From contig JAIELF010000037.1 of assembly GCA_019753235.1 (NCBI GenBank), positions 1 through 64,000 on the forward strand: a stretch of DNA of 64,000 nt, read 5' to 3'. Shown piece by piece: positions 1-64,000 of the stretch. The translations under genes were made by a program, and so were the position numbers. How positions within the stretch are numbered: position 1 is the first letter of the stretch; each line of letters starts with the position of its first letter. The notes beneath the pieces are model-generated. The model was not told the DNA's origin. It did no database searches and was given only the letters and a program-made list of their open reading frames with translations. Source of the DNA: a bacterium. GTDB taxonomy: Bacteria; Planctomycetota; Planctomycetia; Kolteriales; Kolteriaceae.

Positions 1-218
1 CTCAGGGAGCCTGGGGCAAAAATCGCGGCCGAATTGGCCGGGTTTGGTGAATGGTCGTTGGCTTCGGAACGCAAACATCAATCGATCCATTTATTCCAGT
101 TTGTCCCAGGTCGGATCTTTGATCTTGACGCGAGAAGCGATCGTATGCACGTTCCTCACCGGTTCATGCATGATGGTACGTCGCCACAGTAAGCGACAAC
201 GGAAAGGATTCCGCCCTC

Positions 219-2408
219 GTGATCAGGCGTGCTCTTCGATTTGTTCTTGCACTGCACAATCATCAGCCGATCGGGAATTTCGGCAACGTGATCGAGGCAG
301 CCTATCACGACAGTTACGCCCCGTTTTTAGAAGTCATCGAACAGTATCCCGATATTCCGTTTTGCCTGCACACCAGCGGTTGCCTGATGGAGTGGCTCGC
401 GGAGCATCAACCATCCTACGTGACAAGACTTCGCGAGATGGTCGGGCGCGGGCAGGTCGAGATTCTCGGCGGGGGTTTCTACGAGCCGATTTTGCCGATG
501 ATCCCGCCACGCGATCGTGTCGGACAGATTGCCGGGTACTCCGCCTATCTCGAAGATCTTCTGGAGACATCCGTCCGCGGGATGTGGATGGCCGAGCGTG
601 TCTGGGAGCAGTCGCTGACCAGTGATCTCGTTCAAGCAGGCATCGAGTACACGATCCTTGATGACTTTCACTTTCGGCAAGCAGGTTTATCCGACAGCGA
701 ACTCAACGGCTACTTCACGACCGAGAATCAAGGAGACGTGTTAAAGCTATTTCCTGGCAGCGAGCCGATGCGCTACATGATTCCGTTTCAGGAGGTTGAT
801 CATTGCATCCATTGGCTTCGCCAGATCTATGATCGCCATCCCCATGCGGTCGTCGTCTTTGCCGATGACGGCGAGAAGTTCGGTACTTGGCCCAACACGA
901 AGTCGCACGTCTATGAGCAAGGGTGGTTGGTCCGATTTTTGAACGCGCTGCGGGGACATCAAGATTGGATCGATGTGACTACCCTGGCGGCGTGTGTCGA
1001 TTCGCTTCCCTCGGCAGGACATCTCTACGTGCCAGATGCTTCGTACCGCGAGATGACGGAATGGGTTCTGCCTGCGGATCGTTCGCCGTCCTACGAGGCA
1101 ATCCGATCGAAACTGGGGGAAACTTCTTGGCAACACGAGCGAGCCAGCTTCGTGCGGGCCGGTTATTGGCGGAACTTTAAGGCAAAGTATCCCGAAACGC
1201 GAGAGATGTACGCTCGCATGATGGAGATCTCGGGCCGACTCGATCGTCTCATCCGCGAGGATCGGCAAGCGGTCGGCGATCACCGGCTGTACGAAGCGCG
1301 TCGGGCACTTTATCGAGGCCAATGCAATTGCCCCTATTGGCATGGCGCTTTTGGCGGACTTTATCTCCCTCATCTACGGAGCGCGATCTACGAGCAATTG
1401 CTCGGGGCCGAGAAAGCTCTCGATCAATTCGAACATGCAGATAAATCGTACCTAAACCTATCGAGCGAAGACTTTGATTTTGATGGAGTCAAAGAGATCA
1501 AGCTCGCCAACAACGAACTCGCGGTTTACCTTTCACCTCAACGGGGTGGTTCCATCTACGAACTTGATGTTCTCGATGTCACTCGCAATCTGGCCGCTTC
1601 GCTGACTCGGCGACCCGAAGCGTATCACGCGAAAATTCGCCAGGATCAACAGCTTCATCACACGGAAAATGCTCAAAGCATCCATGACGGAATCCGCTGT
1701 AAAGAAGAAGGACTTGATCGGCATCTCGTGTACGACGCCTATCGCCGGGGAAGTCTCATCGAACATTTACTCCCTGGCGATGTTGCGATCGAGTCTGCCC
1801 ACGATTGGGCGGGTCAATCGTTTTTCTCCTCTTGGTCAGTCCCGTTTCGTTCCCGGACCGTGAAGGCTGCCGACCGCATCAGTGTCGAACTGCAGGGGGC
1901 CGCCGACGTTCTTGGTCAACCGGTGACCATTCTCAAGCAGATCGAACTCGAAAGGGGCAAATCGTCTCTAAGCGTTCGCTACCGGTTGTCTGGGATCGAC
2001 CGGCTCCCTTCCTTTCGCATGGCCATCGAATGGAATATCGCGGGATTAGCAACGGGCGCCGCAGATCGGTATTTCACCAGTGCCGAGGGGGAGCGATGGG
2101 GGCTACTGGGGGATGAGATTGCCATCGAGCAGACCCACTGGTTGGGGTTGGTCGATGAGTGGATCGGGATTGATGTAGGCTTGGGAAGTCGACAGCCTGC
2201 CTCGTTCGTGGCCTATCCGATCTCGACGGTCAGCCAATCCGAATCAGGATTCGAGAGAGTCCATCAACAGATCACCCTCGTTCAGTACTGGGACGTCCCG
2301 GTGGGAACCGCGGAATGGAGTGCCGAGGTGACGCTCTCCGCCGATACCTCCCGGGCACGCAGCCGACGTTTGCCCCTGCGGAAAGATGCAGCCACGAGCA
2401 TCGCTTGA
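219..2408 (+). CDS. GH57 4-alpha-glucanotransferase / alpha-amylase family protein
   Basis: This 729-residue protein is a glycoside hydrolase family 57 enzyme, probably a 4-alpha-glucanotransferase or amylase that remodels alpha-1,4-glucans in the cytoplasm. The conserved GH57 regions are in order: HNHQP (residues 13-17), GGGFYEP (84-90), WMAERVWE (123-130, with E126 in the position of the catalytic nucleophile) and FADDGEKFG (214-222, with the acid/base aspartate). The C-terminal half (about 400-729) matches the all-beta DUF1925/DUF1926 part seen in the Thermococcus litoralis-type enzyme, and the length fits that subfamily. No signal peptide is present. The GTG start is supported by GGAAAGG at 201-207. 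The 218 bases before it hold no recognisable gene. No glycogen genes flank it, so its substrate is inferred only from the family. Confidence 0.9.
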   Translation: MIRRALRFVLALHNHQPIGNFGNVIEAAYHDSYAPFLEVIEQYPDIPFCLHTSGCLMEWLAEHQPSYVTRLREMVGRGQVEILGGGFYEPILPMIPPRDRVGQIAGYSAYLEDLLETSVRGMWMAERVWEQSLTSDLVQAGIEYTILDDFHFRQAGLSDSELNGYFTTENQGDVLKLFPGSEPMRYMIPFQEVDHCIHWLRQIYDRHPHAVVVFADDGEKFGTWPNTKSHVYEQGWLVRFLNALRGHQDWIDVTTLAACVDSLPSAGHLYVPDASYREMTEWVLPADRSPSYEAIRSKLGETSWQHERASFVRAGYWRNFKAKYPETREMYARMMEISGRLDRLIREDRQAVGDHRLYEARRALYRGQCNCPYWHGAFGGLYLPHLRSAIYEQLLGAEKALDQFEHADKSYLNLSSEDFDFDGVKEIKLANNELAVYLSPQRGGSIYELDVLDVTRNLAASLTRRPEAYHAKIRQDQQLHHTENAQSIHDGIRCKEEGLDRHLVYDAYRRGSLIEHLLPGDVAIESAHDWAGQSFFSSWSVPFRSRTVKAADRISVELQGAADVLGQPVTILKQIELERGKSSLSVRYRLSGIDRLPSFRMAIEWNIAGLATGAADRYFTSAEGERWGLLGDEIAIEQTHWLGLVDEWIGIDVGLGSRQPASFVAYPISTVSQSESGFERVHQQITLVQYWDVPVGTAEWSAEVTLSADTSRARSRRLPLRKDAATSIA

Positions 2409-2908
2409 CGGATGTCTTTGGGGATCGATCTCGTCGAGCAATCGTCCGATACTGCCAGCGTCAGAGTTTCGTTTCTGTGTCGCGTATTTCTCGATCAAGA
2501 ATTTTTCCTGTGATGCTCGAACCAATAGAGGGGTCTCGAAATCACTTCATTCAAGTGTTGCTGAAACGAATAGCTGGAACACTGTGATTCAAAAGGTCGA
2601 GAGGGACGGGGACTGAAGTCTTGTTCGTAAGGACAAAGGAAAGCGGAATCGAGTTCTTGCAAAATCGGACGCGATTCAAGATTAAAGTTTCTTTGCGAAA
2701 CCCCCTAGGAGGGGTATGTTAACACGTGCCAGCCTGTATCCCTGACGGTTCCGCTCGTGGCTGGCAATGCGAGCGGTAGTGGGCGAACCGTCAGGGATTT
2801 TTCTGATTCCCTTCCTACCTCCTTGGTCATTCTCGTTGCTCGGCTTTCGCAGAGTTCCTAGATTCCGTCGGTCCCTGTTATTTGGGTCCCCCGGGAGCTT
2901 GACGTCCG
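2409..2908. other. Intergenic region without a supported gene
   Basis: These 500 bases separate the GH57 gene from the gamma-carbonic anhydrase-like gene. Apart from the hairpin and T-run near 2739-2802, nothing was recognised. Short open frames on both strands here have no ribosome-binding site, no family resemblance and no low-complexity or membrane pattern. Confidence 0.5.
2702..2802 (+). terminator. Nested hairpin followed by T-run
   Basis: A 13-bp inverted repeat (TCCCTGACGGTTC at 2739-2751 with GAACCGTCAGGGA at 2785-2797) encloses a second stem (CGCTCG with CGAGCG) and is followed by TTTTT at 2798-2802. A small CCCC/GGGG hairpin lies just before it at 2702-2714. The simplest reading is an intrinsic terminator on the plus strand. 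It lies about 330 bases after the GH57 stop and 110 bases before the carbonic-anhydrase-like gene, so it could instead be an attenuator or leader structure for that gene. Confidence 0.6.
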
Positions 2909-3430
2909 ATGCTATCAACACGTTTCCGTCCAGATTTGGTTGCGAGCGATGTCTTTATCGCTCGTGGGGCGGTGGTGACAGGCGACGTCACGCTTGAGGC
3001 TGGCTCTAGCGTTTGGTTCAATGCCGTGCTTCGAGGCGATACGGAAAAGGTGACCGTCGGGAATCGATCGAACATTCAAGATGGCGCGATCCTTCATGCC
3101 GACCCTGGTTTTCCATGTGCGATCGGCCAGGAAGTCAGCGTGGGACACGCCGCCATCGTTCATGGGGCAATCATCAAGGATCGGGTCATCGTCGGGATGC
3201 ATGCCACGGTGTTGAACGGCGCGGTGATCGGCGAGAATTCGATTATTGGGGCCGGTTCGCTGGTCAAAGAGGGGATGCAAGTCCCGCCCTATTCGCTGGT
3301 CGTCGGCGTGCCAGGCAGGGTCGTTCGCGCCACGAACGGTGCAGATCAAGCAATGATCGAGTTGACGGCGCTGCACTATGTAGAATCAGCCATCGAGTAT
3401 CGCCGAACCAGCGATCCGGATGCCTCTTGA
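2909..3430 (+). CDS. Gamma-class carbonic anhydrase-like hexapeptide protein
   Basis: This 173-residue protein is a left-handed beta-helix protein of the YrdA/PaaY/gamma-carbonic anhydrase family. Hexapeptide repeats of the type V-x-G-x-x-x run from about residue 18 to 140. The three zinc-ligand histidines are present: H63 (ILHAD), H80 (SVGHAA) and H85 (IVHG), so a metal-binding trimer is likely. Known members are carbonic anhydrases or thioesterase/acyltransferase-like enzymes of unclear substrate, so the exact reaction is open. The length matches the family (170-190 residues). It stands alone, and its stop is followed by a bidirectional hairpin shared with the convergent small gene. Confidence 0.85.
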   Translation: MLSTRFRPDLVASDVFIARGAVVTGDVTLEAGSSVWFNAVLRGDTEKVTVGNRSNIQDGAILHADPGFPCAIGQEVSVGHAAIVHGAIIKDRVIVGMHATVLNGAVIGENSIIGAGSLVKEGMQVPPYSLVVGVPGRVVRATNGADQAMIELTALHYVESAIEYRRTSDPDAS

Positions 3431-3525
3431 CCAAGATTGATTTTGGCTTGGGAAGGACCCGTCCATCGACCGTCGCCAATGGGTGGTCGAAGGAAGACTG
3501 GCACATCGTTTCTATCGAGAAACGG

Positions 3526-3558
3526 GAAAACCCGGGGTAGAAGAAATCTCCCCGGGTT
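3526..3558 (-). terminator. Terminator hairpin between convergent genes
   Basis: AACCCGGGG at 3529-3537 pairs with CCCCGGGTT at 3550-3558 (9 bp, 12-base loop). Read on the minus strand the stem is followed by TTTTCCC, so it fits an intrinsic terminator for the small basic protein gene ending at 3590. It may also stop plus-strand transcripts from the carbonic-anhydrase-like gene. Confidence 0.65.
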
Positions 3559-3589
3559 ACGCGGTGTCCGTTGATACAGAGCCAATCGA

Positions 3590-3958
3590 TCAGACGAGTT
3601 TGGCCGAGACCGTTCGTCGAGCGGTTCGAAGGCTGTCGGCGAGGGTAGTATCCCCCATCGAGTCGGCCGCGCCGATCAACGCGTCAAGAGCCTGCTCGAT
3701 TGCCAGGTAAGAACTGCTGCCTGCAGCGCGTGGCGGACGGCCTGGGCCGCGACCCGAACCGGGTGGTCGACCTCGTCGCTTCTTGCCGGTGCCGAGCTTG
3801 CTCTTGACCTGATAGAAGAGGGTAGCGGTGATTTCGCCGCTCTGTCCCGCCTTCTTCCAGGCTTCGTTGATTTCCGAGAGTTTGGCTTCCGGCTTGGTTG
3901 CCAATTGCTTACGAATGAATTCCGATCGACTCGGACTTCCCGCCTTACGACCTGCCAT
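3590..3958 (-). CDS. Small basic AT-hook-like DNA-binding protein
   Basis: This 122-residue protein starts MAGRKAGSPSRSEFIR and has two visible parts. Residues about 10-55 look like the short helical region seen in planctomycete proteins with the pattern S-x-x-IR-x-x-L-x-x-x-P followed by V-K-S/Y-K, probably a winged-helix-like fold. Residues about 58-75 contain GRPPGSGRGPGRPP, two AT-hook-like GRP cores that bind the minor groove. The C-terminal part (about 80-122) is helical. A nucleoid-associated or transcriptional role is inferred from composition and motifs; no direct homologue with known function is recalled. It ends at a good terminator hairpin and stands alone, convergent with the preceding gene. 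Confidence 0.75.
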   Translation of the reverse strand: MAGRKAGSPSRSEFIRKQLATKPEAKLSEINEAWKKAGQSGEITATLFYQVKSKLGTGKKRRGRPPGSGRGPGRPPRAAGSSSYLAIEQALDALIGAADSMGDTTLADSLRTARRTVSAKLV

Positions 3959-5300
3959 GAATGGCCCTTTCTAAGTGACGACTCTCCGCGAGGTTTTCCT
4001 GGTCGCCTGCCGACTCGATGCCGACGAGCCATCTTGGAATCAAAAAACTCGCGCTATCCCAAACTACTGGATGTCGGCTCGTCTGTCGAAACGGCTCGAC
4101 GACGACACTCAACCGACACCTGCAAGGGCGGGGGCGAATATCCTTCTACCATCGGCAAGGATTCGTCCCCTCGCCGGATGGTTTCGAAGGTGCCGATCGT
4201 TCCGCAAGGGGAAACGACGGCAGACAAAGCATGGTGCACAAACGAGGCGGAGGCACTGACGAAATTCGATGGCCCGCTTTTCGTTCGCTACCAGAAGGCT
4301 CGCTCGGCTTATCGACGCGATCACCCCGACGATTCTCGGGGACCCACTTCGATAAAGGCTTCCAGAGAGTTCCCAGTCTGTAAGGGGAGCAGACGGGTGA
4401 ATTAGAAACTCTCTTCTTCCCGACCCGATACTAGCCAACCTTTCTCAACCCTCACCATGGGAAATGGAGCATAGGAATTCAAGGGAGGCGGATATTTTAT
4501 GGTTGAAAAGCCGACGATTTTAATCTCGCTACCGTCTATTTGTCGGTTCAATCCAAGGATTTGATCACGGTCAGAATCAACCTGAAGTGAAAGAAATAAT
4601 CGCTTTTTACTCTCCATTATCGAAGGCATTTTCACGCTACGGATCGTTAGATCTCGGGTCCGATAGGTCTTTGTTCACCTATTGATGTTCTTGCCAAAAG
4701 AGATCCCATCGATTCGACAAATAGGGCTGCGGATGTTTCGAAAATGAATCCCTATCGTCATCGACGTGAAGAGTGAAAGTGATGCAGGCCATCAGCCCGA
4801 TCGATTGTTCATCGGTCAAATCCACTTCGGCATCGTCCAGAGGCATCTCCGCTTCGCTTGGCTAATTCATTGTCGGTGGAGAGTTCCGATGGATCTTTGC
4901 ATGGGCCTGCGCCGACCTTCGCCCAGAAGTTTCATGCAAATTTGGAAACGAGTCGATTCTTGCACTCCCCATCGATCCCTCGGCAAACCTCTCGCTGGTC
5001 CGTTCTCGAGCGATCGTGGTGACGATGGTAACTCTTTCACACGGGATAGGCGTTTATTCGCCGATCGATTCGACGAAATTTGAACGATACTCGACCGTTC
5101 GTGTGCCAAAATCACGGAGATCACCTCTTTGTTCATGATGGGCCCCAATGTTCGGTTTGCCGGGCCTCGCGATCAAGAGGATGCGTCAACTCGTCCTGGA
5201 CAAAAGTTCTGTATCGTGCTAACAGGCTCTATCTTGGTTCAACGCCTGACAGGGATGACCAAGGCCCGAGATCGGTTTTGCCCGAGAGGAGATGGAAGGA
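3959..5300. other. Gene-poor 1.3 kb stretch
   Basis: This is the longest stretch in the window without a gene I can support. It contains several open frames of 60-120 codons on both strands, but none has a convincing ribosome-binding site, a recognisable fold or membrane pattern, and they overlap each other. A sub-region around 4430-4760 is visibly richer in A+T than the surroundings and includes a 77-codon minus-strand frame (4402-4635) with a non-repetitive mixed composition that could just be real. The stretch may hold gene remnants, promoters or an unrecognised RNA. Confidence 0.4.
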
Positions 5301-5798
5301 ATGATTCCGGGTTTTCTGCCCTTCAGTCGGGCGACCATCATGTTCGACGTGGTGGCAGTTGCCTTAATTGCGTTCTTGCCCGCGCTGGCATTCAGCATTG
5401 CACTGGTTAAGCGGGGTCATTACCTGCTGCACAAAAGAATTCAGGTCGCCCTGGGGGTCATTTTGCTCATCACCGTGGTTTTATTCGAAGTCGATGTGCA
5501 GATGTCGAAGCTTGTCGTCGAGGGGGGCTGGCGCACATTAACGGTGGAATCTCCCTATCATGGTAAGCCGATTGACAACCTCCTTCGAATCCATCTTGTT
5601 TTCGCCACGATGACGGCCCTGCTTTGGATCGTCACGATCGTTCAAGCCTTGATGAACTTTCCAAAGATCCCCGTTCCGGGACCATATAGCCGAAACCACA
5701 AGATGCTCGGGTGGGCCTCGACGGTCGGGATGTTTATCACCTGCACCACGGGCTGGACGTTCTACTACATGGCCTTTGTGGCAACGAAAACGCCGTGA
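5301..5798 (+). CDS. DUF420 family membrane protein
   Basis: This protein of about 165 residues has four to five hydrophobic segments: near residues 11-30, 40-58, 92-115 and 135-155. It matches the DUF420 family (CtaM/YozB-like), whose members in other bacteria are linked to cytochrome c oxidase maturation. Characteristic features are histidines next to the helices (RGHYLLHKR, LLRIHLVFA, SRNHKMLG) and the closing TTGWTFYYM. The longest frame begins at 5292, but GAGGAG at 5286-5291 sits directly against that ATG and 9 bases before the ATG at 5301, so 5301 is preferred. No oxidase genes are nearby, so the role is inferred from the family only. Confidence 0.8.
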   Translation: MIPGFLPFSRATIMFDVVAVALIAFLPALAFSIALVKRGHYLLHKRIQVALGVILLITVVLFEVDVQMSKLVVEGGWRTLTVESPYHGKPIDNLLRIHLVFATMTALLWIVTIVQALMNFPKIPVPGPYSRNHKMLGWASTVGMFITCTTGWTFYYMAFVATKTP

Positions 5799-5855
5799 CC
5801 GACCCTGGCAATCGAAGAGTCGTCCCGGCGAAGCCTTCCTTACTAGTGGATCAAA

Positions 5856-5899
5856 AAAGCGAAACCCGCACGCGATCCGATGAAAGATCCCGGCGGGTT
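5856..5899 (-). terminator. Terminator of the PEP-CTERM gene
   Basis: AACCCGC at 5863-5869 pairs with GCGGGTT at 5893-5899, with an inner GATC/GATC pairing. On the minus strand the stem is followed by TCGCTTTTTT, as expected of an intrinsic terminator for the gene ending at 5929. The convergent DUF420 gene ends at 5798, so the element may act in both directions. Confidence 0.6.
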
Positions 5900-5928
5900 G
5901 ACACGCTATCGTCACTGCTTCGTTTTAC

Positions 5929-6744
5929 CTATCCCGCAGTCTGCACCTTTGACCGAATCATCCGATAGGCGGGAGCGAACAATACCCCCGCCAAAGCGAC
6001 TCCCATCAGCAGGAAGCTATTGGATTCCGGCACGGCCGTAAAACCGACCTCGGCACTGGAGTACAGGATGATTTGATCCCCCTGTCCTCGAAGATCGAAG
6101 CAAAAATACGCGCCGACGGCCGGGTTGGTCAGCGGTCCGATGATCGGTGTCGGCCCGTGGGTGACCAAATTGTAGGGGAGCGGAGGACTCGACGCGGGAA
6201 GAAGAGGATTGAAGTAGGGAGGCAATCCCGGAACAGGCAGCGTCGTGATTTGACCACTGACGAAACCTTGCCACTGACAGATGATATCTTGGGCAACCGG
6301 AACCAAAGCTCCCGTCGCATGGCCGACGTAAGCATCGAGCGAGTCTGCCGCGGTAATGCCGGTATAAGTTCCTGGAAACACATGCGAAAAGGTGATGTCG
6401 AGTTGTCCGGGCGTATTGGTCAAAGCTTCGCCCGTAAAATTCGTCAGACGTAAATTCGCGTTTGGGCTTCCGATCAGGGCTGTCTGGTTCGGCCCTGCCA
6501 ACAAATCAACGGTTCCGATCAGAGAGTAACTTCCGACAGTAGTGTTGAAGTCTAGAATTCCAATGGCTGGGTTCAGGTCTCCAATACCATTGTCGGTGAT
6601 GATCAAGGCTCCGGAATTGAAGTCGATGACCAGGGCTTGCGAATCCTCAACATGGCCGGCCATTGATCCGACGACGGCAGATAAAACGAGAAGACGGTTG
6701 CATCCCTTTCTAAGAAGAGCGCGCAAAAATAGATTCATGTTCAT
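5929..6744 (-). CDS. Exported protein with PEP-CTERM sorting signal
   Basis: This 271-residue protein carries an N-terminal signal peptide (LRALLRKG, then LLVLSAVVGSMAG) and a C-terminal tripartite sorting signal: VPES near residue 239, a hydrophobic helix (SFLLMGVALAGVLFAPAY) and a basic tail (RMIRSK). This is the PEP-CTERM arrangement, which in Gram-negative bacteria directs proteins to exosortase and the surface. The central part is beta-rich and mentions no enzyme motif; it reads like a beta-sandwich surface protein. The longest frame starts at 6768, but GGGGGGAAC lies 5-9 bases before the ATG at 6744, so the shorter start is used. No exosortase gene is in the window. Confidence 0.8.
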   Translation of the reverse strand: MNMNLFLRALLRKGCNRLLVLSAVVGSMAGHVEDSQALVIDFNSGALIITDNGIGDLNPAIGILDFNTTVGSYSLIGTVDLLAGPNQTALIGSPNANLRLTNFTGEALTNTPGQLDITFSHVFPGTYTGITAADSLDAYVGHATGALVPVAQDIICQWQGFVSGQITTLPVPGLPPYFNPLLPASSPPLPYNLVTHGPTPIIGPLTNPAVGAYFCFDLRGQGDQIILYSSAEVGFTAVPESNSFLLMGVALAGVLFAPAYRMIRSKVQTAG

Positions 6745-7104
6745 GACAGTTCCCCCCGGGCGGCCCATAGACTTGCTGAAACGGAAGATAGGTAGGCGAT
6801 GTGCTGATCGTGGCCGGGCCGATCGTCTTTGTCAAACAGTTTCTTCATCATTCGTTCCAAGTGATGGAGAGTCGTTCCCGCCGCCAAAGATCGAATTTGA
6901 AGAAATCAATCCACACGATGGGACCATGGATGAGTCGAGACGGAAGGCCCGAGTCTCTGCATGCGATCAAGCCGGCGGAGGATCGGTGTCGAAAACGAAT
7001 GGGCGTATCGCACGAGCCTGGGAGCGTGCTGGATCATCGGATTTTTCGTTGGGGCCGTCCGTACAATGACGGCGTCCGGTTGCGAAGACGATCGGTGATC
7101 GCTG
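6745..7104. other. Divergent intergenic region
   Basis: These 360 bases lie between the divergent PEP-CTERM and ThiF-family genes and should hold both promoters. No clear -35/-10 pair, repeat or hairpin was recognised. Confidence 0.4.
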
Positions 7105-8181
7105 ATGGAAATCGCGAATCGTTTCAGATCCGAGGGGCGATTGAAAAGCTTACCCGCCATTGATCGCTACAGCAGGCAAGAGCGGTTCGCTTTGATCGGC
7201 AAAGAAGGGCAAGAGAAACTTCGCGCAAGCCGGGTCGCGGTGTGTGGTGTCGGGGCGCTCGGAACGGTGATTGCCGGAACGCTGGCCCGCGCGGGGGTCG
7301 GCTACCTTCGATTGATCGATCGGGACATCGTCGAGTGGAGCAACCTACAGCGGCAGATTCTCTTTGACGAAGAGGATGCTCGCACCGGAAGGCCCAAAGC
7401 CGAGGCTGCCGCTAAGCATTTATCGCTGATCAATAAAGACGTCACCGTCGAGCCGATCGCCACCGAACTCAACGCCCGCAGCGCTCAAGATCTATTGAGC
7501 AACGTCGATCTGATTGTCGATGGATGTGATAACTTCGACACGCGTTTCTTAATCAACGATTTCTCTTTGCGACACCGAGTCCCTTGGATCTACGGTGGCG
7601 CGATCGGGGCCAGCGGTCAGTCGATGACGATTCTGCCCGGCCGAACTCCTTGTCTTCGGTGCTTGATCGAAACGCCACCGCCGCCTGGCTCGTTGCCGAC
7701 GTGCGAGACCGCGGGGATCATCGCGCCGGCGAGCATGATCATTGCATCGATCGAGTCGGCCGAGGCGATTAAGATTCTCGCTGGCCAATCGATTGCGGTG
7801 ACGCCGGGCCTGTTCGTGCTTGATCTTTGGAATGGGACCAGCAAGCGGATCAACTTAGATTCATTGAAAGACAATCCCCATTGTCCTGCTTGTGGCCGAG
7901 GTGAGTACCCTTGGTTAGAGGGAACACTCGGATCGAGCACCACGTCGCTTTGCGGTCGGGATGCGGTGCAGGTGATTCCCTCGCGAGCGGAGGGTGTTGA
8001 TTGGGAACGTCTGAAACGGGACCTATCGATCAAGCCAGGCGTTCAATTGACGCCGTTCTTAGTTCGTTTCGAGGCGGAGGGGTTCGAGTTCAGCGTCTTT
8101 CGCGATGGCCGAGCCATTATTCGCGGCACCGATGATGTGGTGCTGGCCCGTTCGCTTTATGCTCGGCACATCGGTTGTTGA
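7105..8181 (+). CDS. ThiF/MoeB/HesA family adenylyltransferase
   Basis: This 358-residue protein is an E1-like enzyme that would adenylate the C-terminal glycine of a ThiS/MoaD-type sulfur carrier. It shows the opening RYSRQERF (22-29), the nucleotide loop GVGALGT (49-55), the DRDIVEWSNLQRQ segment (71-83), and the two zinc pairs CLRC near 183 and CPAC near 266. After the second pair it has about 90 extra residues, with an SLCGRDAVQV element seen in some stand-alone ThiF proteins. No ThiS, MoaD or rhodanese domain is adjacent, so thiamine versus molybdopterin cannot be decided. The ATG at 7105 has only a weak GGTGATC before it. Confidence 0.88.
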   Translation: MEIANRFRSEGRLKSLPAIDRYSRQERFALIGKEGQEKLRASRVAVCGVGALGTVIAGTLARAGVGYLRLIDRDIVEWSNLQRQILFDEEDARTGRPKAEAAAKHLSLINKDVTVEPIATELNARSAQDLLSNVDLIVDGCDNFDTRFLINDFSLRHRVPWIYGGAIGASGQSMTILPGRTPCLRCLIETPPPPGSLPTCETAGIIAPASMIIASIESAEAIKILAGQSIAVTPGLFVLDLWNGTSKRINLDSLKDNPHCPACGRGEYPWLEGTLGSSTTSLCGRDAVQVIPSRAEGVDWERLKRDLSIKPGVQLTPFLVRFEAEGFEFSVFRDGRAIIRGTDDVVLARSLYARHIGC

Positions 8182-8191
8182 TTGATCAATA

Positions 8192-8467
8192 TCAAGGCTT
8201 CGGACGGGCGGGGGCATCGGTTTCGGGTGGTGTCACGCCGCGCGATCCGGTGACTCGGCCGGGGGTTGCCTTGGGGTCGTCGGCCAAGGTTCGGTTCGAT
8301 CGCGATGCCGCCAGCCGTTGGCGAATGACATCCTCAGAAACCTTCTCTTCCTTCGCCAGGGCCTTGACGTAGGAGTCGGGTACTTGCGGATTCATCACCA
8401 GCGATCGATGAGGCGATGAACATCCCGCCAACGTGAGTGATGCCGCTAGCCACCATGCTTTTCGCAT
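8192..8467 (-). CDS. Small lipoprotein
   Basis: This 91-residue protein starts MRKAWWLAASLTLAGCSS, a typical lipoprotein signal peptide with lipobox LAGC; the cysteine would be lipidated after cleavage. The mature part is short and hydrophilic, with a helical segment (YVKALAKEEKVSEDVIRQRL) and a proline/threonine-rich tail ending PARPKP. The frame is open to 8491, but GAGGA precedes the ATG at 8467 at a good distance, and only this start puts the signal peptide at the N terminus. It is convergent with the ThiF-family gene, with only 10 bases between stops. Function unknown. Confidence 0.7.
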   Translation of the reverse strand: MRKAWWLAASLTLAGCSSPHRSLVMNPQVPDSYVKALAKEEKVSEDVIRQRLAASRSNRTLADDPKATPGRVTGSRGVTPPETDAPARPKP

Positions 8468-8572
8468 CGGCCTGTTCCTCGAAAACAACATGAACGCACT
8501 TGTTGACGACGGCAGATAGAAGAACTTCGAAAACGATGCAAGAGATGTTTCTCTCTCAGAGATGGCGGGAGT

Positions 8573-8920
8573 TTATCGGCCCAGCCCGCTCAGAAGAAAA
8601 AAGATTCCCGCCATTCCGATCACGATGAGCATCATTCGCCAGAACCAGCGGTCGGCTTCTCCCATAGCGCTTGGATCCGAAGGGGTCGGCGATTCTTCGT
8701 CGGCAGTCGGAACAACGATTCCCAAGATTGATTGAGCCTGTTCAATCTGTGTGCCGGGCAGGATGAGATCGTAGAGTTCCACGCCCGGCTGATCGGGATC
8801 ATGGAGCAAACAAGGAGCCACCGCCACCTTTAGACCAGCTTGCCGTAACTGATCCGCATGTTGATCGGCTACGGCGCGGTCATCGTACGTGCAGACGGTC
8901 ATCAAGACTTCATTCATCAT
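8573..8920 (-). CDS. DUF2007-like protein with C-terminal membrane helix
   Basis: This 115-residue protein has an N-terminal ferredoxin-like half (MTVCTYDDRAVADQHADQLR, residues 7-26, through the ILPGTQIEQAQSIL element near 52-65) that resembles the DUF2007 putative signal-transducing domain, and a C-terminal transmembrane helix (WFWRMMLIVIGMAGIFFLLSG). A low-complexity linker joins them. It lies upstream of the lipoprotein gene on the same strand (105-base gap) and downstream of the FliH-like gene, so the three may be co-transcribed. The specific function is unknown. Confidence 0.7.
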   Translation of the reverse strand: MMNEVLMTVCTYDDRAVADQHADQLRQAGLKVAVAPCLLHDPDQPGVELYDLILPGTQIEQAQSILGIVVPTADEESPTPSDPSAMGEADRWFWRMMLIVIGMAGIFFLLSGLGR

Positions 8921-9004
8921 GCTGTGCCAAGAGAAACAGGGTTGACCGACGATCCGCCGACGGGCTCGCGATGTCTCTTATTCTCCGGAGCTTGATTTGA
9001 AAGT

Positions 9005-9751
9005 CTAATCACCCTTCGTGGAGGGTGGGCCGTTGGGCGACAGATCGGCAGGAGTTCCGAGGATTTCCCGGAGCAGTTTTTCGATTTGCGTTTCCACCGT
9101 GGCATCGATCGCACAGTGTTCGGTCCGGACGCGACAGCCGCCCCGCGTCAGTTGAGGATCTGTTTCCCAATCCAGTTCGACCGATTTGGGGAGCAAGTCT
9201 CGCCAAGCTTCGGGTCGCATTTCGAGCGTTTCTCGATCGGTGGGATGGACGGTGATGGTGATCTTGGGGGCCCGCGCGAGCATGAGGAGGATCTCCCGCA
9301 AGGTGCGGGTGATGGTGTCAGGATCGGCCTGGACCATCCGTCGCGTGACTCGCTCGGCGACCGACGTGACGATCTCGAGAGCCTGGGTCTCCCAAGTCTT
9401 CGTCCACTCGGCCGGCCGTTGAGAGAGATCCTGGACGAGTGTTTGGATCGCCGACACGACCGACGACGTTCGCTGGGTTACCTCTTCGACCAGCCGAACT
9501 TTGTACGCCTGTTCTTGCTCGGCCAATCCTTGTTGAAGGCCTTTGTCGTAGCCGGCTTGATGGCCCTCTTTTTGGGCCTGATCGTAGAGAGCCTGTACCT
9601 CTGCGGTGGCGCTGGCTCGATCCTCATTCAGGCGACGCTGGGCGTTCGATACTTCATCCTGAATTTTTGCCAGTGCGTCGTCGGGCCGAAACGACGAAAC
9701 CGAAACCGGCGCAAGCTGGTCCGCTTTGATCACTCGCCCTGTGCTGGCCAT
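9005..9751 (-). CDS. FliH/SctL-like protein (stator of a flagellar-type ATPase)
   Basis: This 248-residue protein has the FliH/YscL architecture: a short N-terminal part (RVIKADQLAP), a long coiled coil of about residues 25-100 rich in A, E, Q and K with a G-x-x-x-G repeat (KEGHQAGYDKGLQQGLAEQE), and a C-terminal globular domain ending in the family pattern VELDWETDPQLTRGGCRVRT followed by IDATVETQIEKL. Members regulate the FliI/SctN ATPase of flagella or type III secretion; E subunits of V/A-ATPases are a distant alternative. GGGGAGAGAG lies just before the ATG at 9751, so this is preferred to the GTG at 9766. No FliI or other flagellar gene is nearby. Confidence 0.8.
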   Translation of the reverse strand: MASTGRVIKADQLAPVSVSSFRPDDALAKIQDEVSNAQRRLNEDRASATAEVQALYDQAQKEGHQAGYDKGLQQGLAEQEQAYKVRLVEEVTQRTSSVVSAIQTLVQDLSQRPAEWTKTWETQALEIVTSVAERVTRRMVQADPDTITRTLREILLMLARAPKITITVHPTDRETLEMRPEAWRDLLPKSVELDWETDPQLTRGGCRVRTEHCAIDATVETQIEKLLREILGTPADLSPNGPPSTKGD

Positions 9752-10184
9752 GGTCTCTCTCCCCACCGTGATGGATCATGATCCCCACGATGGACGCAAT
9801 CGGCCCAACCTGTCAAGCCAACTAAGGACAACCGCATCAAGGATGGGGGAATTTGTTCTTTCAAGGGAGCATTCCCCGGCGGCAGCTTGTCGCGGGGGAT
9901 GTTTATTTGCCAATCGACCCGAGGAACCTTAAGATGACTCGTCGCGCCGTCACGGCTCGGTAGATTCCGTTCGCGGCGTATGAACGAAGGGTTTTCTCTC
10001 GCAGAATAGCCCCAAGTCTGTCCGCCCGGCCACTTCTACCGAAGGCTCGGCGACCAAAGCTGGCAGGAAGCCCGGCTCCGCGAAAGGTCAGTCGGCTTCA
10101 AGATGAACCCATCGGGGAATGCCTCGCCGAGGGGAACGTCTGGGTGGGGCTGTCGTGCTGACTCGGATTTCCGGAAAGGAAGGG
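9752..10184. other. Divergent intergenic region before pyrG
   Basis: This 433-base region lies between the divergent FliH-like and CTP synthase genes. Around 9870-9910 there is an imperfect hairpin (CATTCCCC with GGGGGATG) followed by TTTATTT that could be a terminator or leader structure on the plus strand. No clear promoter was recognised. A longer in-frame pyrG extension begins at 10119 but lacks conservation and a ribosome-binding site. Confidence 0.4.
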
Positions 10185-11828
10185 ATGACCTTGTCCAAAC
10201 ACATCTTCGTGACCGGTGGGGTCGTCAGCTCGCTTGGTAAGGGACTCACCAGTGCATCGGTCGGCATGCTCCTCGAGCGTCGCGGTCTGAACGTTCGGCT
10301 TCAAAAATTTGATCCCTACATTAACGTCGATCCGGGGACCATGAGCCCCTATCAGCACGGCGAAGTTTATGTACTCGAAGATGGAGCCGAGACCGATCTC
10401 GATCTGGGTCACTACGAGCGTTTCACCAACGCGCCGATCAATCGCAATTGCAACATCACCACCGGACGAGTCTACCAAAGGGTCATCGACAAAGAACGTC
10501 GAGGGGAATATCTCGGCAGCACGGTCCAGGTGATTCCTCACGTTACCGACGAGATCAAGCAGGCCATCCAACGAGTCGCCGCCGACGATGTGGACGTCGT
10601 GATCACCGAGATCGGCGGGACGGTGGGCGATATCGAGAGCCTTCCGTTCATCGAGGCGATTCGTCAGTTTGCCCTTGATGTCGGCAAAGAGAATGTCCTC
10701 TACATCCACTTGACGCTGGTCCCATTTTTGAAGGCGGCCGGCGAAATCAAAACGAAGCCGACCCAACACAGCGTTCGAGAGCTTCGGCAGATCGGTATCC
10801 AACCCGACGTCTTGATTTGCCGAACCGAACGTCCCATTCCCGAGACGGAAAAAGAAAAGATCGCGCTGTTTTGCAATGTCGAAAAAGGGGCGGTCATCGA
10901 GGAGCGGGACAAAGACTTCAGCATTTACGAAGTCCCGATCAGCCTGCTCGAGAATCATCTCGATCAGATCATCATCCGCAAGCTTCATCTCCCTAGTCGC
11001 CACATCGAGATCGACGATTGGCAAGAGATGCTTCACAGTCTGCGGAATCCAGAACACGAAGTCACGATCGCGGTCGTGGGAAAGTATGTGAAGCACAAGG
11101 ATGCGTACAAATCGATTTACGAATCGCTTGATCACGCCGGCATCGGCAACTCGACGCAAGTGGTGATTCGACGAATCGAGTCGGAAGAGATCGAACAAGA
11201 AGGTGCCGACCGACTTCTTCGCGGTGTCGACGGGATTCTCGTGCCTGGGGGATTCGGCACGCGGGGCGTCGAAGGAAAAGTCCAAACGATTCGCTTTGCT
11301 CGCGAGACCGGCATCCCGTTTTTCGGCATCTGCCTGGGTCTGCAGTGTTCGGTCATTGAATACGCTCGCCATATGGTGGGGCTCGACGGGGCCAACAGTA
11401 CCGAGTTTGAGAAATCGACCGAGCACCCGGTTGTTTGTCTGCTGGAAGAACAGCAAGGCGTGACTCGGCTCGGCGGAACAATGCGTCTTGGTTCGTATCC
11501 TTGCCACTTGGTGGATGGGAGTCTGGCACAAGCGGCGTATGGCGCGTCGATCATTCACGAGCGTCATCGCCATCGGTATGAATTCAACAGCGAATACCTG
11601 GAAAAGTTCTCGGCAGCCGGCATGAAGGCGACCGGCCTGAGCCCCGACGGGCAACTGGTCGAAATCGTCGAGGTTCCGGAACATCCTTGGTTCGTCGCGG
11701 TGCAGTTTCATCCGGAATTCAAGTCGAAGCCGATCGCTCCGCACCCCCTCTTCAAGGCTTTCATCCGAGCGGCCGTGCAGCGGCGACGAAGCCCTCGTGG
11801 TGTCGAAGAGACACAGTTGGCCCAGTAG
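10185..11828 (+). CDS. pyrG: CTP synthase (glutamine-hydrolysing)
   Basis: This 547-residue enzyme aminates UTP to CTP with ATP and glutamine, the last step of pyrimidine nucleotide synthesis. The N-terminal amidoligase domain has [11 protein letters not shown] (P-loop) and [24 protein letters not shown] follows. The C-terminal class-I glutamine amidotransferase has GICLGLQ with the nucleophile cysteine near base 11332 and the closing QFHPEF. The length equals that of E. coli PyrG (545). The frame is open upstream to 10119, but GGAAAGGAAGGG lies before the ATG at 10185, which gives the conserved N terminus [12 protein letters not shown]. The glycine decarboxylase gene follows after 100 bases. 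Confidence 0.97.
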
Positions 11829-11928
11829 CAACGAGTCAGTCAGTCAGCGAGTCGGCCCGCCAAAGACGTACGACAAGAGTCCTCGATCTCCCGATGGACC
11901 GGTTGCCAACCTTGAATGGAAAAGAATC

Positions 11929-13422
11929 GTGGACAAGCAGCAATCGACGGATCTCCTTTTTGACTTGAGTCGGCCCGGCAGGCGGAGTGCTTTGCTCCCC
12001 GCGTGTGACGTACCCATGACACCAATCAATTCACTCCCCGAGGAGCATCGGAACGCGGAGTTTCTTCCGCTTCCCGAATTGGCGGAGATCGATGTCGTTC
12101 GCCATTACATCAATCTTTCAACGCAAAACATGAGCGTCGATACCAACTTTTATCCGCTCGGTTCCTGCACGATGAAGTACAACCCCAAGCGGAACGAACG
12201 ACTCGCGAGCCTGCCCGGATTCCTGAGTTTGCATCCTTATCAACAGGATGCTTCGATTCAGGGAATGCTGGAACTCCTTTGGCATTTGCAAGAGATGCTT
12301 GCGGAAATCGCCGGTCTGGATGCCGTTTCTCTTCAGCCCGCTGCCGGCGCGCACGGCGAATTCACCGCGCTTTTGGTGGCGGCGGCGTATCTGCGTGATC
12401 AAGGGTCGGATCGAAAGGTGATTCTTGTACCCGATAGTGCTCACGGCACCAATCCCGCGAGTGCGGCACTGGCGGGGTTTGAAATCAAGCAGGTGAAGTC
12501 CGACGCGCGGGGGCTGGTCGATTGGGATGATCTCTCGGCCAAGCTCGGCCCGACGACGGCGGTCTTCATGATCACCAACCCCAACACGCTGGGGCTCTTC
12601 GATTCACAGATCGGCGAAATCTCGCAGCGCGTGCACGAAGCCGGCGGGCTCATGTACCTCGACGGGGCAAACATGAACGCCATTCTCGGCCGAACTCGGC
12701 CAGGCGATTTTGGCATCGACATGATGCACTACAACCCGCACAAAACCTTCAGCGGACCACATGGTGGCGGCGGGCCCGGCGCGGGGCCAATTGCCGTCAG
12801 AGATTTCCTAGCTCCGTACTTGCCGAGCCCCATGGTGATGCGAAAAGGAGATGCTTTCGCTCTCGATTTCGATCGGCCTCGTTCGATCGGTCGAGTCCGT
12901 TCATTCTTTGGCAACACCGGCGTCTTGGTCCGCGCGTACAGCTACATTCGGACGTACGGCCCGCAGGGCCTCAGGCAGGTCGCCGAGCAAGCCGTCCTCA
13001 ATGCGAATTATCTGCTTCACCTGGTGAAGGATTTTCTGCCCGTGCCGCAAGGAACTCGCTGCATGCACGAGTTCGTGGCGTCGCTCAAGGATCTTCAAAA
13101 AGAGCGAGGTATTCGGACGATGGATGTGGCCAAGCGGCTGCTCGATTTTGGTTACCATGCCCCGACGGTTTACTTCCCGCTGGTGGTGGCCGAGGCCCTC
13201 ATGATCGAGCCGACCGAGACGGAATCCAAAGAGACGCTCGAGGCGTTTGCCGAGACACTTCGGAAAATCTTGGACGAGCCTGCGGATTTTCTCGCGCAAG
13301 CTCCTCACTCCTTACCGACGAGTCGGCCGGACGAAGTGAAAGCTGCCCGCCAGCCGATCGTCTGCTGTGTTTGGGAACCGATTGAGGATCCTACTTCCTC
13401 GCTCAGTGAGTCGCATCATTAG
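11929..13422 (+). CDS. gcvPB: Glycine dehydrogenase (decarboxylating) subunit 2
   Basis: This 497-residue protein is the PLP-binding half of the split P-protein of the glycine cleavage system, which decarboxylates glycine and passes the aminomethyl group to the H-protein. Visible motifs are the opening LLFDLSRPGRR, LGSCTMKYNPK, PAAGAHGE and the PLP lysine in MHYNPHKTFSGPHGGGGPG. The frame is open back into pyrG, but the family N terminus begins at the GTG at 11929 (VDKQQSTDLLF), preceded by GGAAA. The partner subunit GcvPA and the T and H proteins are not in the window, although in many genomes they lie directly upstream. The GTCA tandem repeats at 11833-11844 separate it from pyrG. Confidence 0.95.
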   Translation: MDKQQSTDLLFDLSRPGRRSALLPACDVPMTPINSLPEEHRNAEFLPLPELAEIDVVRHYINLSTQNMSVDTNFYPLGSCTMKYNPKRNERLASLPGFLSLHPYQQDASIQGMLELLWHLQEMLAEIAGLDAVSLQPAAGAHGEFTALLVAAAYLRDQGSDRKVILVPDSAHGTNPASAALAGFEIKQVKSDARGLVDWDDLSAKLGPTTAVFMITNPNTLGLFDSQIGEISQRVHEAGGLMYLDGANMNAILGRTRPGDFGIDMMHYNPHKTFSGPHGGGGPGAGPIAVRDFLAPYLPSPMVMRKGDAFALDFDRPRSIGRVRSFFGNTGVLVRAYSYIRTYGPQGLRQVAEQAVLNANYLLHLVKDFLPVPQGTRCMHEFVASLKDLQKERGIRTMDVAKRLLDFGYHAPTVYFPLVVAEALMIEPTETESKETLEAFAETLRKILDEPADFLAQAPHSLPTSRPDEVKAARQPIVCCVWEPIEDPTSSLSESHH

Positions 13423-13516
13423 AGATTACGATGGATCATCGTCGATCTGCTGTTAGGATCTCTGGCTGAGGAATTACCCCGAGCGGATCGTTGTTTTGGC
13501 AGATGGAGAAGCGATC

Positions 13517-14578
13517 ATGCGGAGTCGATCAAACTTCTTTCGCGATACTCCAATGGCTTCACCCAAACATCTAGGATTCACCCTTATCGAACTCTTAGTA
13601 GTGATCGCCATAGTCGGCCTTCTGATCGCGCTGCTTTTGCCGGCACTTTCGATGGTGCGTGAGTCCGCACGTCGCATGCAATGTGCGGCCAATATGAAGC
13701 AATTGGGTGTTGCTCTTCTGAATTATCATGCAACCCACGACTGCTTTCCACCCGCCGTCGTTGTCACTGCGAATCGATCAGGTGGAGTGGTTTGGCATGG
13801 CTGGAGCATTCATTATCGACTCATCCCGTATTTCGACCAGGGATCGACTTTTCCCGCCTTCAACATGGACCTACCGTATAGCGATAGCAGCAATTTATCG
13901 ATGCGGAACGTCCCCTTTGGATTTTTTCTTTGTCCCAGTGATGTCAACGCGGACTCTCACCGCTTCGATGCGAATCACGTCAATACGAACTACGTCTTTA
14001 ATCGTGGCGACTGGTATGTTTGGGGCGGACTCGATTCCTCGATCCGACCGCGCGGAATCGTCTACCCGAATAGCCGAACGAGGCTCGCCGACGTCATCGA
14101 TGGAACGTCCAACACCGTTTTCGTCTCAGAAGCCAAGGCCCGGTTCGCGTACGTCCGCAATTGTCGAAACATCGCTTTCCAGCCTGTGAGCGCCCAGCCA
14201 CAACCCCTTCCATCGGATGCGGTCGATGGAATCGCCGGTTACACCAATTGCACGTCGGGCGAATTCAAGGAAACCGAGCATGGCGAGATGATCGATGGAG
14301 CGGCCCACCATTCCGGATTCACCACGGCTTGGCCTCCCAACAAGAAAACCGGCGGACGCTTCGCTAGCAACACCTACAGCGATTTGGATGTCGTCGGTAT
14401 TCGCGAGCAGTCGGGCGGGCCAACCTTCGCCGCTATCACGGCTCGAAGCGCTCATTCCGGGGGAGTCAACGCATTGTTCGGCGACGGCAGTGTCCGTTTC
14501 ATCGGAAATGGGATCGACGGATTAGCTTGGCGGGCACTCGGAACGATCGATGGAAGAGAACCTACTCAAGCGGATTAG
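13517..14578 (+). CDS. DUF1559 prepilin-like protein
   Basis: This 353-residue protein is a member of the large planctomycete DUF1559 family. It begins with a short basic leader and a type-IV prepilin methylation signal (LGFTLIELLVVIAIVGLLIALLLPAL, in which processing would occur before FTLIE, here at residues about 21-26), followed by RESARRMQCAANMKQLG and an alpha/beta-sandwich-like body. Near the C terminus it has the usual AHSGGVNALFGDGSV element. Members are exported pseudopilins of unknown role, usually present in tens of copies per genome. GGAG 8 bases before the ATG at 13517 supports this start over 13496; 13553 is also possible. The gene stands alone. Confidence 0.9.
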   Translation: MRSRSNFFRDTPMASPKHLGFTLIELLVVIAIVGLLIALLLPALSMVRESARRMQCAANMKQLGVALLNYHATHDCFPPAVVVTANRSGGVVWHGWSIHYRLIPYFDQGSTFPAFNMDLPYSDSSNLSMRNVPFGFFLCPSDVNADSHRFDANHVNTNYVFNRGDWYVWGGLDSSIRPRGIVYPNSRTRLADVIDGTSNTVFVSEAKARFAYVRNCRNIAFQPVSAQPQPLPSDAVDGIAGYTNCTSGEFKETEHGEMIDGAAHHSGFTTAWPPNKKTGGRFASNTYSDLDVVGIREQSGGPTFAAITARSAHSGGVNALFGDGSVRFIGNGIDGLAWRALGTIDGREPTQAD

Positions 14579-14647
14579 GTTGGTTCAAAGGCGGCAGTTA
14601 CGATAACCTGCTCGATTCATGCAGGGAAAGGCTGGCGCCAGAAAACG

Positions 14648-14686
14648 GAAGACCGCAAGGATCTTCAGTCGAACTCTGCGGTCTTC
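14648..14686. terminator. Bidirectional terminator hairpin
   Basis: GAAGACCGCA at 14648-14657 pairs perfectly with TGCGGTCTTC at 14677-14686 (10 bp, 19-base loop) and is flanked by AAAAC on the left and GTTTCT on the right. It lies between the convergent DUF1559 and NagB-like genes and can serve both. Confidence 0.7.
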
Positions 14687-14740
14687 GTTTCTACAGGTTC
14701 GCACATCATCAATTCGACTCACTACCCTACTCGGCTAAGC

Positions 14741-15676
14741 CTAGTGCATCTCCGCTTCGACTCGCCCCAGTCCACCACGGTAGTAGTGAAAGTGAACGTC
14801 CGGGTGATCGGCTAAAAGTGACATTGGGACGCTGCTGTCAGCCCAACCCTTCGAGATCATTAGTGCCGTCAATCGCATGCCAAAGGGGTTGTCATGCGCG
14901 CCGGCGTGCCAAATGCTGACGCGCTCCGACTTCCATGTTTCCACCGGGCCGACCGTCGCCGCCTGAAGAGGGATTCCCGCGACCTGCCCCCCGCCGCTGG
15001 TCCGGGCGTTTTGAATGATCGTCATCGGATGAAGATCAACAATGCGCGTCCCGAGCTTTCGATACTCGGCGGGAGAAGGGGGCGTCGACTTGTACTTACC
15101 GGTTCGGCGCAGGGGATCATTGAAAGCCCAGTGTTTGACTTCGCCTTGGCCCCCTTGCATGACCTTGCACTTGAACTGGTCGAACGTTTTGGCAAAAGCA
15201 TTCAAATCGCCGGTAGGAAAATGAATGTTGCGAGTCGGCATTACCAACTTGCGATCGATTCGGCCGAAGCAGAGTTCCATGTCCGCCTTGGCAAAAGAAA
15301 GGGGATGGTTGGTCGGTACAGGCTTCCCCTCTTCCACCCATTCATCCATTCCCCAAAAGTGGGCCTCGTGCTTTGCCAAATTGATGCCCATTCCGTTGAC
15401 GATGCGCGCGACGAGCGGCAAATGTTCGGTCGGGCCGATGGGGCCACACACGCCGCACGGATTGTCCGGCGTCGACGCGCGCCAAGCGTCGATGTACTCG
15501 AGCGCCTCGGCCAGATAAAAATCGGCAAGCGTGTCATAGAAGTGAACCTTGAAGCCGGTCCTCGCTAGTTTGGCGAGCGACTTCTCATTCAGCCTGCTGG
15601 CTTGCTCCAGAATCTCTGCATCAAGAGTGGTGTAGTCCCACCATTCGGGGGCAACTTTGCTGATGGGCCGAGCCAT
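14741..15676 (-). CDS. NagB-like (glucosamine-6-phosphate isomerase family) protein with altered active site
   Basis: This 311-residue protein resembles glucosamine-6-phosphate deaminase/6-phosphogluconolactonase (NagB/RpiA/SugarP isomerase superfamily). The NagB elements recognised are GMDEWV (109-114, like NMDEYV of E. coli with D72), HPLSF (124-128), the NI/L-x-x-NG-like stretch [11 protein letters not shown] (151-161) and [14 protein letters not shown] (175-188, like the GVGNDGHIAFNEP loop). At that loop the catalytic D141 of NagB is replaced by V180 and E148 by D187, while the histidine is kept (H182). The reaction may therefore differ from deamination. It lies 51 bases downstream of xylulokinase on the same strand, which suggests a shared sugar pathway. 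Confidence 0.7.
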
Positions 15677-15727
15677 GGGTCAGATCTCCTGGTGTCCTTA
15701 GGGAGTTGTTGATTGATCGTGCTGCTT

Positions 15728-17266
15728 TTATGACACAGTTAGGGCGGCGATCTTGCGGAATTCCTCTCGCAAGGCGGGGTACAGCCCCGCGAAGACGCCG
15801 TAACCTTGGTCGTAGAACTCTTTGGCTTTCTTTGTGGGCCGAGTCTTCGAGACCACATTGATGGTGTGATCGCATGCTTCTTCGATCGACGCAAAAGCAC
15901 CTGTTCCCGTGGCCGCCAATAGCGCGACGCCGAAGGCAGGACCTTCGGAAGCGTTGATGGTCACGACCTGGGCGCCGTAGATATCGGCTTGCATCTGTCG
16001 CCAAAACGGGCTGCGGGCTCCGCCGCCCGAGGCGCGGATTTCGTCGATGGCGATGCCGAGCCCCTTCATCAATTCCAGGGAATCGCGCATCGCATAAGTG
16101 ACGCCCTCCATCACCGCGCGGATCAGATGCGATCGGCCATGCCGAGGCGTCAAACCGATCCAAGCCCCTTTGGCATTCGGGTCGGCGTGCGGCGTTCTTT
16201 CACCGGTGAGGTACGGAAGAAACAACAGGCCCTCACTCCCGAGCGGAGCCGACGCAGCGAGTTCGGTCATCAATTCGTAAGGGTCGACCTTTCGCTTTTT
16301 AGCTTGATCGACCAGATCGCTCGCAAGCTGGTTTCGGAACCATTGAAAACTTCCGCCGGCCGAGAGAATCACCCCCATTTGATGCCATTGACCTCGAACG
16401 GCGTGACAGAAAGTATGAAGCCTACCTGCCGGGTCCGCTGCCGCCGTTGGAGCATGAGCGAAGACAACACCGCTCGTTCCGAGTGTGGCCGAGATAACCC
16501 CCGACTTCACGATCCCGTTGCCGACCGCGCCCGCCGCTTGATCCCCGCCCCCGCCGACAACAGGGATTCCCGGGACCAAACCGATCGCCTCGGCGGCCGA
16601 TGCCGAGAGGACGCCGGTGATGTCGGCGGACTCGTGACAAACGGGGAGCAAGTTCGCATCGAGTTCCAATTTGGAGAGGAGAGTTTTCGACCAGGCCCGC
16701 TTCTTTACATCCAGAAGCAACGTTCCCGAGGCATCGCTCACTTCGGTGGCGAACTCTCCGGTCAGTTGCAAGCGAACATAGTCCTTTGGAAGGAGAACCT
16801 TGCGGACCTGATCAAAGCGTTTCGGCTCGTGGTGGCGAAGCCAAAGAATCTTGGGGGCAGTGAAACCGGTCAGCGCGGGATTCGAGACCATCTCGATCAG
16901 TTTCTTTCTGCCGCCGGCTCTCTTCTCGATCTCGTCGCACTCGGCGGCGGTCCGTTGGTCATTCCACAAAAGCGCCGGCCGAATGACGTCGTTATTCTTG
17001 TCAAGAAATACCGAGCCATGCATCTGACCTGAAAGCCCGATCCCTTTGACATCCTGCTTGCGAAGCTTTCCCTTCTTCATCAGCCCTTTGACCGTGTTGA
17101 TGGTTGCTTCCCACCAATCGCGCGGGTGTTGTTCGGACCAGCCCGGTTTGGGGTGATACGCGGGATACTCAGCAGAAGCACTGGCGAGGATTTTTCCGGT
17201 TTCGTCGATCGCCAGCGACTTGGTTCCACTTGTTCCGATGTCGATTCCCAAAAAGAGGTTTGGCAC
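15728..17266 (-). CDS. xylB: Xylulokinase
   Basis: This 512-residue FGGY-family carbohydrate kinase phosphorylates D-xylulose (or a similar ketose) with ATP. It has the N-terminal phosphate loop [11 protein letters not shown] (7-17), the xylulokinase signature [10 protein letters not shown] (78-86), the WNDQR element (101-105), and the catalytic aspartate in [14 protein letters not shown] (D242). FGGY kinases vary in substrate, but the QMHG motif and WNDQR are typical of XylB. It is upstream of and probably co-transcribed with the NagB-like gene (gap 51). No xylose isomerase or transporter is in the window. Confidence 0.92.
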
Positions 17267-17375
17267 GAAAATGATTCTCCCATTCCGTCACGCCGATTCC
17301 GTCGACAAGCTCGATTTTCTATAGCTTTTCGCGGACGAAAATCCTCTCCCCTTGTTCCATGAGGCTTCGCATCGC

Positions 17376-19811
17376 TTACGGACGGGGGATTTGTTCGAAG
17401 CCGACCGTGGGCCGAAAGGTGCGGACCTGGAAGCCTTCCCCTTCGAGCGTGACTTCAACTTCGCCGGCGGTGTCGGTGGCGAGTGTGCGGGCACCGCGCT
17501 CGCGGTAAACAGCAAGGGTATCGGATCGACGTCTTTCGACTCCTTGGCTGCTGACAACAAGTTTTGGCTGACACCACTGAGCGAACCGAGGGGTATTGCT
17601 GGCGGCCGACCCGTGGTGAGGCGCGATGAGGACGGCGGGAAAAATGGCCGGCAATTTCATGAGCCGATTCAATCCGTCAGATTCAACATCTCCGGTAAGA
17701 AGAATCGCCCGGCCATCCTCCTCGATCGACAGGACCAGACTGTCGGCATTGTCGTTACCCCCACGAAAGCCGATCGGTGGATGAAGGCAACGAACAATGG
17801 TCTGACCTATTTTCAGTGATTGACCAGCGTGCAACAGACGAATCGGAATCTGCCGGCGCCAAAGTTCATCGAGAATAAGTAGCGCGCCAGGCTCGGTGCT
17901 CTGGAGAAACGATGGTCCCAAGTAAACCTGATCGATCGCAAATCGGCGCGCGAGCCGGCCTAGGCCGTTGAAGTGGTCGATATCGGGATGCGAAAGAAAG
18001 ACGGCATCCAGGTGGCTGATCCGCTGATTCCAAAGCCAGGGTGCGACGACGCGATCGACAACCTCGGGGCCGGCGACGCTGCCGACATCAAAGAGGAGCG
18101 TTTGATTTTCCGTCGTTCGATAAATGCCGGCATTGCCATGGCCGACCGCGAGTTGATGATACCGGGCCGTGCCGATCGCTTGCGGGAGAAGTTCTCCGAT
18201 CAAACCAATCCCGAGCCAAGCAAGACAGAGCCCCACGTGGAACCGTCGGAGCGGCGCGAGCAAAGAAATGTTTCCTGGGATGATCCAAGGGAAAAGAAAG
18301 ATGGCATACCATCCGCCGACCCAGATCGGATGGGGGCCAGGAACGTAGAGACTTCCCCACTCGGCAGAGGCGGCCCATTTACTCAGTGTCGAGAGGAGCT
18401 GCATCGACGCTTCGAGAAGAGGCGCGAGCACGACCTCTGCGCCCGGCACAATCGCGAGCATCAAAAATGCCATGCCGATGCCCAGCGTCCATTCGGAAAG
18501 TGGCACCAGCGCCACCGACGCGAGCACGGAGATGGGCGAGAAGAGATGGAACTGGCTCGCCAATAGTGGCGCGGTGACCAGCCAAAGAACAATACATCCG
18601 ACGAGCAGTTGTTGAAATCGTTTCCCCAGGCGGCCAGCGAGCCCGATGGAAACGGAATCCTCCCGTGTTTCTGTGGGCGGACTGGGAAGCAACACCAGGA
18701 TGGCCATCGCACAAAGAAACGAAAGCTGCGGGCCGGTTCGAAAAAGATCACCTGGATCCAACAGGAGAATCGCGCAGGCGGACGCCGCTAAGACACTGAT
18801 GGGGTCGGCGGATCTCTTCCCGATGAACTGTCCCAAGACAAGAAGTGACGCCACCGCCGCCCGAATGGCAGGGGGATTAGCACCCGTGATGAGCGTGTAG
18901 ATCAGAACGAACGCCATGGTCGCCCAAGATCGCCAGGCGACCGAACGAACGACGATGCTGGCGAGCGACCAAAAAAGATGCGACACAAGCGCGACGTGCA
19001 ACCCACTCACGACGAGCACATGCACGGTGCCACTTTCGACGAATGGAAGGACGTCCGATGGCGCGAGTGCCGATCGAATGCCTAGCAAGAAAGCCTCGGC
19101 CAACGGAGCCGACGCACTCGAAAGGGAGGTGTGAATCGCCCGGCGGGCCCAGTCGCGAACCGCGTCTCGCACGTAACCCACGGTCATCCAAGAACCATGC
19201 CCGAGATCGGTCACGCTCCGTGTCTCTTCGGTAAAAAGAATGGCGCCGATGTGCTGATCACGAAGGAAGTCGGCATAGGCGGATTCGCCCCGATTGAGAG
19301 GTTCTCGCGGCCGAGCAAGCCAGCCGATCACTGAGAGATGACTCCCCGCTCGCCATGGGCCCGGCATGCCGGCCAGGTGAACGATGACCTGTCCGTTGAC
19401 GTTGTTGCTGGTTCCGACCAGTTCGGTCACGCGAAGCGTGAAGCGAGTTCGGACTTCTTCTTTCCGCGCGAGCGATGCCTCGGCCGGGTTTGGTTCCATT
19501 TGGATGACGTCGCCGACGACAATTCCCTTCAGTCGACACAGCTTGACCTGTTCGGAAGCAAAGCCGGCAATGTCGTCGACGTTCCAAAGTCGTTGACGGT
19601 CGGCATGCCAACCACCTCCGAGAGCGATCGTCGCCAGTAAGATCGCGAGGACTCGAACGGATTGAGAAATAATGGCAAGCAAGGTCAGCAAGATCCCGGC
19701 GAACGTCCAGCCCGCCAGGGGGAGAGGAAAGAGTCGGTCAGCGATCACCCCAAACGAAAGTGCCAAGGCGATCAGGACGAGGGCTCGGTGATGGTGAAGA
19801 GTTGGGTTCAC
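17376..19811 (-). CDS. comEC: ComEC/Rec2 DNA-uptake channel
   Basis: This 811-residue membrane protein has the full ComEC architecture: an N-terminal DUF4131 part with an OB-fold (about residues 60-190), a central competence domain with many transmembrane helices (about 220-520, including LVVSGLHVALVSHLF and LVTGANPPAIRA-like segments), and a C-terminal metallo-beta-lactamase domain with SHPDIDHFNG (near residue 600) and APHHGSAASN. ComEC forms the inner-membrane channel for transforming DNA. It is isolated from other competence genes here. The gene is followed by xylB on the same strand after 109 bases. Confidence 0.93.
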   Translation of the reverse strand: MNPTLHHHRALVLIALALSFGVIADRLFPLPLAGWTFAGILLTLLAIISQSVRVLAILLATIALGGGWHADRQRLWNVDDIAGFASEQVKLCRLKGIVVGDVIQMEPNPAEASLARKEEVRTRFTLRVTELVGTSNNVNGQVIVHLAGMPGPWRAGSHLSVIGWLARPREPLNRGESAYADFLRDQHIGAILFTEETRSVTDLGHGSWMTVGYVRDAVRDWARRAIHTSLSSASAPLAEAFLLGIRSALAPSDVLPFVESGTVHVLVVSGLHVALVSHLFWSLASIVVRSVAWRSWATMAFVLIYTLITGANPPAIRAAVASLLVLGQFIGKRSADPISVLAASACAILLLDPGDLFRTGPQLSFLCAMAILVLLPSPPTETREDSVSIGLAGRLGKRFQQLLVGCIVLWLVTAPLLASQFHLFSPISVLASVALVPLSEWTLGIGMAFLMLAIVPGAEVVLAPLLEASMQLLSTLSKWAASAEWGSLYVPGPHPIWVGGWYAIFLFPWIIPGNISLLAPLRRFHVGLCLAWLGIGLIGELLPQAIGTARYHQLAVGHGNAGIYRTTENQTLLFDVGSVAGPEVVDRVVAPWLWNQRISHLDAVFLSHPDIDHFNGLGRLARRFAIDQVYLGPSFLQSTEPGALLILDELWRRQIPIRLLHAGQSLKIGQTIVRCLHPPIGFRGGNDNADSLVLSIEEDGRAILLTGDVESDGLNRLMKLPAIFPAVLIAPHHGSAASNTPRFAQWCQPKLVVSSQGVERRRSDTLAVYRERGARTLATDTAGEVEVTLEGEGFQVRTFRPTVGFEQIPRP

Positions 19812-19859
19812 CGTTGCCGATCTTTCTGTGGATCGATGGCCGCCTCGCGGTCAAGCCGA

Positions 19860-21761
19860 TCAGGTATTGAACTCGAGGGCTTCCTCCCAGTGCTCCATCA
19901 GCCCCTTCAGCCTTCGTTCAAGTTGGGCCATCTCATCGGTGATGGCGGCCAATTTTTTGCCGTCGACATAGACAGCGGCATCCTGCGTCGATTGACGAAG
20001 TTCCTCCAACCGTTTCTCGGTCGTGCCGATCTCGGCCTCTATCTCGTGGGCCTTGCGGTAGGGGAATTTGCGTTTCTTCTTGGGGCCGGCTGGCGGCGGT
20101 GTCGATTTCGGCTTGGCCGACGCGGCCGACGCCTGCATCGCGGCCGCTTGCTCGGCCCGCAGCGTCTCGACGTAGCGATCGTAGTTGCCCGGGATTTGCC
20201 GAATTCGCTGAGATTCAAGTACGAGAAGTTTTTCGCAAACGGTGTTCAAAAAAGAACGGTCGTGGCTGACGACAATCACGGTACCTTCGTAGTCGACCAA
20301 GGCCTCTTCCAGCGATTGCACCGCCCAGAGGTCGAGATGATTGGTCGGCTCGTCCAGGATCAACACGTTGACTTCATGAGCACAAATCCGCGCGAGGGCG
20401 ACCCGGGTTCGCTGCCCTCCTGAAAGCGTCCGAATCTTTTGCTCACAGATGTCCGCTCCGATTCCGAACCGAGCGAGCAAACCCCGGAAGGTCTCCTCTT
20501 TCTCGGTCGGTTTCCAAGCAGGTCGGACTGCATCAAGACAAGTGTCGGTCGGATCGAGGTCGTCGACCTCTTGCCGTAGGTAGCCGACACGAACATTGTG
20601 ACCGAGCTTGACCTTTCCTTTTGTAGGGGGCTCTTCACCCAGCAAGACACGGAGCATCGTCGTCTTGCCCGCGCCGTTGGGGCCAATCATCCCGATCCGC
20701 TCGCCCCGTTCAATTTCGAGATCGACGTTGTCAAAAAGGAGATTCGCGCCGAACGCCTTTTGCAGGCCGCGAGCCGAGGCAACGATATCGCCCGATCGGC
20801 TAGGCTCGCCGAAAAAGATGGGCGGAGCATCGAGATCGCGGATCCGCTCGATCTCGTTCTTCGCCATTTTGCCGATCATTTTTTCGCGAGATTTTGCCTG
20901 CTTGGAAAGTTGCCCTGCTTTGTTGCGACGGACGAAATCCTCGAGCCGAGCGATCTCGGTCTCCTGTCGTTGGGCGAGCCGTTCGTTGACCTTTTGTCGC
21001 TCTTTTCGAAGGTGAACATACTGCGAGTAACTTCCAGGATACTCGGTCAGCTTGCCCCCTTGCAGTTCCCAGATTTTGGTCACGGTTTTGTCGAGAAAGT
21101 ACCGGTCGTGGCTGACGATGATCATCGCTGTCTTTTGTCGAGCCAGATACTCTTCCAACCACTGCGTGGTGGTGATATCCAAATGGTTGGTAGGCTCATC
21201 GAGAAGCATCAAGTCCGGCGACTGTAACAACAGCCCCGCCAAAAGCGCTCGGCGTTGTTGGCCACCGCTTAGTGAGGTAATCTCCCGTTCAAATTGCTCC
21301 TCCTTAAAGGCGAGCCCGAAGAGGACCTCTTCGACCCGGTGCTCGAAATCGAAACCTCCGTGGGCATGAAGCTGGTCTTGACGATCAGAATAAACTCGCT
21401 CGGCAGCACGCCGTTCTTCATCGTTGGTGGCGTGGGCCATTTTTTGCCCCGCGTCGACCATCTCTTGATACCAACCTTCGAGATAGCTCATCCCTGAGCG
21501 AACCTCTTCCATCAGGGTTCGGCCAGGGGAGGCTTCGCGAAACTGTTTCAAATAGGCAACCGATGCCGTCGGATGGCGGTAGGCTTGGCCCGTATCGGGT
21601 TTGTCCTCGCCCGCCAGCAATTTCAACAGCGTCGTCTTGCCGACACCGTTGGGACCAACTAGCCCGATCCGTTCGCCCGATTCCACCTGGGCGCAAAGAT
21701 CATCGAAAATGGTCTCTGACGCGTAGTGGCGAGAGACATGGTCCAACCGTGAGACAATCAT
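19860..21761 (-). CDS. ABC-F family ATPase (Uup-like)
   Basis: This 633-residue soluble protein has two ABC ATPase domains without membrane segments. The first has GPNGVGKTT and the signature LSGGQQRRALLAG, the second GPNGAGKTT and LSGGQRTRVALARI; each is followed by LDEPTNHLD. Between them is a charged linker (about residues 240-320) and at the end a coiled coil (about 560-630, AEIGTTEKRLEELRQ) as in Uup. ABC-F proteins act on ribosomes or, for Uup, are also linked to precise transposon excision; an exact role is not predictable. The longest frame starts at 21842, but the conserved N terminus is MIVSRLDHVSRHY at 21761. Confidence 0.9.
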   Translation of the reverse strand: MIVSRLDHVSRHYASETIFDDLCAQVESGERIGLVGPNGVGKTTLLKLLAGEDKPDTGQAYRHPTASVAYLKQFREASPGRTLMEEVRSGMSYLEGWYQEMVDAGQKMAHATNDEERRAAERVYSDRQDQLHAHGGFDFEHRVEEVLFGLAFKEEQFEREITSLSGGQQRRALLAGLLLQSPDLMLLDEPTNHLDITTTQWLEEYLARQKTAMIIVSHDRYFLDKTVTKIWELQGGKLTEYPGSYSQYVHLRKERQKVNERLAQRQETEIARLEDFVRRNKAGQLSKQAKSREKMIGKMAKNEIERIRDLDAPPIFFGEPSRSGDIVASARGLQKAFGANLLFDNVDLEIERGERIGMIGPNGAGKTTMLRVLLGEEPPTKGKVKLGHNVRVGYLRQEVDDLDPTDTCLDAVRPAWKPTEKEETFRGLLARFGIGADICEQKIRTLSGGQRTRVALARICAHEVNVLILDEPTNHLDLWAVQSLEEALVDYEGTVIVVSHDRSFLNTVCEKLLVLESQRIRQIPGNYDRYVETLRAEQAAAMQASAASAKPKSTPPPAGPKKKRKFPYRKAHEIEAEIGTTEKRLEELRQSTQDAAVYVDGKKLAAITDEMAQLERRLKGLMEHWEEALEFNT

Positions 21762-21875
21762 GCGATCGTTTCTATCAAGCGGCCGGCCTATCGAAAAAGA
21801 AGTCTCTGAGAGGAGACAATCGGCAAGCGAATCCGTCGGCACCAGAATGAACGTTAAAAATGATAGTCAGCAATG

Positions 21876-22457
21876 TCACGCCGCACGACTGGCCGCTCGA
21901 GAAGACCAAACATCGGCCGCGGTCCGAATCGGTTGGCCCTGTTTGTCGACTCGGCCCTGGACTCGTGCCGGATTGCCATACGCCAGCGAGAAAGCGGGGA
22001 TGCTCTCTGTCACAATCGCGCCGGCGCCGATCATGCAGTAAGCCCCGATTTCCACGCCCGGCAGAATCACCGCGCCCGATCCAATACTCGCCCCCCGGCG
22101 AATGAACGTGCGTGGATGAACCGAAAGATGAATTTTGCTTCGCGGATAGGGGTCGTTGCAAAAAGAGACGTTGGGGCCGATGAATACATCATCTTCGATC
22201 ACAACGCCATTCCAGAGATAGACCCCGCACTTCAGCGTCACGCGGTCCCCCACCACCGAACCTTTCTCCAGGAAAGTATGGTCGCAAATGTTGCAGTCTC
22301 GCCCGACAATCGCGCCGGCGGCGACGTGCGCGAATGCCCAGATCCGTGTTCCCGAACCGACTCGGTTCGACTCGACGATCGCGGCCGGATGAATCCACGC
22401 GGGTGAGGGAGACGCGGTATCGGCCGACAGCAATAGATCTGGATCATGGATAAACAT
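21876..22457 (-). CDS. Sugar-nucleotide N-acetyltransferase (WbpD/FdtC/QdtC type)
   Basis: This 193-residue protein has a left-handed beta-helix of hexapeptide repeats (GSGTRIWAFAHV, GRDCNICDHTFLEKGSVVGDRV and so on) from about residue 20 to 150 and a C-terminal NPAR element, as in the WbpD/FdtC/QdtC family that acetylates a 3-amino-sugar nucleotide with acetyl-CoA. The catalytic asparagine/histidine region is visible as ICDHTFLEKG and NDPYPR. AGGAGAGAG precedes the ATG at 22457, whereas the longer frame to 22607 crosses the probable promoter of the divergent sigma factor. The aminotransferase and cupin at 59-60.7 kb are plausible partners in making an acetamido sugar for the surface glycan. 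Confidence 0.82.
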   Translation of the reverse strand: MFIHDPDLLLSADTASPSPAWIHPAAIVESNRVGSGTRIWAFAHVAAGAIVGRDCNICDHTFLEKGSVVGDRVTLKCGVYLWNGVVIEDDVFIGPNVSFCNDPYPRSKIHLSVHPRTFIRRGASIGSGAVILPGVEIGAYCMIGAGAIVTESIPAFSLAYGNPARVQGRVDKQGQPIRTAADVWSSRAASRAA

Positions 22458-22574
22458 CACTCTCTCCTGACCTCGACCCTGAACCTCGGAGTCTACCTCG
22501 GTATGCTCGGTCAATGACCCTGGATCTAACCCCATAACTGGTATGGAACAAGGTCTATTTGTCGGATGTTTTGG

Positions 22575-22602
22575 TTGACGGAGTAGCGAAGCTCGATAAA
22601 CT
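22575..22602 (+). promoter_or_regulatory. Candidate sigma-70 promoter of the sigma-factor gene
   Basis: TTGACG at 22575-22580 and TAAACT at 22597-22602 are separated by 16 bases, which fits a housekeeping-type promoter 50 bases upstream of the sigma-factor start at 22653. Planctomycete promoter consensus is less well known than that of E. coli, so this is tentative. Confidence 0.4.
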
Positions 22603-22652
22603 AGCACTGCTATTGTACTCTTTCATCAACGCCCAGCGGGGAGTAGGACGCG

Positions 22653-23612
22653 GTGGAAAGTGCTGCTGAACACGCGAACTGGGAAGAGAACGCTCGGCTT
22701 CTTCGCCCGGCCGAGGAATTTGAGTTAGTGAGCCAGTTGTGTCACATTCGCGAGCGAATTGAACAGCGCGTTCGGCCTCTGGTCGAGAAGATCGCCACCG
22801 CGGACGATCGGACCGAGCATTTTGACCAAATCATGACGATCTATTCAGGTATTCGAAATGTTCCGCAGGCGACACGACGCTGGGTCGCTCGGCAGATGAA
22901 GGATTACGCTCGGATCAAGCATCGCTTGGTGGTCTGTAACTTGGCATGGGTAACGAAACTCTCGCGAGTTCATCGATCGACATCGATGATTGCGGAGGAA
23001 GATCTTTTTCAAGAAGGTGTTTGTGGCTTACTCAAGGCGATCGATCGTTTTGAAGCGTCGCGTGGCCTGCGACTGATGACGTATGCGACTTGGTACATCC
23101 GCGAGGCGATGCAGCAGATCCGAGCTCGACAGAGTCATTTCGTTTCGCTTTCTGCCCATGATCAAACTCTTCTGGGTCAGCTCGAGAATCTGCGAACCGA
23201 ACATCAACATGTCCACAGTCGATTACCGTCGGCAATCGAGCTTTCCAAGAAGACGATGAGGCCGGCGAAAATGATCGCGCGTCTTCAGTCGGCATCCGCC
23301 GGCGTGGTCAGCATCGATCGCGCGGGCGAGGAAGGGGGGCTTCCGATCGCGGTGGCCGACCCCGTCGAGGAATTCGATCGGATGGATCACCTGAAAGGGA
23401 CCGTCGAAGGTTTGCTGGTGACTCTTTCGTCGCGCGAGCGTCACGTGGTGATGCGTCGCTTTGGGCTGGATGGTGGCACACCGGTTTCGCTGGAAGCGCT
23501 CGGTCTATCGATGCAGGTCAGCAAAGAACGCGTCCGCCAACTTCAACGACAAGCCATCAAGCGATTGCAACAGGTCGCCCTTCAGCGTGGCGTCGAACCC
23601 TTGCCCGCATAA
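22653..23612 (+). CDS. RNA polymerase sigma-70 family factor (RpoD/RpoS-like)
   Basis: This 319-residue protein is a group 2-like sigma factor. Region 2 is visible at about residues 85-160 (VVCNLAWVTKLS, EEDLFQEGVCGLLKAIDRFE, MTYATWYIREAMQQIR), a weak region 3 follows, and region 4 closes the protein (LSSRERHVVMRRFGL, then VSLEALGLSMQVSKERVRQLQRQA). It lacks the long region 1.1 and non-conserved insert of housekeeping RpoD, so it probably serves an alternative regulon. The GTG start at 22653 has GGGGAGTAGG before it. It is divergent from the acetyltransferase gene and upstream of the polysaccharide ABC exporter gene; whether it controls them is unknown. Confidence 0.88.
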   Translation: MESAAEHANWEENARLLRPAEEFELVSQLCHIRERIEQRVRPLVEKIATADDRTEHFDQIMTIYSGIRNVPQATRRWVARQMKDYARIKHRLVVCNLAWVTKLSRVHRSTSMIAEEDLFQEGVCGLLKAIDRFEASRGLRLMTYATWYIREAMQQIRARQSHFVSLSAHDQTLLGQLENLRTEHQHVHSRLPSAIELSKKTMRPAKMIARLQSASAGVVSIDRAGEEGGLPIAVADPVEEFDRMDHLKGTVEGLLVTLSSRERHVVMRRFGLDGGTPVSLEALGLSMQVSKERVRQLQRQAIKRLQQVALQRGVEPLPA

Positions 23613-23931
23613 TTCGGTTTCCATTCGAGCCATCGACGGGAAAGTGCTGACTTCGGAAACAGGCGTCCCGTCCCTTCCAGATGGGGGCCTTTTGACGTCT
23701 TGTACTCTTCTTCGAAGGTTCCTCATCTCCGCTTTTGCTAATTGATAGATATTTTGTGTAAAAATAGGGAGAATGGTTTCGAGCGACTGGGGAAGCATCC
23801 CCTGGGGTGATCCCGTTTGACATAGGATGGAGAGAGTCGGCCGCTTAATGCTGGGTGCCGCGCGGGACGCGTGTTCGTCGGCCCGATAGGAATCTCCCTT
23901 TCTCCCATTCCCGAATGGATCGTCAACAACG
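23613..23931. other. Intergenic region before the ABC exporter ATPase gene
   Basis: This 319-base region contains an A+T-rich patch (TTGCTA, 17 bases, then TGTAAAAAT around 23733-23770) that could be the promoter of the gene at 23932. No terminator with a T-run was recognised after the sigma-factor gene. Confidence 0.35.
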
Positions 23932-25515
23932 ATGACGCAGCCGGTCTTGATCCGCGCCGAAAACGTTTCTAAGCGCTTTAGCCGAAGCGTCCGTCACACC
24001 GTTTGGAATACCTTTCAAGATATTGCTCAACAGTTGACGGGGACGGCCATCGTCCCGAAGCTTCGACCGGGAGAATTCTGGGCGCTCCAGGATATCTCCT
24101 TCAAGGTTCGAAAAGCGGAGTCGGTCGCGGTGATTGGCGACAACGGCGCCGGCAAAAGTACGCTCATCAAACTTCTCATGCGGCGAATGCTCCCGACGTC
24201 GGGGATCGTCGAAACCACGGGCGCCATCAGCGCCCTCACGGTGCTGGGTCTCGGCTTCGATCCCGTGATGAGCGGCCGCGAGAACATCATTCTCAATGCA
24301 GCCACACTGGGGCTTTCGCGATCTCAAACGCTCAAGGTGCTCGACGACATCATCGACTTTGCCGAGCTTCGCGAGTTCATCGATACACCGATTCAAACTT
24401 ACAGTTCCGGAATGAAGTCTCGGCTTGGGTATGCCGTGGCGGCCCATGTTAATCCCGACGTGCTGCTGCTCGATGAAGTCCTTGCGGTCGGCGATATTCG
24501 CTTTCGGCGCAAGTGTCGTCGTCACATTAAGAACTTCATCGACGCAGGGGGGACGACGCTGCTTGTGACGCATGACTTGCAAGCGGTGCAAACGATCTGC
24601 ACCCGCTGCCTCGTGCTGGAAAAGGGTCGGCTTGTTTTCGATGGTTCCCCAACCGAGGGGATTCATTTTTATCTCGAGTCGCAGCTCGATGCCTCGGAAG
24701 ACGATCCTCACGGAGCCGAGAAACTCCGTGTGCCGGCCCTCCCCATTCCGCTGCTCCCTGATGATCCTCCCAAGGTCCCCGCCGTCGAGCCTATTAGAGA
24801 AGTACCTATTTCCGAAGCGGTCGACCTGCCGACCGAGATTCGAACCGAGATACCGAACGATTCGACTTTTGAGAGCACGTCGACTCCGGATGAGCCTGAG
24901 GTCGAACCTTTGATCGCGGAACCGACGGCGGATGATCGTCCGGAAACGGACCTTGTTGCAGTGTCGGCCGAGCCTTTGCCATTTCCTGATGAGGATTTGC
25001 CGAGCGAAGAGGACCAGCTCGCGCGACCGGATCCCGAGCCCGTGATGGTAGAGGAAGAGATTCCGGGCATGGCGAAGGGGTCGGTCGTGATCGAATCTCT
25101 TTCCATCGAGGCTTTGGATGGCAAGCATCTTCGGACAGCTCACCCGGTCGAACTGGTGATGCGGTATCGCTCGGAGATCCGCATCCCGCATGTTGCTTGG
25201 GGGTTTTCGATCGTCACCGAGGATTCTCTTGTCAGTATCGGGACCTTTATTGAAGGTTACTCCGCCCGAAAGTACGACCTGTTGCCGGGCAGGCATACGT
25301 TCCGAATTCGTGTCGAACGATTTCCATTGCACGCGGGGAGATACGGATTGAGGGCGGGGATCGGCGAGGTCGATACGGGGGCGGCGATCGTGCAAAAAGG
25401 CTGGGAGGACGAGCCGATCATTTTTACCGTCCGAAGCGATCCCTCTCCAGAGAACAGCATGCATGCGGGCATGAATGATCTCATCGTTTTGGAAGGACAA
25501 CCGAGTGCCGATTGA
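23932..25515 (+). CDS. wzt: Polysaccharide ABC exporter ATPase (Wzt-like) with acidic linker and C-terminal carbohydrate domain
   Basis: This 527-residue protein couples ATP hydrolysis to export of an O-antigen-like or teichoic-acid-like polymer. The ATPase domain (1-250) has Walker A GDNGAGKST (69-77), signature YSSGMKSRLG, Walker B DVLLLDEVLAVGD and the late histidine VTHD. It is followed by an unusual linker of about 120 residues (about 255-375) very rich in E, P and D, and by a C-terminal beta-sandwich (about 380-527) resembling the Wzt carbohydrate-binding domain that recognises the polymer end. The matching permease gene is convergent (53-base gap) rather than in the same operon. The sequence continues to a natural stop. 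Confidence 0.88.
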   Translation: MTQPVLIRAENVSKRFSRSVRHTVWNTFQDIAQQLTGTAIVPKLRPGEFWALQDISFKVRKAESVAVIGDNGAGKSTLIKLLMRRMLPTSGIVETTGAISALTVLGLGFDPVMSGRENIILNAATLGLSRSQTLKVLDDIIDFAELREFIDTPIQTYSSGMKSRLGYAVAAHVNPDVLLLDEVLAVGDIRFRRKCRRHIKNFIDAGGTTLLVTHDLQAVQTICTRCLVLEKGRLVFDGSPTEGIHFYLESQLDASEDDPHGAEKLRVPALPIPLLPDDPPKVPAVEPIREVPISEAVDLPTEIRTEIPNDSTFESTSTPDEPEVEPLIAEPTADDRPETDLVAVSAEPLPFPDEDLPSEEDQLARPDPEPVMVEEEIPGMAKGSVVIESLSIEALDGKHLRTAHPVELVMRYRSEIRIPHVAWGFSIVTEDSLVSIGTFIEGYSARKYDLLPGRHTFRIRVERFPLHAGRYGLRAGIGEVDTGAAIVQKGWEDEPIIFTVRSDPSPENSMHAGMNDLIVLEGQPSAD

Positions 25516-25567
25516 GATTCAACGAGAATAGAGTCGGCCATCGGCCGAGCTTCGAAAGGAGCGGCCA

Positions 25568-26440
25568 TCACACGTTGGCTTGATCCAGCAGCAACGGCAA
25601 GGTCGAGCGAAAAAAGACGCAGCCGAACACAAACACGATCATCGTCACGAAGACCATGATGGCTAGGCCGATCGGCATCGTGATTGCTCCCGTGGTGAGA
25701 AGTTCGCGCGTGGCCGACAGTAGGGGCGTAACCGGGTTGATTCGAACGATCCACGCAGCCCAGCCCTCGCGCGGGACCGGCACGATGACCGGTGTCAGGA
25801 ACAACCAGAACGTGGTAACGGGCGTGATGGCGGCCCCTACATCGCGATAAAAAATATTAAGCGGCGCGAGCACCAGGCCGATCCCCATTCCGAATAAAAC
25901 CAGCAAAAGGAGTGTCACGGGCGCGAACAGGATCCAGGGGGTGAATGGGATTTGGTACCACAGCATCGCGAATGCGATCAGGATCAGCTTAACACCAAAC
26001 CCGAACAAGATTTCACCGAACTTCGCGAGGATGATGGCTTCCGAGGGAACCGAACTGCGGGCGATCGTCCCGAGCTCGGCCCGTAACCCCATGATCGGAG
26101 CCTGAATCGATTCGACGAATGTTTGCCAAAGCATCAGGCTGATTAAGACGAACGGGGCATACGGTAGTGCCATGTCTTTAGGGAGTGTGATGATCCGAGC
26201 ATGTTCGATCATCGTCGCCCAAGCGGCAATCACGAGCGCGGGAAGAAACGCCAACAGAACGCCGAGCAAGCTTTGTCGGTATTCCCTCGCGATGTCGCGA
26301 GCGAAGATCTCGCGGGCCAAATGCCGACTGCGCCACATGTCGTACGCCATCGGTCGAAGCAGGCCAAGCCAACGATTCACCAGCCCGCGGATTGTGAGAC
26401 CGGCCGGCCGCGCCGTCGTTGTTGCGGTGCCGGTTTTCAT
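25568..26440 (-). CDS. wzm: Polysaccharide ABC exporter permease (Wzm-like)
   Basis: This 290-residue integral membrane protein belongs to the ABC-2 type permease family. It has an N-terminal cytosolic helix with RDIAREYRQSLLG (near residue 48), six predicted membrane segments (near 58-78, 92-110, 142-165, 172-195, 203-222 and 258-280), and the conserved NIFYRDVG element near 205. It forms the membrane channel with the Wzt-like ATPase encoded convergently next door. The start ATG at 26440 has TCCCTC (GAGGGA) just before it on the minus strand. Confidence 0.88.
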   Translation of the reverse strand: MKTGTATTTARPAGLTIRGLVNRWLGLLRPMAYDMWRSRHLAREIFARDIAREYRQSLLGVLLAFLPALVIAAWATMIEHARIITLPKDMALPYAPFVLISLMLWQTFVESIQAPIMGLRAELGTIARSSVPSEAIILAKFGEILFGFGVKLILIAFAMLWYQIPFTPWILFAPVTLLLLVLFGMGIGLVLAPLNIFYRDVGAAITPVTTFWLFLTPVIVPVPREGWAAWIVRINPVTPLLSATRELLTTGAITMPIGLAIMVFVTMIVFVFGCVFFRSTLPLLLDQANV

Positions 26441-27039
26441 TGAGGGAACCCTGCTTTCATTAAAGTCTTGGAATCAGATAGGGCGGAAAGATCCTAACCG
26501 CTTGGAAACTATCGGGACGCGACGCCATCAACCCGAATTCTACTGATACGCACCAAGCAAAAGCCGCCCGCCGCGGCAGAAAGGGGGCGAATTCGCTTGC
26601 GAAACGACCCCGGTGATTCGGTCACCGGCGGCTTTTCCTGCGCGAACATCAATAGTTTACACCGGTGAGAAAGAGGAGTCGACGGATTCGTCGGGCGGCC
26701 CGAGAGTTCTCCAATCTCATCTCGATTCTTACTCGGTTCGAGAAACCTTAACTCCTCGCCTTGCGACGAACAGCCGCTTTCGACCCCGAATAGTACCGCG
26801 AATGGTGCCGGCCGGCCCAACCCTTTCGATGACTTTCCATTGGCCCTGTTTTTAGGTGCTCAAGATGATCGACGAGAAGCAGCAGAACATTGCCGCGGGC
26901 AAGCAGGGCTCGGCGAGGCGGGGACTCTGCTGGTATACTCTCAGCGAAGGGGAACGGGTGGCCGGCGCTCGCGTCTGTGAGAGATGATGGAGATGCGGGG
27001 TCACGGATTGTTCCTGAAGTTGTTCTGCCGCGGGAGGCG
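26441..27039. other. Divergent intergenic region with structured element
   Basis: These 600 bases lie between the divergent permease and triple-PhyH genes. They hold the compact hairpin element at 26559-26636 and no supported gene. An open frame extends the PhyH gene back to 26890 but this part shows no conservation pattern and no ribosome-binding site. Confidence 0.45.
26559..26636. ncRNA. Structured element of nested hairpins, possible leader RNA or terminator
   Basis: AAAAGCCGCC (26559-26568) pairs with GGCGGCTTTT (26627-26636) and encloses a near-perfect hairpin, CCGGTGA (26610-26616) with TCACCGG (26622-26628, sharing two bases with the outer arm) around a TTCGG loop, plus GAATTCGC/TTGCGAAA pairing at 26589-26605. 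The two inner and outer pairings compete. It is upstream of both divergent genes, where a terminator is not needed, so a structured leader or small RNA is possible, but this is inferred only from base pairing. Confidence 0.4.
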
Positions 27040-29664
27040 ATGGTGAACGCGGAATTGATCGTCGATGCAAAGTTGCGAAAAGCTTATGAGAAGGATGGCT
27101 ACGTGGTGGCCCCGCTTCTTGAGCCGGCCGATGTCGCCGAGTTGTCGGCCCTGTACGAGTCATTCCCCTCAGGGATGTCGACAGGCTTTTACACGACGCT
27201 TTGGAGCGAAGACCCCAAGTATCGCCAAGCGGTTCGGCAAGGAGTGCAACGGGTTCTCGCTCGCCGATTGCCCGGCGTGCTGAAGGATGGTCGAGTCATT
27301 CTCTGTCAACTCGCGGTCAAGCAAGCGGGCGGAGGGGATAGCACTTGCCCCATGCATTGCGATTGGTCGTTTACTGACGAATCGATTCATCAGGGGATTT
27401 CTCTTTGGATTCCGCTCATCGATATCGAGCCCGAAGTCGGACCGTTGCGGGTGGTGCCTGGATCGCACCGGGTCTATCGGCGAATCCGCCCCAATCAGCC
27501 TCAAGAGGTCCACTACAATGTCTTCGACGAGATACTTCCCGAACTCGAAGCCCACCGAGCCCGCGAGGTATTCATGCGGGCCGGGGAAGCCGTCATCTAC
27601 GACGGCGCGATCCTGCATGGCTCGCGTGGAAATCGATCAACCCGCGACCGCGTGGCAGTGGTCGCCGTCGTCGTGCCGAGAGAGGCTCGGCTGTATCACT
27701 ACTGGCAAGAGGATCTTCGTTTCGCGGAGGTCTTCGAAGTCGATGAAGAGTTCCTCGCGACCGAGGTCCGCTGGGGACGCCGACCCGTGGGAAAGCCGGT
27801 CGTCGAGGTGATCGATCTTCCCTCCCGGTCCCGGCCACTCACCTTGGAGGAGTTCGATCGCGAAGTCGCGCTTCCCAGCACGAAGAGGCTTAGTCTGTCG
27901 GCACTCGATCCTTGGCGAAGCGTGACCTTTAATGACCTGGTTCAATCCGAACTCGATTATCTCGGCTCGTCGAAACAGCCGCTTTTGGATATGTCGGCCA
28001 TCGAAACACTTCGCGCGGTGCTCGAGCCCTACTGGTCGTTTGGTGTCCGAGAGAAAATGCTCGATCTGCCTGAGGCGATCGATGCGGTCCATCGTCTCGT
28101 TGGGCCGACCGTTTCGAAACTTTTCCCGGAGTATGAAATCTACCGGGCCAGTTTCTTTACCAATCGCGCCGGCACGAATGATGAAAAGTCAGGTCTGATT
28201 CACGATGAAGCGATCGTTGATGGGACCAGGCATCGGCCGATCAGCCTGCTGATTCCGCTGGGGGGTATCGACGGGCCGGGCGTTCTGTCCGTCCTCGATG
28301 GAAGCCATCGAACCAGTCGACGCGCCACCGGCTCGATCGTCTCGAGCCCCAAGATCGACGTTGACCCGATCATCTGGAGTCGGCTCACCCGAACGATTCC
28401 ATTGTTGCTCGGCGAAGCATTCATCTACGACGGTCGGCTCCTGCACTATCTTCCTCCGAGCACATCGACCTCTCCCTTCTTTGGGATTCGATGTCAATGT
28501 TTTCCTAAGGGAGCAATGCATCGCCGGTATCGCCCGCTTCCAGCGGGTCGAAGCGATCACTGGGAAGTTTCCCTTTCAAGTCCGTCGGATGCTAGTTCGG
28601 CCACGGATAATGCGGACGCCCTCAATGCGAGCAGAGAGATCGTTCGGCCCGATTCGCCGATCTCCGCAACAGTGATCGCCGAGGGGCTCAAGTTTGCCCG
28701 TTCGATGGAAGAGCCCTTTGTTGCGCCGCTGGCGTTGGGTGAGGTAGAATGGTCTGTTGTGACTCGACAGGAGAAAGACGTGATGCCGACGACGCCCCCG
28801 ACGACGCCCAAATGGGAAGAATCTGCCGTTCGCCGAATCTTCCACGATGATTCGCTGGAGAGGGAGTTCCGCCACGCGGGGTATGTCGTGATCCCGCTGC
28901 TCGACGACGATACCACGGCTAAGCTTCTCGAGTTTTTCTATGCGACGAGCCCACCCAATATCGCCGGCTTCCACGGGACGATGTACCACAAAGATCGCGA
29001 CTACCGCGTTCGGGTGGATGGAATGCTTCGGCCAGCACTGGAGCAGGCGGTGGCCAAGTATCTCATCAATTATCGCTGCGTGATGTGCAACTTCATGGTG
29101 AAAGAGCCAGGCGAGCCGGCCAGCGAGATGCCATTGCATCTGGACTGGTCGTTCGTGAAGGAGCCCGCTTTGCGGAGTGTCCATATCTGGTGCCCGCTGG
29201 TGAACGTCGATCATGAGAACGGGAACCTCGCGGTCACTCCAGGAACGCATCATCTAGGTGATCCCGTGCGAGCTTTTGCGGACGATATTCCATTTAGAGA
29301 ACAGATCGAACTGCTTCGGGACCGTTTCACGCGGGAAATTCCGATGAAGGCGGGAATGGCGGTTTTGTTTGATGGCGGTTTACTCCATTCTTCGCCGCCA
29401 AACATGAGTGCCGACCGAAGAGTCACGGCACAAGCGATCGGTATCCCGATCGAGTCGCCGGTCTATCATTCGTGGCGCGCGACCCCGACACAGGTCGAGA
29501 CGTTTCAATTGCCCGACGAGTTCTTCTTCGACTATGTGCTGCACCAGAGGCCGCAAAGTATCGAACCGGCCGAGGTGATCGAGTATGTCGCTCGGCAATT
29601 GACCGCCGACGAGTTGGCGGTGCTCGAAAAATATCAGCCTGCCGAGCCCGCAATGAAGAAGTGA
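27040..29664 (+). CDS. Protein of three tandem phytanoyl-CoA dioxygenase (PhyH)-like modules
   Basis: This 874-residue protein contains three successive Fe(II)/2-oxoglutarate dioxygenase-like modules of the PhyH family. Module 1 (about 10-290) has HCDWSF with H106 and D108 and distal H193. Module 2 (about 300-545) is divergent: HDEA with H388 and E390 (HxE rather than HxD) and distal H469. Module 3 (about 582-870) has HLDWSF with H700 and D702 and distal H783. PhyH enzymes hydroxylate small molecules or lipids; the substrate is unknown. The start at ATG 27040 (or GTG 27043) has GGGAGG close before it. In frame, ATG 28783 at the start of module 3 is preceded by AGGAG (28769-28773), so module 3 could also be made alone. 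Confidence 0.85.
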   Translation: MVNAELIVDAKLRKAYEKDGYVVAPLLEPADVAELSALYESFPSGMSTGFYTTLWSEDPKYRQAVRQGVQRVLARRLPGVLKDGRVILCQLAVKQAGGGDSTCPMHCDWSFTDESIHQGISLWIPLIDIEPEVGPLRVVPGSHRVYRRIRPNQPQEVHYNVFDEILPELEAHRAREVFMRAGEAVIYDGAILHGSRGNRSTRDRVAVVAVVVPREARLYHYWQEDLRFAEVFEVDEEFLATEVRWGRRPVGKPVVEVIDLPSRSRPLTLEEFDREVALPSTKRLSLSALDPWRSVTFNDLVQSELDYLGSSKQPLLDMSAIETLRAVLEPYWSFGVREKMLDLPEAIDAVHRLVGPTVSKLFPEYEIYRASFFTNRAGTNDEKSGLIHDEAIVDGTRHRPISLLIPLGGIDGPGVLSVLDGSHRTSRRATGSIVSSPKIDVDPIIWSRLTRTIPLLLGEAFIYDGRLLHYLPPSTSTSPFFGIRCQCFPKGAMHRRYRPLPAGRSDHWEVSLSSPSDASSATDNADALNASREIVRPDSPISATVIAEGLKFARSMEEPFVAPLALGEVEWSVVTRQEKDVMPTTPPTTPKWEESAVRRIFHDDSLEREFRHAGYVVIPLLDDDTTAKLLEFFYATSPPNIAGFHGTMYHKDRDYRVRVDGMLRPALEQAVAKYLINYRCVMCNFMVKEPGEPASEMPLHLDWSFVKEPALRSVHIWCPLVNVDHENGNLAVTPGTHHLGDPVRAFADDIPFREQIELLRDRFTREIPMKAGMAVLFDGGLLHSSPPNMSADRRVTAQAIGIPIESPVYHSWRATPTQVETFQLPDEFFFDYVLHQRPQSIEPAEVIEYVARQLTADELAVLEKYQPAEPAMKK
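28769..28785 (+). promoter_or_regulatory. Possible internal ribosome-binding site and start
   Basis: AGGAG at 28769-28773 is followed after 9 bases by an in-frame ATG at 28783, exactly at the boundary before the third PhyH module. This could allow separate translation of a 293-residue PhyH protein, or it could be a relic of an earlier separate gene. Confidence 0.45.
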
Positions 29665-29690
29665 TGATCGTTAACGAAGGATCAGAGAAC

Positions 29691-29719
29691 CGACCGATTT
29701 ATCGACCGATTTATCGACC
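29691..29719. repeat. 12-bp tandem repeat
   Basis: CGACCGATTTAT occurs twice in direct succession (29691-29702 and 29703-29714) and a third partial copy CGACC follows. It lies in the 74-base gap between convergent genes. No function is evident. Confidence 0.7.
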
Positions 29720-29738
29720 AGGATCGCTGCGGATTCGT

Positions 29739-31316
29739 TTACTTCTTCTCGGCAATATCGATGGACGAGAAGTCCATGGAAGCGGCCGACCCTGCTAATG
29801 CAACGTAGAGTCGGCAGGGGCCTCCTTCGATCGCCTGGAATTCATGAGAAGTTTCTTTCCAGTCGGAGGAGAGTTCAACAGATTGAAAAAGACCCATGCC
29901 CCCCCATGGCGGGGCGTTTTGTGAGGTGACAATGCGCACCGGTCGGGCAGTATTCGCTCGGGCCCGGAGAGTTACCAAGTAGTTCTTCCCCTTTTGTAAC
30001 GTCACGTTGTCCCGCAGCAACATCACCTTCCAGTCTTTAGCCGGGTCGGCATCCGGAACCTGGACACGAACGAAGTCGGGCTCGCCGGATCGCATGGAAA
30101 TCGAAGACGCATTTCCCTGCTCGGTGATGAGTTTCCATCCCGGCAGAGGGACCGCCGAATTCGATGCTACCACGGGCGCGACCGGTGCCGAGGGTGCCGG
30201 TGGCTTGGGCATTTCGACAGCAGCAGGTGGCTTCGGCAACGCAGCCGGCGCGGGGGGGGCAACGGGCGCGGGTGGTGTGGTGCTTGCCACGACAGGGAGT
30301 TGGCCGGCCGCCGGGGAGTAACGGACATCGGCCAGAGTGACTTGTCCCGATGGGCCCCCTACCTGGAACGTCAACCGAGCGTTTGTGTCCCCTTTTCTCG
30401 CGATGGCCGAGAAGCGATAGCTCTTCCAATCGTTCGAAAGCTCGGCTCGCTGGTCGAGGCCCATCGATTGCCAAGGCTCATGATTCTCCTGAAAGCGAAC
30501 CGAAATCGTTCTCGGCGAAGTCGACTTCGCGCGGAACGAGACTTCCATCGGCTGATCCTTGGAGAGCGAGAATCCAGGCCGATTGAACTCGATCTCCCAT
30601 GGATTGATTTCTTCGCCCGGGGGAATGTCGATGGTGACCGCATTGGGTTCCGGGGCGGGCGACACCTTGCCCAAACCCTCGCGAGCCACAAAAAAGGCCC
30701 AATCCGTTTTCAGGTCCGCCACGGGCAAATCGAGGGGCGAGACGTTTGCCGGCGCGGTTGGCGACGGACTTGCCGGGAGTGTTGTCTGGTTCGCGTTGGC
30801 GGTTTGACGATAGAGATCGCTCCGCTTCATGACGACAAACTGCCCCTGATCGTTGAGGGGCTGAATCTTATACCGCAAAACGAAGAACGGCTGCAGCAGC
30901 ATCAGGGCAAGGACGATCGCAACGCGGTTGGTAAAGCTCAATGACCAATAAGGCAACCAAGCAATCACCGGAAGCCACAGACTTGCCAAAGCAAAAATGA
31001 CTCCTGGGACGGTCCGCTGCCAAAGAGGTTCGACGGTCGTCCAGAACGTCAAGCAAACACCACCGATCCACGAGGCGAGGAGGACCAATACCATGAAGGC
31101 ATTTCCTTTCCCCGAGTTCCCCCGCGCGCCGATGTCTTGCACCAAGAGCGCGATCGAGATGATGGATAGAAGCGTCAAGCCAATCATGACGCCGTCAATC
31201 TCTTTGGCCATGAGAAACCGAAGCGATTGATCGACATACCAAGGGGCAAGCGCGAAGACGGTCAACAGAACGGAGAACAGAAGTCCGAAGAAGCTTGCCA
31301 GCATAGCGATCCCCAT
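29739..31316 (-). CDS. Membrane protein with two carbohydrate-binding-like domains
   Basis: This 525-residue protein has about five transmembrane segments in the first 155 residues (near 5-25, 42-60, 74-92, 106-125, 132-148), followed by a soluble part with two repeated beta-sandwich domains: one near 210-340 (ending VTLADVRYSP) and one near 405-525 (ending MDFSSIDI). Both have the sequence style of CBM4_9-like carbohydrate-binding modules, including NDWKSYRF and SDWKETSHEF elements. The two are joined by a proline- and alanine-rich linker of about 60 residues. It is convergent with the triple-PhyH gene. A start at the fifth codon (ATG at 31304) is also possible. The ligand is unknown. Confidence 0.65.
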   Translation of the reverse strand: MGIAMLASFFGLLFSVLLTVFALAPWYVDQSLRFLMAKEIDGVMIGLTLLSIISIALLVQDIGARGNSGKGNAFMVLVLLASWIGGVCLTFWTTVEPLWQRTVPGVIFALASLWLPVIAWLPYWSLSFTNRVAIVLALMLLQPFFVLRYKIQPLNDQGQFVVMKRSDLYRQTANANQTTLPASPSPTAPANVSPLDLPVADLKTDWAFFVAREGLGKVSPAPEPNAVTIDIPPGEEINPWEIEFNRPGFSLSKDQPMEVSFRAKSTSPRTISVRFQENHEPWQSMGLDQRAELSNDWKSYRFSAIARKGDTNARLTFQVGGPSGQVTLADVRYSPAAGQLPVVASTTPPAPVAPPAPAALPKPPAAVEMPKPPAPSAPVAPVVASNSAVPLPGWKLITEQGNASSISMRSGEPDFVRVQVPDADPAKDWKVMLLRDNVTLQKGKNYLVTLRARANTARPVRIVTSQNAPPWGGMGLFQSVELSSDWKETSHEFQAIEGGPCRLYVALAGSAASMDFSSIDIAEKK

Positions 31317-32003
31317 CCCGTGCGAAGATATGCCCTTTGGGGGCTTGTCGATCGGCCTTGCTTGCCCTGAGGCCAGGAATTTTCTCCATGCCGATCGGCC
31401 AATCGATTCCGTCGATTCCTCCGCTTTATGATTACGAAATCACAGCGACCATGTGGGCCCCCGCGGGAATCCACGCCCCCAAATTCGGAGAGAAGAGCCT
31501 TTCTCGCTGGCCGTCTCATCAGGTTCGCCCGGCATGAAGGGATCCCCGATTGATTTTCATCCCGATTCCATTGTCTCAGAAAAAGATAGGGCTCGACGTC
31601 ACAGGCGACTCGCCAGGCTCCATCGGCGAGGGTTTTCTCCAGAACGCCGATGTTCCCCATTCAAATCTTGGCTGATCCGGTTCGAATATGAAGCCGGTTC
31701 GTCAAGGGATCTTCAGACAAAATCCCCCAGAACCCATTGACACATTTCTGGGACAGATCTATCGCCCCCTTCGTCATACCAGCTTTGCCTCGCATCATGT
31801 CGGTCGCGCTTTGCTCGTCTCCTTGGGAAGACGATGTGGATGAAGCGCCCATTGACGAATCATGAAAGTGACGACGAGGACCGGATCGTCCTCCCTTCTG
31901 TGTCGGCATCCGCTCGTTCAAGAGGTGCCGTCCGCAGGAGAGCCTGGCACAGAGAACTTGGCTGGCCAGCGGAAAAGACGACCTGCGTTTTGGGGTGATT
32001 TCG
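31317..32003. other. Intergenic region without a supported gene
   Basis: This 687-base region precedes the secretin gene. Open frames on both strands lack ribosome-binding sites and family features. It should carry the promoters of the divergent membrane-protein and secretin genes, but none stands out. Confidence 0.4.
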
Positions 32004-35000
32004 ATGAAGGAGAACACGTTGCGAGCGGCACAGCGAACAACATGGGCGATTCGCCTATGCATTTGCCTGGTAGCGACGTCGACAACGGCTTGGTCGGGTG
32101 ACCAACCGAAGGTGTCCTCGTCTGTCGAACCCGGAAAGGCTTTGGCCGAGGGTATTCGACTCTATCGCCGAGGTGAATTCGAAAACGCTTCGGAGTCATT
32201 TGCCCTGGCGCAGGCACAGGCGGGCAAGCTGTCGGCACAAGATCAGAATGTGCTGTCGGAATACTCCGACCGAGCCACTCGTGCCATGGTCGAACGAAGC
32301 CAGGCTCGCATGGAGATCAACGAAGCCGAGGCGTCGCTTCAGGCTCGCGAGTTCGAGAAAGCTCGCTCGCTGTTGACACGGGCTTCGTCGAATCGTTTTC
32401 TGGCCCCCGGCGACCTTGAGAAAGTCAAACAGTTAGAACAAACACTGACCGCGTCGCCCGACAAGAAGGAATCGTGGTCATCCCGTTTTCGGTTCTTCCC
32501 CCGTAAGCAGTCAGCGGGCAGCACCGCTCCCGAACCGGTGGCCGTCCCCACCTCGCCGATCACGCCGGTCGGTGCCGAGGTTGCTCGTCCCGCGACGCCA
32601 GGCAAGTTGGCCTCGGGCGACGCTCAGCAAATCCTTGCCGAGGGACGTCGATTCTACAAGCGGGGGTTGACTGCGCAGGCGGAACGATTCGCTCAAGCGG
32701 CAGCCGAGGCGCAGGTCGCTTGGGATCCCGCGGGGGACAGCCCCGAACGATTGCTCGCGGATATCCGCTCTCAAAAATCCACCGGGGCGATGCCCAAGAC
32801 GAATCCAGCTGCGGACAAGGCCGAGTCGGCAACGAACAAGCCCGATCGAGCCGAGGCGCTCGCGATTCTGGCCGAGGGACGCCGACAACTTCAGGCGGGC
32901 AATCTGGATGCCGCCAAAGCCTCCGCAGTGAGGGTCTACTCGATGAACCTCGGTTTGACCCCTGCCGACGGCGATACCCCCGAGCAGCTTTTCACTGACT
33001 ACAAACGAGCAATCACCAAGCAGACTCAAGGGGGCAACGTCGCCTCGCCCGCTCCGATGAACACATCGGCCCCGGCCGGCACAAGTTCCACCAGCCCGGC
33101 TTCACCAACGACGGTCGTCGACAAGAGTGATGCGGTCCCGAGCGAGGTTCCCGATCAAGAGATGGCCGATAAGTATCGTTCGTCGTCCGACAAGAAGGAC
33201 GACGCTCGCAAGTTGGTCTCGCAAGCTCGTGCCGCCCTGACCCGAGGGGACCACGCGACGGCCATTCAGTTGGCGAAGAAGGCCCAGGCGACCGGGATCA
33301 AGTTCGCGGAGGACGAAGATTCGCCCGGAATGATCTTTGAAGCTCACGAGGCGATTCGCGTTCGCGAAGAACAGCGTCGCAAGGCCCAGGCGACGGCTGC
33401 CAAGGGACAAGAGGCTCGTCAGCTCGTCGCGCAGGCTCATCGCGTGATGGAAGCCGGCGACTATGATCAAGCCATGATGATGGCGCAGAAGGCGCTCCAG
33501 ATGGATGCCGTCTACAAGCCGAGCGAGTTGACTCCTGGACAACTGATGGTCGAAATCGAACGCCGATCAGCCCAGGCATCTTTGGAAGAAGCTCAGGCAC
33601 GAGAAAAGGCCCGGGCCATGCTTGCCGAGCAGTCCAACTTGTCCCGACAGGCTCCGAGTCAGTCTTCGAGTCGGCCGGCAACACGACCGGAAGGACGACC
33701 GGCGGCGCCGGCCGTCGATCCCGCGGTTCAGCCTGCTGGATTCTCTGCCCCCGTTGGTCCGGTGCCGACCGCGATTCCGATGGCGAAGGGGCCCGCGCCG
33801 ACGCCATCCTCGATGACGAAGCCGACCACCGAACGAATTCCGACGGTCATCCAGGCGGCCGGTCCTGGGAAGGGGCCGGGTCTGCTGGATGCCGGCATCA
33901 ACGCGATGGGTCGCGGCGACTACAGCCAAGCTCGAACTTACTTCGAAGAGGCGGCGAAGTTCCCTGAGTCGCTCAACGATATTCAGAAGCAACGATTGCA
34001 GGACCTTTCCTCCGAAGTCCTGACTCGCGTGAAGAACGCGCCGGCAGAAAAGCCCGGCAAGCGATCGATCTCTGATGAGCAGACCTTCGCGGGCCTGCAA
34101 GAGAAAGACCCCGCGAAGGGGGAGGTCCCGACTACCGAGGTCGGCAAGGACGACATCGCTGCCGAGAAGGCTCGCCAGCAGATCCTGCTCCAGAAGATGA
34201 AGCAGGACGTCATTGAAGCCCTTGAACAAGCCAACTCTCAGCTCCACGACAATCCGGACCGCGCGATCGAGACGCTTCGGTCGTCATTGGAAACGGTCAA
34301 GGCCAGTGGCCTGGAACCGAATCAAACAGGCGCCCTGATCAATCGACTGGAACAGCAGATCCGACAGGCACAGCGTTCGCGACAAGAGTTTGTCGTCCGA
34401 ACGATCCAAGAGGATCAGCAAGAAGCATCGCGAGATGCTCGCCAGCGATCTCTTCAAGCAGAGGTGCAAAAGCAAAACACCATCAAACAGCTCTCGAACC
34501 GTTACAACGCCTTGATGGATGAAGGGAGCTACGCGGAAGCCGAGGCAGTGGCCTACCAAATCACGGAAGTCGATCCGAACGAACCTTTCGGCGTGGCCGC
34601 CCTCTACCGAGCACAGCTTTCGCGACGGTACTCGTTCGTGGAAGACTTGGAATGGAAAAAGCAAAAAGGGTTTTGGGATACCCTCAGCACGGTCGAGGCA
34701 AGCTCGGTTCCGATCCCCGATGACGACGAAATTCGCTTTCCCGACCCCAAGCGTTGGGAAGAACTGACGAAGCGTCGTGAGAAATACAAGACGCCGACCT
34801 TGGAATCGAAGTCCGAGGCGACCCTCAAGATTGAGAAAGCTCTCACGAAACCGATCACGATCGACTTCAAGGAGACTCCTCTCACGCAAGTGGTCGAGAT
34901 CTTGAAGGAGTTCGTCGGCGTCAACGTGGTGCTGGACTTGAACGGCTTGGATATTGCCGGCGTCGATCCCGATGAACCGGTCACGTTGAGCCTCAGCGAC

Positions 35001-36506
35001 ATTCCTTTGAAGAGTGCGCTCAAGCTGCTGCTAGAGCCATTGGAATTGACGTACCTGATTAAGAACGACGTTCTGCTCATCACGGATGCCGAGGACACGG
35101 GTACCGAATTGGTGACGAAGGTCTATCCGGTGGCCGACCTGGTCATTCCGGTGACCAACTTCGCCGGCGGTGGTGTCGGTGCAGGTGGTATCGGCGGCGG
35201 TGGCGGCCTGGGGGCCGGTGGTCTTGGTGGCGGCGGCGGTGGCGGCCTGGGCGGCGGCGGTGGTGGCATCGGCGGCGGCGGCGGTGGGAACGGACAGTTC
35301 GGCGATATCTCCGGAGCGGTCATCAACCTCATCCGAAGCACGGTCGAACCCGATAGCTGGGAAGAGAACGGCGGCGTCGGAACCATCGAATACTTCCAGC
35401 CCAATCGAACGTTCGTCGTCACGCAGACGCAGAAGGTTCACGAAGCACTCGAAGACCTCTTTGCTCAGCTTCGTCGACTGCAGGACTTGCAGGTCTCCGT
35501 CGAAGTTCGATTCATCAACTGTAGCGATGCCTTCTTCGAACGTATCGGGATCGATTTCGACGTCTCGATCGACAACAACAACGATGAATACATCATTCAG
35601 CAAACCAACGGCCAACTCGGGCCTCCCGGTGTACCACCTCTGCCCGACGGTGGTAACTTGGGTACCACCGACGGTAACCACGTCCGAGGCGTGACCATCG
35701 GTCGAGGACCGACCGGGGCTCGTACAGGTAACTACAACATCCCCATCACGCAGTCCTCGTTCGCGGCAGCGACGGTGCCGGCACTGGCGGGTCTGGGGGC
35801 AACCAACTTGGGCGGGACCAATTTCGGCATCGCCTTCCTCAACGATATCGATGTCTTCCTCCTGCTCGAAGCGGTACAGGGAGACCAGCGATCGAACACG
35901 ATGCAAGCCCCGAAGGTCATGCTCTTCAACGGGCAGACCGCCCGCGTGAGCGTGCAGAGCCTGGTGCCGTTCGTCACCGATGTGACCCCCGTCGTTGCGG
36001 CTGGTTCGGTCACGTTCGATCCGACGGTCACCGCGGTCCCCGACGGAACCAACTTGCAGGTCCAGGCGGTAGTGTCGGCCGACCGCCGATTCGTTCGACT
36101 GACGCTGGTGCCGATTCTCCAGCAGGTGGAATCGATCACCAACGTTCGAACCGTCAACGTTCAGGGAGCGGCCGGCGGCGGTGGCGGTATCGTCGGCGGT
36201 GGGGGAAGCGTCGCCCAGGCGACGATTCAGTTGCCGATCGTTTCCCAGGTTTTCGTTCTCACGACGGTCAGTGTCCCAGACGGCGGAACCGTTCTTCTGG
36301 GTGGTCTTAAAAATCACCGGGAAGCCCGCAATGAATACGGAACGCCTGTCCTGAGCAAACTTCCGTACATCAGCCGACTCTTTAAGAATGCGGCATCGGC
36401 CCGAGTGACATCCAGCCAGATGTTGCTCGTGACGCCGCGAATCGTCATCCTCGAAGAAGAGGAAGAAGATTTGGGAGTTTCCACCTCGACGAGCGGCATC
36501 CGCTAA
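32004..36506 (+). CDS. Large secretin with TPR-like periplasmic N-terminal region
   Basis: This 1500-residue protein is an outer-membrane secretin of the type II/IV (GspD/PilQ) family with an exceptional N-terminal extension. A signal peptide (AIRLCICLVATSTTAWS) is followed by roughly 900 residues of repeated helix-pair units of TPR type (ILAEGRRFYKRG, ILAEGRRQLQAG, LVSQARAALTRG, LVAQAHRVMEAG), separated by proline/serine-rich linkers. Then comes a STN/secretin_N-like domain (about 945-1045: TPLTQVVEILKEFVGVNVV), a glycine-rich stretch of about 45 residues (35163-35300) and the secretin domain (about 1145-1480, with VPDGGTVLLGG). ATG 32004 is preceded by GGGGTGA. No other type II or type IV pilus genes are adjacent. 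Confidence 0.88.
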   Translation: MKENTLRAAQRTTWAIRLCICLVATSTTAWSGDQPKVSSSVEPGKALAEGIRLYRRGEFENASESFALAQAQAGKLSAQDQNVLSEYSDRATRAMVERSQARMEINEAEASLQAREFEKARSLLTRASSNRFLAPGDLEKVKQLEQTLTASPDKKESWSSRFRFFPRKQSAGSTAPEPVAVPTSPITPVGAEVARPATPGKLASGDAQQILAEGRRFYKRGLTAQAERFAQAAAEAQVAWDPAGDSPERLLADIRSQKSTGAMPKTNPAADKAESATNKPDRAEALAILAEGRRQLQAGNLDAAKASAVRVYSMNLGLTPADGDTPEQLFTDYKRAITKQTQGGNVASPAPMNTSAPAGTSSTSPASPTTVVDKSDAVPSEVPDQEMADKYRSSSDKKDDARKLVSQARAALTRGDHATAIQLAKKAQATGIKFAEDEDSPGMIFEAHEAIRVREEQRRKAQATAAKGQEARQLVAQAHRVMEAGDYDQAMMMAQKALQMDAVYKPSELTPGQLMVEIERRSAQASLEEAQAREKARAMLAEQSNLSRQAPSQSSSRPATRPEGRPAAPAVDPAVQPAGFSAPVGPVPTAIPMAKGPAPTPSSMTKPTTERIPTVIQAAGPGKGPGLLDAGINAMGRGDYSQARTYFEEAAKFPESLNDIQKQRLQDLSSEVLTRVKNAPAEKPGKRSISDEQTFAGLQEKDPAKGEVPTTEVGKDDIAAEKARQQILLQKMKQDVIEALEQANSQLHDNPDRAIETLRSSLETVKASGLEPNQTGALINRLEQQIRQAQRSRQEFVVRTIQEDQQEASRDARQRSLQAEVQKQNTIKQLSNRYNALMDEGSYAEAEAVAYQITEVDPNEPFGVAALYRAQLSRRYSFVEDLEWKKQKGFWDTLSTVEASSVPIPDDDEIRFPDPKRWEELTKRREKYKTPTLESKSEATLKIEKALTKPITIDFKETPLTQVVEILKEFVGVNVVLDLNGLDIAGVDPDEPVTLSLSDIPLKSALKLLLEPLELTYLIKNDVLLITDAEDTGTELVTKVYPVADLVIPVTNFAGGGVGAGGIGGGGGLGAGGLGGGGGGGLGGGGGGIGGGGGGNGQFGDISGAVINLIRSTVEPDSWEENGGVGTIEYFQPNRTFVVTQTQKVHEALEDLFAQLRRLQDLQVSVEVRFINCSDAFFERIGIDFDVSIDNNNDEYIIQQTNGQLGPPGVPPLPDGGNLGTTDGNHVRGVTIGRGPTGARTGNYNIPITQSSFAAATVPALAGLGATNLGGTNFGIAFLNDIDVFLLLEAVQGDQRSNTMQAPKVMLFNGQTARVSVQSLVPFVTDVTPVVAAGSVTFDPTVTAVPDGTNLQVQAVVSADRRFVRLTLVPILQQVESITNVRTVNVQGAAGGGGGIVGGGGSVAQATIQLPIVSQVFVLTTVSVPDGGTVLLGGLKNHREARNEYGTPVLSKLPYISRLFKNAASARVTSSQMLLVTPRIVILEEEEEDLGVSTSTSGIR

Positions 36507-36540
36507 CGTCGGCATCAAGTTTCCTCAATCAATCTCGCGC

Positions 36541-36568
36541 CACACCCACGGCTTTCCCCGTGGGTGTG
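36541..36568 (+). terminator. Terminator of the secretin gene
   Basis: An 11-bp perfect stem, CACACCCACGG at 36541-36551 with CCGTGGGTGTG at 36558-36568, has a 6-base loop. It lies 35 bases after the secretin stop. The T-run after it is poor. Confidence 0.6.
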
Positions 36569-36797
36569 TCTGTTGGTGTCGGAGGGGCGGGGCCCACGAG
36601 GAGACCGTTGTCGGGCGTACTCGAAAGCGCGGAGAAATCAGTTGAAGAAGTGGAGTGGGGATGGCCATAATAGAAGGGCGTTCGATTGACAATACCCCAC
36701 CTTTGTCCATCCAAGACGATTTCGGATCGGCCGCCCTTTTGTTTAGTATCGAGCCAGCGGCTTCGGGTGAGGATATCCGCTGGGGCTGTTCTGTATT

Positions 36798-37436
36798 GTG
36801 GAGTCAGGTGCCACCGTGTCTGAGCCATTCGACGGAGACCGCGACGCTTTCGATCGTGCTCGGAATGGTTCGAGCGATGGTTTCGGCGATCTTCTCGAAG
36901 GTTTTCGCGAGTATCTGTTGCTGGTCGCGGGTAAGCGCATTTCTAAATCAGTTCTCCCCAAAGCTTCGACGTCGGATGTCGTTCAGAATACCTTTCTGGA
37001 AGCTCAGAAGGGCTTTGCGAGCTTTCGCGGGAAGACGAATGCCGAACTCAAAGGTTGGCTTCGAAAGATCTTGGTCTGCGAGATTTGTGAACTCGAACGC
37101 AAATTCATGCGATCGAAGAAACGGTCGATCCGTCGAGAGATCCCTCTGGATACCGTGATCGACATGGATACGGCCGAGATCCGCTCAGCTTCTCGTGGTC
37201 CCTCGCCGGAAGAACGAGATCGTCGTCGAGACCAATTCGAGCGATTGCGTGAGGCTCTTCGAAGAATTCCCCATGCCCAGGCGGCCGTGTTTCTCATGCG
37301 TTCCAAAGATGATCTCGATTTTCCGGCAATTGCGAAGAGGATTAACAAGTCTGACGCCGCCACCCGGAAAATCTACGCCCGAGCAATCGAATCCCTTCGC
37401 GAAATACTTCGAAAAGGCCCAGACGGCAACAAATGA
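36798..37436 (+). CDS. ECF-type RNA polymerase sigma factor
   Basis: This 212-residue protein is an extracytoplasmic-function sigma factor of the kind abundant in planctomycetes. Region 2 is visible at about 45-95 (DVVQNTFLEAQKGFASFRG, ELKGWLRKIL) and region 4 at about 150-205 (LREALRRIPHAQAAVFLM, FPAIAKRINKSDAATRKIYARAI). The GTG start at 36798 has no strong Shine-Dalgarno; a second GTG at 36816 is possible. There is no anti-sigma gene next to it. Confidence 0.85.
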   Translation: MESGATVSEPFDGDRDAFDRARNGSSDGFGDLLEGFREYLLLVAGKRISKSVLPKASTSDVVQNTFLEAQKGFASFRGKTNAELKGWLRKILVCEICELERKFMRSKKRSIRREIPLDTVIDMDTAEIRSASRGPSPEERDRRRDQFERLREALRRIPHAQAAVFLMRSKDDLDFPAIAKRINKSDAATRKIYARAIESLREILRKGPDGNK

Positions 37437-37747
37437 AGTTTGTGCCGGTAAAACCTCGCCAGGAAGGCGGCGGGCCTAGACTCGCTTGCGAATGCCCACC
37501 TTCTGTACGATGGGTCGGACGTATTGCCGCCACGATAAATCACATGGGGGCGCGGGCCGCTCTCCTCCACGATCGTCAGCCCTGGCGGGTCTTTCCCGTG
37601 GCAAGCGACCAAAGCGTTGGCATGCCGGTGGGCTGGCCCTTATCATCATGGAACCATCCAGGGGTGAAGTAACTGGTTGTCTGCTGCCGGCAGCGAGCGA
37701 TCAGTGGATGATGATTCGAGGGCCGGCTCATCAGAAGGGAATGTGAC
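37437..37747. other. Intergenic region without a supported gene
   Basis: These 311 bases between the sigma-factor gene and the Dabb-protein gene contain only short overlapping open frames. No promoter or terminator was recognised with confidence. Confidence 0.4.
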
Positions 37748-38155
37748 ATGAAGCGGGGTGTTTGGGGAGTTCTGTTGGCGGTTGGCTTGGCAGCCGGCGT
37801 CTTTGTGACAAGTCCCATGAGGGCGGAAAAGGCGAAGTCGCCGATGCTGGCCCACATGGTTTACTTCAGTCTGAAGGATGCTTCCGAAGCGAAACAGGAC
37901 GAACTTGTTGCCTCATGCCACAAGTATCTGACCGGCCACGACGGCGAAGTTTTCTACGCTGCAGGGACATTGGCCAAGGATCTCCAACGGCCCGTGAATG
38001 ATAAGGGTTTTGACGTGGCGTTACAGATTGTTTTCGACGGGAAAGCGGCCCACGATAAGTACCAGGACCATCCTCGGCACCTGGACTTCATCAAGGCCAA
38101 TCAACCCAACATCGCAAAGGTCCGGGTCTTCGACAGCTATGTGACCGGTCCCTAG
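37748..38155 (+). CDS. Exported Dabb-domain (stress-responsive A/B barrel) protein
   Basis: This 135-residue protein has a signal peptide (GVWGVLLAVGLAAGVFVTSP) and then a Dabb alpha+beta barrel domain from about residue 33: MLAHMVYFSLKD, a central VALQIVFDGKAAHDKYQDHPRH and a closing VRVFDSYVTG, as in stress-responsive dimeric barrel proteins. The family includes enzymes and proteins of unknown role; no catalytic assignment is possible. The start has GAAGGGAA before it. A strong stem-loop follows the stop. Confidence 0.85.
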   Translation: MKRGVWGVLLAVGLAAGVFVTSPMRAEKAKSPMLAHMVYFSLKDASEAKQDELVASCHKYLTGHDGEVFYAAGTLAKDLQRPVNDKGFDVALQIVFDGKAAHDKYQDHPRHLDFIKANQPNIAKVRVFDSYVTGP

Positions 38156-38219
38156 CTTTAAGACGGCCTCCGTGCGATGGCTTATCGCCATGCGGAAAAA
38201 GAGGAGTCAAGAAAAGCAC

Positions 38220-38261
38220 GCGGACCGGTGGGCCCACTGAAGGGTAAATCCACCGGTCCGC
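38220..38261. terminator. Bidirectional terminator hairpin
   Basis: GCGGACCGGTGG at 38220-38231 pairs perfectly with CCACCGGTCCGC at 38250-38261 (12 bp, 18-base loop) between the convergent Dabb-protein and YTV-protein genes. Confidence 0.7.
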
Positions 38262-38321
38262 CCAGGGGGTTCATTCAAATGGCCGAGCCAGGGTAAGCTG
38301 GCTTGGCCATCGAAGGATTAC

Positions 38322-39311
38322 TTAGTTGCAGCCACCGCAAGCCGGGGCAGCATCACAGCCACCGCAAGCAGGGGCCGGTGCAGGAACCTGGATGGTCTTC
38401 TCGACCATCTTGCAGACCTTGACCTCGACCTGCTTCTCGGATTCAACCGGAACGCAGACCGTGACCTTGACGGTCTTCTCCACCGGGACGCACTTCACGA
38501 TGTTGACGGTGTACTTGACATCTTCAACAACCTGATGGCATTCGGTGTAGGTGACTTCCTTGCTCTGCTGCTCCTGGACCATCTTGCACGTCTTGACGGT
38601 CTTGGTGCGGGTCTCAGGCTTGCAAGTCGTGACGGTGTACTCGTAAGGAACTTCTTCGACCACCTTGTGGCACTTGGTGACCGTAACTTCCTTCGTGACC
38701 GGGCACGAAACCCAAACCTTCTTCATCTTGGTGACCGGAACGCATTCGCAGCCACAGCAGGTTTGCTTGACCTTGTAGCAGGTCACGCACTGCTTTTCCC
38801 AATGGCCGTTGTCGCAGGTGACGGTCTTCGTCTCGGTGACGGGAACCGTCTTGCAAACCTTGCGAACGCCGGTCTTCTTCTCGCTGACCGGGACCATGAC
38901 CGTGTACTCGACGGTCTTGTCTTCGTAGACCGGCTTGCAGACCGTGTAGGTGACGGTCTTGGTCTTGGTCTCAGGAACCATCTTGCAGACCTTTTTGGTC
39001 CGCTCTTCGGCAACCGTCTGCTTTTCCATGACGGTGACCTTGCGATCCTGTTCTTCCTTCTTCATCTCGGTCACTTTGACCGTGCGGGTCTCGGTCACCC
39101 ACTCGGGGACCATGACCTTCTTTTCAACCATGGCGGGAGCGGCAGCTTCGCAGCCAGCAGCAGCGCCACAAGCATCGGCAGGAGCCGAAGCGCAGCTATC
39201 GCAAGCCGGCGCGGCACAAGCCTTCTTCTTGAAACAGAAACCGTAAGCGGGTTGTCCGGCGACCGCAACCACCACCAGGGCGGCCAGGCAGGACGTAAAA
39301 CGAACGAGCAT
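38322..39311 (-). CDS. YTV-repeat cell-envelope protein
   Basis: This 329-residue protein has a signal peptide (LAALVVVAVAGQPAYG) and a mature part made of repeated valine-, threonine-, lysine- and cysteine-rich beta segments with the planctomycete YTV motif (YTVCKP, EYTVMV, EYTVTT, KYTVNI) and closely related KTVT and KVTV strings. YTV proteins are reported components of the planctomycete proteinaceous cell envelope. Around 30 cysteines, including short runs such as CCGCEC and terminal CGGC, suggest disulfide cross-linking. Of possible starts, AGGAGGAG 7 bases before the ATG at 39311 (39319-39326) is decisive; the longer frame to 39428 crosses the probable promoter. Confidence 0.9.
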   Translation of the reverse strand: MLVRFTSCLAALVVVAVAGQPAYGFCFKKKACAAPACDSCASAPADACGAAAGCEAAAPAMVEKKVMVPEWVTETRTVKVTEMKKEEQDRKVTVMEKQTVAEERTKKVCKMVPETKTKTVTYTVCKPVYEDKTVEYTVMVPVSEKKTGVRKVCKTVPVTETKTVTCDNGHWEKQCVTCYKVKQTCCGCECVPVTKMKKVWVSCPVTKEVTVTKCHKVVEEVPYEYTVTTCKPETRTKTVKTCKMVQEQQSKEVTYTECHQVVEDVKYTVNIVKCVPVEKTVKVTVCVPVESEKQVEVKVCKMVEKTIQVPAPAPACGGCDAAPACGGCN

Positions 39312-39369
39312 CTCTCTGCTCCTCCTGAAGGAATAGGTGAAAATGAACCGTAAGCTCGGAGTCGTGGCA

Positions 39370-39397
39370 AGTATAAAAGGATGGCCAAGATGGGCAA
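39370..39397 (-). promoter_or_regulatory. Candidate promoter of the YTV gene
   Basis: On the minus strand TTGCCC (39392-39397) and TATACT (39370-39375) are separated by 16 bases, leaving a leader of about 50 bases before the strong ribosome-binding site of the YTV gene. Fits a sigma-70-like promoter; not proven. Confidence 0.4.
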
Positions 39398-39480
39398 AGA
39401 AAATTAGGTGGGTAGTTGGGGTAAACAACCAAAAAGATTATCGATTGGGACAATCTCTCTCATTGATCCCTTTGAATCGA

Positions 39481-40707
39481 TTATATCGGCCCCGCGGGTG
39501 AGCTTCCTTTCATTCGAGATTCATTCTCTTTAAGCCCCTTTGCCTCAAGCGAAAGAAAACGAATTAAGTCTATTATTTGATTGCCTTTATGGTTAAAAGA
39601 TAGGCTAAGACGAAGCCGAGAGGTTCCGCTGGGAACCGTTGGAGGTCGTATGGCAGGGCACCAAAGACCAGCCTCCGCCATCCGTGCCGACAACTCAATC
39701 GCGCGACTGGGCTGACCCACGATGATCGGGATGATTTGCGTCGTCGATCGGCCAGTCTCGAAGCCAAGGCCCTCCAGTTCTTTCCGAATCCCATTCGCTA
39801 TTTCCAGCAACTGAGCTCGGCGACCGGGTTCGCGTCGAACCAGTTCTAGCCCCTGAGCGCTGGCAGTCGCGGCGGCGGCCGGTAGGTTGGTCGAGTAGAT
39901 GTAGGGCCGAACACGGTTGCAGAGCCAGTCGATCAGCTCGGCCGACCCCGCGACGAACCCGCCGACGCTCCCCACCGCTTTGCTCAACGTCCCCATTCGA
40001 ACAGGAACACGCTCCTCAATCCCCAGCATTTCGCAAGCGCCGCGCCCCCGCTCGCCGAGGACGCCGGTGGCGTGCGCTTCATCGACATAGAGAATCGCGT
40101 CGAAACGCTCGGCCAGATCGGCCAGATCCTTCAGCGGGGCGACGTCGCCATCCATGCTGAAGACCGAGTCGGTCACGATCAGGCGACGCCGAAAACGTGT
40201 TCCGTCGTGAAAGAGAGTCTCCAGTTCGTCGAGACGATCTCCGTCAAACAATCGAACCGTGGCCCGAGAAAGCCGACATCCGTCGATCAAGCTGGCGTGA
40301 TTTCGCCTCTCCGAAAGGATCAGGTCGCCGGGCTCGGCCAGGGCGGCAAGCGTTCCGAGGTTGGCGGCAAAGCCGCTCGCGAAGACGATGGCCGACTCGG
40401 TCCCCTCGAACGTAGCGATTCGCTGTTCGAGGTCGGCATGGGCTTTCGTGTAGCCAGTGATCAGCGACGACGCCCCTGCGCCCCATCCCCACTGGTCGAT
40501 CCCCCGTTTGCCAGCCTCGATAATTTCCGGATGCCCGGAAAGACCCAGATAGTCGTTCGACGAGAAGTCGACGTACGACCTTCCAGCGATGGAGATTCGG
40601 CCGTCCTTTCGCTGCTCGACCAGGCGACGTCGTCGCCGAAGCTCGCGAGACTCGAGTTCCGCGAGTTCGGCATCAATCCAGGAAAGGGGAGAAAATCGTT
40701 CGGTCAT
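39481..40707 (-). CDS. bioF: 8-amino-7-oxononanoate synthase (BioF family)
   Basis: This 408-residue PLP enzyme belongs to the alpha-oxoamine synthase family and most resembles BioF, which condenses pimeloyl-ACP/CoA with alanine in biotin synthesis. It has FSSNDYLGLSGHPEI near residue 49, the VDEAHATGVLG element and the PLP lysine in GTLSKAVGSVGG. Related members (2-amino-3-ketobutyrate ligase, serine palmitoyltransferase-like enzymes) cannot be excluded. AAAGGAGA before the ATG at 40707 supports that start over 40863. No other biotin genes are in the window. Confidence 0.85.
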   Translation of the reverse strand: MTERFSPLSWIDAELAELESRELRRRRRLVEQRKDGRISIAGRSYVDFSSNDYLGLSGHPEIIEAGKRGIDQWGWGAGASSLITGYTKAHADLEQRIATFEGTESAIVFASGFAANLGTLAALAEPGDLILSERRNHASLIDGCRLSRATVRLFDGDRLDELETLFHDGTRFRRRLIVTDSVFSMDGDVAPLKDLADLAERFDAILYVDEAHATGVLGERGRGACEMLGIEERVPVRMGTLSKAVGSVGGFVAGSAELIDWLCNRVRPYIYSTNLPAAAATASAQGLELVRREPGRRAQLLEIANGIRKELEGLGFETGRSTTQIIPIIVGQPSRAIELSARMAEAGLWCPAIRPPTVPSGTSRLRLSLSFNHKGNQIIDLIRFLSLEAKGLKENESRMKGSSPAGPI

Positions 40708-40841
40708 GAATCTCCTTTGTGATTGAGAGCGCGGTCGTGATGGTCGGCCCTGATCTGGCTCGGAGGGCCTTTCTATCCCAAAGGATATGATCGCAACCTG
40801 GGGGAATCGCCCCCCAGGGACAAGCCGTCCGCGGTGAGGAC

Positions 40842-42125
40842 TCACTGAAAAAGCAGATACCAACCGATCGCGAGCAAGACGACGAGTCCGACGGAGACCG
40901 TAGTGAAGAAAGGGATCCAGGATTCATGAGTCGTCGGAGCGGTCGAGGGAGCGACGAATCGGCCGGACGTGCTGCTGGTCGAGGCAGGGCGGCTGACGAT
41001 TCGGCCCGATCGTGATGCGGCACCGGCAGCGGAGGCTTGCCGAAGCGATTCCTGAAACGCCGCGATTTGGCCGATCGGTTGGAAGGGCCCCTTTTTGCTT
41101 TGGCTGGCGTGCGCTTCGGGCCCAACTTTCCCGCGGGCGATGTAGCCGATAATCGTCGATTCGGGTCCTCGGATTCGGCTCTTTCCTCCGGGGCCGTCGT
41201 CGAACTTGATGTACCAAGTCGGTTCGACGTACTCGACGTGAGCTTCCAGGTGAGTTCCTCGGACGAGCTTGTCCCCCTTCCTTTCGAGATAATCGGCAAT
41301 CTGAGCAGCCTGGCAAGGTCGCTTGCGTGGGTCGGCAGCCATGGCGTACCGAATGACTTTTAAAACGCGCGGGTCGACTCCGGGGAGTATCTCCTCGACG
41401 GGCGTGTAGAGGTTCTTGTTCTTCCGCATGAAGGTATCGAGCGCGTCCGTCCCACGGAAAGGAAGCTTCCCCGTGATCATCACGTAGAGCGTTGCCCCGA
41501 GGGCGTAGATGTCCGAGAGAGGGTCGACATTCTTGGCGTTATGGAATTGTTCGGGCGCCATAAAATGAGGCGTGCCGAGCCCCTTGCCCGTGCGAGTCAG
41601 GTCCAAATCGATCTCCGCTTTTTTCGCGAGACCAAGATCGGTCAGCTTCACTTGGCCGTCTTTGGTCAGAAGAATATTGTCGGGCTTGACATCGCGATGA
41701 ACGAGGCTCTCCGAGTGGGCTCGATCGAGGGCCCGGGCGACGGCGGCAATGATCTTGATCGCCTCTTCCTCGGGAATTACTCCTTCGCGCGCGATCCGCT
41801 TGTTGACGCTTTCGCCGTCGATGTACTCCATCACCAGGAAATGCCGGCCATTGTCCTCCCCAACATCGAGCGCGCGGACAATATTCGGGTGATCCAGAGC
41901 CATCGCCAAGCGTGCTTCAAGATAAAAGCGACTTCGAAGGACGTCGTTGCCGGTCAAATGAGGTGCCAGAATTTTCACCGCAACGGTTTCTCGTGTCGGC
42001 GAAATCGCTCGGTAGACGGTCCCCATGCCCCCTTTCCCCACTAAGTTCAGAAGCTGATACCCGCCGATCATCGAATGAGCGGCTCGGGGTGGGATGTCAT
42101 TTTCTTTGGACGATGGAGCGGTCAT
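40842..42125 (-). CDS. Membrane-anchored Ser/Thr protein kinase with GYF_2-like domain
   Basis: This 427-residue protein has a Hanks-type kinase domain at about residues 20-290: the glycine loop VGKGGMGTVY, K51 in VAVKIL, the catalytic loop HRDVKPDN (D145) and TDLGLAKK, where DLG replaces the usual DFG. Next, at about 305-360, there is a region of the GYF_2 type (WYIKFDDG, GYIARGKVG, KKGPFQPI). A serine- and alanine-rich linker leads to a C-terminal transmembrane helix at about 405-425, so the kinase is cytoplasmic and tail-anchored. It is divergent from the thiolase-like gene. Substrate unknown. Confidence 0.88.
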   Translation of the reverse strand: MTAPSSKENDIPPRAAHSMIGGYQLLNLVGKGGMGTVYRAISPTRETVAVKILAPHLTGNDVLRSRFYLEARLAMALDHPNIVRALDVGEDNGRHFLVMEYIDGESVNKRIAREGVIPEEEAIKIIAAVARALDRAHSESLVHRDVKPDNILLTKDGQVKLTDLGLAKKAEIDLDLTRTGKGLGTPHFMAPEQFHNAKNVDPLSDIYALGATLYVMITGKLPFRGTDALDTFMRKNKNLYTPVEEILPGVDPRVLKVIRYAMAADPRKRPCQAAQIADYLERKGDKLVRGTHLEAHVEYVEPTWYIKFDDGPGGKSRIRGPESTIIGYIARGKVGPEAHASQSKKGPFQPIGQIAAFQESLRQASAAGAASRSGRIVSRPASTSSTSGRFVAPSTAPTTHESWIPFFTTVSVGLVVLLAIGWYLLFQ

Positions 42126-42421
42126 TTCGTCCCCGGCCCAGACAAAGGCCTGTCGATTGGATCACCTTTTCTAATCTACTCGGAAGAATCCGAAAGGTGA
42201 CGCTCTTGTCGGACAGGTGTCGGAATAATTCGCTCGTTTTCCGGCTGTCCGCTTGGCTTTCCGATCGTGGGGGTCAAATCGATACAACCCTTTGGGTCCG
42301 GAAAAAAGAGGGGACCTCCGCCATCGGCGGCATTCCCCGTGATCGAATAAGCGGGAACGCCCTCGTCGCCTTGTCAAGACGATGGACGAAGCACATCGAG
42401 TTCGGAGGGGGGGGAAATCTC

Positions 42422-43915
42422 ATGACCAAGGCGGTTCTGATCGGCGTCGCGCAAGAGATCCGTCGGCCGGAATCGGTCGATCAGTTTTGCCATCCGTTCG
42501 ATTTCATGGCTCGGGTGATTCGCTCGGCTGCCGAGGATGCGGGCTCGGATCAACTGCTCACGGCCGCCGACTCGCTTCACATTGTCAACATGTTCAGTTG
42601 GACGCCCAAAGATGCTCCGCGGGGGGTGGCCGAGAAGCTCGGAATTTCCCCCAAAACTCAAGAGTACACCGCGATCGGCGGCAACTCGCCGCAGTGGTTG
42701 GTCAACCGCGTGGCCGACAACATGGCTCAGGGCAAGGCCGAGGTGGCGATTCTGGCCGGTTGTGAAGTGATGCACTCTCTTCGTCTTGCGGGGAAGGCCG
42801 GCGTCGACCTGGGTGCGTTCGCAGAGTCGGTCGAGATTCCGATGGTGGGCATCCAAAAGGACGGCACCCTTCCGGTCGAGATGGATCATCAGGCTGATCT
42901 ACCGATTCGAATCTATCCCATTCTCGAAACCGCCCTTCGCGCGAAAGAACACCGGTCCGTCGAGGAGCATCGCCTTCGGCTGGGTCAATGGGGAGAGAGC
43001 TGCAGCAAAGTTGCCTGTCGCAATCCCTACGCGTGGTTTCCCATTGAACGATCTGCCGACGAAGTCATCACGCCAACCCCCAAAAACCGCATGCTCGGCT
43101 ACCCCTACACCCGGCAGCTCAACTCCGAGCTCTATGTGGATCAGGCGGCAGCCGTTATCTTGGCGACACCGGCGGCGGCTCGGCGACTGGGGGTGCCCGA
43201 ATCGAAATGGGTCTATTTGCACGGCGGCCAGGATGCACACGATCATTGGTTTGTCAGTCATCGACCCGATCTGTCGACAAGTTCCGCTATCAAGGCATGT
43301 GTCGAGGCGAGTTTGACCCAGGCGCAACGTCGGCTCGACGAGGTTTCGTTCTTCGACTTCTACAGTTGCTTTCCGGTGATGCCATTCCTTGCGCAGCACA
43401 TGCTTGGGATTGCCGATGAAGATCCTCGGCCCCGAACCTTGACGGGGGGACTCCCTTTTTTCGGCGGGCCTGGAAACAACTACGTCATGCACGCCATTGC
43501 CGAGGCGGTGGTTCGATGCCGAGCAAATCCGACGCAAATGGGGATGGTCACCGCCAATGGCTACTACGCCACGAAGCATGGAGTCGGCTTGTACTCGTGC
43601 GTCGAGCCGAGAAGCGATTGGACGCGGACACCGCCGTCGACGTTTCAGGATTCGCTCGAGCTGGGACCCGAAATGGAGATAGACCTTCAACCGAGCGGAT
43701 CTTTTCGTGTCGAAGGGTACACCATCTGGCACGATCGACAGGGAGATCCCGAGTTCAGTATTTTGGTTGGCCGAACAGAAGCCGGCAAAAGGGCTTGGGG
43801 AACTACCGCGCGCGATGGGGACTTGTCGAGGGCCATGATGAAGGAAGAATGGGTCGGTAAAGTCGGCAAGGTGACAGGCCGATTGGGCTCGGCCAATCTC
43901 GTTGACTTCGCATAA
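42422..43915 (+). CDS. Thiolase-like protein (TLP type 1-like)
   Basis: This 497-residue protein belongs to the thiolase superfamily (acetyl-CoA acetyltransferase annotation). It resembles the mycobacterial thiolase-like type 1 group, with an additional C-terminal domain of about 90 residues (about 405-497) of OB-fold style. The position of the nucleophilic cysteine of classical thiolases is occupied by GGNSPQ (86-91) without a cysteine, so it is unlikely to be a standard degradative thiolase. The FFGGPGNNYVMHAIAE element near 354 is typical. Good ribosome-binding site GGAGGGGGGG before ATG 42422; the frame stays open much further upstream, into the kinase gene on the other strand. Confidence 0.75.
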   Translation: MTKAVLIGVAQEIRRPESVDQFCHPFDFMARVIRSAAEDAGSDQLLTAADSLHIVNMFSWTPKDAPRGVAEKLGISPKTQEYTAIGGNSPQWLVNRVADNMAQGKAEVAILAGCEVMHSLRLAGKAGVDLGAFAESVEIPMVGIQKDGTLPVEMDHQADLPIRIYPILETALRAKEHRSVEEHRLRLGQWGESCSKVACRNPYAWFPIERSADEVITPTPKNRMLGYPYTRQLNSELYVDQAAAVILATPAAARRLGVPESKWVYLHGGQDAHDHWFVSHRPDLSTSSAIKACVEASLTQAQRRLDEVSFFDFYSCFPVMPFLAQHMLGIADEDPRPRTLTGGLPFFGGPGNNYVMHAIAEAVVRCRANPTQMGMVTANGYYATKHGVGLYSCVEPRSDWTRTPPSTFQDSLELGPEMEIDLQPSGSFRVEGYTIWHDRQGDPEFSILVGRTEAGKRAWGTTARDGDLSRAMMKEEWVGKVGKVTGRLGSANLVDFA

Positions 43916-44070
43916 GTTGAACCCGAGGGACTCCTTTCCATTGATGCCGATGGCCTTGCTGACAAAAGAAGGCGTCGATTGTCGGAAATGAATCGGGCAA
44001 AAATACCGGCCGACGACGGCCGACCCCCTGTCCCTCATGACTGCTTGTTCGTCCTTAGCAAGGTGTCTGA

Positions 44071-45054
44071 ATGCCGCGAACCTTTGTCTGCGACCTGAGT
44101 GACGGCGATTCTTTTCACGACGTACTCATGGTTCGCGATAAGCAGGTCCGAACCAACCGGAACGGAACACGCTACCTGCAGCTCGAATTGGACGATCGGA
44201 GCGGCGGCATCAGCGGTCGGCATTGGAACAGCACCGAAGGGGATATCGGCGCCTTTCAAGCGGGCGAATTCATCGTCGTCGACGGCAAAGTCCAGCTCTT
44301 TCAAAGCCAGCTTCAGCTCATCATTCATTCTTTTCGTCGCATCGATGCCGACTCCGTTCGTTTGGTCGACTTTCTCCCCTGCACCGACAAAGATGTCGAT
44401 CAACTAGAAAATCGCCTTCGGGAGATTCTCGAGACAATGAACCCGGGACCCTACCGGGCGATCGCGCAGGCGTATCTTGTCGATCGACAGTTCATCGAAC
44501 GATTTCGCCGAGCTCCCGCGGGGGTGAGAAACCATCACGCCTACATGGGGGGATTGCTCGAACACGTCGTTGCCCTACTAGAACTCGCCATTCGTGTGGC
44601 CGATCTCTATCCGCAGCTTCATCGCGATTTGTTCCTGGTGGGGGTGCTGTTGCATGATTCGGGGAAGATTCGCGAGCTCGAGTACGATCGACTCTTTGCG
44701 TACACCGACGAGGGACAACTTATTGGTCATCTGGTGCAGGGCGTCGAGATGCTCAACGAGAAACTCCCGCTGGCTGCCGAGATTCACGGCGAGGCGATCC
44801 CCGACGATGTCGTGAACGAGATCAAGCACATCATTCTCAGTCATCACGGCCAGTACGAGTTCGGAAGCCCGAAGTTGCCGATGTCACTCGAGGCGGTCGC
44901 CGTCCACTACATCGATAATCTTGATGCCCGTCTGCACAACTTCGGCCTTCGCATTAAGGAATCGGCAGACCCGCATTCCCGCTGGTCGGCGTTCGACCCA
45001 TCTCTCGGTCGGAGAATCTACAAGGGGTCTGCGCGTGGTGGGTCCGGGCACTAA
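44071..45054 (+). CDS. 3'-5' exoribonuclease of the YhaM family (OB fold + HD domain)
   Basis: This 327-residue protein has an N-terminal OB-fold nucleic-acid-binding domain (about residues 10-95: LMVRDKQVRTNRNGTRYLQLEL) and a C-terminal HD-domain metal phosphohydrolase (about 145-300: RNHHAYMGGLLEHV, VGVLLHDSGK, ILSHHGQYEFG). This is the YhaM/Cbf1 architecture, a 3'-5' exoribonuclease active on RNA and DNA in Firmicutes. The HD residues are in place, so the enzyme should be active. It lies alone between divergent/convergent genes. Confidence 0.9.
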   Translation: MPRTFVCDLSDGDSFHDVLMVRDKQVRTNRNGTRYLQLELDDRSGGISGRHWNSTEGDIGAFQAGEFIVVDGKVQLFQSQLQLIIHSFRRIDADSVRLVDFLPCTDKDVDQLENRLREILETMNPGPYRAIAQAYLVDRQFIERFRRAPAGVRNHHAYMGGLLEHVVALLELAIRVADLYPQLHRDLFLVGVLLHDSGKIRELEYDRLFAYTDEGQLIGHLVQGVEMLNEKLPLAAEIHGEAIPDDVVNEIKHIILSHHGQYEFGSPKLPMSLEAVAVHYIDNLDARLHNFGLRIKESADPHSRWSAFDPSLGRRIYKGSARGGSGH

Positions 45055-45112
45055 AGGCGAAGAGATTTTGTCGTTCGCTTATTCTGACCGTGGATGACTC
45101 TTCGCGGATCGC

Positions 45113-45595
45113 CTACTCGTCCAAAAGATCATGGCGTTTTTCTTCGCGCGGATCGTCATCAAAAAACATGCTGGGATCAATGTCGTCGTTGGCATCCTTG
45201 CGAGAAAGTCCCGCCCGTTCCAGAAGTGACTGCGAGAAGGTATCCATCTCCTCCTTCTGCGACTTCTTTTTGATGATGACGTCGACCTCTTCTTTGGGGG
45301 CGGAAGATTCCGGCTTGTAGTCGATTTTGAAAGTGTGCTTACGGGCAAAGGTAATCTCATCGCCCGGCTTGAGTCGCTTGCGCTCAATCTTATCGCCGTT
45401 CACGCTCGTGCCGTTGCTGCTCTTGCGATCAAGCAGAATCCACCAGCCCTGATGGAAGCGGAACTCGGCATGCCGACTCGAGACGTTCGGGAAGGGGATA
45501 CAAATGTCGCAATCGGGCTGCCGCCCAACGACGATCTTCTCCTTGATCATGGGGATCGCCGGCAAGCCATCCGACGGAATCAGCTTCCCGTTCAT
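45113..45595 (-). CDS. FHA-domain protein
   Basis: This 160-residue protein has an N-terminal forkhead-associated domain (about residues 20-95: VVGRQPDCDICI, NVSSRHAEF, SSNGTSVNG), which binds phosphothreonine, and a highly charged helical C-terminal tail (about 95-160) rich in K, D and E. It probably acts downstream of Ser/Thr kinases such as the one at 40842. GGAGC lies before the ATG at 45595. It is convergent with the YhaM-type gene. Confidence 0.88.
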   Translation of the reverse strand: MNGKLIPSDGLPAIPMIKEKIVVGRQPDCDICIPFPNVSSRHAEFRFHQGWWILLDRKSSNGTSVNGDKIERKRLKPGDEITFARKHTFKIDYKPESSAPKEEVDVIIKKKSQKEEMDTFSQSLLERAGLSRKDANDDIDPSMFFDDDPREEKRHDLLDE

Positions 45596-46356
45596 GGATG
45601 AAGCTCCTCGATTATTCGAATCCCGGCAGCATCACCATTACCGGGCAACGCGCCGAAAATGGCCAGGAACATCTCTCCGATAACCTATTTATGACTCCGA
45701 GCACCTGCCGTTGGTGACAGGCCCCGGCACGAAAAAAGGAGAAATTCTGCCGCGTCATCGGATCCTGACGGTCGAAACGACCATGTCAGCCGATCGGGAC
45801 CGGCAGGACAGAGTATTTCTCGAAACGGTCATTCGCCCGTGCCTCGGAATCCACCCAGGAAATCAGAGGCTCGAACTCATGGTTTCGTCCGCACGAAGCG
45901 TACCATCAGAAGGGGAGAAAAAAGCGACCGCCGGACACCTTCATCATTGAGTCGGCCGGCCAGAGGTCAAGGCCCGGCAAGAGGGAAAAACAAGGGATGT
46001 TCGACTGCGTGAAAGGCCCCTGGTACTCGATCGGGCGAAGCGATCGGGCGAAGCCGGTTCCGCCAAGGAGCCCGTTCCACCTCGGTCGGCTTAGGGTGCC
46101 CGCGGAGGCAGATGGCGAGCAAATCTCTTATTTCATGGGAAAAGGTGGTAGGATCGCATGGGTGGATCAAGTCAGGCACTCCTCCATCGCCCCGGTCGGC
46201 GGCGGACCGAAAGTTCCATGCGAACCCAACTCCGGCCGGCCTTCTCACGACTCGAAGCCAAGTAGTCCCATAAGAATGCTTCTGTTGGCGTGGATGTAGA
46301 CTTTTGAAAATCGAGCCAACCAAGGCCAAAAAGAAACGCGGAGGAAAAGGACGACC
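45596..46356. other. Intergenic region without a supported gene
   Basis: This 761-base stretch separates the FHA gene from the TPR gene. Several 60-120 codon frames overlap on both strands, none with ribosome-binding site or recognisable features. It should contain promoters of the divergent genes. Confidence 0.4.
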
Positions 46357-47544
46357 ATGGCAGATCCCGGTATGGAATTGCCTCGCGGGGCCGACTTTGA
46401 GGATGATCGACCGGTCAAAAGGACCGGAAAGGGCCGATTCTCCTTCGAGCGATTGCTGGTCCTCGGCTTAGTGACGCTGGGAGCCCTTCTTCTGGGCGTC
46501 TCAGCCGAGTTATGGCCCAAAGATTTCAACGTCGCTCCTATGTTGGCTCCGTTTCAAAGAATCAATTGGCAACCAGCCACCGAAGCGGAGGAAATCAAAC
46601 AGCAAATTGCCGAGAACATGCAAGAAGGGAATCTCGAACAAGCCAAAAAGTTAGCGGACAAGCTAGTCGAGATCGATCCCAAGACCGGCTACCTCGATCG
46701 GGGTCGACTTCATTACATCATGAAGGAATTCCCAGAGGCGATTGAGGATTTCACCCAAGCCCTCAAGCAAGACCCGGCATCGGTACCCGCCATTCAGCTC
46801 CGCGCATTGACCCATTTGCGAATGGAAAACAAAGACAAGGCCATCGAAGACGCAAAGAAGCTCTCCGTGATCAATCCGCGCGACGGGCTCCTCTTTGAAG
46901 GGAGTATCTACGTCGATTCTAAAGACTGGGATAAAGCAATCGAGGCTTTCAATAAGGCAATCGAGGCTGACAAGAAAAATGTCGCTGCGTATGTGCAGCT
47001 CTATCAAATACAGGTTCAAAAGAAGGACTACGCTCGAGCGCTCGAGGAAGCTAAGCGTCTAAGCGATCTCGCTCCGTCGCAGAGCTTGGTTCTTCAAGGG
47101 GATGCTCTCAGTAAGCTTGGCAAGACCGACGAGGCTTTGGCAGCGTATGACGACGCTCTGGGCCACGACCCCACCAATGCGACTGCCCTGAATAACCGAG
47201 CGTATTTTCTCGCCAATTTGAATAAGGATCTCGATCGAGCCGCAAAGGATATCGCTGGGGCGATCGATTTGTCCGGCGAAGAGCCTGCCTATGTCGACAC
47301 GCGGGGCTTCGTGGCATACATGCGCGGGGATTTCAAGGGAGCCTTAGCAGATTTCAATAAAGCGCTCAAGGGTGCCGACGAGGAAGGGGCCGAGCAAGAA
47401 TTCTATGCAGAGATCTATTATCATCGTGGCCTCGTTCACAAGCAGCTCGGCGAGCCGGAATTATCGAAGGAGGATTTCGAGAAAGCGAAGGCTCTCGGTT
47501 TCACCTGGACCGAAGAGCCTAAGCCGGCGGGCGGAAGTCTGTAA
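46357..47544 (+). CDS. Membrane-anchored TPR-repeat protein
   Basis: This 395-residue protein has a cytoplasmic N-terminal part, one transmembrane helix (LLVLGLVTLGALLLGVSAEL, about residues 30-49) and then about seven tetratricopeptide repeats (from about 75 to 390), for example IAENMQEGNLEQAKKLADKL, DFTQALKQDPASVPAIQLRA and DKAIEAFNKAIEADKKNVAA. TPR proteins act as assembly scaffolds. The next gene (WbpG-like) starts 33 bases after its stop, so co-transcription is likely. The ATG at 46357 has GGAGGAAAAGG before it. Confidence 0.85.
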   Translation: MADPGMELPRGADFEDDRPVKRTGKGRFSFERLLVLGLVTLGALLLGVSAELWPKDFNVAPMLAPFQRINWQPATEAEEIKQQIAENMQEGNLEQAKKLADKLVEIDPKTGYLDRGRLHYIMKEFPEAIEDFTQALKQDPASVPAIQLRALTHLRMENKDKAIEDAKKLSVINPRDGLLFEGSIYVDSKDWDKAIEAFNKAIEADKKNVAAYVQLYQIQVQKKDYARALEEAKRLSDLAPSQSLVLQGDALSKLGKTDEALAAYDDALGHDPTNATALNNRAYFLANLNKDLDRAAKDIAGAIDLSGEEPAYVDTRGFVAYMRGDFKGALADFNKALKGADEEGAEQEFYAEIYYHRGLVHKQLGEPELSKEDFEKAKALGFTWTEEPKPAGGSL

Positions 47545-47576
47545 TTACGGAACCTTCGAAGGGGTTTGTCCGTCCG

Positions 47577-48791
47577 ATGAATCAACCTCTCCCTGCCGAC
47601 GTCGCTTCTTTCGCCGCCACGGGGGCGATCGGTAAACCCTCTCCCGAGTCCTACTTGCCGGCCGGCATCAAGATGTGCGGGCGCTGCGTCCTCGATTCGC
47701 GAGTTTCGGGGATCAAATTTGATCAAGAGGGAATCTGCAATCACTGCAAGATTCATGATCGTCTCGACCGCATCTTTCCAACCGGCGACGAAGGTGAAGC
47801 GTTCCTGCAAAAGATGGCCCGGAAGATCAGGGCGTCCGGCAAAGGAAAGAAATACGACTGTATCGTGGGGCTTTCGGGTGGGAGAGATACCTCTTATTGT
47901 TTGTATGTCACGAAGAGGTTAGGACTAAGGCCGCTCGCGCTCCACTTCGATAATGGATGGGATTCCGCCATCTCGAAGAATAACATTCGGCGAATGTGCA
48001 GCAAGCTTGATGTCGATCTCGAATGTGTGATTGCCGACTGGGAAGAATCGCGAGAATTGACCAATTCCACCTTCTATGCATCCGTTCCTTACATTGATCT
48101 GACGGACGATGTCGGCATCATCACGTCGCTGTATCGGACGGCCGCCCGTGAGGGAATTCATTGGATTATTCACAGTCATTCGTTCCGGACAGAAGGGATT
48201 AATCCACTCCTTTGGAATTATGTCGACGCTCGCTACGTTCGCCATTTGGTTGACAAATTTTGCCGAATGCCGCTCAAGCATTTTCAGAATGCCGACCTCG
48301 GTCGCGTTCTCTATTGGATGCTTGTCAAGCGAATCAAAGTTTTCACGATCACCAACTATTACAAAGATTCTGGAGCCGAGATCGATCAGTTCCTCAAAAG
48401 TGAGTTTGGATGGGAAGATACAGGCGGCTGGCACTTCGACAATGAAATCTTTGGTCTGCAATGTGCCTACGCCCGGCGAAAGTTCGGCATCGATTGGCGA
48501 AGCGTCGAATTGGCGGCATTGGTGCGAGAGGGAGACCTGACCCGGGACGAGGCGGCGGCAAAGCTCCGCGAAGTTCCCCTCATCGAGGATGATCGCTTTG
48601 TTCGGTACGCACTGAAGAAGCAGGGAATCTCCCCCGACGAATTCGAGAGACTATTGAAAGAGCCGCCAAAATACTTCACCGATTACCCGTCGTACTACCC
48701 GTTGATTCGGCTGATGAAGTGGCCGATCTGGTTGGCGAGTCGGCTCCAGTACCTTCCGCCCCACACTTACGAAAAGTACTTCGACGTCTAA
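47577..48791 (+). CDS. wbpG: N-acetyl sugar amidotransferase (WbpG/PseA/LegG type)
   Basis: This 404-residue protein belongs to the N-acetyl sugar amidotransferase family, which uses ammonia from a HisH2/HisF2 pair to convert an acetamido group of a sugar nucleotide into an acetamidino group. It has two CxxC pairs of a zinc finger (C34/C37 and C54/C57: CGRC, CNHC) and an ATP-pyrophosphatase loop SGGRDTSY (100-107), with the later LHFDNGWDSA and HSHSFRTEG elements. The genes for HisH2 and HisF2 occur at 57-58.8 kb on the other strand. A co-transcribed TPR gene precedes it. Substrate may be a legionaminic/pseudaminic- or 2,3-diamino-sugar nucleotide. Confidence 0.9.
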   Translation: MNQPLPADVASFAATGAIGKPSPESYLPAGIKMCGRCVLDSRVSGIKFDQEGICNHCKIHDRLDRIFPTGDEGEAFLQKMARKIRASGKGKKYDCIVGLSGGRDTSYCLYVTKRLGLRPLALHFDNGWDSAISKNNIRRMCSKLDVDLECVIADWEESRELTNSTFYASVPYIDLTDDVGIITSLYRTAAREGIHWIIHSHSFRTEGINPLLWNYVDARYVRHLVDKFCRMPLKHFQNADLGRVLYWMLVKRIKVFTITNYYKDSGAEIDQFLKSEFGWEDTGGWHFDNEIFGLQCAYARRKFGIDWRSVELAALVREGDLTRDEAAAKLREVPLIEDDRFVRYALKKQGISPDEFERLLKEPPKYFTDYPSYYPLIRLMKWPIWLASRLQYLPPHTYEKYFDV

Positions 48792-48967
48792 AAGATTTGG
48801 TGGCGCGGGTCGGCTCGGCCAGGGTGGACGGCACTCATACAACATCGCGGAAATGGTTGCCCCCGCCCATCGACGACGGTCCTTAGAGAGAACGTCGGCC
48901 ATCAGCGACGGGTTAGGGCTGCGAGCGAATTGGCGAACGAAAACTCTCGTCCAAGGAATCCCGAAAC

Positions 48968-49861
48968 GTGTTGCGAATGAAGAATCTGTACCAGAGAGGG
49001 GATGTGGTTTTCTCCTTCGAAGTCTTCCCGCCCAAGACTCCTCAAGGATTCGAATCCCTGTACCGGACCGTCGGCGAATTGGCCGGCTACAAGCCTGGCT
49101 TTATCTCGGTGACCTACGGGGCCGGCGGCAGCACGCAGTCGCAGACGCTGGAAATCATTCAGCAGATCCGTCAGCGTTTCTCGCTGGCGACGACCGCGCA
49201 CTTCACCCTCGTCGGGGCCACCGTCGACCAATTGGTCGAATTCCTTGAGCAGGCCGAGGGAGTCGGGGCGGAGAATATCATGGCGCTGCGAGGAGATCCG
49301 CCGCAGGGTCAGACGAAGTTTCAGCCGGTCCCGGGCGGTCTTTCCTACGCGAATGAACTGGTGGCGCTCATCCGCGAGAGATTCCCTGCCTTTGGCATCG
49401 GCGTGGGGGGGTATCCCGAAACCCATCAAGAAGCGACCAGTCCCGACGATGATTTGGCCCATCTGAAACGCAAAGTCGATGCTGGTGCCGACGCGATTTT
49501 TACGCAGCTCTTTTACGACAACGCCGATTTCCTTCGCTTTCGCGACCGGGCCACCGAGGTTGGCATCCGCCCGCCGATGGTTCCTGGATTGCTGCCGATT
49601 TTGAGTCTGGCGCAAGTGAAGCGCATCACGGCGCTGTGCGGATCGAAGTTGCCCACGGAACTCCTCCGCCAACTCGAATCCTGTGGCGACGATGCTGCCG
49701 CCCAGGCACAGGTCGGGATCGAGCACTGCACTCGGCAATGCGAGGACCTTCTGCACGAAGGCGTTCCCGGAATCCACTTCTATGTCCTGAATCGTTCGGA
49801 TTCGGTGCGTCAGATCATGGCGAATCTCTTCCCGGCCTCGGTTGTCGGGCAAGCGACCTAA
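48968..49861 (+). CDS. metF: Methylenetetrahydrofolate reductase
   Basis: This 297-residue FAD enzyme reduces methylene-THF to methyl-THF for methionine synthesis. The family elements are visible in order: FSFEVFPPKT near residue 15, FISVTYGAGGS near 45, NIMALRGDPP near 102, and GADAIFTQLFYDN near 173, followed by PPMVPGLLPI. The length is the usual one for bacterial MetF. The start is GTG at 48968 (MLRMKNLYQRG) or ATG at 48977. Confidence 0.95.
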   Translation: MLRMKNLYQRGDVVFSFEVFPPKTPQGFESLYRTVGELAGYKPGFISVTYGAGGSTQSQTLEIIQQIRQRFSLATTAHFTLVGATVDQLVEFLEQAEGVGAENIMALRGDPPQGQTKFQPVPGGLSYANELVALIRERFPAFGIGVGGYPETHQEATSPDDDLAHLKRKVDAGADAIFTQLFYDNADFLRFRDRATEVGIRPPMVPGLLPILSLAQVKRITALCGSKLPTELLRQLESCGDDAAAQAQVGIEHCTRQCEDLLHEGVPGIHFYVLNRSDSVRQIMANLFPASVVGQAT

Positions 49862-50202
49862 CGCAGGAAAGTCGGGAGACTGTCCTGTCAAAACAAGAGG
49901 TCTTCGCGGAGCAAGAGGTTGATCCAGTAACGACTTGCGATTTTGTCCTGTTGATCCCCCTTGGAGCGTCGGCAGGGGAGTGCTACAGTCTTCTAGGAGA
50001 GGACCCCTGCCATGTTCGAGCAGGACACCCAAATTGGAGAACCAACACTAACCGTTATGGGGACTCGGATGACTTGGCACTGGCAAGCCCGCTACGACGG
50101 GATCCCAAACCCAGGTCGGCGGTCGCCCACTTCGTAATAACGGTTCTTCCAAACTCGTCTCAGACGGCATTGCGGTGGGGGTTCCTTTTCTTTTCCTACC
50201 GG
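49862..50202. other. Intergenic region with one possible tiny gene
   Basis: This 341-base region follows metF and contains no family-like gene. It holds a 41-codon frame with a good ribosome-binding site (listed separately). A G+C-rich context with no terminator hairpin was seen. Confidence 0.4.
50012..50137 (+). CDS. Possible small protein of 41 residues
   Basis: An open frame of 41 codons (MFEQDTQIGEP...) starts at ATG 50012 with AGGAGAGG (49995-50002) 9 bases before it and ends at TAA 50137. It is hydrophilic and contains no membrane segment or known motif. The only evidence is the Shine-Dalgarno and the clean frame, so it may be chance. Confidence 0.3.
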   Translation: MFEQDTQIGEPTLTVMGTRMTWHWQARYDGIPNPGRRSPTS

Positions 50203-50826
50203 TCACTCGATCGGCGTGAGCCGGATTTTCCGATACCACGCTTCGCTCGGCGGACCGCCATGAATCTGTAGGCCGATCACGCCGCGCCGCGAGATCTTCT
50301 CATCCGGCTCGGTATAGTTGACTGTCTGAATGCCGTTGATCCAGAGCTGAATCCTCGGCCCCTCACAACGAATCTTGTATTCGTTCCAATCCTCTTGCTT
50401 GATCGCCGCCATCAGCTTCTTTTTGTCCTCGGGGCTGACAAGTACTTTGTTTCGGCGCGACTCATCGTAGAGGCATCCCCAAAAGATCCCGCCCATGTCC
50501 GCCTGATACCCAGCGACCTCGAAGTGGTTCGGCACCCGCTCACTTCGAAACTGAATCCCCGCGTTGGCCCCTTTGCCGAGAAGCTTGAACTCGCACGTTA
50601 GTTCGAAGTTTCCAAACTTCTCCTTGGTGCAGAGAAAATCGTTGTGCGCGACAGGCTTGTTCCGCGACCCTCCGACGATGGCTCCGTCTTCGATTCGAAA
50701 GACGTTGGTATCTCCTTCCCAACCCTCAAGGGTTTTGCCGTCGAAGAGGGCTCTCGGCTCGGCCGAAAAGCTCAAAGCAGCCCCGAGAAAACACCCAACG
50801 ACCAGGGAATGATGGAAAGGAAGCAT
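50203..50826 (-). CDS. Exported DUF1080 (3-keto-disaccharide hydrolase-like) protein
   Basis: This 207-residue protein has a short signal peptide (VVGCFLGAALSFSAE) and one DUF1080 domain: the opening RALFDGKTLEGWEGD, a jelly-roll body with NFELTCEFKL and NAGIQFRSERV near 75-95, GYQADMGG near 108 and the closing RRGVIGLQIHGGPPSEAWYRKIRL. Planctomycetes carry many copies; some members hydrolyse 3-keto-glycosides. The exact substrate is unknown. It stands alone, convergent with metF. Confidence 0.88.
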   Translation of the reverse strand: MLPFHHSLVVGCFLGAALSFSAEPRALFDGKTLEGWEGDTNVFRIEDGAIVGGSRNKPVAHNDFLCTKEKFGNFELTCEFKLLGKGANAGIQFRSERVPNHFEVAGYQADMGGIFWGCLYDESRRNKVLVSPEDKKKLMAAIKQEDWNEYKIRCEGPRIQLWINGIQTVNYTEPDEKISRRGVIGLQIHGGPPSEAWYRKIRLTPIE

Positions 50827-50922
50827 CGGTCGCTTGCCTCGCTCTTATAAGGAATGATTGATCGCCCGCATGGCGGGGCGTACCCTCGAAGATGATAACT
50901 TCTCTCAGGGAGAGCAAGTGGT

Positions 50923-52272
50923 TTGAGTTTATTCCGCGAGATCGAACGAAAGAACAAGGATGCTCATCGGCCGTTGGCGGACCGGATGAGACCCCGAACG
51001 CTTGATGAATTTGTGGGGCAATCGTCATTTCTGGGCCCCGGAAAGCTGCTTCGGCGAATGCTGGAAGCTCGGCGAATCACCTCGGTGATTTTTTACGGCC
51101 CGCCTGGGACGGGAAAGACGACACTGGCCCGGTTGATTGCCGAGCATGTTGATGCTTGTTTTGTTTCGCTCAATGCGGCCGACAGCAGTGTCAAAGAGGT
51201 TCGGCAAGTGATCGACGAGGCGAAGGATCGGGCCGAGGGGGATGGCCGACAAACGCTTCTCTTCCTTGATGAGATTCATCACTTCAACCGGACGCAGCAG
51301 GATATTCTTCTTCCGCATGTTGAGAACGGGACCATCGTCTTAATCGGCGCGACGACGCAGAACCCGTTTTTTTCGATCAACGCGCCCCTCGTGAGTCGAA
51401 GCCAGATTTTTGGGTTCTCGGCACACACCCCCGACGATGTGAAAGATCTATTGCGGCGAGCGATTCGTGATAAGGCCCGCGGGTTTGGTCATCGCGAGAT
51501 CGAGATCAACGACGATGCCCTTGACTTGTGGGCGACACTTTGTGACGGCGACGCTCGGCGAGCGCTCACGGCATTGGATATCGCGGTTCGAAGTATGCCG
51601 ACATCGGCGCCGATTCGAATCGATCGCTCGGTGGCGGAGGATTCCATTCAGCGGAAGGCGGTCGTCTATGATCGAACTGGAGATGATCATTACGATGTCG
51701 CGAGTGCATTCATCAAGAGCATGCGAGGAAGCGATCCCGATGCGGCCATCTATTGGCTGGCGAGAATGCTGGAGGCAGGCGAAGAGGTCCGCTTCATCAC
51801 ACGCCGATTGGTGATCTTTGCCAGCGAAGATATTGGGTGTGCCGACCCTATGTCACTGGTAATAGCACAGTCGGTCGCGGCCGCCACCGAGATGGTCGGC
51901 TTACCCGAAGCACAGCTCATTCTTGCCCAAGGGGTCATTCATCTGGCCACCGCACCAAAGAGTAACGCGTCGGCCAAGGCGATTTGGCAGGCAAGAGAAG
52001 ATGTCAAGGCGCATCGGTCCCAGCCGGTGCCGACGCATTTACGTGACAGCCATTACCGAGGGGCCAAGCAGCTTGGCCACGGCGAAGGTTATCTCTCTCC
52101 GCATGATCATGCCGAGGGGGTGGCCGATCAGACCTATCTTTCGGTGCCGACGAAGTTCTATCAGCCCACCGATCAGGGGCACGAAGCAGTGATCAAGGAT
52201 TGGCTCTCGGCACGCTCGCCGCGGCCAACTACTCCACCGATACTTGACGAATCACGACCCATCGAAGAATGA
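50923..52272 (+). CDS. rarA: Replication-associated recombination protein A (RarA/MgsA)
   Basis: This 449-residue AAA+ ATPase acts at stalled forks and resembles the clamp-loader family. It shows FVGQSSFLGPGK near 26, Walker A GPPGTGKTT (near 60), Walker B LLFLDEIHHFNRTQQD (near 105) and sensor TTQNPFFSINAPLVSRSQIF; a C-terminal tetramerisation region with HLRDSHYRGAKQLGHGEGY follows. Start is TTG 50923 with GGGAGAG (50908-50914) 8 bases before it, an unusual start codon. Its last 44 bases overlap the end of the convergent ABA4-like gene. Confidence 0.93.
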   Translation: MSLFREIERKNKDAHRPLADRMRPRTLDEFVGQSSFLGPGKLLRRMLEARRITSVIFYGPPGTGKTTLARLIAEHVDACFVSLNAADSSVKEVRQVIDEAKDRAEGDGRQTLLFLDEIHHFNRTQQDILLPHVENGTIVLIGATTQNPFFSINAPLVSRSQIFGFSAHTPDDVKDLLRRAIRDKARGFGHREIEINDDALDLWATLCDGDARRALTALDIAVRSMPTSAPIRIDRSVAEDSIQRKAVVYDRTGDDHYDVASAFIKSMRGSDPDAAIYWLARMLEAGEEVRFITRRLVIFASEDIGCADPMSLVIAQSVAAATEMVGLPEAQLILAQGVIHLATAPKSNASAKAIWQAREDVKAHRSQPVPTHLRDSHYRGAKQLGHGEGYLSPHDHAEGVADQTYLSVPTKFYQPTDQGHEAVIKDWLSARSPRPTTPPILDESRPIEE

Positions 52273-52690
52273 AGTACGCGAGCAAGCCGACCGGACCAAA
52301 GACAAAAGTAAGTGCCAGGCACGGGATCACGAGAGCGTGCATGATGCCGATTCTGCCCGCATCACGCACGATCCAGGCACCGGTCCATAGGTCGAAAACG
52401 CAGTAATGGATCCAGCCGGCGACGACGACCCAGTGTTGCGTGAAGAGTTTCTCGACACCGGCCAGCGATCCAAAGTCGGAGAGATTCATACCTCCATGGT
52501 TTACCACCGGAATGATGATCGCCAGGTACGCCGCCGCCAGTAGGGAGGGGAGAATGCCGTTGTGAACGATCCAGCGGGTTCCGATCCAACGAGGGAGCGC
52601 GATGAGGAGAATCCAGCCCGGCAGCACCATCTGGCTGGCGATGCGGAAAACTTGCTCGGGGGAGAGTCCATAGAGAAGTTCTTCGTTCAT
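52229..52690 (-). CDS. ABA4-like (DUF4281) membrane protein
   Basis: This 153-residue protein has four hydrophobic segments (near 20-35, 45-62, 87-104, 120-140) and matches the ABA4-like family (DUF4281), with VVAGWIHYCVFDLWTGAWIVRD as its characteristic central element. In plants ABA4 is needed for neoxanthin formation; bacterial homologues are of unknown role. Its 3' end overlaps rarA by 44 bases on the opposite strand. Confidence 0.8.
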   Translation of the reverse strand: MNEELLYGLSPEQVFRIASQMVLPGWILLIALPRWIGTRWIVHNGILPSLLAAAYLAIIIPVVNHGGMNLSDFGSLAGVEKLFTQHWVVVAGWIHYCVFDLWTGAWIVRDAGRIGIMHALVIPCLALTFVFGPVGLLAYFILRWVVIRQVSVE

Positions 52691-52780
52691 GACATCACCT
52701 CGAAGTTGGATGGGCCAACGTGTTTGATTTGTTCTTTGTTCCGATTTCCGTCAGAATGCAAAGAAGCAGCAATTGTTTGA

Positions 52781-53377
52781 TCATGGTTCGAACGTGAGAA
52801 GATGGTCCAGCACCAGTGTGGACCAAGTTTCAAAACGATCTCGCTCACGAACGATATCGGCGATGGGGCGAAAGCGTCCCTCGGCAAGAGCAGGGTCGAC
52901 CGCGAGCACGCGAGGCTCGGCAAGATCGAAGAGATGCACCACGCCGACATGCACTTGGCCGACCGGGCTCGAGGGATCATACACCAGGCCGACCATTTGT
53001 TGCCGATAGGTAGATTGAATGTCGACTTCCTCGGCCAACTCGCGAGCAAAGCCGACGTCGTAGGCGACGGCCCCATGCTCGCCATCCTCTCGGCAAATGT
53101 GCCCGCCGACCCCCAGCGACCAGCGATCATGCAGGCGTTGCTCGCCCCCTTTTCTGCTGCGAATGTAACAGAAGATCGCATCGTGCGAGCGAAGGACAAC
53201 ATAAGGAATCAGTTGCTTGTGCGTTGGATCATCCTCGGCCCTTGACCGCGGCAGATAAAGGAGCTCGGCCGGATCGAGAAGCTTCGGCAGATAGTGATCG
53301 ACGTTTTCGCAGAATCCTTCGAACCGCCCCAGCGATTCGAAGAGCCGACCCGTGACGACAAGAACTTCTTCCTCCAT
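52781..53377 (-). CDS. Nudix-like hydrolase
   Basis: This 198-residue protein has a Nudix-like box: G-H-I-C-R-E-D-G-E-H-G then FARELAEEVDI (residues about 92-120), where RELAEE is the metal-binding core. The preceding GGEQRLHDRWSLGVGGH and following VGLVYDPSSPVGQVHVGVVHLF fit the fold. The first glutamate part of the box is irregular, so activity and substrate (a nucleoside-diphosphate-linked compound) are uncertain. It lies on the minus strand 19 bases downstream of gltX, so it probably belongs to that operon. Confidence 0.72.
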   Translation of the reverse strand: MEEEVLVVTGRLFESLGRFEGFCENVDHYLPKLLDPAELLYLPRSRAEDDPTHKQLIPYVVLRSHDAIFCYIRSRKGGEQRLHDRWSLGVGGHICREDGEHGAVAYDVGFARELAEEVDIQSTYRQQMVGLVYDPSSPVGQVHVGVVHLFDLAEPRVLAVDPALAEGRFRPIADIVRERDRFETWSTLVLDHLLTFEP

Positions 53378-53395
53378 GGTCGCGATCCTTTTCGT

Positions 53396-54889
53396 TCATG
53401 AAGTAGGGGCATCAACCGAGAACGCCTGTATCGATTGATCGATGTGGCGAAGGGACTTTTCTTTCCCTAAGAGTACCAAACAGTCGAAAACGCCGGGGCC
53501 AACCGTTCGGCCGGTGACGGCGGCTCGCACGACATTATTGATCTTTCCGCCCATGCCGGTCTCCGCGCCGACTTTCTGTATCGCCGATTCGAGCGTCGCT
53601 AAGTCAAAGGGCTCGGCATGAGCGACAGCGTTACGAATCTGTACCAGGGCGCTGGCGACACCTTCTTTGCGGAGATTCTTCGCTGCTTCTTTGTCGTGTT
53701 CGAGAGTCGGTGCAAAGCAAAAGCTGCCGTAACGAACGATGTCGGCAAGCAGTTTCAATCGGTCGCCGCACGCTTGATCGATATGTTCAACAATTCGGCG
53801 AGCCTCCTCGGGGACGGGATCGGCGATGAGCTTTGCATCTACTAAGAACGGGAGCATAAGATCGACCCGCTGGTCGCGCGTCAGTTGTCTCATGTAGTGA
53901 TCTTGCATCCAGAACATTTTGTCGGGATCGAGTCCTGCCGGCGACGCGATCACTCGTTCCAGCGAGAAATTCGCCTTCATCAATTCCACGTCCATGAGTT
54001 CGGTCTTATCGTCCAGCGACCAACCCAGACGGCCGAGCGCGTTAAGGATCGCCGCGGGCAAATAACCTGCCTTCTGATACTCTTCGATCGCGACCATCAC
54101 GCCGGGGGGCGGGTTGCGTTTGCTGAGCTTCTTCTTCGTCGCGGGGGCCGCCACGTAGGGAATGTGCGCAAAAACAGGAGGTTTCGCTCCGAGCCCTTCG
54201 AAGAGGTGAAGTTGCGGATGAGTGTTCGAAAGATGTTCCTCGGCACGGACGATATGCGTGATCTCCATCCCGATGTCGTCGAGAACGCTCGCAAGATTGT
54301 AGAGCGGCTTACCCCCCGTCCGGGCGATGGTGAAATCGCCGAGCAGGTCGGTTTGCCATTCGACCCGTCCGCGAACCTTATCTTCAAGAACGGTTGTTTG
54401 GCCGGTCGGGACTTTGAAACGGACCGAGGGTCTTTGCGATTCGTACAGGACAAGCGCGTCGGCGGGGGCGATATCACGATCCTTGCCGCGATAGACAAAG
54501 GGTTGCTTGGCGGCCTCGGCTGCCTTGCGGGCTAGCTCGGTCTCTTCGGGTGGAGTGACGTCCGGATAGGCGTGGCCGCGACGGATCAGATCGACGATGG
54601 CGGCTTCGTAGAGGCTGGATCGTTGCGACTGATAGTAAGGCCCCCGCGATCCACCGCCATGCTCAGCAAACTCAGGCCCTTCGTCCCAACCGAGCCCCAA
54701 CCAAGCAAAACCTTCGAGGATCTTGCCCACCGCGTCTTCCACATGGCGAGCTTCGTCGGTGTCATCGATACGAAGAATGAATTCCCCTTGATGTCGGCGA
54801 GCAAGCAGCCAATTGAAAAACGCCGTTCGGGCTCCTCCGATGTGGAGATAGCCCGTTGGGCTCGGTGCAAAACGGGTCCGCACACTCAT
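53396..54889 (-). CDS. gltX: Glutamyl-tRNA synthetase
   Basis: This 497-residue class-I aminoacyl-tRNA synthetase charges tRNA-Glu. The opening VRTRFAPSPTGYLHIGGART contains the HIGH-like HIGG and the KMSKS-like loop is KKLSKRN. The length and the closing helical anticodon-binding region (ending near LLGKEKSLRH) are as expected for GluRS. A discriminating or non-discriminating type cannot be told from sequence alone by eye. It is followed by the Nudix-like gene. Confidence 0.96.
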   Translation of the reverse strand: MSVRTRFAPSPTGYLHIGGARTAFFNWLLARRHQGEFILRIDDTDEARHVEDAVGKILEGFAWLGLGWDEGPEFAEHGGGSRGPYYQSQRSSLYEAAIVDLIRRGHAYPDVTPPEETELARKAAEAAKQPFVYRGKDRDIAPADALVLYESQRPSVRFKVPTGQTTVLEDKVRGRVEWQTDLLGDFTIARTGGKPLYNLASVLDDIGMEITHIVRAEEHLSNTHPQLHLFEGLGAKPPVFAHIPYVAAPATKKKLSKRNPPPGVMVAIEEYQKAGYLPAAILNALGRLGWSLDDKTELMDVELMKANFSLERVIASPAGLDPDKMFWMQDHYMRQLTRDQRVDLMLPFLVDAKLIADPVPEEARRIVEHIDQACGDRLKLLADIVRYGSFCFAPTLEHDKEAAKNLRKEGVASALVQIRNAVAHAEPFDLATLESAIQKVGAETGMGGKINNVVRAAVTGRTVGPGVFDCLVLLGKEKSLRHIDQSIQAFSVDAPTS

Positions 54890-54999
54890 CGATCGATAAC
54901 CTCCCGAAAGACCCTTCCCCTTCGATCAGACGGAGTGTGTTCTATGGAACGTGGCGGCGGAGAGAGTCGAACGCCGAGGAGTCGCAACTCGCCACTGAA

Positions 55000-56433
55000 T
55001 CAGGGTGCGGGCGGAACAATCCGATTCACCCAAGGCCAACCTTGCTGGCCCGGCTTCACCAGGGCGATGGCGTTGCCCCCGCGCAGTTTGGCGATGTCGG
55101 CAGGCGTCGAAAGGAGTCGTCGCGTCGTCGCATCGTCCGTGAAGTGATACTCGATCCGGTAGTCGCGAAGAGAAGGCAATCCCAAGAGATGGCTTTCGTG
55201 TTCAATAAGCTTGGTGATGATAACGGGGCGAGCGACTTCGGGAGAACGATCCAGCAGGGCATTCATCGAAAGGCCGATTAAGAACGCGATGCCACCCCAG
55301 ATCGCTAGCGAGAAGGGCAGGCCAACCAAAGAGCTGGCGGCCGAACTGGGTGCGGTCTCTTTCCCCAGTTGAGACCGGACGCTCCGGCGATCGCGAATCT
55401 TTCGGCGTTCCCTGAAATAATGCCAAATGGTGAGCGGAAGACCGATCCCCAATCCCCCCGCGAGTCCCCACCGAAGCATATCTGTCCCGATCGAGGTGAT
55501 CGGCCAGTAGCGAAAAGCAACATAGATTGCCCAAAGAATCGCGCCAAAGAAAATCCAAGCGACCGCACAGCCGAAGTTGACTTCGGACTCGAACCATTCT
55601 GAACGCTCGCTGGTTTTGATGAGTCCGAAATCCTTCTTTAGGCCGAGAAAGCCGTAGAGGGTGAGGGACTCGTTCATCGCCTCGGGGAGATAGACGGCAG
55701 TGACATAGTCCCCGACGCGGTAGGAATTTTCGACGTCGGCAAAGGCCTGGCCGGTGAAGGAATTCGACTTGATGCTTTGATAGATCGGCTCGCCGGTAAG
55801 AGGATCGGGATGTTCGATCCACACTTGATGGCGAAAGGATGGATTCTCTTTGGATCCCTCGCGTGCCACGCTCACGGCCCGGCATCGAACCAACATGGGG
55901 ACGCCATCTCGCAAATAGCGATAGGGGCCCGACGCACCGCCTGAGCGAAGATTGATGATCGCCGCCAGTATGATGAAGCCAAGACCGATCCAAGTCAGCC
56001 AAGTAAGAATCGGCAGATAAAGCCCGGCAGCCTGGACAGCCGGAAGAAAACTGACGCCCAGTAGAATCGCACCAGTGACCAATGAGACCGAAATCTGTAG
56101 CCGGCGATCCAGCTCATACGAGCCTTGAAACTTCGACTTATCGATCGGGCGCGGCGGTGGGACTAGCCACTCTTCTTCAAACGGAGGCGAAGGGGGATTC
56201 CAAGGAAGGGGAGGGAAGAGGGGCTCCTCTTCCGTCAGTTCGTCGTCGATCTCCGTGTCGATGCTGTCGTCTTCGTCGTCCTCTTCTTCATCCGAAGCGT
56301 CGTCTTCGCTTGGCGGCGGCGTTTCGCCTTTGCTTTTCTCTGGGTTGGCTGCTTCCAGACGATCGAGGAAAGAATTCGCGGGCGCTGGTTCGTCGTCGTG
56401 CGGTTGCTTCAACTCATCGTCGGGTTCATTCAA
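55000..56433 (-). CDS. DUF3592-like membrane protein with acidic N-terminal region
   Basis: This 477-residue protein has a disordered, strongly acidic and proline-rich N-terminal part (about 1-100, many D, E and P), followed by two transmembrane segments (about 113-162), an extracytoplasmic-like domain of DUF3592 style (about 175-275: VPMLVRCRAVSV, GDYVTAVYLPE) and further helices at about 285-308, 318-335 and 375-398. The end is a soluble part of about 80 residues. DUF3592 proteins have no established role. It lies in the minus-strand series between gltX and the DedA-like gene. Confidence 0.7.
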   Translation of the reverse strand: MNEPDDELKQPHDDEPAPANSFLDRLEAANPEKSKGETPPPSEDDASDEEEDDEDDSIDTEIDDELTEEEPLFPPLPWNPPSPPFEEEWLVPPPRPIDKSKFQGSYELDRRLQISVSLVTGAILLGVSFLPAVQAAGLYLPILTWLTWIGLGFIILAAIINLRSGGASGPYRYLRDGVPMLVRCRAVSVAREGSKENPSFRHQVWIEHPDPLTGEPIYQSIKSNSFTGQAFADVENSYRVGDYVTAVYLPEAMNESLTLYGFLGLKKDFGLIKTSERSEWFESEVNFGCAVAWIFFGAILWAIYVAFRYWPITSIGTDMLRWGLAGGLGIGLPLTIWHYFRERRKIRDRRSVRSQLGKETAPSSAASSLVGLPFSLAIWGGIAFLIGLSMNALLDRSPEVARPVIITKLIEHESHLLGLPSLRDYRIEYHFTDDATTRRLLSTPADIAKLRGGNAIALVKPGQQGWPWVNRIVPPAP

Positions 56434-56492
56434 GAGAGACTCTCCCGCCCTAACGCTTTTGCATTGGTTTTCAGGTGTGGGATACAGTCATA

Positions 56493-57128
56493 TTAGAGCG
56501 CGGAGCGTTGTTTTTCCTTTCGAACAAATCGCCGAACGACAAAGTACAGCAATCGACCCGCCAGATGGAAGCTTGCCCAGACCGCGACGCCGGCGGCAAA
56601 GAGGAGCCAAGGCGACGAGCGATCTTTGAGCAGAGTCTCGGCCGAGTCCGCCAACCACCAAGAAAGCGATAGCAAGATCGCAACGTAGGCCGCGGTCGCG
56701 GCTCCGTAGGCGGGCAACAGTCGCCGAACACCCCCGCTGAGAAGGCCGTTGAGCAGGTGGAGCGGGATTTGCAAACCGGGCGTAAATCGACTGACAAAGA
56801 CGGCGGCAACACGATTCTGCTTAAACCAATCCATCCAGGCAGAAGTGGAATCGCCCGGCGAAACTCGTTCGCCCAGCCACCCTTCGATGACCTTCAAGCT
56901 GAAAAGCCTTCCGATGGAGACCCAAATGAGATCGCCGATCAGCACCCCAAGAAAGCAGCCGATGATCGCGGTGCTCCAAGAGATCTTTCCTTGGGCCACG
57001 AGGAGCCCACTCACCACGCAGGTGATGCTGTCTTGCACCAGCGCGCCCAAGATGATCGAGCAGATGGCCCAGGGATCCACGGAGAAGTCGTTCCTTTCCA
57101 GAGTGATGTCGCGGCCGGACCCAGGCAA
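56493..57128 (-). CDS. DedA/VTT-domain membrane protein
   Basis: This 211-residue protein has about five hydrophobic segments and the DedA/VTT elements: GVLIGDLIWVSIGRLF (near 61) and the re-entrant-loop motif VFVSRFTPGLQIPLHLLNG (near 111). DedA-like proteins are membrane transporters or lipid scramblase-like flippases. The TTG at 57128 has no visible Shine-Dalgarno; a GTG at 57080 (VDPWAIC) preceded by GGAAAGGAA could be the true start, giving 195 residues. It is 30 bases downstream of hisF2 on the same strand. Confidence 0.78.
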   Translation of the reverse strand: MPGSGRDITLERNDFSVDPWAICSIILGALVQDSITCVVSGLLVAQGKISWSTAIIGCFLGVLIGDLIWVSIGRLFSLKVIEGWLGERVSPGDSTSAWMDWFKQNRVAAVFVSRFTPGLQIPLHLLNGLLSGGVRRLLPAYGAATAAYVAILLSLSWWLADSAETLLKDRSSPWLLFAAGVAVWASFHLAGRLLYFVVRRFVRKEKQRSAL

Positions 57129-57158
57129 CGTGCTTTGTGGGGTTGACGGCCGATGTCG

Positions 57159-58004
57159 CTAAGCCGGGCCTTCCGCAGGGCGAAGTTCGGGCAGAACGTC
57201 CCAGGGATTAAACGGGACCCGCGGCCGAACCTGATGGCGGTCGAACTCCTCACATAGTTCTTCGTACGTCGGGTAATGAATCAAGACCGTTCGCCTTGGC
57301 CCCCAGAAAAGAAACATTCCGCCGGCCGCGACCGCAGAGACGCCACCTTGTTCAACCGCTTGCTTCATGTCGGCTAGGTTGGCCGCCCCTCCCATCCCGA
57401 CCACCGGAACATCTACCGCGCCGGTCACCTGCTTGAACAGATCGATGTCGTATCCCTCGAGCGTTCCATCGCGATCAATAGAGTTGAGAAGAATCTCTCC
57501 CGCGCCCCGCTGAACGGCCCCTTTGGCCCACGTGACGGGGTCAACGCCAATCGGTTGGTGTCCCGCATGGGTGACCACTTCGTATTGACCATCGTGATGT
57601 CTCTTTGCATCGATCGAAACGACCACACATTGCCGGCCGTACTGGTCGGCAATCTGCGTGATAAGGTCTTTGTTCTCCCAGGCACCGGTGTTGATCGCGA
57701 TTCGATCGGCACCCGCTTCCATGAGCGGAGGAACGTCATCTTTGTGACGAATTCCGCCCCCCACCACCAGCGGCATCGAAACCTCATCGGCAATCTGTTC
57801 GAGAATCTCGGGCCTAGCCGACCTTCCTTCTTTCGTTGCAACAATGTCAAGCAAGATCAATTCATCAGACATGTATGCATTGAACATCCGGGCAGCGTTG
57901 ATCGGGCTTCCGACGTAGACAAAGTCTTTGAAGCGAATGCTCTTTTCAATTCCCCAGTGTCGAAGCAGCAGGCACGGGATGACGCGGATATGATGTTCCA
58001 TCAA
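57159..58004 (-). CDS. HisF2-type cyclase homologue for sugar acetamidino formation
   Basis: This 281-residue (beta/alpha)8-barrel protein is of the HisF family but of the polysaccharide (HisF2) type. It begins RVIPCLLLRHWGIEKSIRF; in histidine-pathway HisF the motif is CLDVKDG, and the catalytic aspartate is here replaced by leucine (residue 13). The second aspartate (VVVSIDAKR) is kept, as are LDIVATKEGR and VVGGGIRHKDDV. In P. aeruginosa O-antigen synthesis HisF2 receives ammonia from HisH2 and delivers it to WbpG. The gene is downstream of hisH2 on the same strand, with DedA-like gene next. Confidence 0.85.
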   Translation of the reverse strand: MMEHHIRVIPCLLLRHWGIEKSIRFKDFVYVGSPINAARMFNAYMSDELILLDIVATKEGRSARPEILEQIADEVSMPLVVGGGIRHKDDVPPLMEAGADRIAINTGAWENKDLITQIADQYGRQCVVVSIDAKRHHDGQYEVVTHAGHQPIGVDPVTWAKGAVQRGAGEILLNSIDRDGTLEGYDIDLFKQVTGAVDVPVVGMGGAANLADMKQAVEQGGVSAVAAGGMFLFWGPRRTVLIHYPTYEELCEEFDRHQVRPRVPFNPWDVLPELRPAEGPA

Positions 58005-58141
58005 TGGGTTCCTCCGTCAAGGCCATCAGCGCTTGGCGATCTTCGAGCCAGACGCTTCACACCCACGTTCCAAGATGAGCCGTCGGTCATGCTCTTTTCT
58101 TCGTCAGCCAAAGCGTCGGAAATCTCTCGTTCCGTCATGAG

Positions 58142-58756
58142 CTAACTCGTCGCCGTCAGAAAATTATGCAGGAGATGAAGGCCGATCTGTTGACTCTTTT
58201 CTGGATGAAACTGTACGCCGAGAATATTCCCCTTTTCGATCGCGCAGACGAAACGCTCGCCGTAATCAGACCGACCGGTGACGACCTCTTCGTCGGCGCA
58301 GACGACATAGTAAGAGTGGACGAAGTAGAGGGATGCCTCGCTTGGAAAACCGTCAAAGAGCTGACCGTCTCGTTGTCGTTCGATGGTGTTCCATCCGATG
58401 TGCGGCACTTTCATGGTCGGATCGGGACTTCGAAATCGCTGGGTGTGGCCGGCAATCCAACTTAACCCGGGGCTGCTTCCCTCTTCGCTTCGTTCGGTGA
58501 AAAGCTGCAGGCCGAGACATATTCCGAGAATCGGCACACCGGCCGAGAGGACCCGCTCTTCGAGGACGGGGATGATCTCTTTGTCGCGGAGCGTATTCAT
58601 GGCGGTATCGAACGACCCGACTCCCGGCAGAATCAATCGCTTGGCCCGCGCGATGACCTTCGGGTCGGACGAGATCGTCGAGTTTTCGCCCAGCCTTTCC
58701 AGTGCTCGGGCTACCGACTTGAGATTGCCAGCCCCGTAATGGACGATCACGGTCAT
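58142..58756 (-). CDS. HisH2-type glutamine amidotransferase subunit
   Basis: This 204-residue class-I glutaminase has the HisH fold: opening IVHYGAGNLKSV, LPGVGSF, nucleophile C80 in GICLGLQLF and H184/E186 in QFHPEKS. With HisF2 (137 bases downstream) it should release ammonia from glutamine, here for WbpG rather than histidine synthesis. The frame is open to 58882, but the conserved N terminus MTVIVHYGAG begins at 58756, behind GAGGAGTAGG. It is divergent from the WxcM-like cupin gene at 59057. Confidence 0.87.
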   Translation of the reverse strand: MTVIVHYGAGNLKSVARALERLGENSTISSDPKVIARAKRLILPGVGSFDTAMNTLRDKEIIPVLEERVLSAGVPILGICLGLQLFTERSEEGSSPGLSWIAGHTQRFRSPDPTMKVPHIGWNTIERQRDGQLFDGFPSEASLYFVHSYYVVCADEEVVTGRSDYGERFVCAIEKGNILGVQFHPEKSQQIGLHLLHNFLTATS

Positions 58757-59056
58757 AAACGGGCCTACTCCTCTCGGTGGTTGTCCGATACACACAGCCC
58801 TGAATTCCATGGAGTCGGGGGGCGTAATCAAGGGGGAAAGCCTGTTTGGTCGGATCGGTTTGACCGGCCGGGGCGGTCTCAATGGGCGAGAATGCGAGTT
58901 TCTGGTCCCGTCTCTCTCGGCGCCGCGACCGGCACCGTGTAAAATGCCTCGACCAGAGGATCAAATCGACGGCATTCTACCGAGGCTTCGTGTCACTCGG
59001 GGGGGCTGCATGCCCGCCGAGGTGTTCTGTTGCCCATGGGAATGGGGAGATGACTT

Positions 59057-59503
59057 GTGTTTTACGAACTCGATCAGTGCAAGAAGCATTCTGACGGCCG
59101 GGGCAACTTGATCGAATTCCTTCGCCGATCCGACTTGCACGAAATGCCCGACCATTTCGGCCAGATCTACTTCGTCACGTTCGATACCCCCCGACAAGTT
59201 CGTGGCAACCACTACCACGAGAACGCCTACGAAGCTTTCGGCATCGTGTCGGGCGTGCTCGAAGTTGTCCTCGAAGATGTCCGAAGTCACGAGCGGTTCG
59301 AAGTGCTTCTGAATGCCGACGACCATTTCTTTACTCGACTCAAGATCGGCCCTTATGTCGCCCATGCTTTCCGAAATGTTTCGCCCACGGCCATTCTGCT
59401 CAACTATTCCACCGAGCAGTTCAATCCCATCAAGCCCGATCGGCTCGATTATCTCCTCATCGATCCTGCCGTTGCCGAGCGGAGTATCATGGCCAATCGA
59501 TAG
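59057..59503 (+). CDS. Cupin of the WxcM/CapF type (sugar-nucleotide modifying)
   Basis: This 148-residue cupin has the RGNHYHENAYEAFGIVSG element (about residues 54-71), as in WxcM/FdtA-type 3,4-ketoisomerases and in the cupin half of CapF, and ends ILLNYSTEQFNPIKPDRLDY. Such proteins bind a keto sugar nucleotide in 3-amino-sugar or dTDP-sugar synthesis. The DegT-type aminotransferase gene follows after 124 bases, fitting a ketoisomerase-aminotransferase pair. Start is GTG at 59057 with GGGGAGATG before it. Confidence 0.78.
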   Translation: MFYELDQCKKHSDGRGNLIEFLRRSDLHEMPDHFGQIYFVTFDTPRQVRGNHYHENAYEAFGIVSGVLEVVLEDVRSHERFEVLLNADDHFFTRLKIGPYVAHAFRNVSPTAILLNYSTEQFNPIKPDRLDYLLIDPAVAERSIMANR

Positions 59504-59627
59504 AGCCACGCTCCCAGGGGACCCTCCCGATGCGGGCCAACCGGACGGCTCGTTCCTTTTCCTCTCAATTGACTCGCGTCGGTGAACGTGCCATTCTTGC
59601 AGAGCCCTCGGCAATCGCGGGCGGAGG

Positions 59628-60749
59628 ATGAATCATCCCGTGGACGTTCCCTTTGTCGATCTAAGACCGATGCACTCGGCCATGCAAGCCGAGCTGGACC
59701 GGGCTATCCAACGCGTGCGCGACAACTCCTACTTTATTCTCGGCCCCGAAGCGAAAGCATTCGACGAGGAGTTTGCCCACTTTCATTCCTGTCGACATGC
59801 GATCGGGACGGGGAATTGTCTCGATTCGCTGCAACTCGTTCTTCGGGGGAAGAGTCTTCAGCCTTTCGACGAAGTCATCACCACCACGCATACGTTTGTT
59901 GCGACGGCTTCGTCGATCATGCTCGCAGGGGCCAAGCCGGTCCTGGTCGATTGTCAGCCCGATACTCTCGCGATCGACCCTGCACAGGTCCAAGCAGCGA
60001 TCACTCCCCAAACGCGTGGCATCATCGTCGTGCATCTTTATGGACGAGTTTCCCCCATGGAGACGCTTCTACCGATCGCCCGAAAGCATGGTCTCTTTGT
60101 GATCGAAGATACCGCACAGGCCCATGGCGCACTTTGGCAGGGGAGAAGGGCCGGGACGCTGGGTGACGCAGGCTGCTTCAGCTTTTATCCCACGAAGAAC
60201 CTCGGCGCGCTCGGCGACGGCGGGTCGGTCATTACCAATGATGATGACCTGGCCGAGCGGGTCAGGCTGCTCCGCAACTACGGCACACTTGAAAAGTATG
60301 AGCACGCTGTCGTTGGATTGAATTCTCGGCTCGACGACCTGCAGGCCGCGATCCTACGGGCCAAGCTCACTCATCTTGATCAGTGGAGTGATGCCCGTAG
60401 GCAGGCTGCCCGATTCTATCACGAACATCTGGCTGGCCTCGTCGAGATCCCTGCCTTGCCCAGGCCGGATGGGGATGGTACCGATCACGTCTATCATCTC
60501 TTCGTGATCCGTGTCCCGGGTCGCGACCATGTTCGCGCGGAGCTCCTCCGCCAAGGGATTCGGACAGAAATCCATTACCCTGTGCCGATTCATCGCCAGA
60601 AAGCCTTCGCGTCGCTCGGCCTGCCAGAAGGGGCCTTTCCCGTCGCGGAGAAAGCCGCCCGCGAATTGATCAGCCTCCCGTTCTTTGTCGGTATCACCAC
60701 CGATCAACAGGGTCGCGTCGTCGATGCTCTGCGCCAGATTCTTCGCTGA
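59628..60749 (+). CDS. DegT/DnrJ/EryC1-type sugar aminotransferase
   Basis: This 373-residue PLP enzyme transfers an amino group from glutamate to a keto sugar nucleotide. Family elements: [10 protein letters not shown] at the start, [20 protein letters not shown] near 160-168, and the PLP lysine K190 in [17 protein letters not shown]. It resembles WbpE, FdtB and QdtB, which make 3-amino sugars, and its neighbours support that. GGCGGAGG precedes the ATG at 59628. The 3-amino product could be acetylated by the enzyme at 21876. Confidence 0.92.
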
Positions 60750-61174
60750 TCCCTTGGTCGATCGGCGATTCCACTATTCATCACGACAACAGCCCCACCG
60801 GCCCGCTTCATCATTTCCCACGAAGCTACCCATGTCGAGTTAGGGAGTATTCTCCATTCCCCCGGGACTCAACCCACCGACCGCCGACCATCGTCCAGGG
60901 ACCGTGCATCTGCCGATCGGCTTCGAGGGGAATCCTGATCTGGGTCATCAGTGGGGGAGAATGAACGCCTGATTACCAACAGGATTTCGAGTAGTCCCAA
61001 GCCGGTGCTTTTGACCGCCGCCCATCGCTCGGCCACTCGATGAGCGTTCTAAACACGCAACAAATCTTGCATTTACACGGATGGAGCGACCTAGAAGATC
61101 ATCTGGGAAATCCAGGTTAGATTCGATCAGCCTGGTAGGCTCACTGTTTCGATTCGCTGAACGGAAGTCGTGGC
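60750..61174. other. Intergenic region without a supported gene
   Basis: This 425-base region between the convergent aminotransferase and alpha/beta-hydrolase genes contains only overlapping open frames without features. No clear terminator was recognised. Confidence 0.4.
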
Positions 61175-62011
61175 TTACAGGGCGGGGGCCAGGACGCTTC
61201 GGCGGAAATCTCGAATCTCGTCGGCGAGGAGGCGGGCATGCGTGACGAAGGCGAAGTGCCCAGCTTCGGGGATGGAGCGAGTCTCCATCCTTGGGACGAG
61301 GGACTCCATGGTGGTGGCATCGCTGGGAGGAACGACCACATCCATCTCTCCAGCCAACATCAGCACCGGCATGCGAAGCCGTTCCAAGCGATGAGAAACG
61401 TCGTACTCCTCTAAGAGCGCGAAACGATGGGCCATCACGGCTTGATCCGTTGACCAGCATTGGCTGATCACGAAATCGACCCCGAATCCTTCCATGCTCC
61501 GCCGGCCGGTGAGAATCCGAAAGAATTGGTTCACGAACGGGTTGTCTCCAGGAAGCAATAGCCGATCGAGGACTTTCCGGGCGACGCCGTCAAAGAGCCG
61601 ACGCTCGTAGTGAGCATTCGCCCCCTGAATGGCCAAGTAACCAACCCGGTGCGGGAGCCGAGTTGCTAAGTCGAGGGCAATCGCCCCTCCGAACGAAACC
61701 CCTACCAGTCCCGGACTCTCAAGCCGAAGTAGGTCCATCGACTCCGAAACATCCTTCACCAGGCGATCAAAATGAAAAGACCGTTCGCAGAGGCAGTTCT
61801 TCTCACCCCGGAGTTCAAGGGCGATCACACGGTGGCTCGTCGCGAGGGCATCCATCAGAGGACGAAGGAGTCCGATTCCGCCAGCCAAACCCGGTATCAG
61901 AACGATAGGCTCCCCTTCGCCGCGGACAACGTACTCCGCCGTGTACCCGTCCGAAAGGGTCAAGTAACCCGTCGGCGCCATCGAGTAGAACAGATGCTTT
62001 CCAGCGACCAT
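61175..62011 (-). CDS. Alpha/beta-hydrolase
   Basis: This 278-residue protein has an alpha/beta-hydrolase fold: IVLIPGLAGG (oxyanion region) near residue 36, RVIALELRG near 61, nucleophile in GVSFGGAIALDLA (S near 101) and the closing acid/histidine pair EMDVV and EAGHF. It resembles haloperoxidase/esterase-type enzymes; no specific substrate is suggested. The longest frame starts with TTG at 62044, but GGGAGGG precedes the ATG at 62011. It is divergent from the sensor gene at 62211. Confidence 0.82.
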   Translation of the reverse strand: MVAGKHLFYSMAPTGYLTLSDGYTAEYVVRGEGEPIVLIPGLAGGIGLLRPLMDALATSHRVIALELRGEKNCLCERSFHFDRLVKDVSESMDLLRLESPGLVGVSFGGAIALDLATRLPHRVGYLAIQGANAHYERRLFDGVARKVLDRLLLPGDNPFVNQFFRILTGRRSMEGFGVDFVISQCWSTDQAVMAHRFALLEEYDVSHRLERLRMPVLMLAGEMDVVVPPSDATTMESLVPRMETRSIPEAGHFAFVTHARLLADEIRDFRRSVLAPAL

Positions 62012-62059
62012 GCAACCCTCCCACGTCTCTTTCACAGCAACCAATGCGCCGAATAGGAA

Positions 62060-62190
62060 AAATCGTTAAAATCGTTTAAAATAGGATGATTAGGGAGATT
62101 TTGCCGCTTCGTGAATTGGCGATTTCTCGTTGATTTGTAACTTTTGGTCACTTATCGTTAACTGATCGCCAGTTTCGTCAGGTGACGATT
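62060..62190. promoter_or_regulatory. A+T-rich divergent promoter region with small palindrome
   Basis: This region lies between the divergent hydrolase and sensor genes. It contains an A+T-rich repeat-like stretch (AAATCGTT, then AAAATCGTTT, near 62059-62082) and a 6-bp palindrome TCGTCA-GG-TGACGA at 62175-62188, which could be an operator. No clear -35/-10 pair is assignable. Confidence 0.35.
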
Positions 62191-62210
62191 TTCCTTTGGG
62201 AGTAGGCCAA

Positions 62211-64000
62211 GTGCCCCAGGAACGCCGCGCAATATTGAAGGCGTCCGCGGTAGCCATCATCATCTACGCGGTGGTCGTGGTCATCCAAGCCAACTCGATC
62301 CCGTATCTCGGCATCCGGTTTTTTGTTCAGCATGTCCAGAAGGTCTCGGCCCTACCCGTCGATCCCGCGCCCGTTGGAATGGTTCTCCCTAACCCTCAGC
62401 CGGGCGATCTGCTCATTCAGATTGCCGGTAAGAGGGTCGAGCAAGGGCGGTCGCCTCTCGGGACCATTGTCAATACGATCGCCCATCTGCGAAACGACGC
62501 TCGCTTCCCTGCATCCCCAATCCAGAGGATCGAGGATCTTCGAAAGTTGGACGGGGGTGTGGCATCACTGGGGGGCGAGCGGTTTGTTCGTCTTCGTTTC
62601 GAAGCGCCGGCGTCGGATCGATCGGGGAGAGGGACCTTTGATCGATGGTTCCTTGTTGATGATCCCCCCTGGCAGCATTCGTTCGTCTCGATCGCCTGGT
62701 TGGCGATCGAGTCGATTGTTTTCTGGTTTGGCTGGCTGGTCTTTCGTCGTCGGCCCGAGGATGACTCGGCTGCCCTCTTCTTTCTGATGTGCATCGTGAC
62801 GGTGGGGGCCTACATGGGCTGGTACCACTGGCTCGAGATTGCCTCTAGTCCCGCGCTCGTTTTCGTGTTCGCGATCTGTGCGATGGCCGTCCCGCAGATC
62901 AGTCTCCATTTTCACATGGTGGCTCCGACGCCCAAGCGCGTTCTGCAGCTTTATCCTCGCTCATCGCTATTGCTCTTGTACGGTGTGCCCTGTGCGATCC
63001 AGCTTGGGGTACTCTGGTCGATCTCGCGTCTCTTCTACACGTTCCGGCACGAACTCCCGGCCGAGGGTGCTCGGTGGGAAGCGATTCTGGCGACGCTCCT
63101 TTGGGTTTACATGGTGCTAGGGGCGGGAATGTTTGTCGGTTGTGTGGCGAGTCTTTGGCACAGCTATCGATTCCCGCGACAGCCCAGCCATCGCGATCAA
63201 GTTCGCTGGCTGCTGGGGGGGTCGATCGTTGCGGGCCTGTTCATTGGTTACAGTCTTTGGACTGCCGCCGTCGACCGAGCTGGCTTTCTCGTCGGCGAAG
63301 CGACATGGGCGATGTTCGCGGCATCTCTGTCGTTTGTGGCGGCATACTCCGTTAGTATTCTTCGTTATCGATTTCTCAGCATTGAAGAGATTGTCGAACA
63401 GCGTGGATGGAAGTATCTCCTCATTAGGCTTCTGGGGGCGATCCTCTTTTATGGTCTGGTGATTGCCGTCGTCGCATTGACTCCTCGCTTGTTTGCCAAC
63501 ATTCCGCAGCCGGCCGGGCTTCTTCCAAGTGCATTTGTCGTTCTCGTTCTTTATATTCTGACGACGATCCGCTCTTGGCTTTCCGGAATTCTCGATCGTC
63601 GATTCTATCGAGAGCGGAGTCAGCTCGACTGGGCGATGCGGCGAATGAATGAGGCGGTGGGCAATCTTGTTGAGCCGAGCACCATTCATCGCCATGTTCT
63701 GGTGATCGCTACCAACAGCGTGAATGCCCGGGGGGGTGTCATTTATCTTCGCTCGGTGAAGGCCGGCTTTAATGCAGCGGAGACGACCGGCGAGGTCGAC
63801 ATGCCTCGATTCTTTGAAGCAAGTCATCCTCTCGTGGAGCAATTGCAACAGGGAAGCCTGTTGCAACGGTCCAGCCGATCTCTCATTCGAGAGGATACCG
63901 TGGCTCAGCTTCTTCGAAATGCGGATGCAGAACTGGCGCAGCCTCTTCTTCGAGAGGATAAATTGATCGGGTTCGTGTTGATCGGTCCGCGTCGCGAGGG
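62211..64000 (+). CDS. Membrane-bound sensor protein with GAF-like domain (partial, runs off the window)
   Basis: The frame is open from a GTG at 62211 (GGGAGTAGG lies just before) to the end of the window, at least 596 codons. It starts with a membrane helix (AVAIIIYAVVVVIQANSI), then an extracytoplasmic part of about 130 residues, then about seven to eight membrane segments (about 165-425), and from about 455 a cytoplasmic coiled linker (RRFYRERSQLDWAMRRMNEAVG) leading into a GAF-like sensor domain (about 490-596). Such a layout precedes a histidine-kinase, phosphatase or cyclase output domain, which lies outside the window, so its output activity cannot be stated. Confidence 0.7.
   Translation, partial: MPQERRAILKASAVAIIIYAVVVVIQANSIPYLGIRFFVQHVQKVSALPVDPAPVGMVLPNPQPGDLLIQIAGKRVEQGRSPLGTIVNTIAHLRNDARFPASPIQRIEDLRKLDGGVASLGGERFVRLRFEAPASDRSGRGTFDRWFLVDDPPWQHSFVSIAWLAIESIVFWFGWLVFRRRPEDDSAALFFLMCIVTVGAYMGWYHWLEIASSPALVFVFAICAMAVPQISLHFHMVAPTPKRVLQLYPRSSLLLLYGVPCAIQLGVLWSISRLFYTFRHELPAEGARWEAILATLLWVYMVLGAGMFVGCVASLWHSYRFPRQPSHRDQVRWLLGGSIVAGLFIGYSLWTAAVDRAGFLVGEATWAMFAASLSFVAAYSVSILRYRFLSIEEIVEQRGWKYLLIRLLGAILFYGLVIAVVALTPRLFANIPQPAGLLPSAFVVLVLYILTTIRSWLSGILDRRFYRERSQLDWAMRRMNEAVGNLVEPSTIHRHVLVIATNSVNARGGVIYLRSVKAGFNAAETTGEVDMPRFFEASHPLVEQLQQGSLLQRSSRSLIREDTVAQLLRNADAELAQPLLREDKLIGFVLIGPRRE

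Follow-up and report, generated by a model that had tools for sequence, protein, structure and literature searches.

A single uninterrupted frame in the window (the whole stretch of 64,000 nucleotides that was analysed) encodes an 874-aa protein with three PhyH-type modules at positions 27040-29664. This three-module PhyH protein is real and unusual, and it is explained by the fusion of genes from a known fold family. Its first and third modules have intact active sites, the middle one has lost its site, and the gene lies next to a Wzm/Wzt exporter. Rows of related oxygenase genes recur beside such exporters in other genomes. The protein is better understood as part of this broader, apparently undescribed array-exporter pattern, of which it is a rare fused form.

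The features discussed in the text are as follows.

23932..25515, plus strand: Wzt-like ABC exporter ATPase with Wzt C-terminal domain (Pfam ABC_tran and Wzt_C; NCBIfam relatives from teichoic acid/galactan export)
25568..26440, minus strand: Wzm-like ABC-2 exporter permease (Pfam ABC2_membrane, E 1.8e-10; array-linked permeases match down to 5e-19)
27040..27891, plus strand: module 1, catalytic-type PhyH Fe(II)/2-oxoglutarate (2OG) dioxygenase domain, residues 1-284 (PF05721, E 3.8e-21)
27892..28593, plus strand: module 2, divergent PhyH-fold domain, predicted to be non-catalytic (blastp, profile, AlphaFold2, Foldseek, and alignments)
28594..28782, plus strand: linker from module 2 to module 3, mostly of low pLDDT and probably flexible, with codon usage still in frame
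28769-28785, plus strand: AGGAG-9-ATG (AGGAG 28769-28773, ATG 28783), candidate internal start for module 3 alone (293 aa)
28783..29661, plus strand: module 3, catalytic-type PhyH domain (PF05721, E 2.1e-18)
29739..31316, minus strand: CBM_4_9 carbohydrate-binding-domain protein, used as a synteny marker with the sister genome and given no mechanistic part
31995..36506, plus strand: secretin-family protein of 1503 aa, also a synteny marker with the sister genome

The three-module protein and its origin

The original prediction of three PhyH modules in one frame was borne out by the open frame, by the mutual homology of the modules, and by a profile of close relatives that finds all three in the one ORF with 379, 57, and 400 bits for modules 1, 2, and 3. 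In blastp, module 1 matches module 3 with 31% identity over 264 aa (E 1.5e-40), and module 2 matches module 1 at E 2e-10 and module 3 at E 4e-10; in the aligned parts, protein identity among the modules is ~24-31%. Modules 1 and 3 reach 76.8 and 67.8 bits with Pfam PF05721 (PhyH; curated cut-off 22), and a Pfam search of module 2 alone gave no match. The in-frame codon score is 0.18, 0.16, and 0.15 for the three modules, and the other two forward frames are negative. The probability that 293 codons stay free of stops by chance is ~2e-5. We looked for fewer than three dioxygenase folds and for a stop or frameshift that splits the frame, and neither was seen; the double-stranded beta-helix is assigned to module 2 by its model and structural matches, to module 3 by a well-folded domain in the model of modules 2 and 3, and to module 1 by homology only.

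No second three-module PhyH ORF was found in ~860 genomes and at 57 further loci; because the class- and phylum-wide searches with the whole protein scored two candidates per genome, distant relatives are probably under-counted and another such ORF could have escaped. A whole-protein scan of genome contigs returned no match. Near two arrays, open frames of 944 and 989 aa were considered as three-module genes and rejected, as their DNA shows only one- and two-module ORFs.

The nearest relative with the gene is a sister genome of the same family (G001), which carries modules 1 and 3 as two separate, adjacent ORFs and has no module 2 between them. Identity to these stand-alone genes is 47% for module 1 and 62% for module 3, and both orthologous pairs have a tree support of 1.0. 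Downstream, as in the window, come homologues of the CBM protein and of the 1503-aa secretin. Because the syntenic genes for modules 1 and 3 are separate neighbours in G001, the window protein is taken to be a fusion of tandem PhyH genes, as had been suggested. Judged from the sequences, the window gene is a fused tandem pair plus a third, divergent copy.

Some further observations concern these two genomes. A second tandem PhyH pair of G001 (L034:7946-9948) is of the HxD type in both genes and has a radical-SAM/B12-binding protein and a YfhO-like membrane protein nearby. The source genome has, on contig C31, a 206-aa frame with the C-terminal half of a PhyH module only (L035:2048-2665), likely a relic, which by eye resembles the second gene of this other G001 pair (L034:7946-8818). 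The 1503-aa secretin has a long N-terminal extension, and its G001 homologue has a long Gly/Met-rich repeat.

An internal start at module 3 had also been proposed. The AGGAG-9-ATG motif is indeed present; comparable motifs precede ~1.0% of the ATGs in the window (19/1866), and among 113 internal in-frame ATGs of large genes only the one at 28783 has it. The stand-alone orthologue of module 3 in G001 begins with AGGAG-8-ATG. However, module 3 of the window has ~14 extra residues ahead of the homologous part, so that the positions of the two starts do not correspond exactly. As the motif precedes only ~1% of ATGs, a retained start is plausible, and the motif is suggestive of internal initiation, by which additional module 3 might be produced.

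Exporter neighbours and PhyH arrays in other genomes

The predicted polysaccharide exporter adjoins the PhyH gene, which fits the surroundings of other arrays; Wzt and Wzm both lie upstream, with Wzm divergent on the opposite strand. A tblastn search of the window for the array-type CMAS-like methyltransferase gave no match. PhyH-Wzm linkage is weak in the lineage of the window, because G001 has its Wzm homologue and its PhyH pair on different contigs, and the window is not a compact glycan cluster, because unrelated housekeeping genes are also present. A phage-defence role was considered and dropped, as there was no PADLOC match.

Using scan patterns from a three-row alignment (window module 3, G001-3, and G001-1), we found 57 loci, mainly in Bacteroidota and also in Verrucomicrobiota, Lysobacterales, and Sphingomonas; as the patterns came from the subfamily of the window, the counts apply to these loci and not to bacteria at large. 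An array was called at 55 loci, 38 of which have an unbroken row of five or six PhyH modules on the same strand, in many cases with a two-module fusion among them. A Wzm-like permease lies immediately upstream at 32 of these 55 loci, a CMAS-like methyltransferase is present at 22 and a Wzt-type ATPase at 16, and at least one of the three at 41. The profile of relatives detects ~40 two-module ORFs. The claim that no PhyH array had been described holds for the literature searched, where nothing specific was found on PhyH with Wzm/Wzt, on PhyH arrays, or on HxN dioxygenases, but genomes of Bacteroidota commonly carry tandem arrays and two-module fusions, which are also found in Planctomycetota, Verrucomicrobiota, and Pseudomonadota.

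In a tree of 315 modules, orthologous groups recur from locus to locus. The HxN group is represented at 51 loci; the usual fusion contributes two groups, its second half (46) and its first half (30); and three more groups, with 42-43 each, consist mainly of single genes. As some members are joined in one genome but stand alone in another, fusion happens repeatedly within a conserved array. The HxN paralogue, found in nearly every array, has HQNW or HENW for H-x-D and keeps the second His and the 2OG Arg. The 52 HxN modules, including L048:5064-5999, form one clade across phyla (support 0.97).

The array clusters, with the order Wzm - PhyH array - methyltransferase - Wzt, share with the window tandem homologous PhyH modules, fusion of modules, and ABC-2 glycan-exporter neighbours. 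A full member was defined by at least four PhyH modules in succession with an HxN paralogue, by adjacent Wzm and Wzt, and by a linked CMAS-like methyltransferase. The window has Wzm and Wzt side by side, but its three modules share a single ORF, Wzm has the opposite orientation, there is no methyltransferase, and no HxN paralogue was found in its source genome. For these reasons, we regard the window as a relative of the array system and not as a full member. The planctomycete G369 is intermediate between the two. It has a 632-aa two-module fusion (L041:7497-9392) in the gene order Wzm-Wzt-methyltransferase-PhyHx2-sulfotransferase, with glycosyltransferases nearby. Like the window, it combines fused PhyH beside Wzm/Wzt with one altered site (HQN). 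In G369, however, there are two modules, and the altered one is the first and keeps the Arg, whereas in the window there are three, and the altered one is in the middle and has no Arg. A Methylomagnum plasmid has the order Wzm-Wzt-methyltransferase-PhyH with a single PhyH.

Other loci may be recorded here. The array clusters are L047-L102 and L121-L126, and some Bacteroidota and Verrucomicrobia have several of them in one genome; L123, for example, is a six-module second array on a contig of 5 kb. One array and its Wzt gene are directly followed by a WelO5-type halogenase (L072:9899-10804; Pfam E 2e-56). Two cyanobacterial plasmid proteins (L043:8989-13782 and L045:7177-10503) have one PhyH of the window's subfamily fused to glycosyltransferases, or to a methyltransferase and a UbiA-type prenyltransferase, which are further glycan or lipid links. 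A tandem PhyH origin of these large proteins was rejected, since each has one PhyH domain only.

It could be argued that the substrate of the oxygenases is a small metabolite that has nothing to do with export and that Wzm/Wzt are beside them in the window by coincidence. Many small molecules serve as substrates of PhyH enzymes, the neighbours in the window are mixed, and the separation of PhyH and Wzm in G001 and the orientation of Wzm in the window fit this explanation. We nevertheless hold it to be somewhat unlikely, as relatives recur beside Wzm/Wzt in several phyla. Because rows of oxygenases recur beside sugar-polymer exporters, a role in decorating a cell-surface glycan is probable. Among solved structures, those nearest by profile or fold include the sugar-acting enzymes SnoK/SnoN, EvdO2, AviO1, and HygX. 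Together with the exporter association, these relatives favour a glycan or a lipid-linked sugar as the substrate.

Active sites and the state of module 2

Module 1: The profile alignment places a complete site at H106, D108, and H193, with the 2OG Arg.

Module 3: The site is likewise complete, with H700, D702, H783, and R794. The HxD...H motifs predicted for modules 1 and 3 are thus confirmed by the alignment columns, and the 2OG Arg is intact in both.

Module 2: Ile387 occupies the metal-His column, D389 is in the Asp column, H469 is kept, and Phe480 is in the column of the 2OG Arg. The columns were assigned from the profile alignment and from a MAFFT alignment, both gap-free and with conserved flanks. 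Among 350 modules aligned on one profile and read at the first metal His, the acid, the second metal His, and the 2OG Arg, 292 are H-D-H-R and 52 are H-N-H-R, a handful are fragments, and I-D-H-F occurs in module 2 of the window only. The 2OG Arg is present in every other module with the column filled (>340). The replacement of Arg by Phe480, which the original description had missed, is a firmer sign than the loss of the His that module 2 would not use 2-oxoglutarate.

The fold of module 2 appears to be retained. AlphaFold2 predicts a confident jelly-roll core (mean pLDDT 76.6; 112 residues at or above 90), and Foldseek with this model returns EvdO2, TlxIJ, MysH, and SnoK at E 2e-10 to 2e-9. 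The model of modules 2 and 3 has a pTM of 0.52 and no confident domain packing, based on a shallow alignment; as the predicted arrangement is not fixed, it does not support a rigid channel.

Module 2 could also be a decaying remnant that contributes nothing, in which case the protein would amount to two independent oxygenases. In the tree, it sits on a very long branch with weak placement, so that its parent copy is not nameable, and it combines lost catalytic residues with absence from the G001 locus. The truncated PhyH frame in the same genome (G000:C31) implies that such loss does happen. A neutral copy, however, would be expected to gain stops or to lose its core, whereas the frame of module 2 is fully open, its codon signature is normal, and its predicted core is confident. 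We therefore consider decay unlikely.

That all three modules are active is very improbable. The middle module had been described as HxE, and the letters H388-D389-E390 exist, followed by a second His; a slip of one residue would restore HxE, with H388/E390 and H469 as metal ligands and a different anchor for 2-oxoglutarate. The gap-free alignments over conserved flanks, however, put Ile387 at the metal His, and Phe480 stands where every other module with a filled column has Arg. As the HxE reading needs this slip against both alignments, it is probably a one-residue misreading, and module 2 looks non-catalytic rather than like an HxE enzyme.

An assembly or sequencing artefact is hardly credible. 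The source genome consists of 88 contigs, and the searches gave no other three-module ORF; but modules that share ~24-31% identity are unlikely to be mis-joined as repeats, both junctions would have to lose stops, and two-module fusions occur in ~40 other ORFs.

Proposed function and meaning

The single-domain PhyH oxygenases SnoK, SnoN, EvdO2, MysH, and PHYH share their fold, metal triad, and 2OG Arg with modules 1 and 3 and their fold with module 2, but the window protein has three domains per chain, one without a complete site. A parallel for module 2 is TlxI/TlxJ of talaromyolide biosynthesis, in which a PhyH-type protein without the 2OG Arg (TlxI) is the auxiliary subunit of TlxJ and raises its efficiency ~80-fold, from 0.02 to 1.63 per min per uM (PMC12141560). 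As in the window, a subunit lacking this Arg stands beside a competent one. TlxI and TlxJ are fungal meroterpenoid enzymes on separate chains, whereas the window protein is bacterial and covalent and has two competent modules. By analogy, TlxI may serve as a precedent for a partner function of module 2, not as proof.

We propose that modules 1 and 3 would oxidise C-H bonds, each with its own bound Fe(II) and 2-oxoglutarate. They would most likely act in sequence, in the cytoplasm, on a sugar or a lipid-linked glycan, and the Wzm/Wzt ABC exporter encoded next to them would then export the oxidised glycan. Module 2 would keep the fold without the site and act as a non-catalytic partner or spacer in the chain, like TlxI beside TlxJ. 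For this combined reading, an in-frame fusion with two modules active on the exported glycan and a non-catalytic third, we see about even chances. More tentatively, about six PhyH paralogues in series, one of them with a conserved HxN metal site, may tailor a polymer or a lipid-linked sugar for Wzm/Wzt, and the window protein may be their fused relative, a covalent relay with a non-catalytic centre.

If this is true, rows of non-haem iron enzymes would oxidise an entire class of surface glycans or glycolipids ahead of their export, and no paper on this chemistry was found in the literature searched. The HxN paralogue would be a natural, conserved 2OG-oxygenase metal site without the carboxylate; to our knowledge, such sites are rare, halogenases (HxA/HxG) aside. 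The three-module protein would provide a single-chain test of an inactive oxygenase copy supporting active ones.
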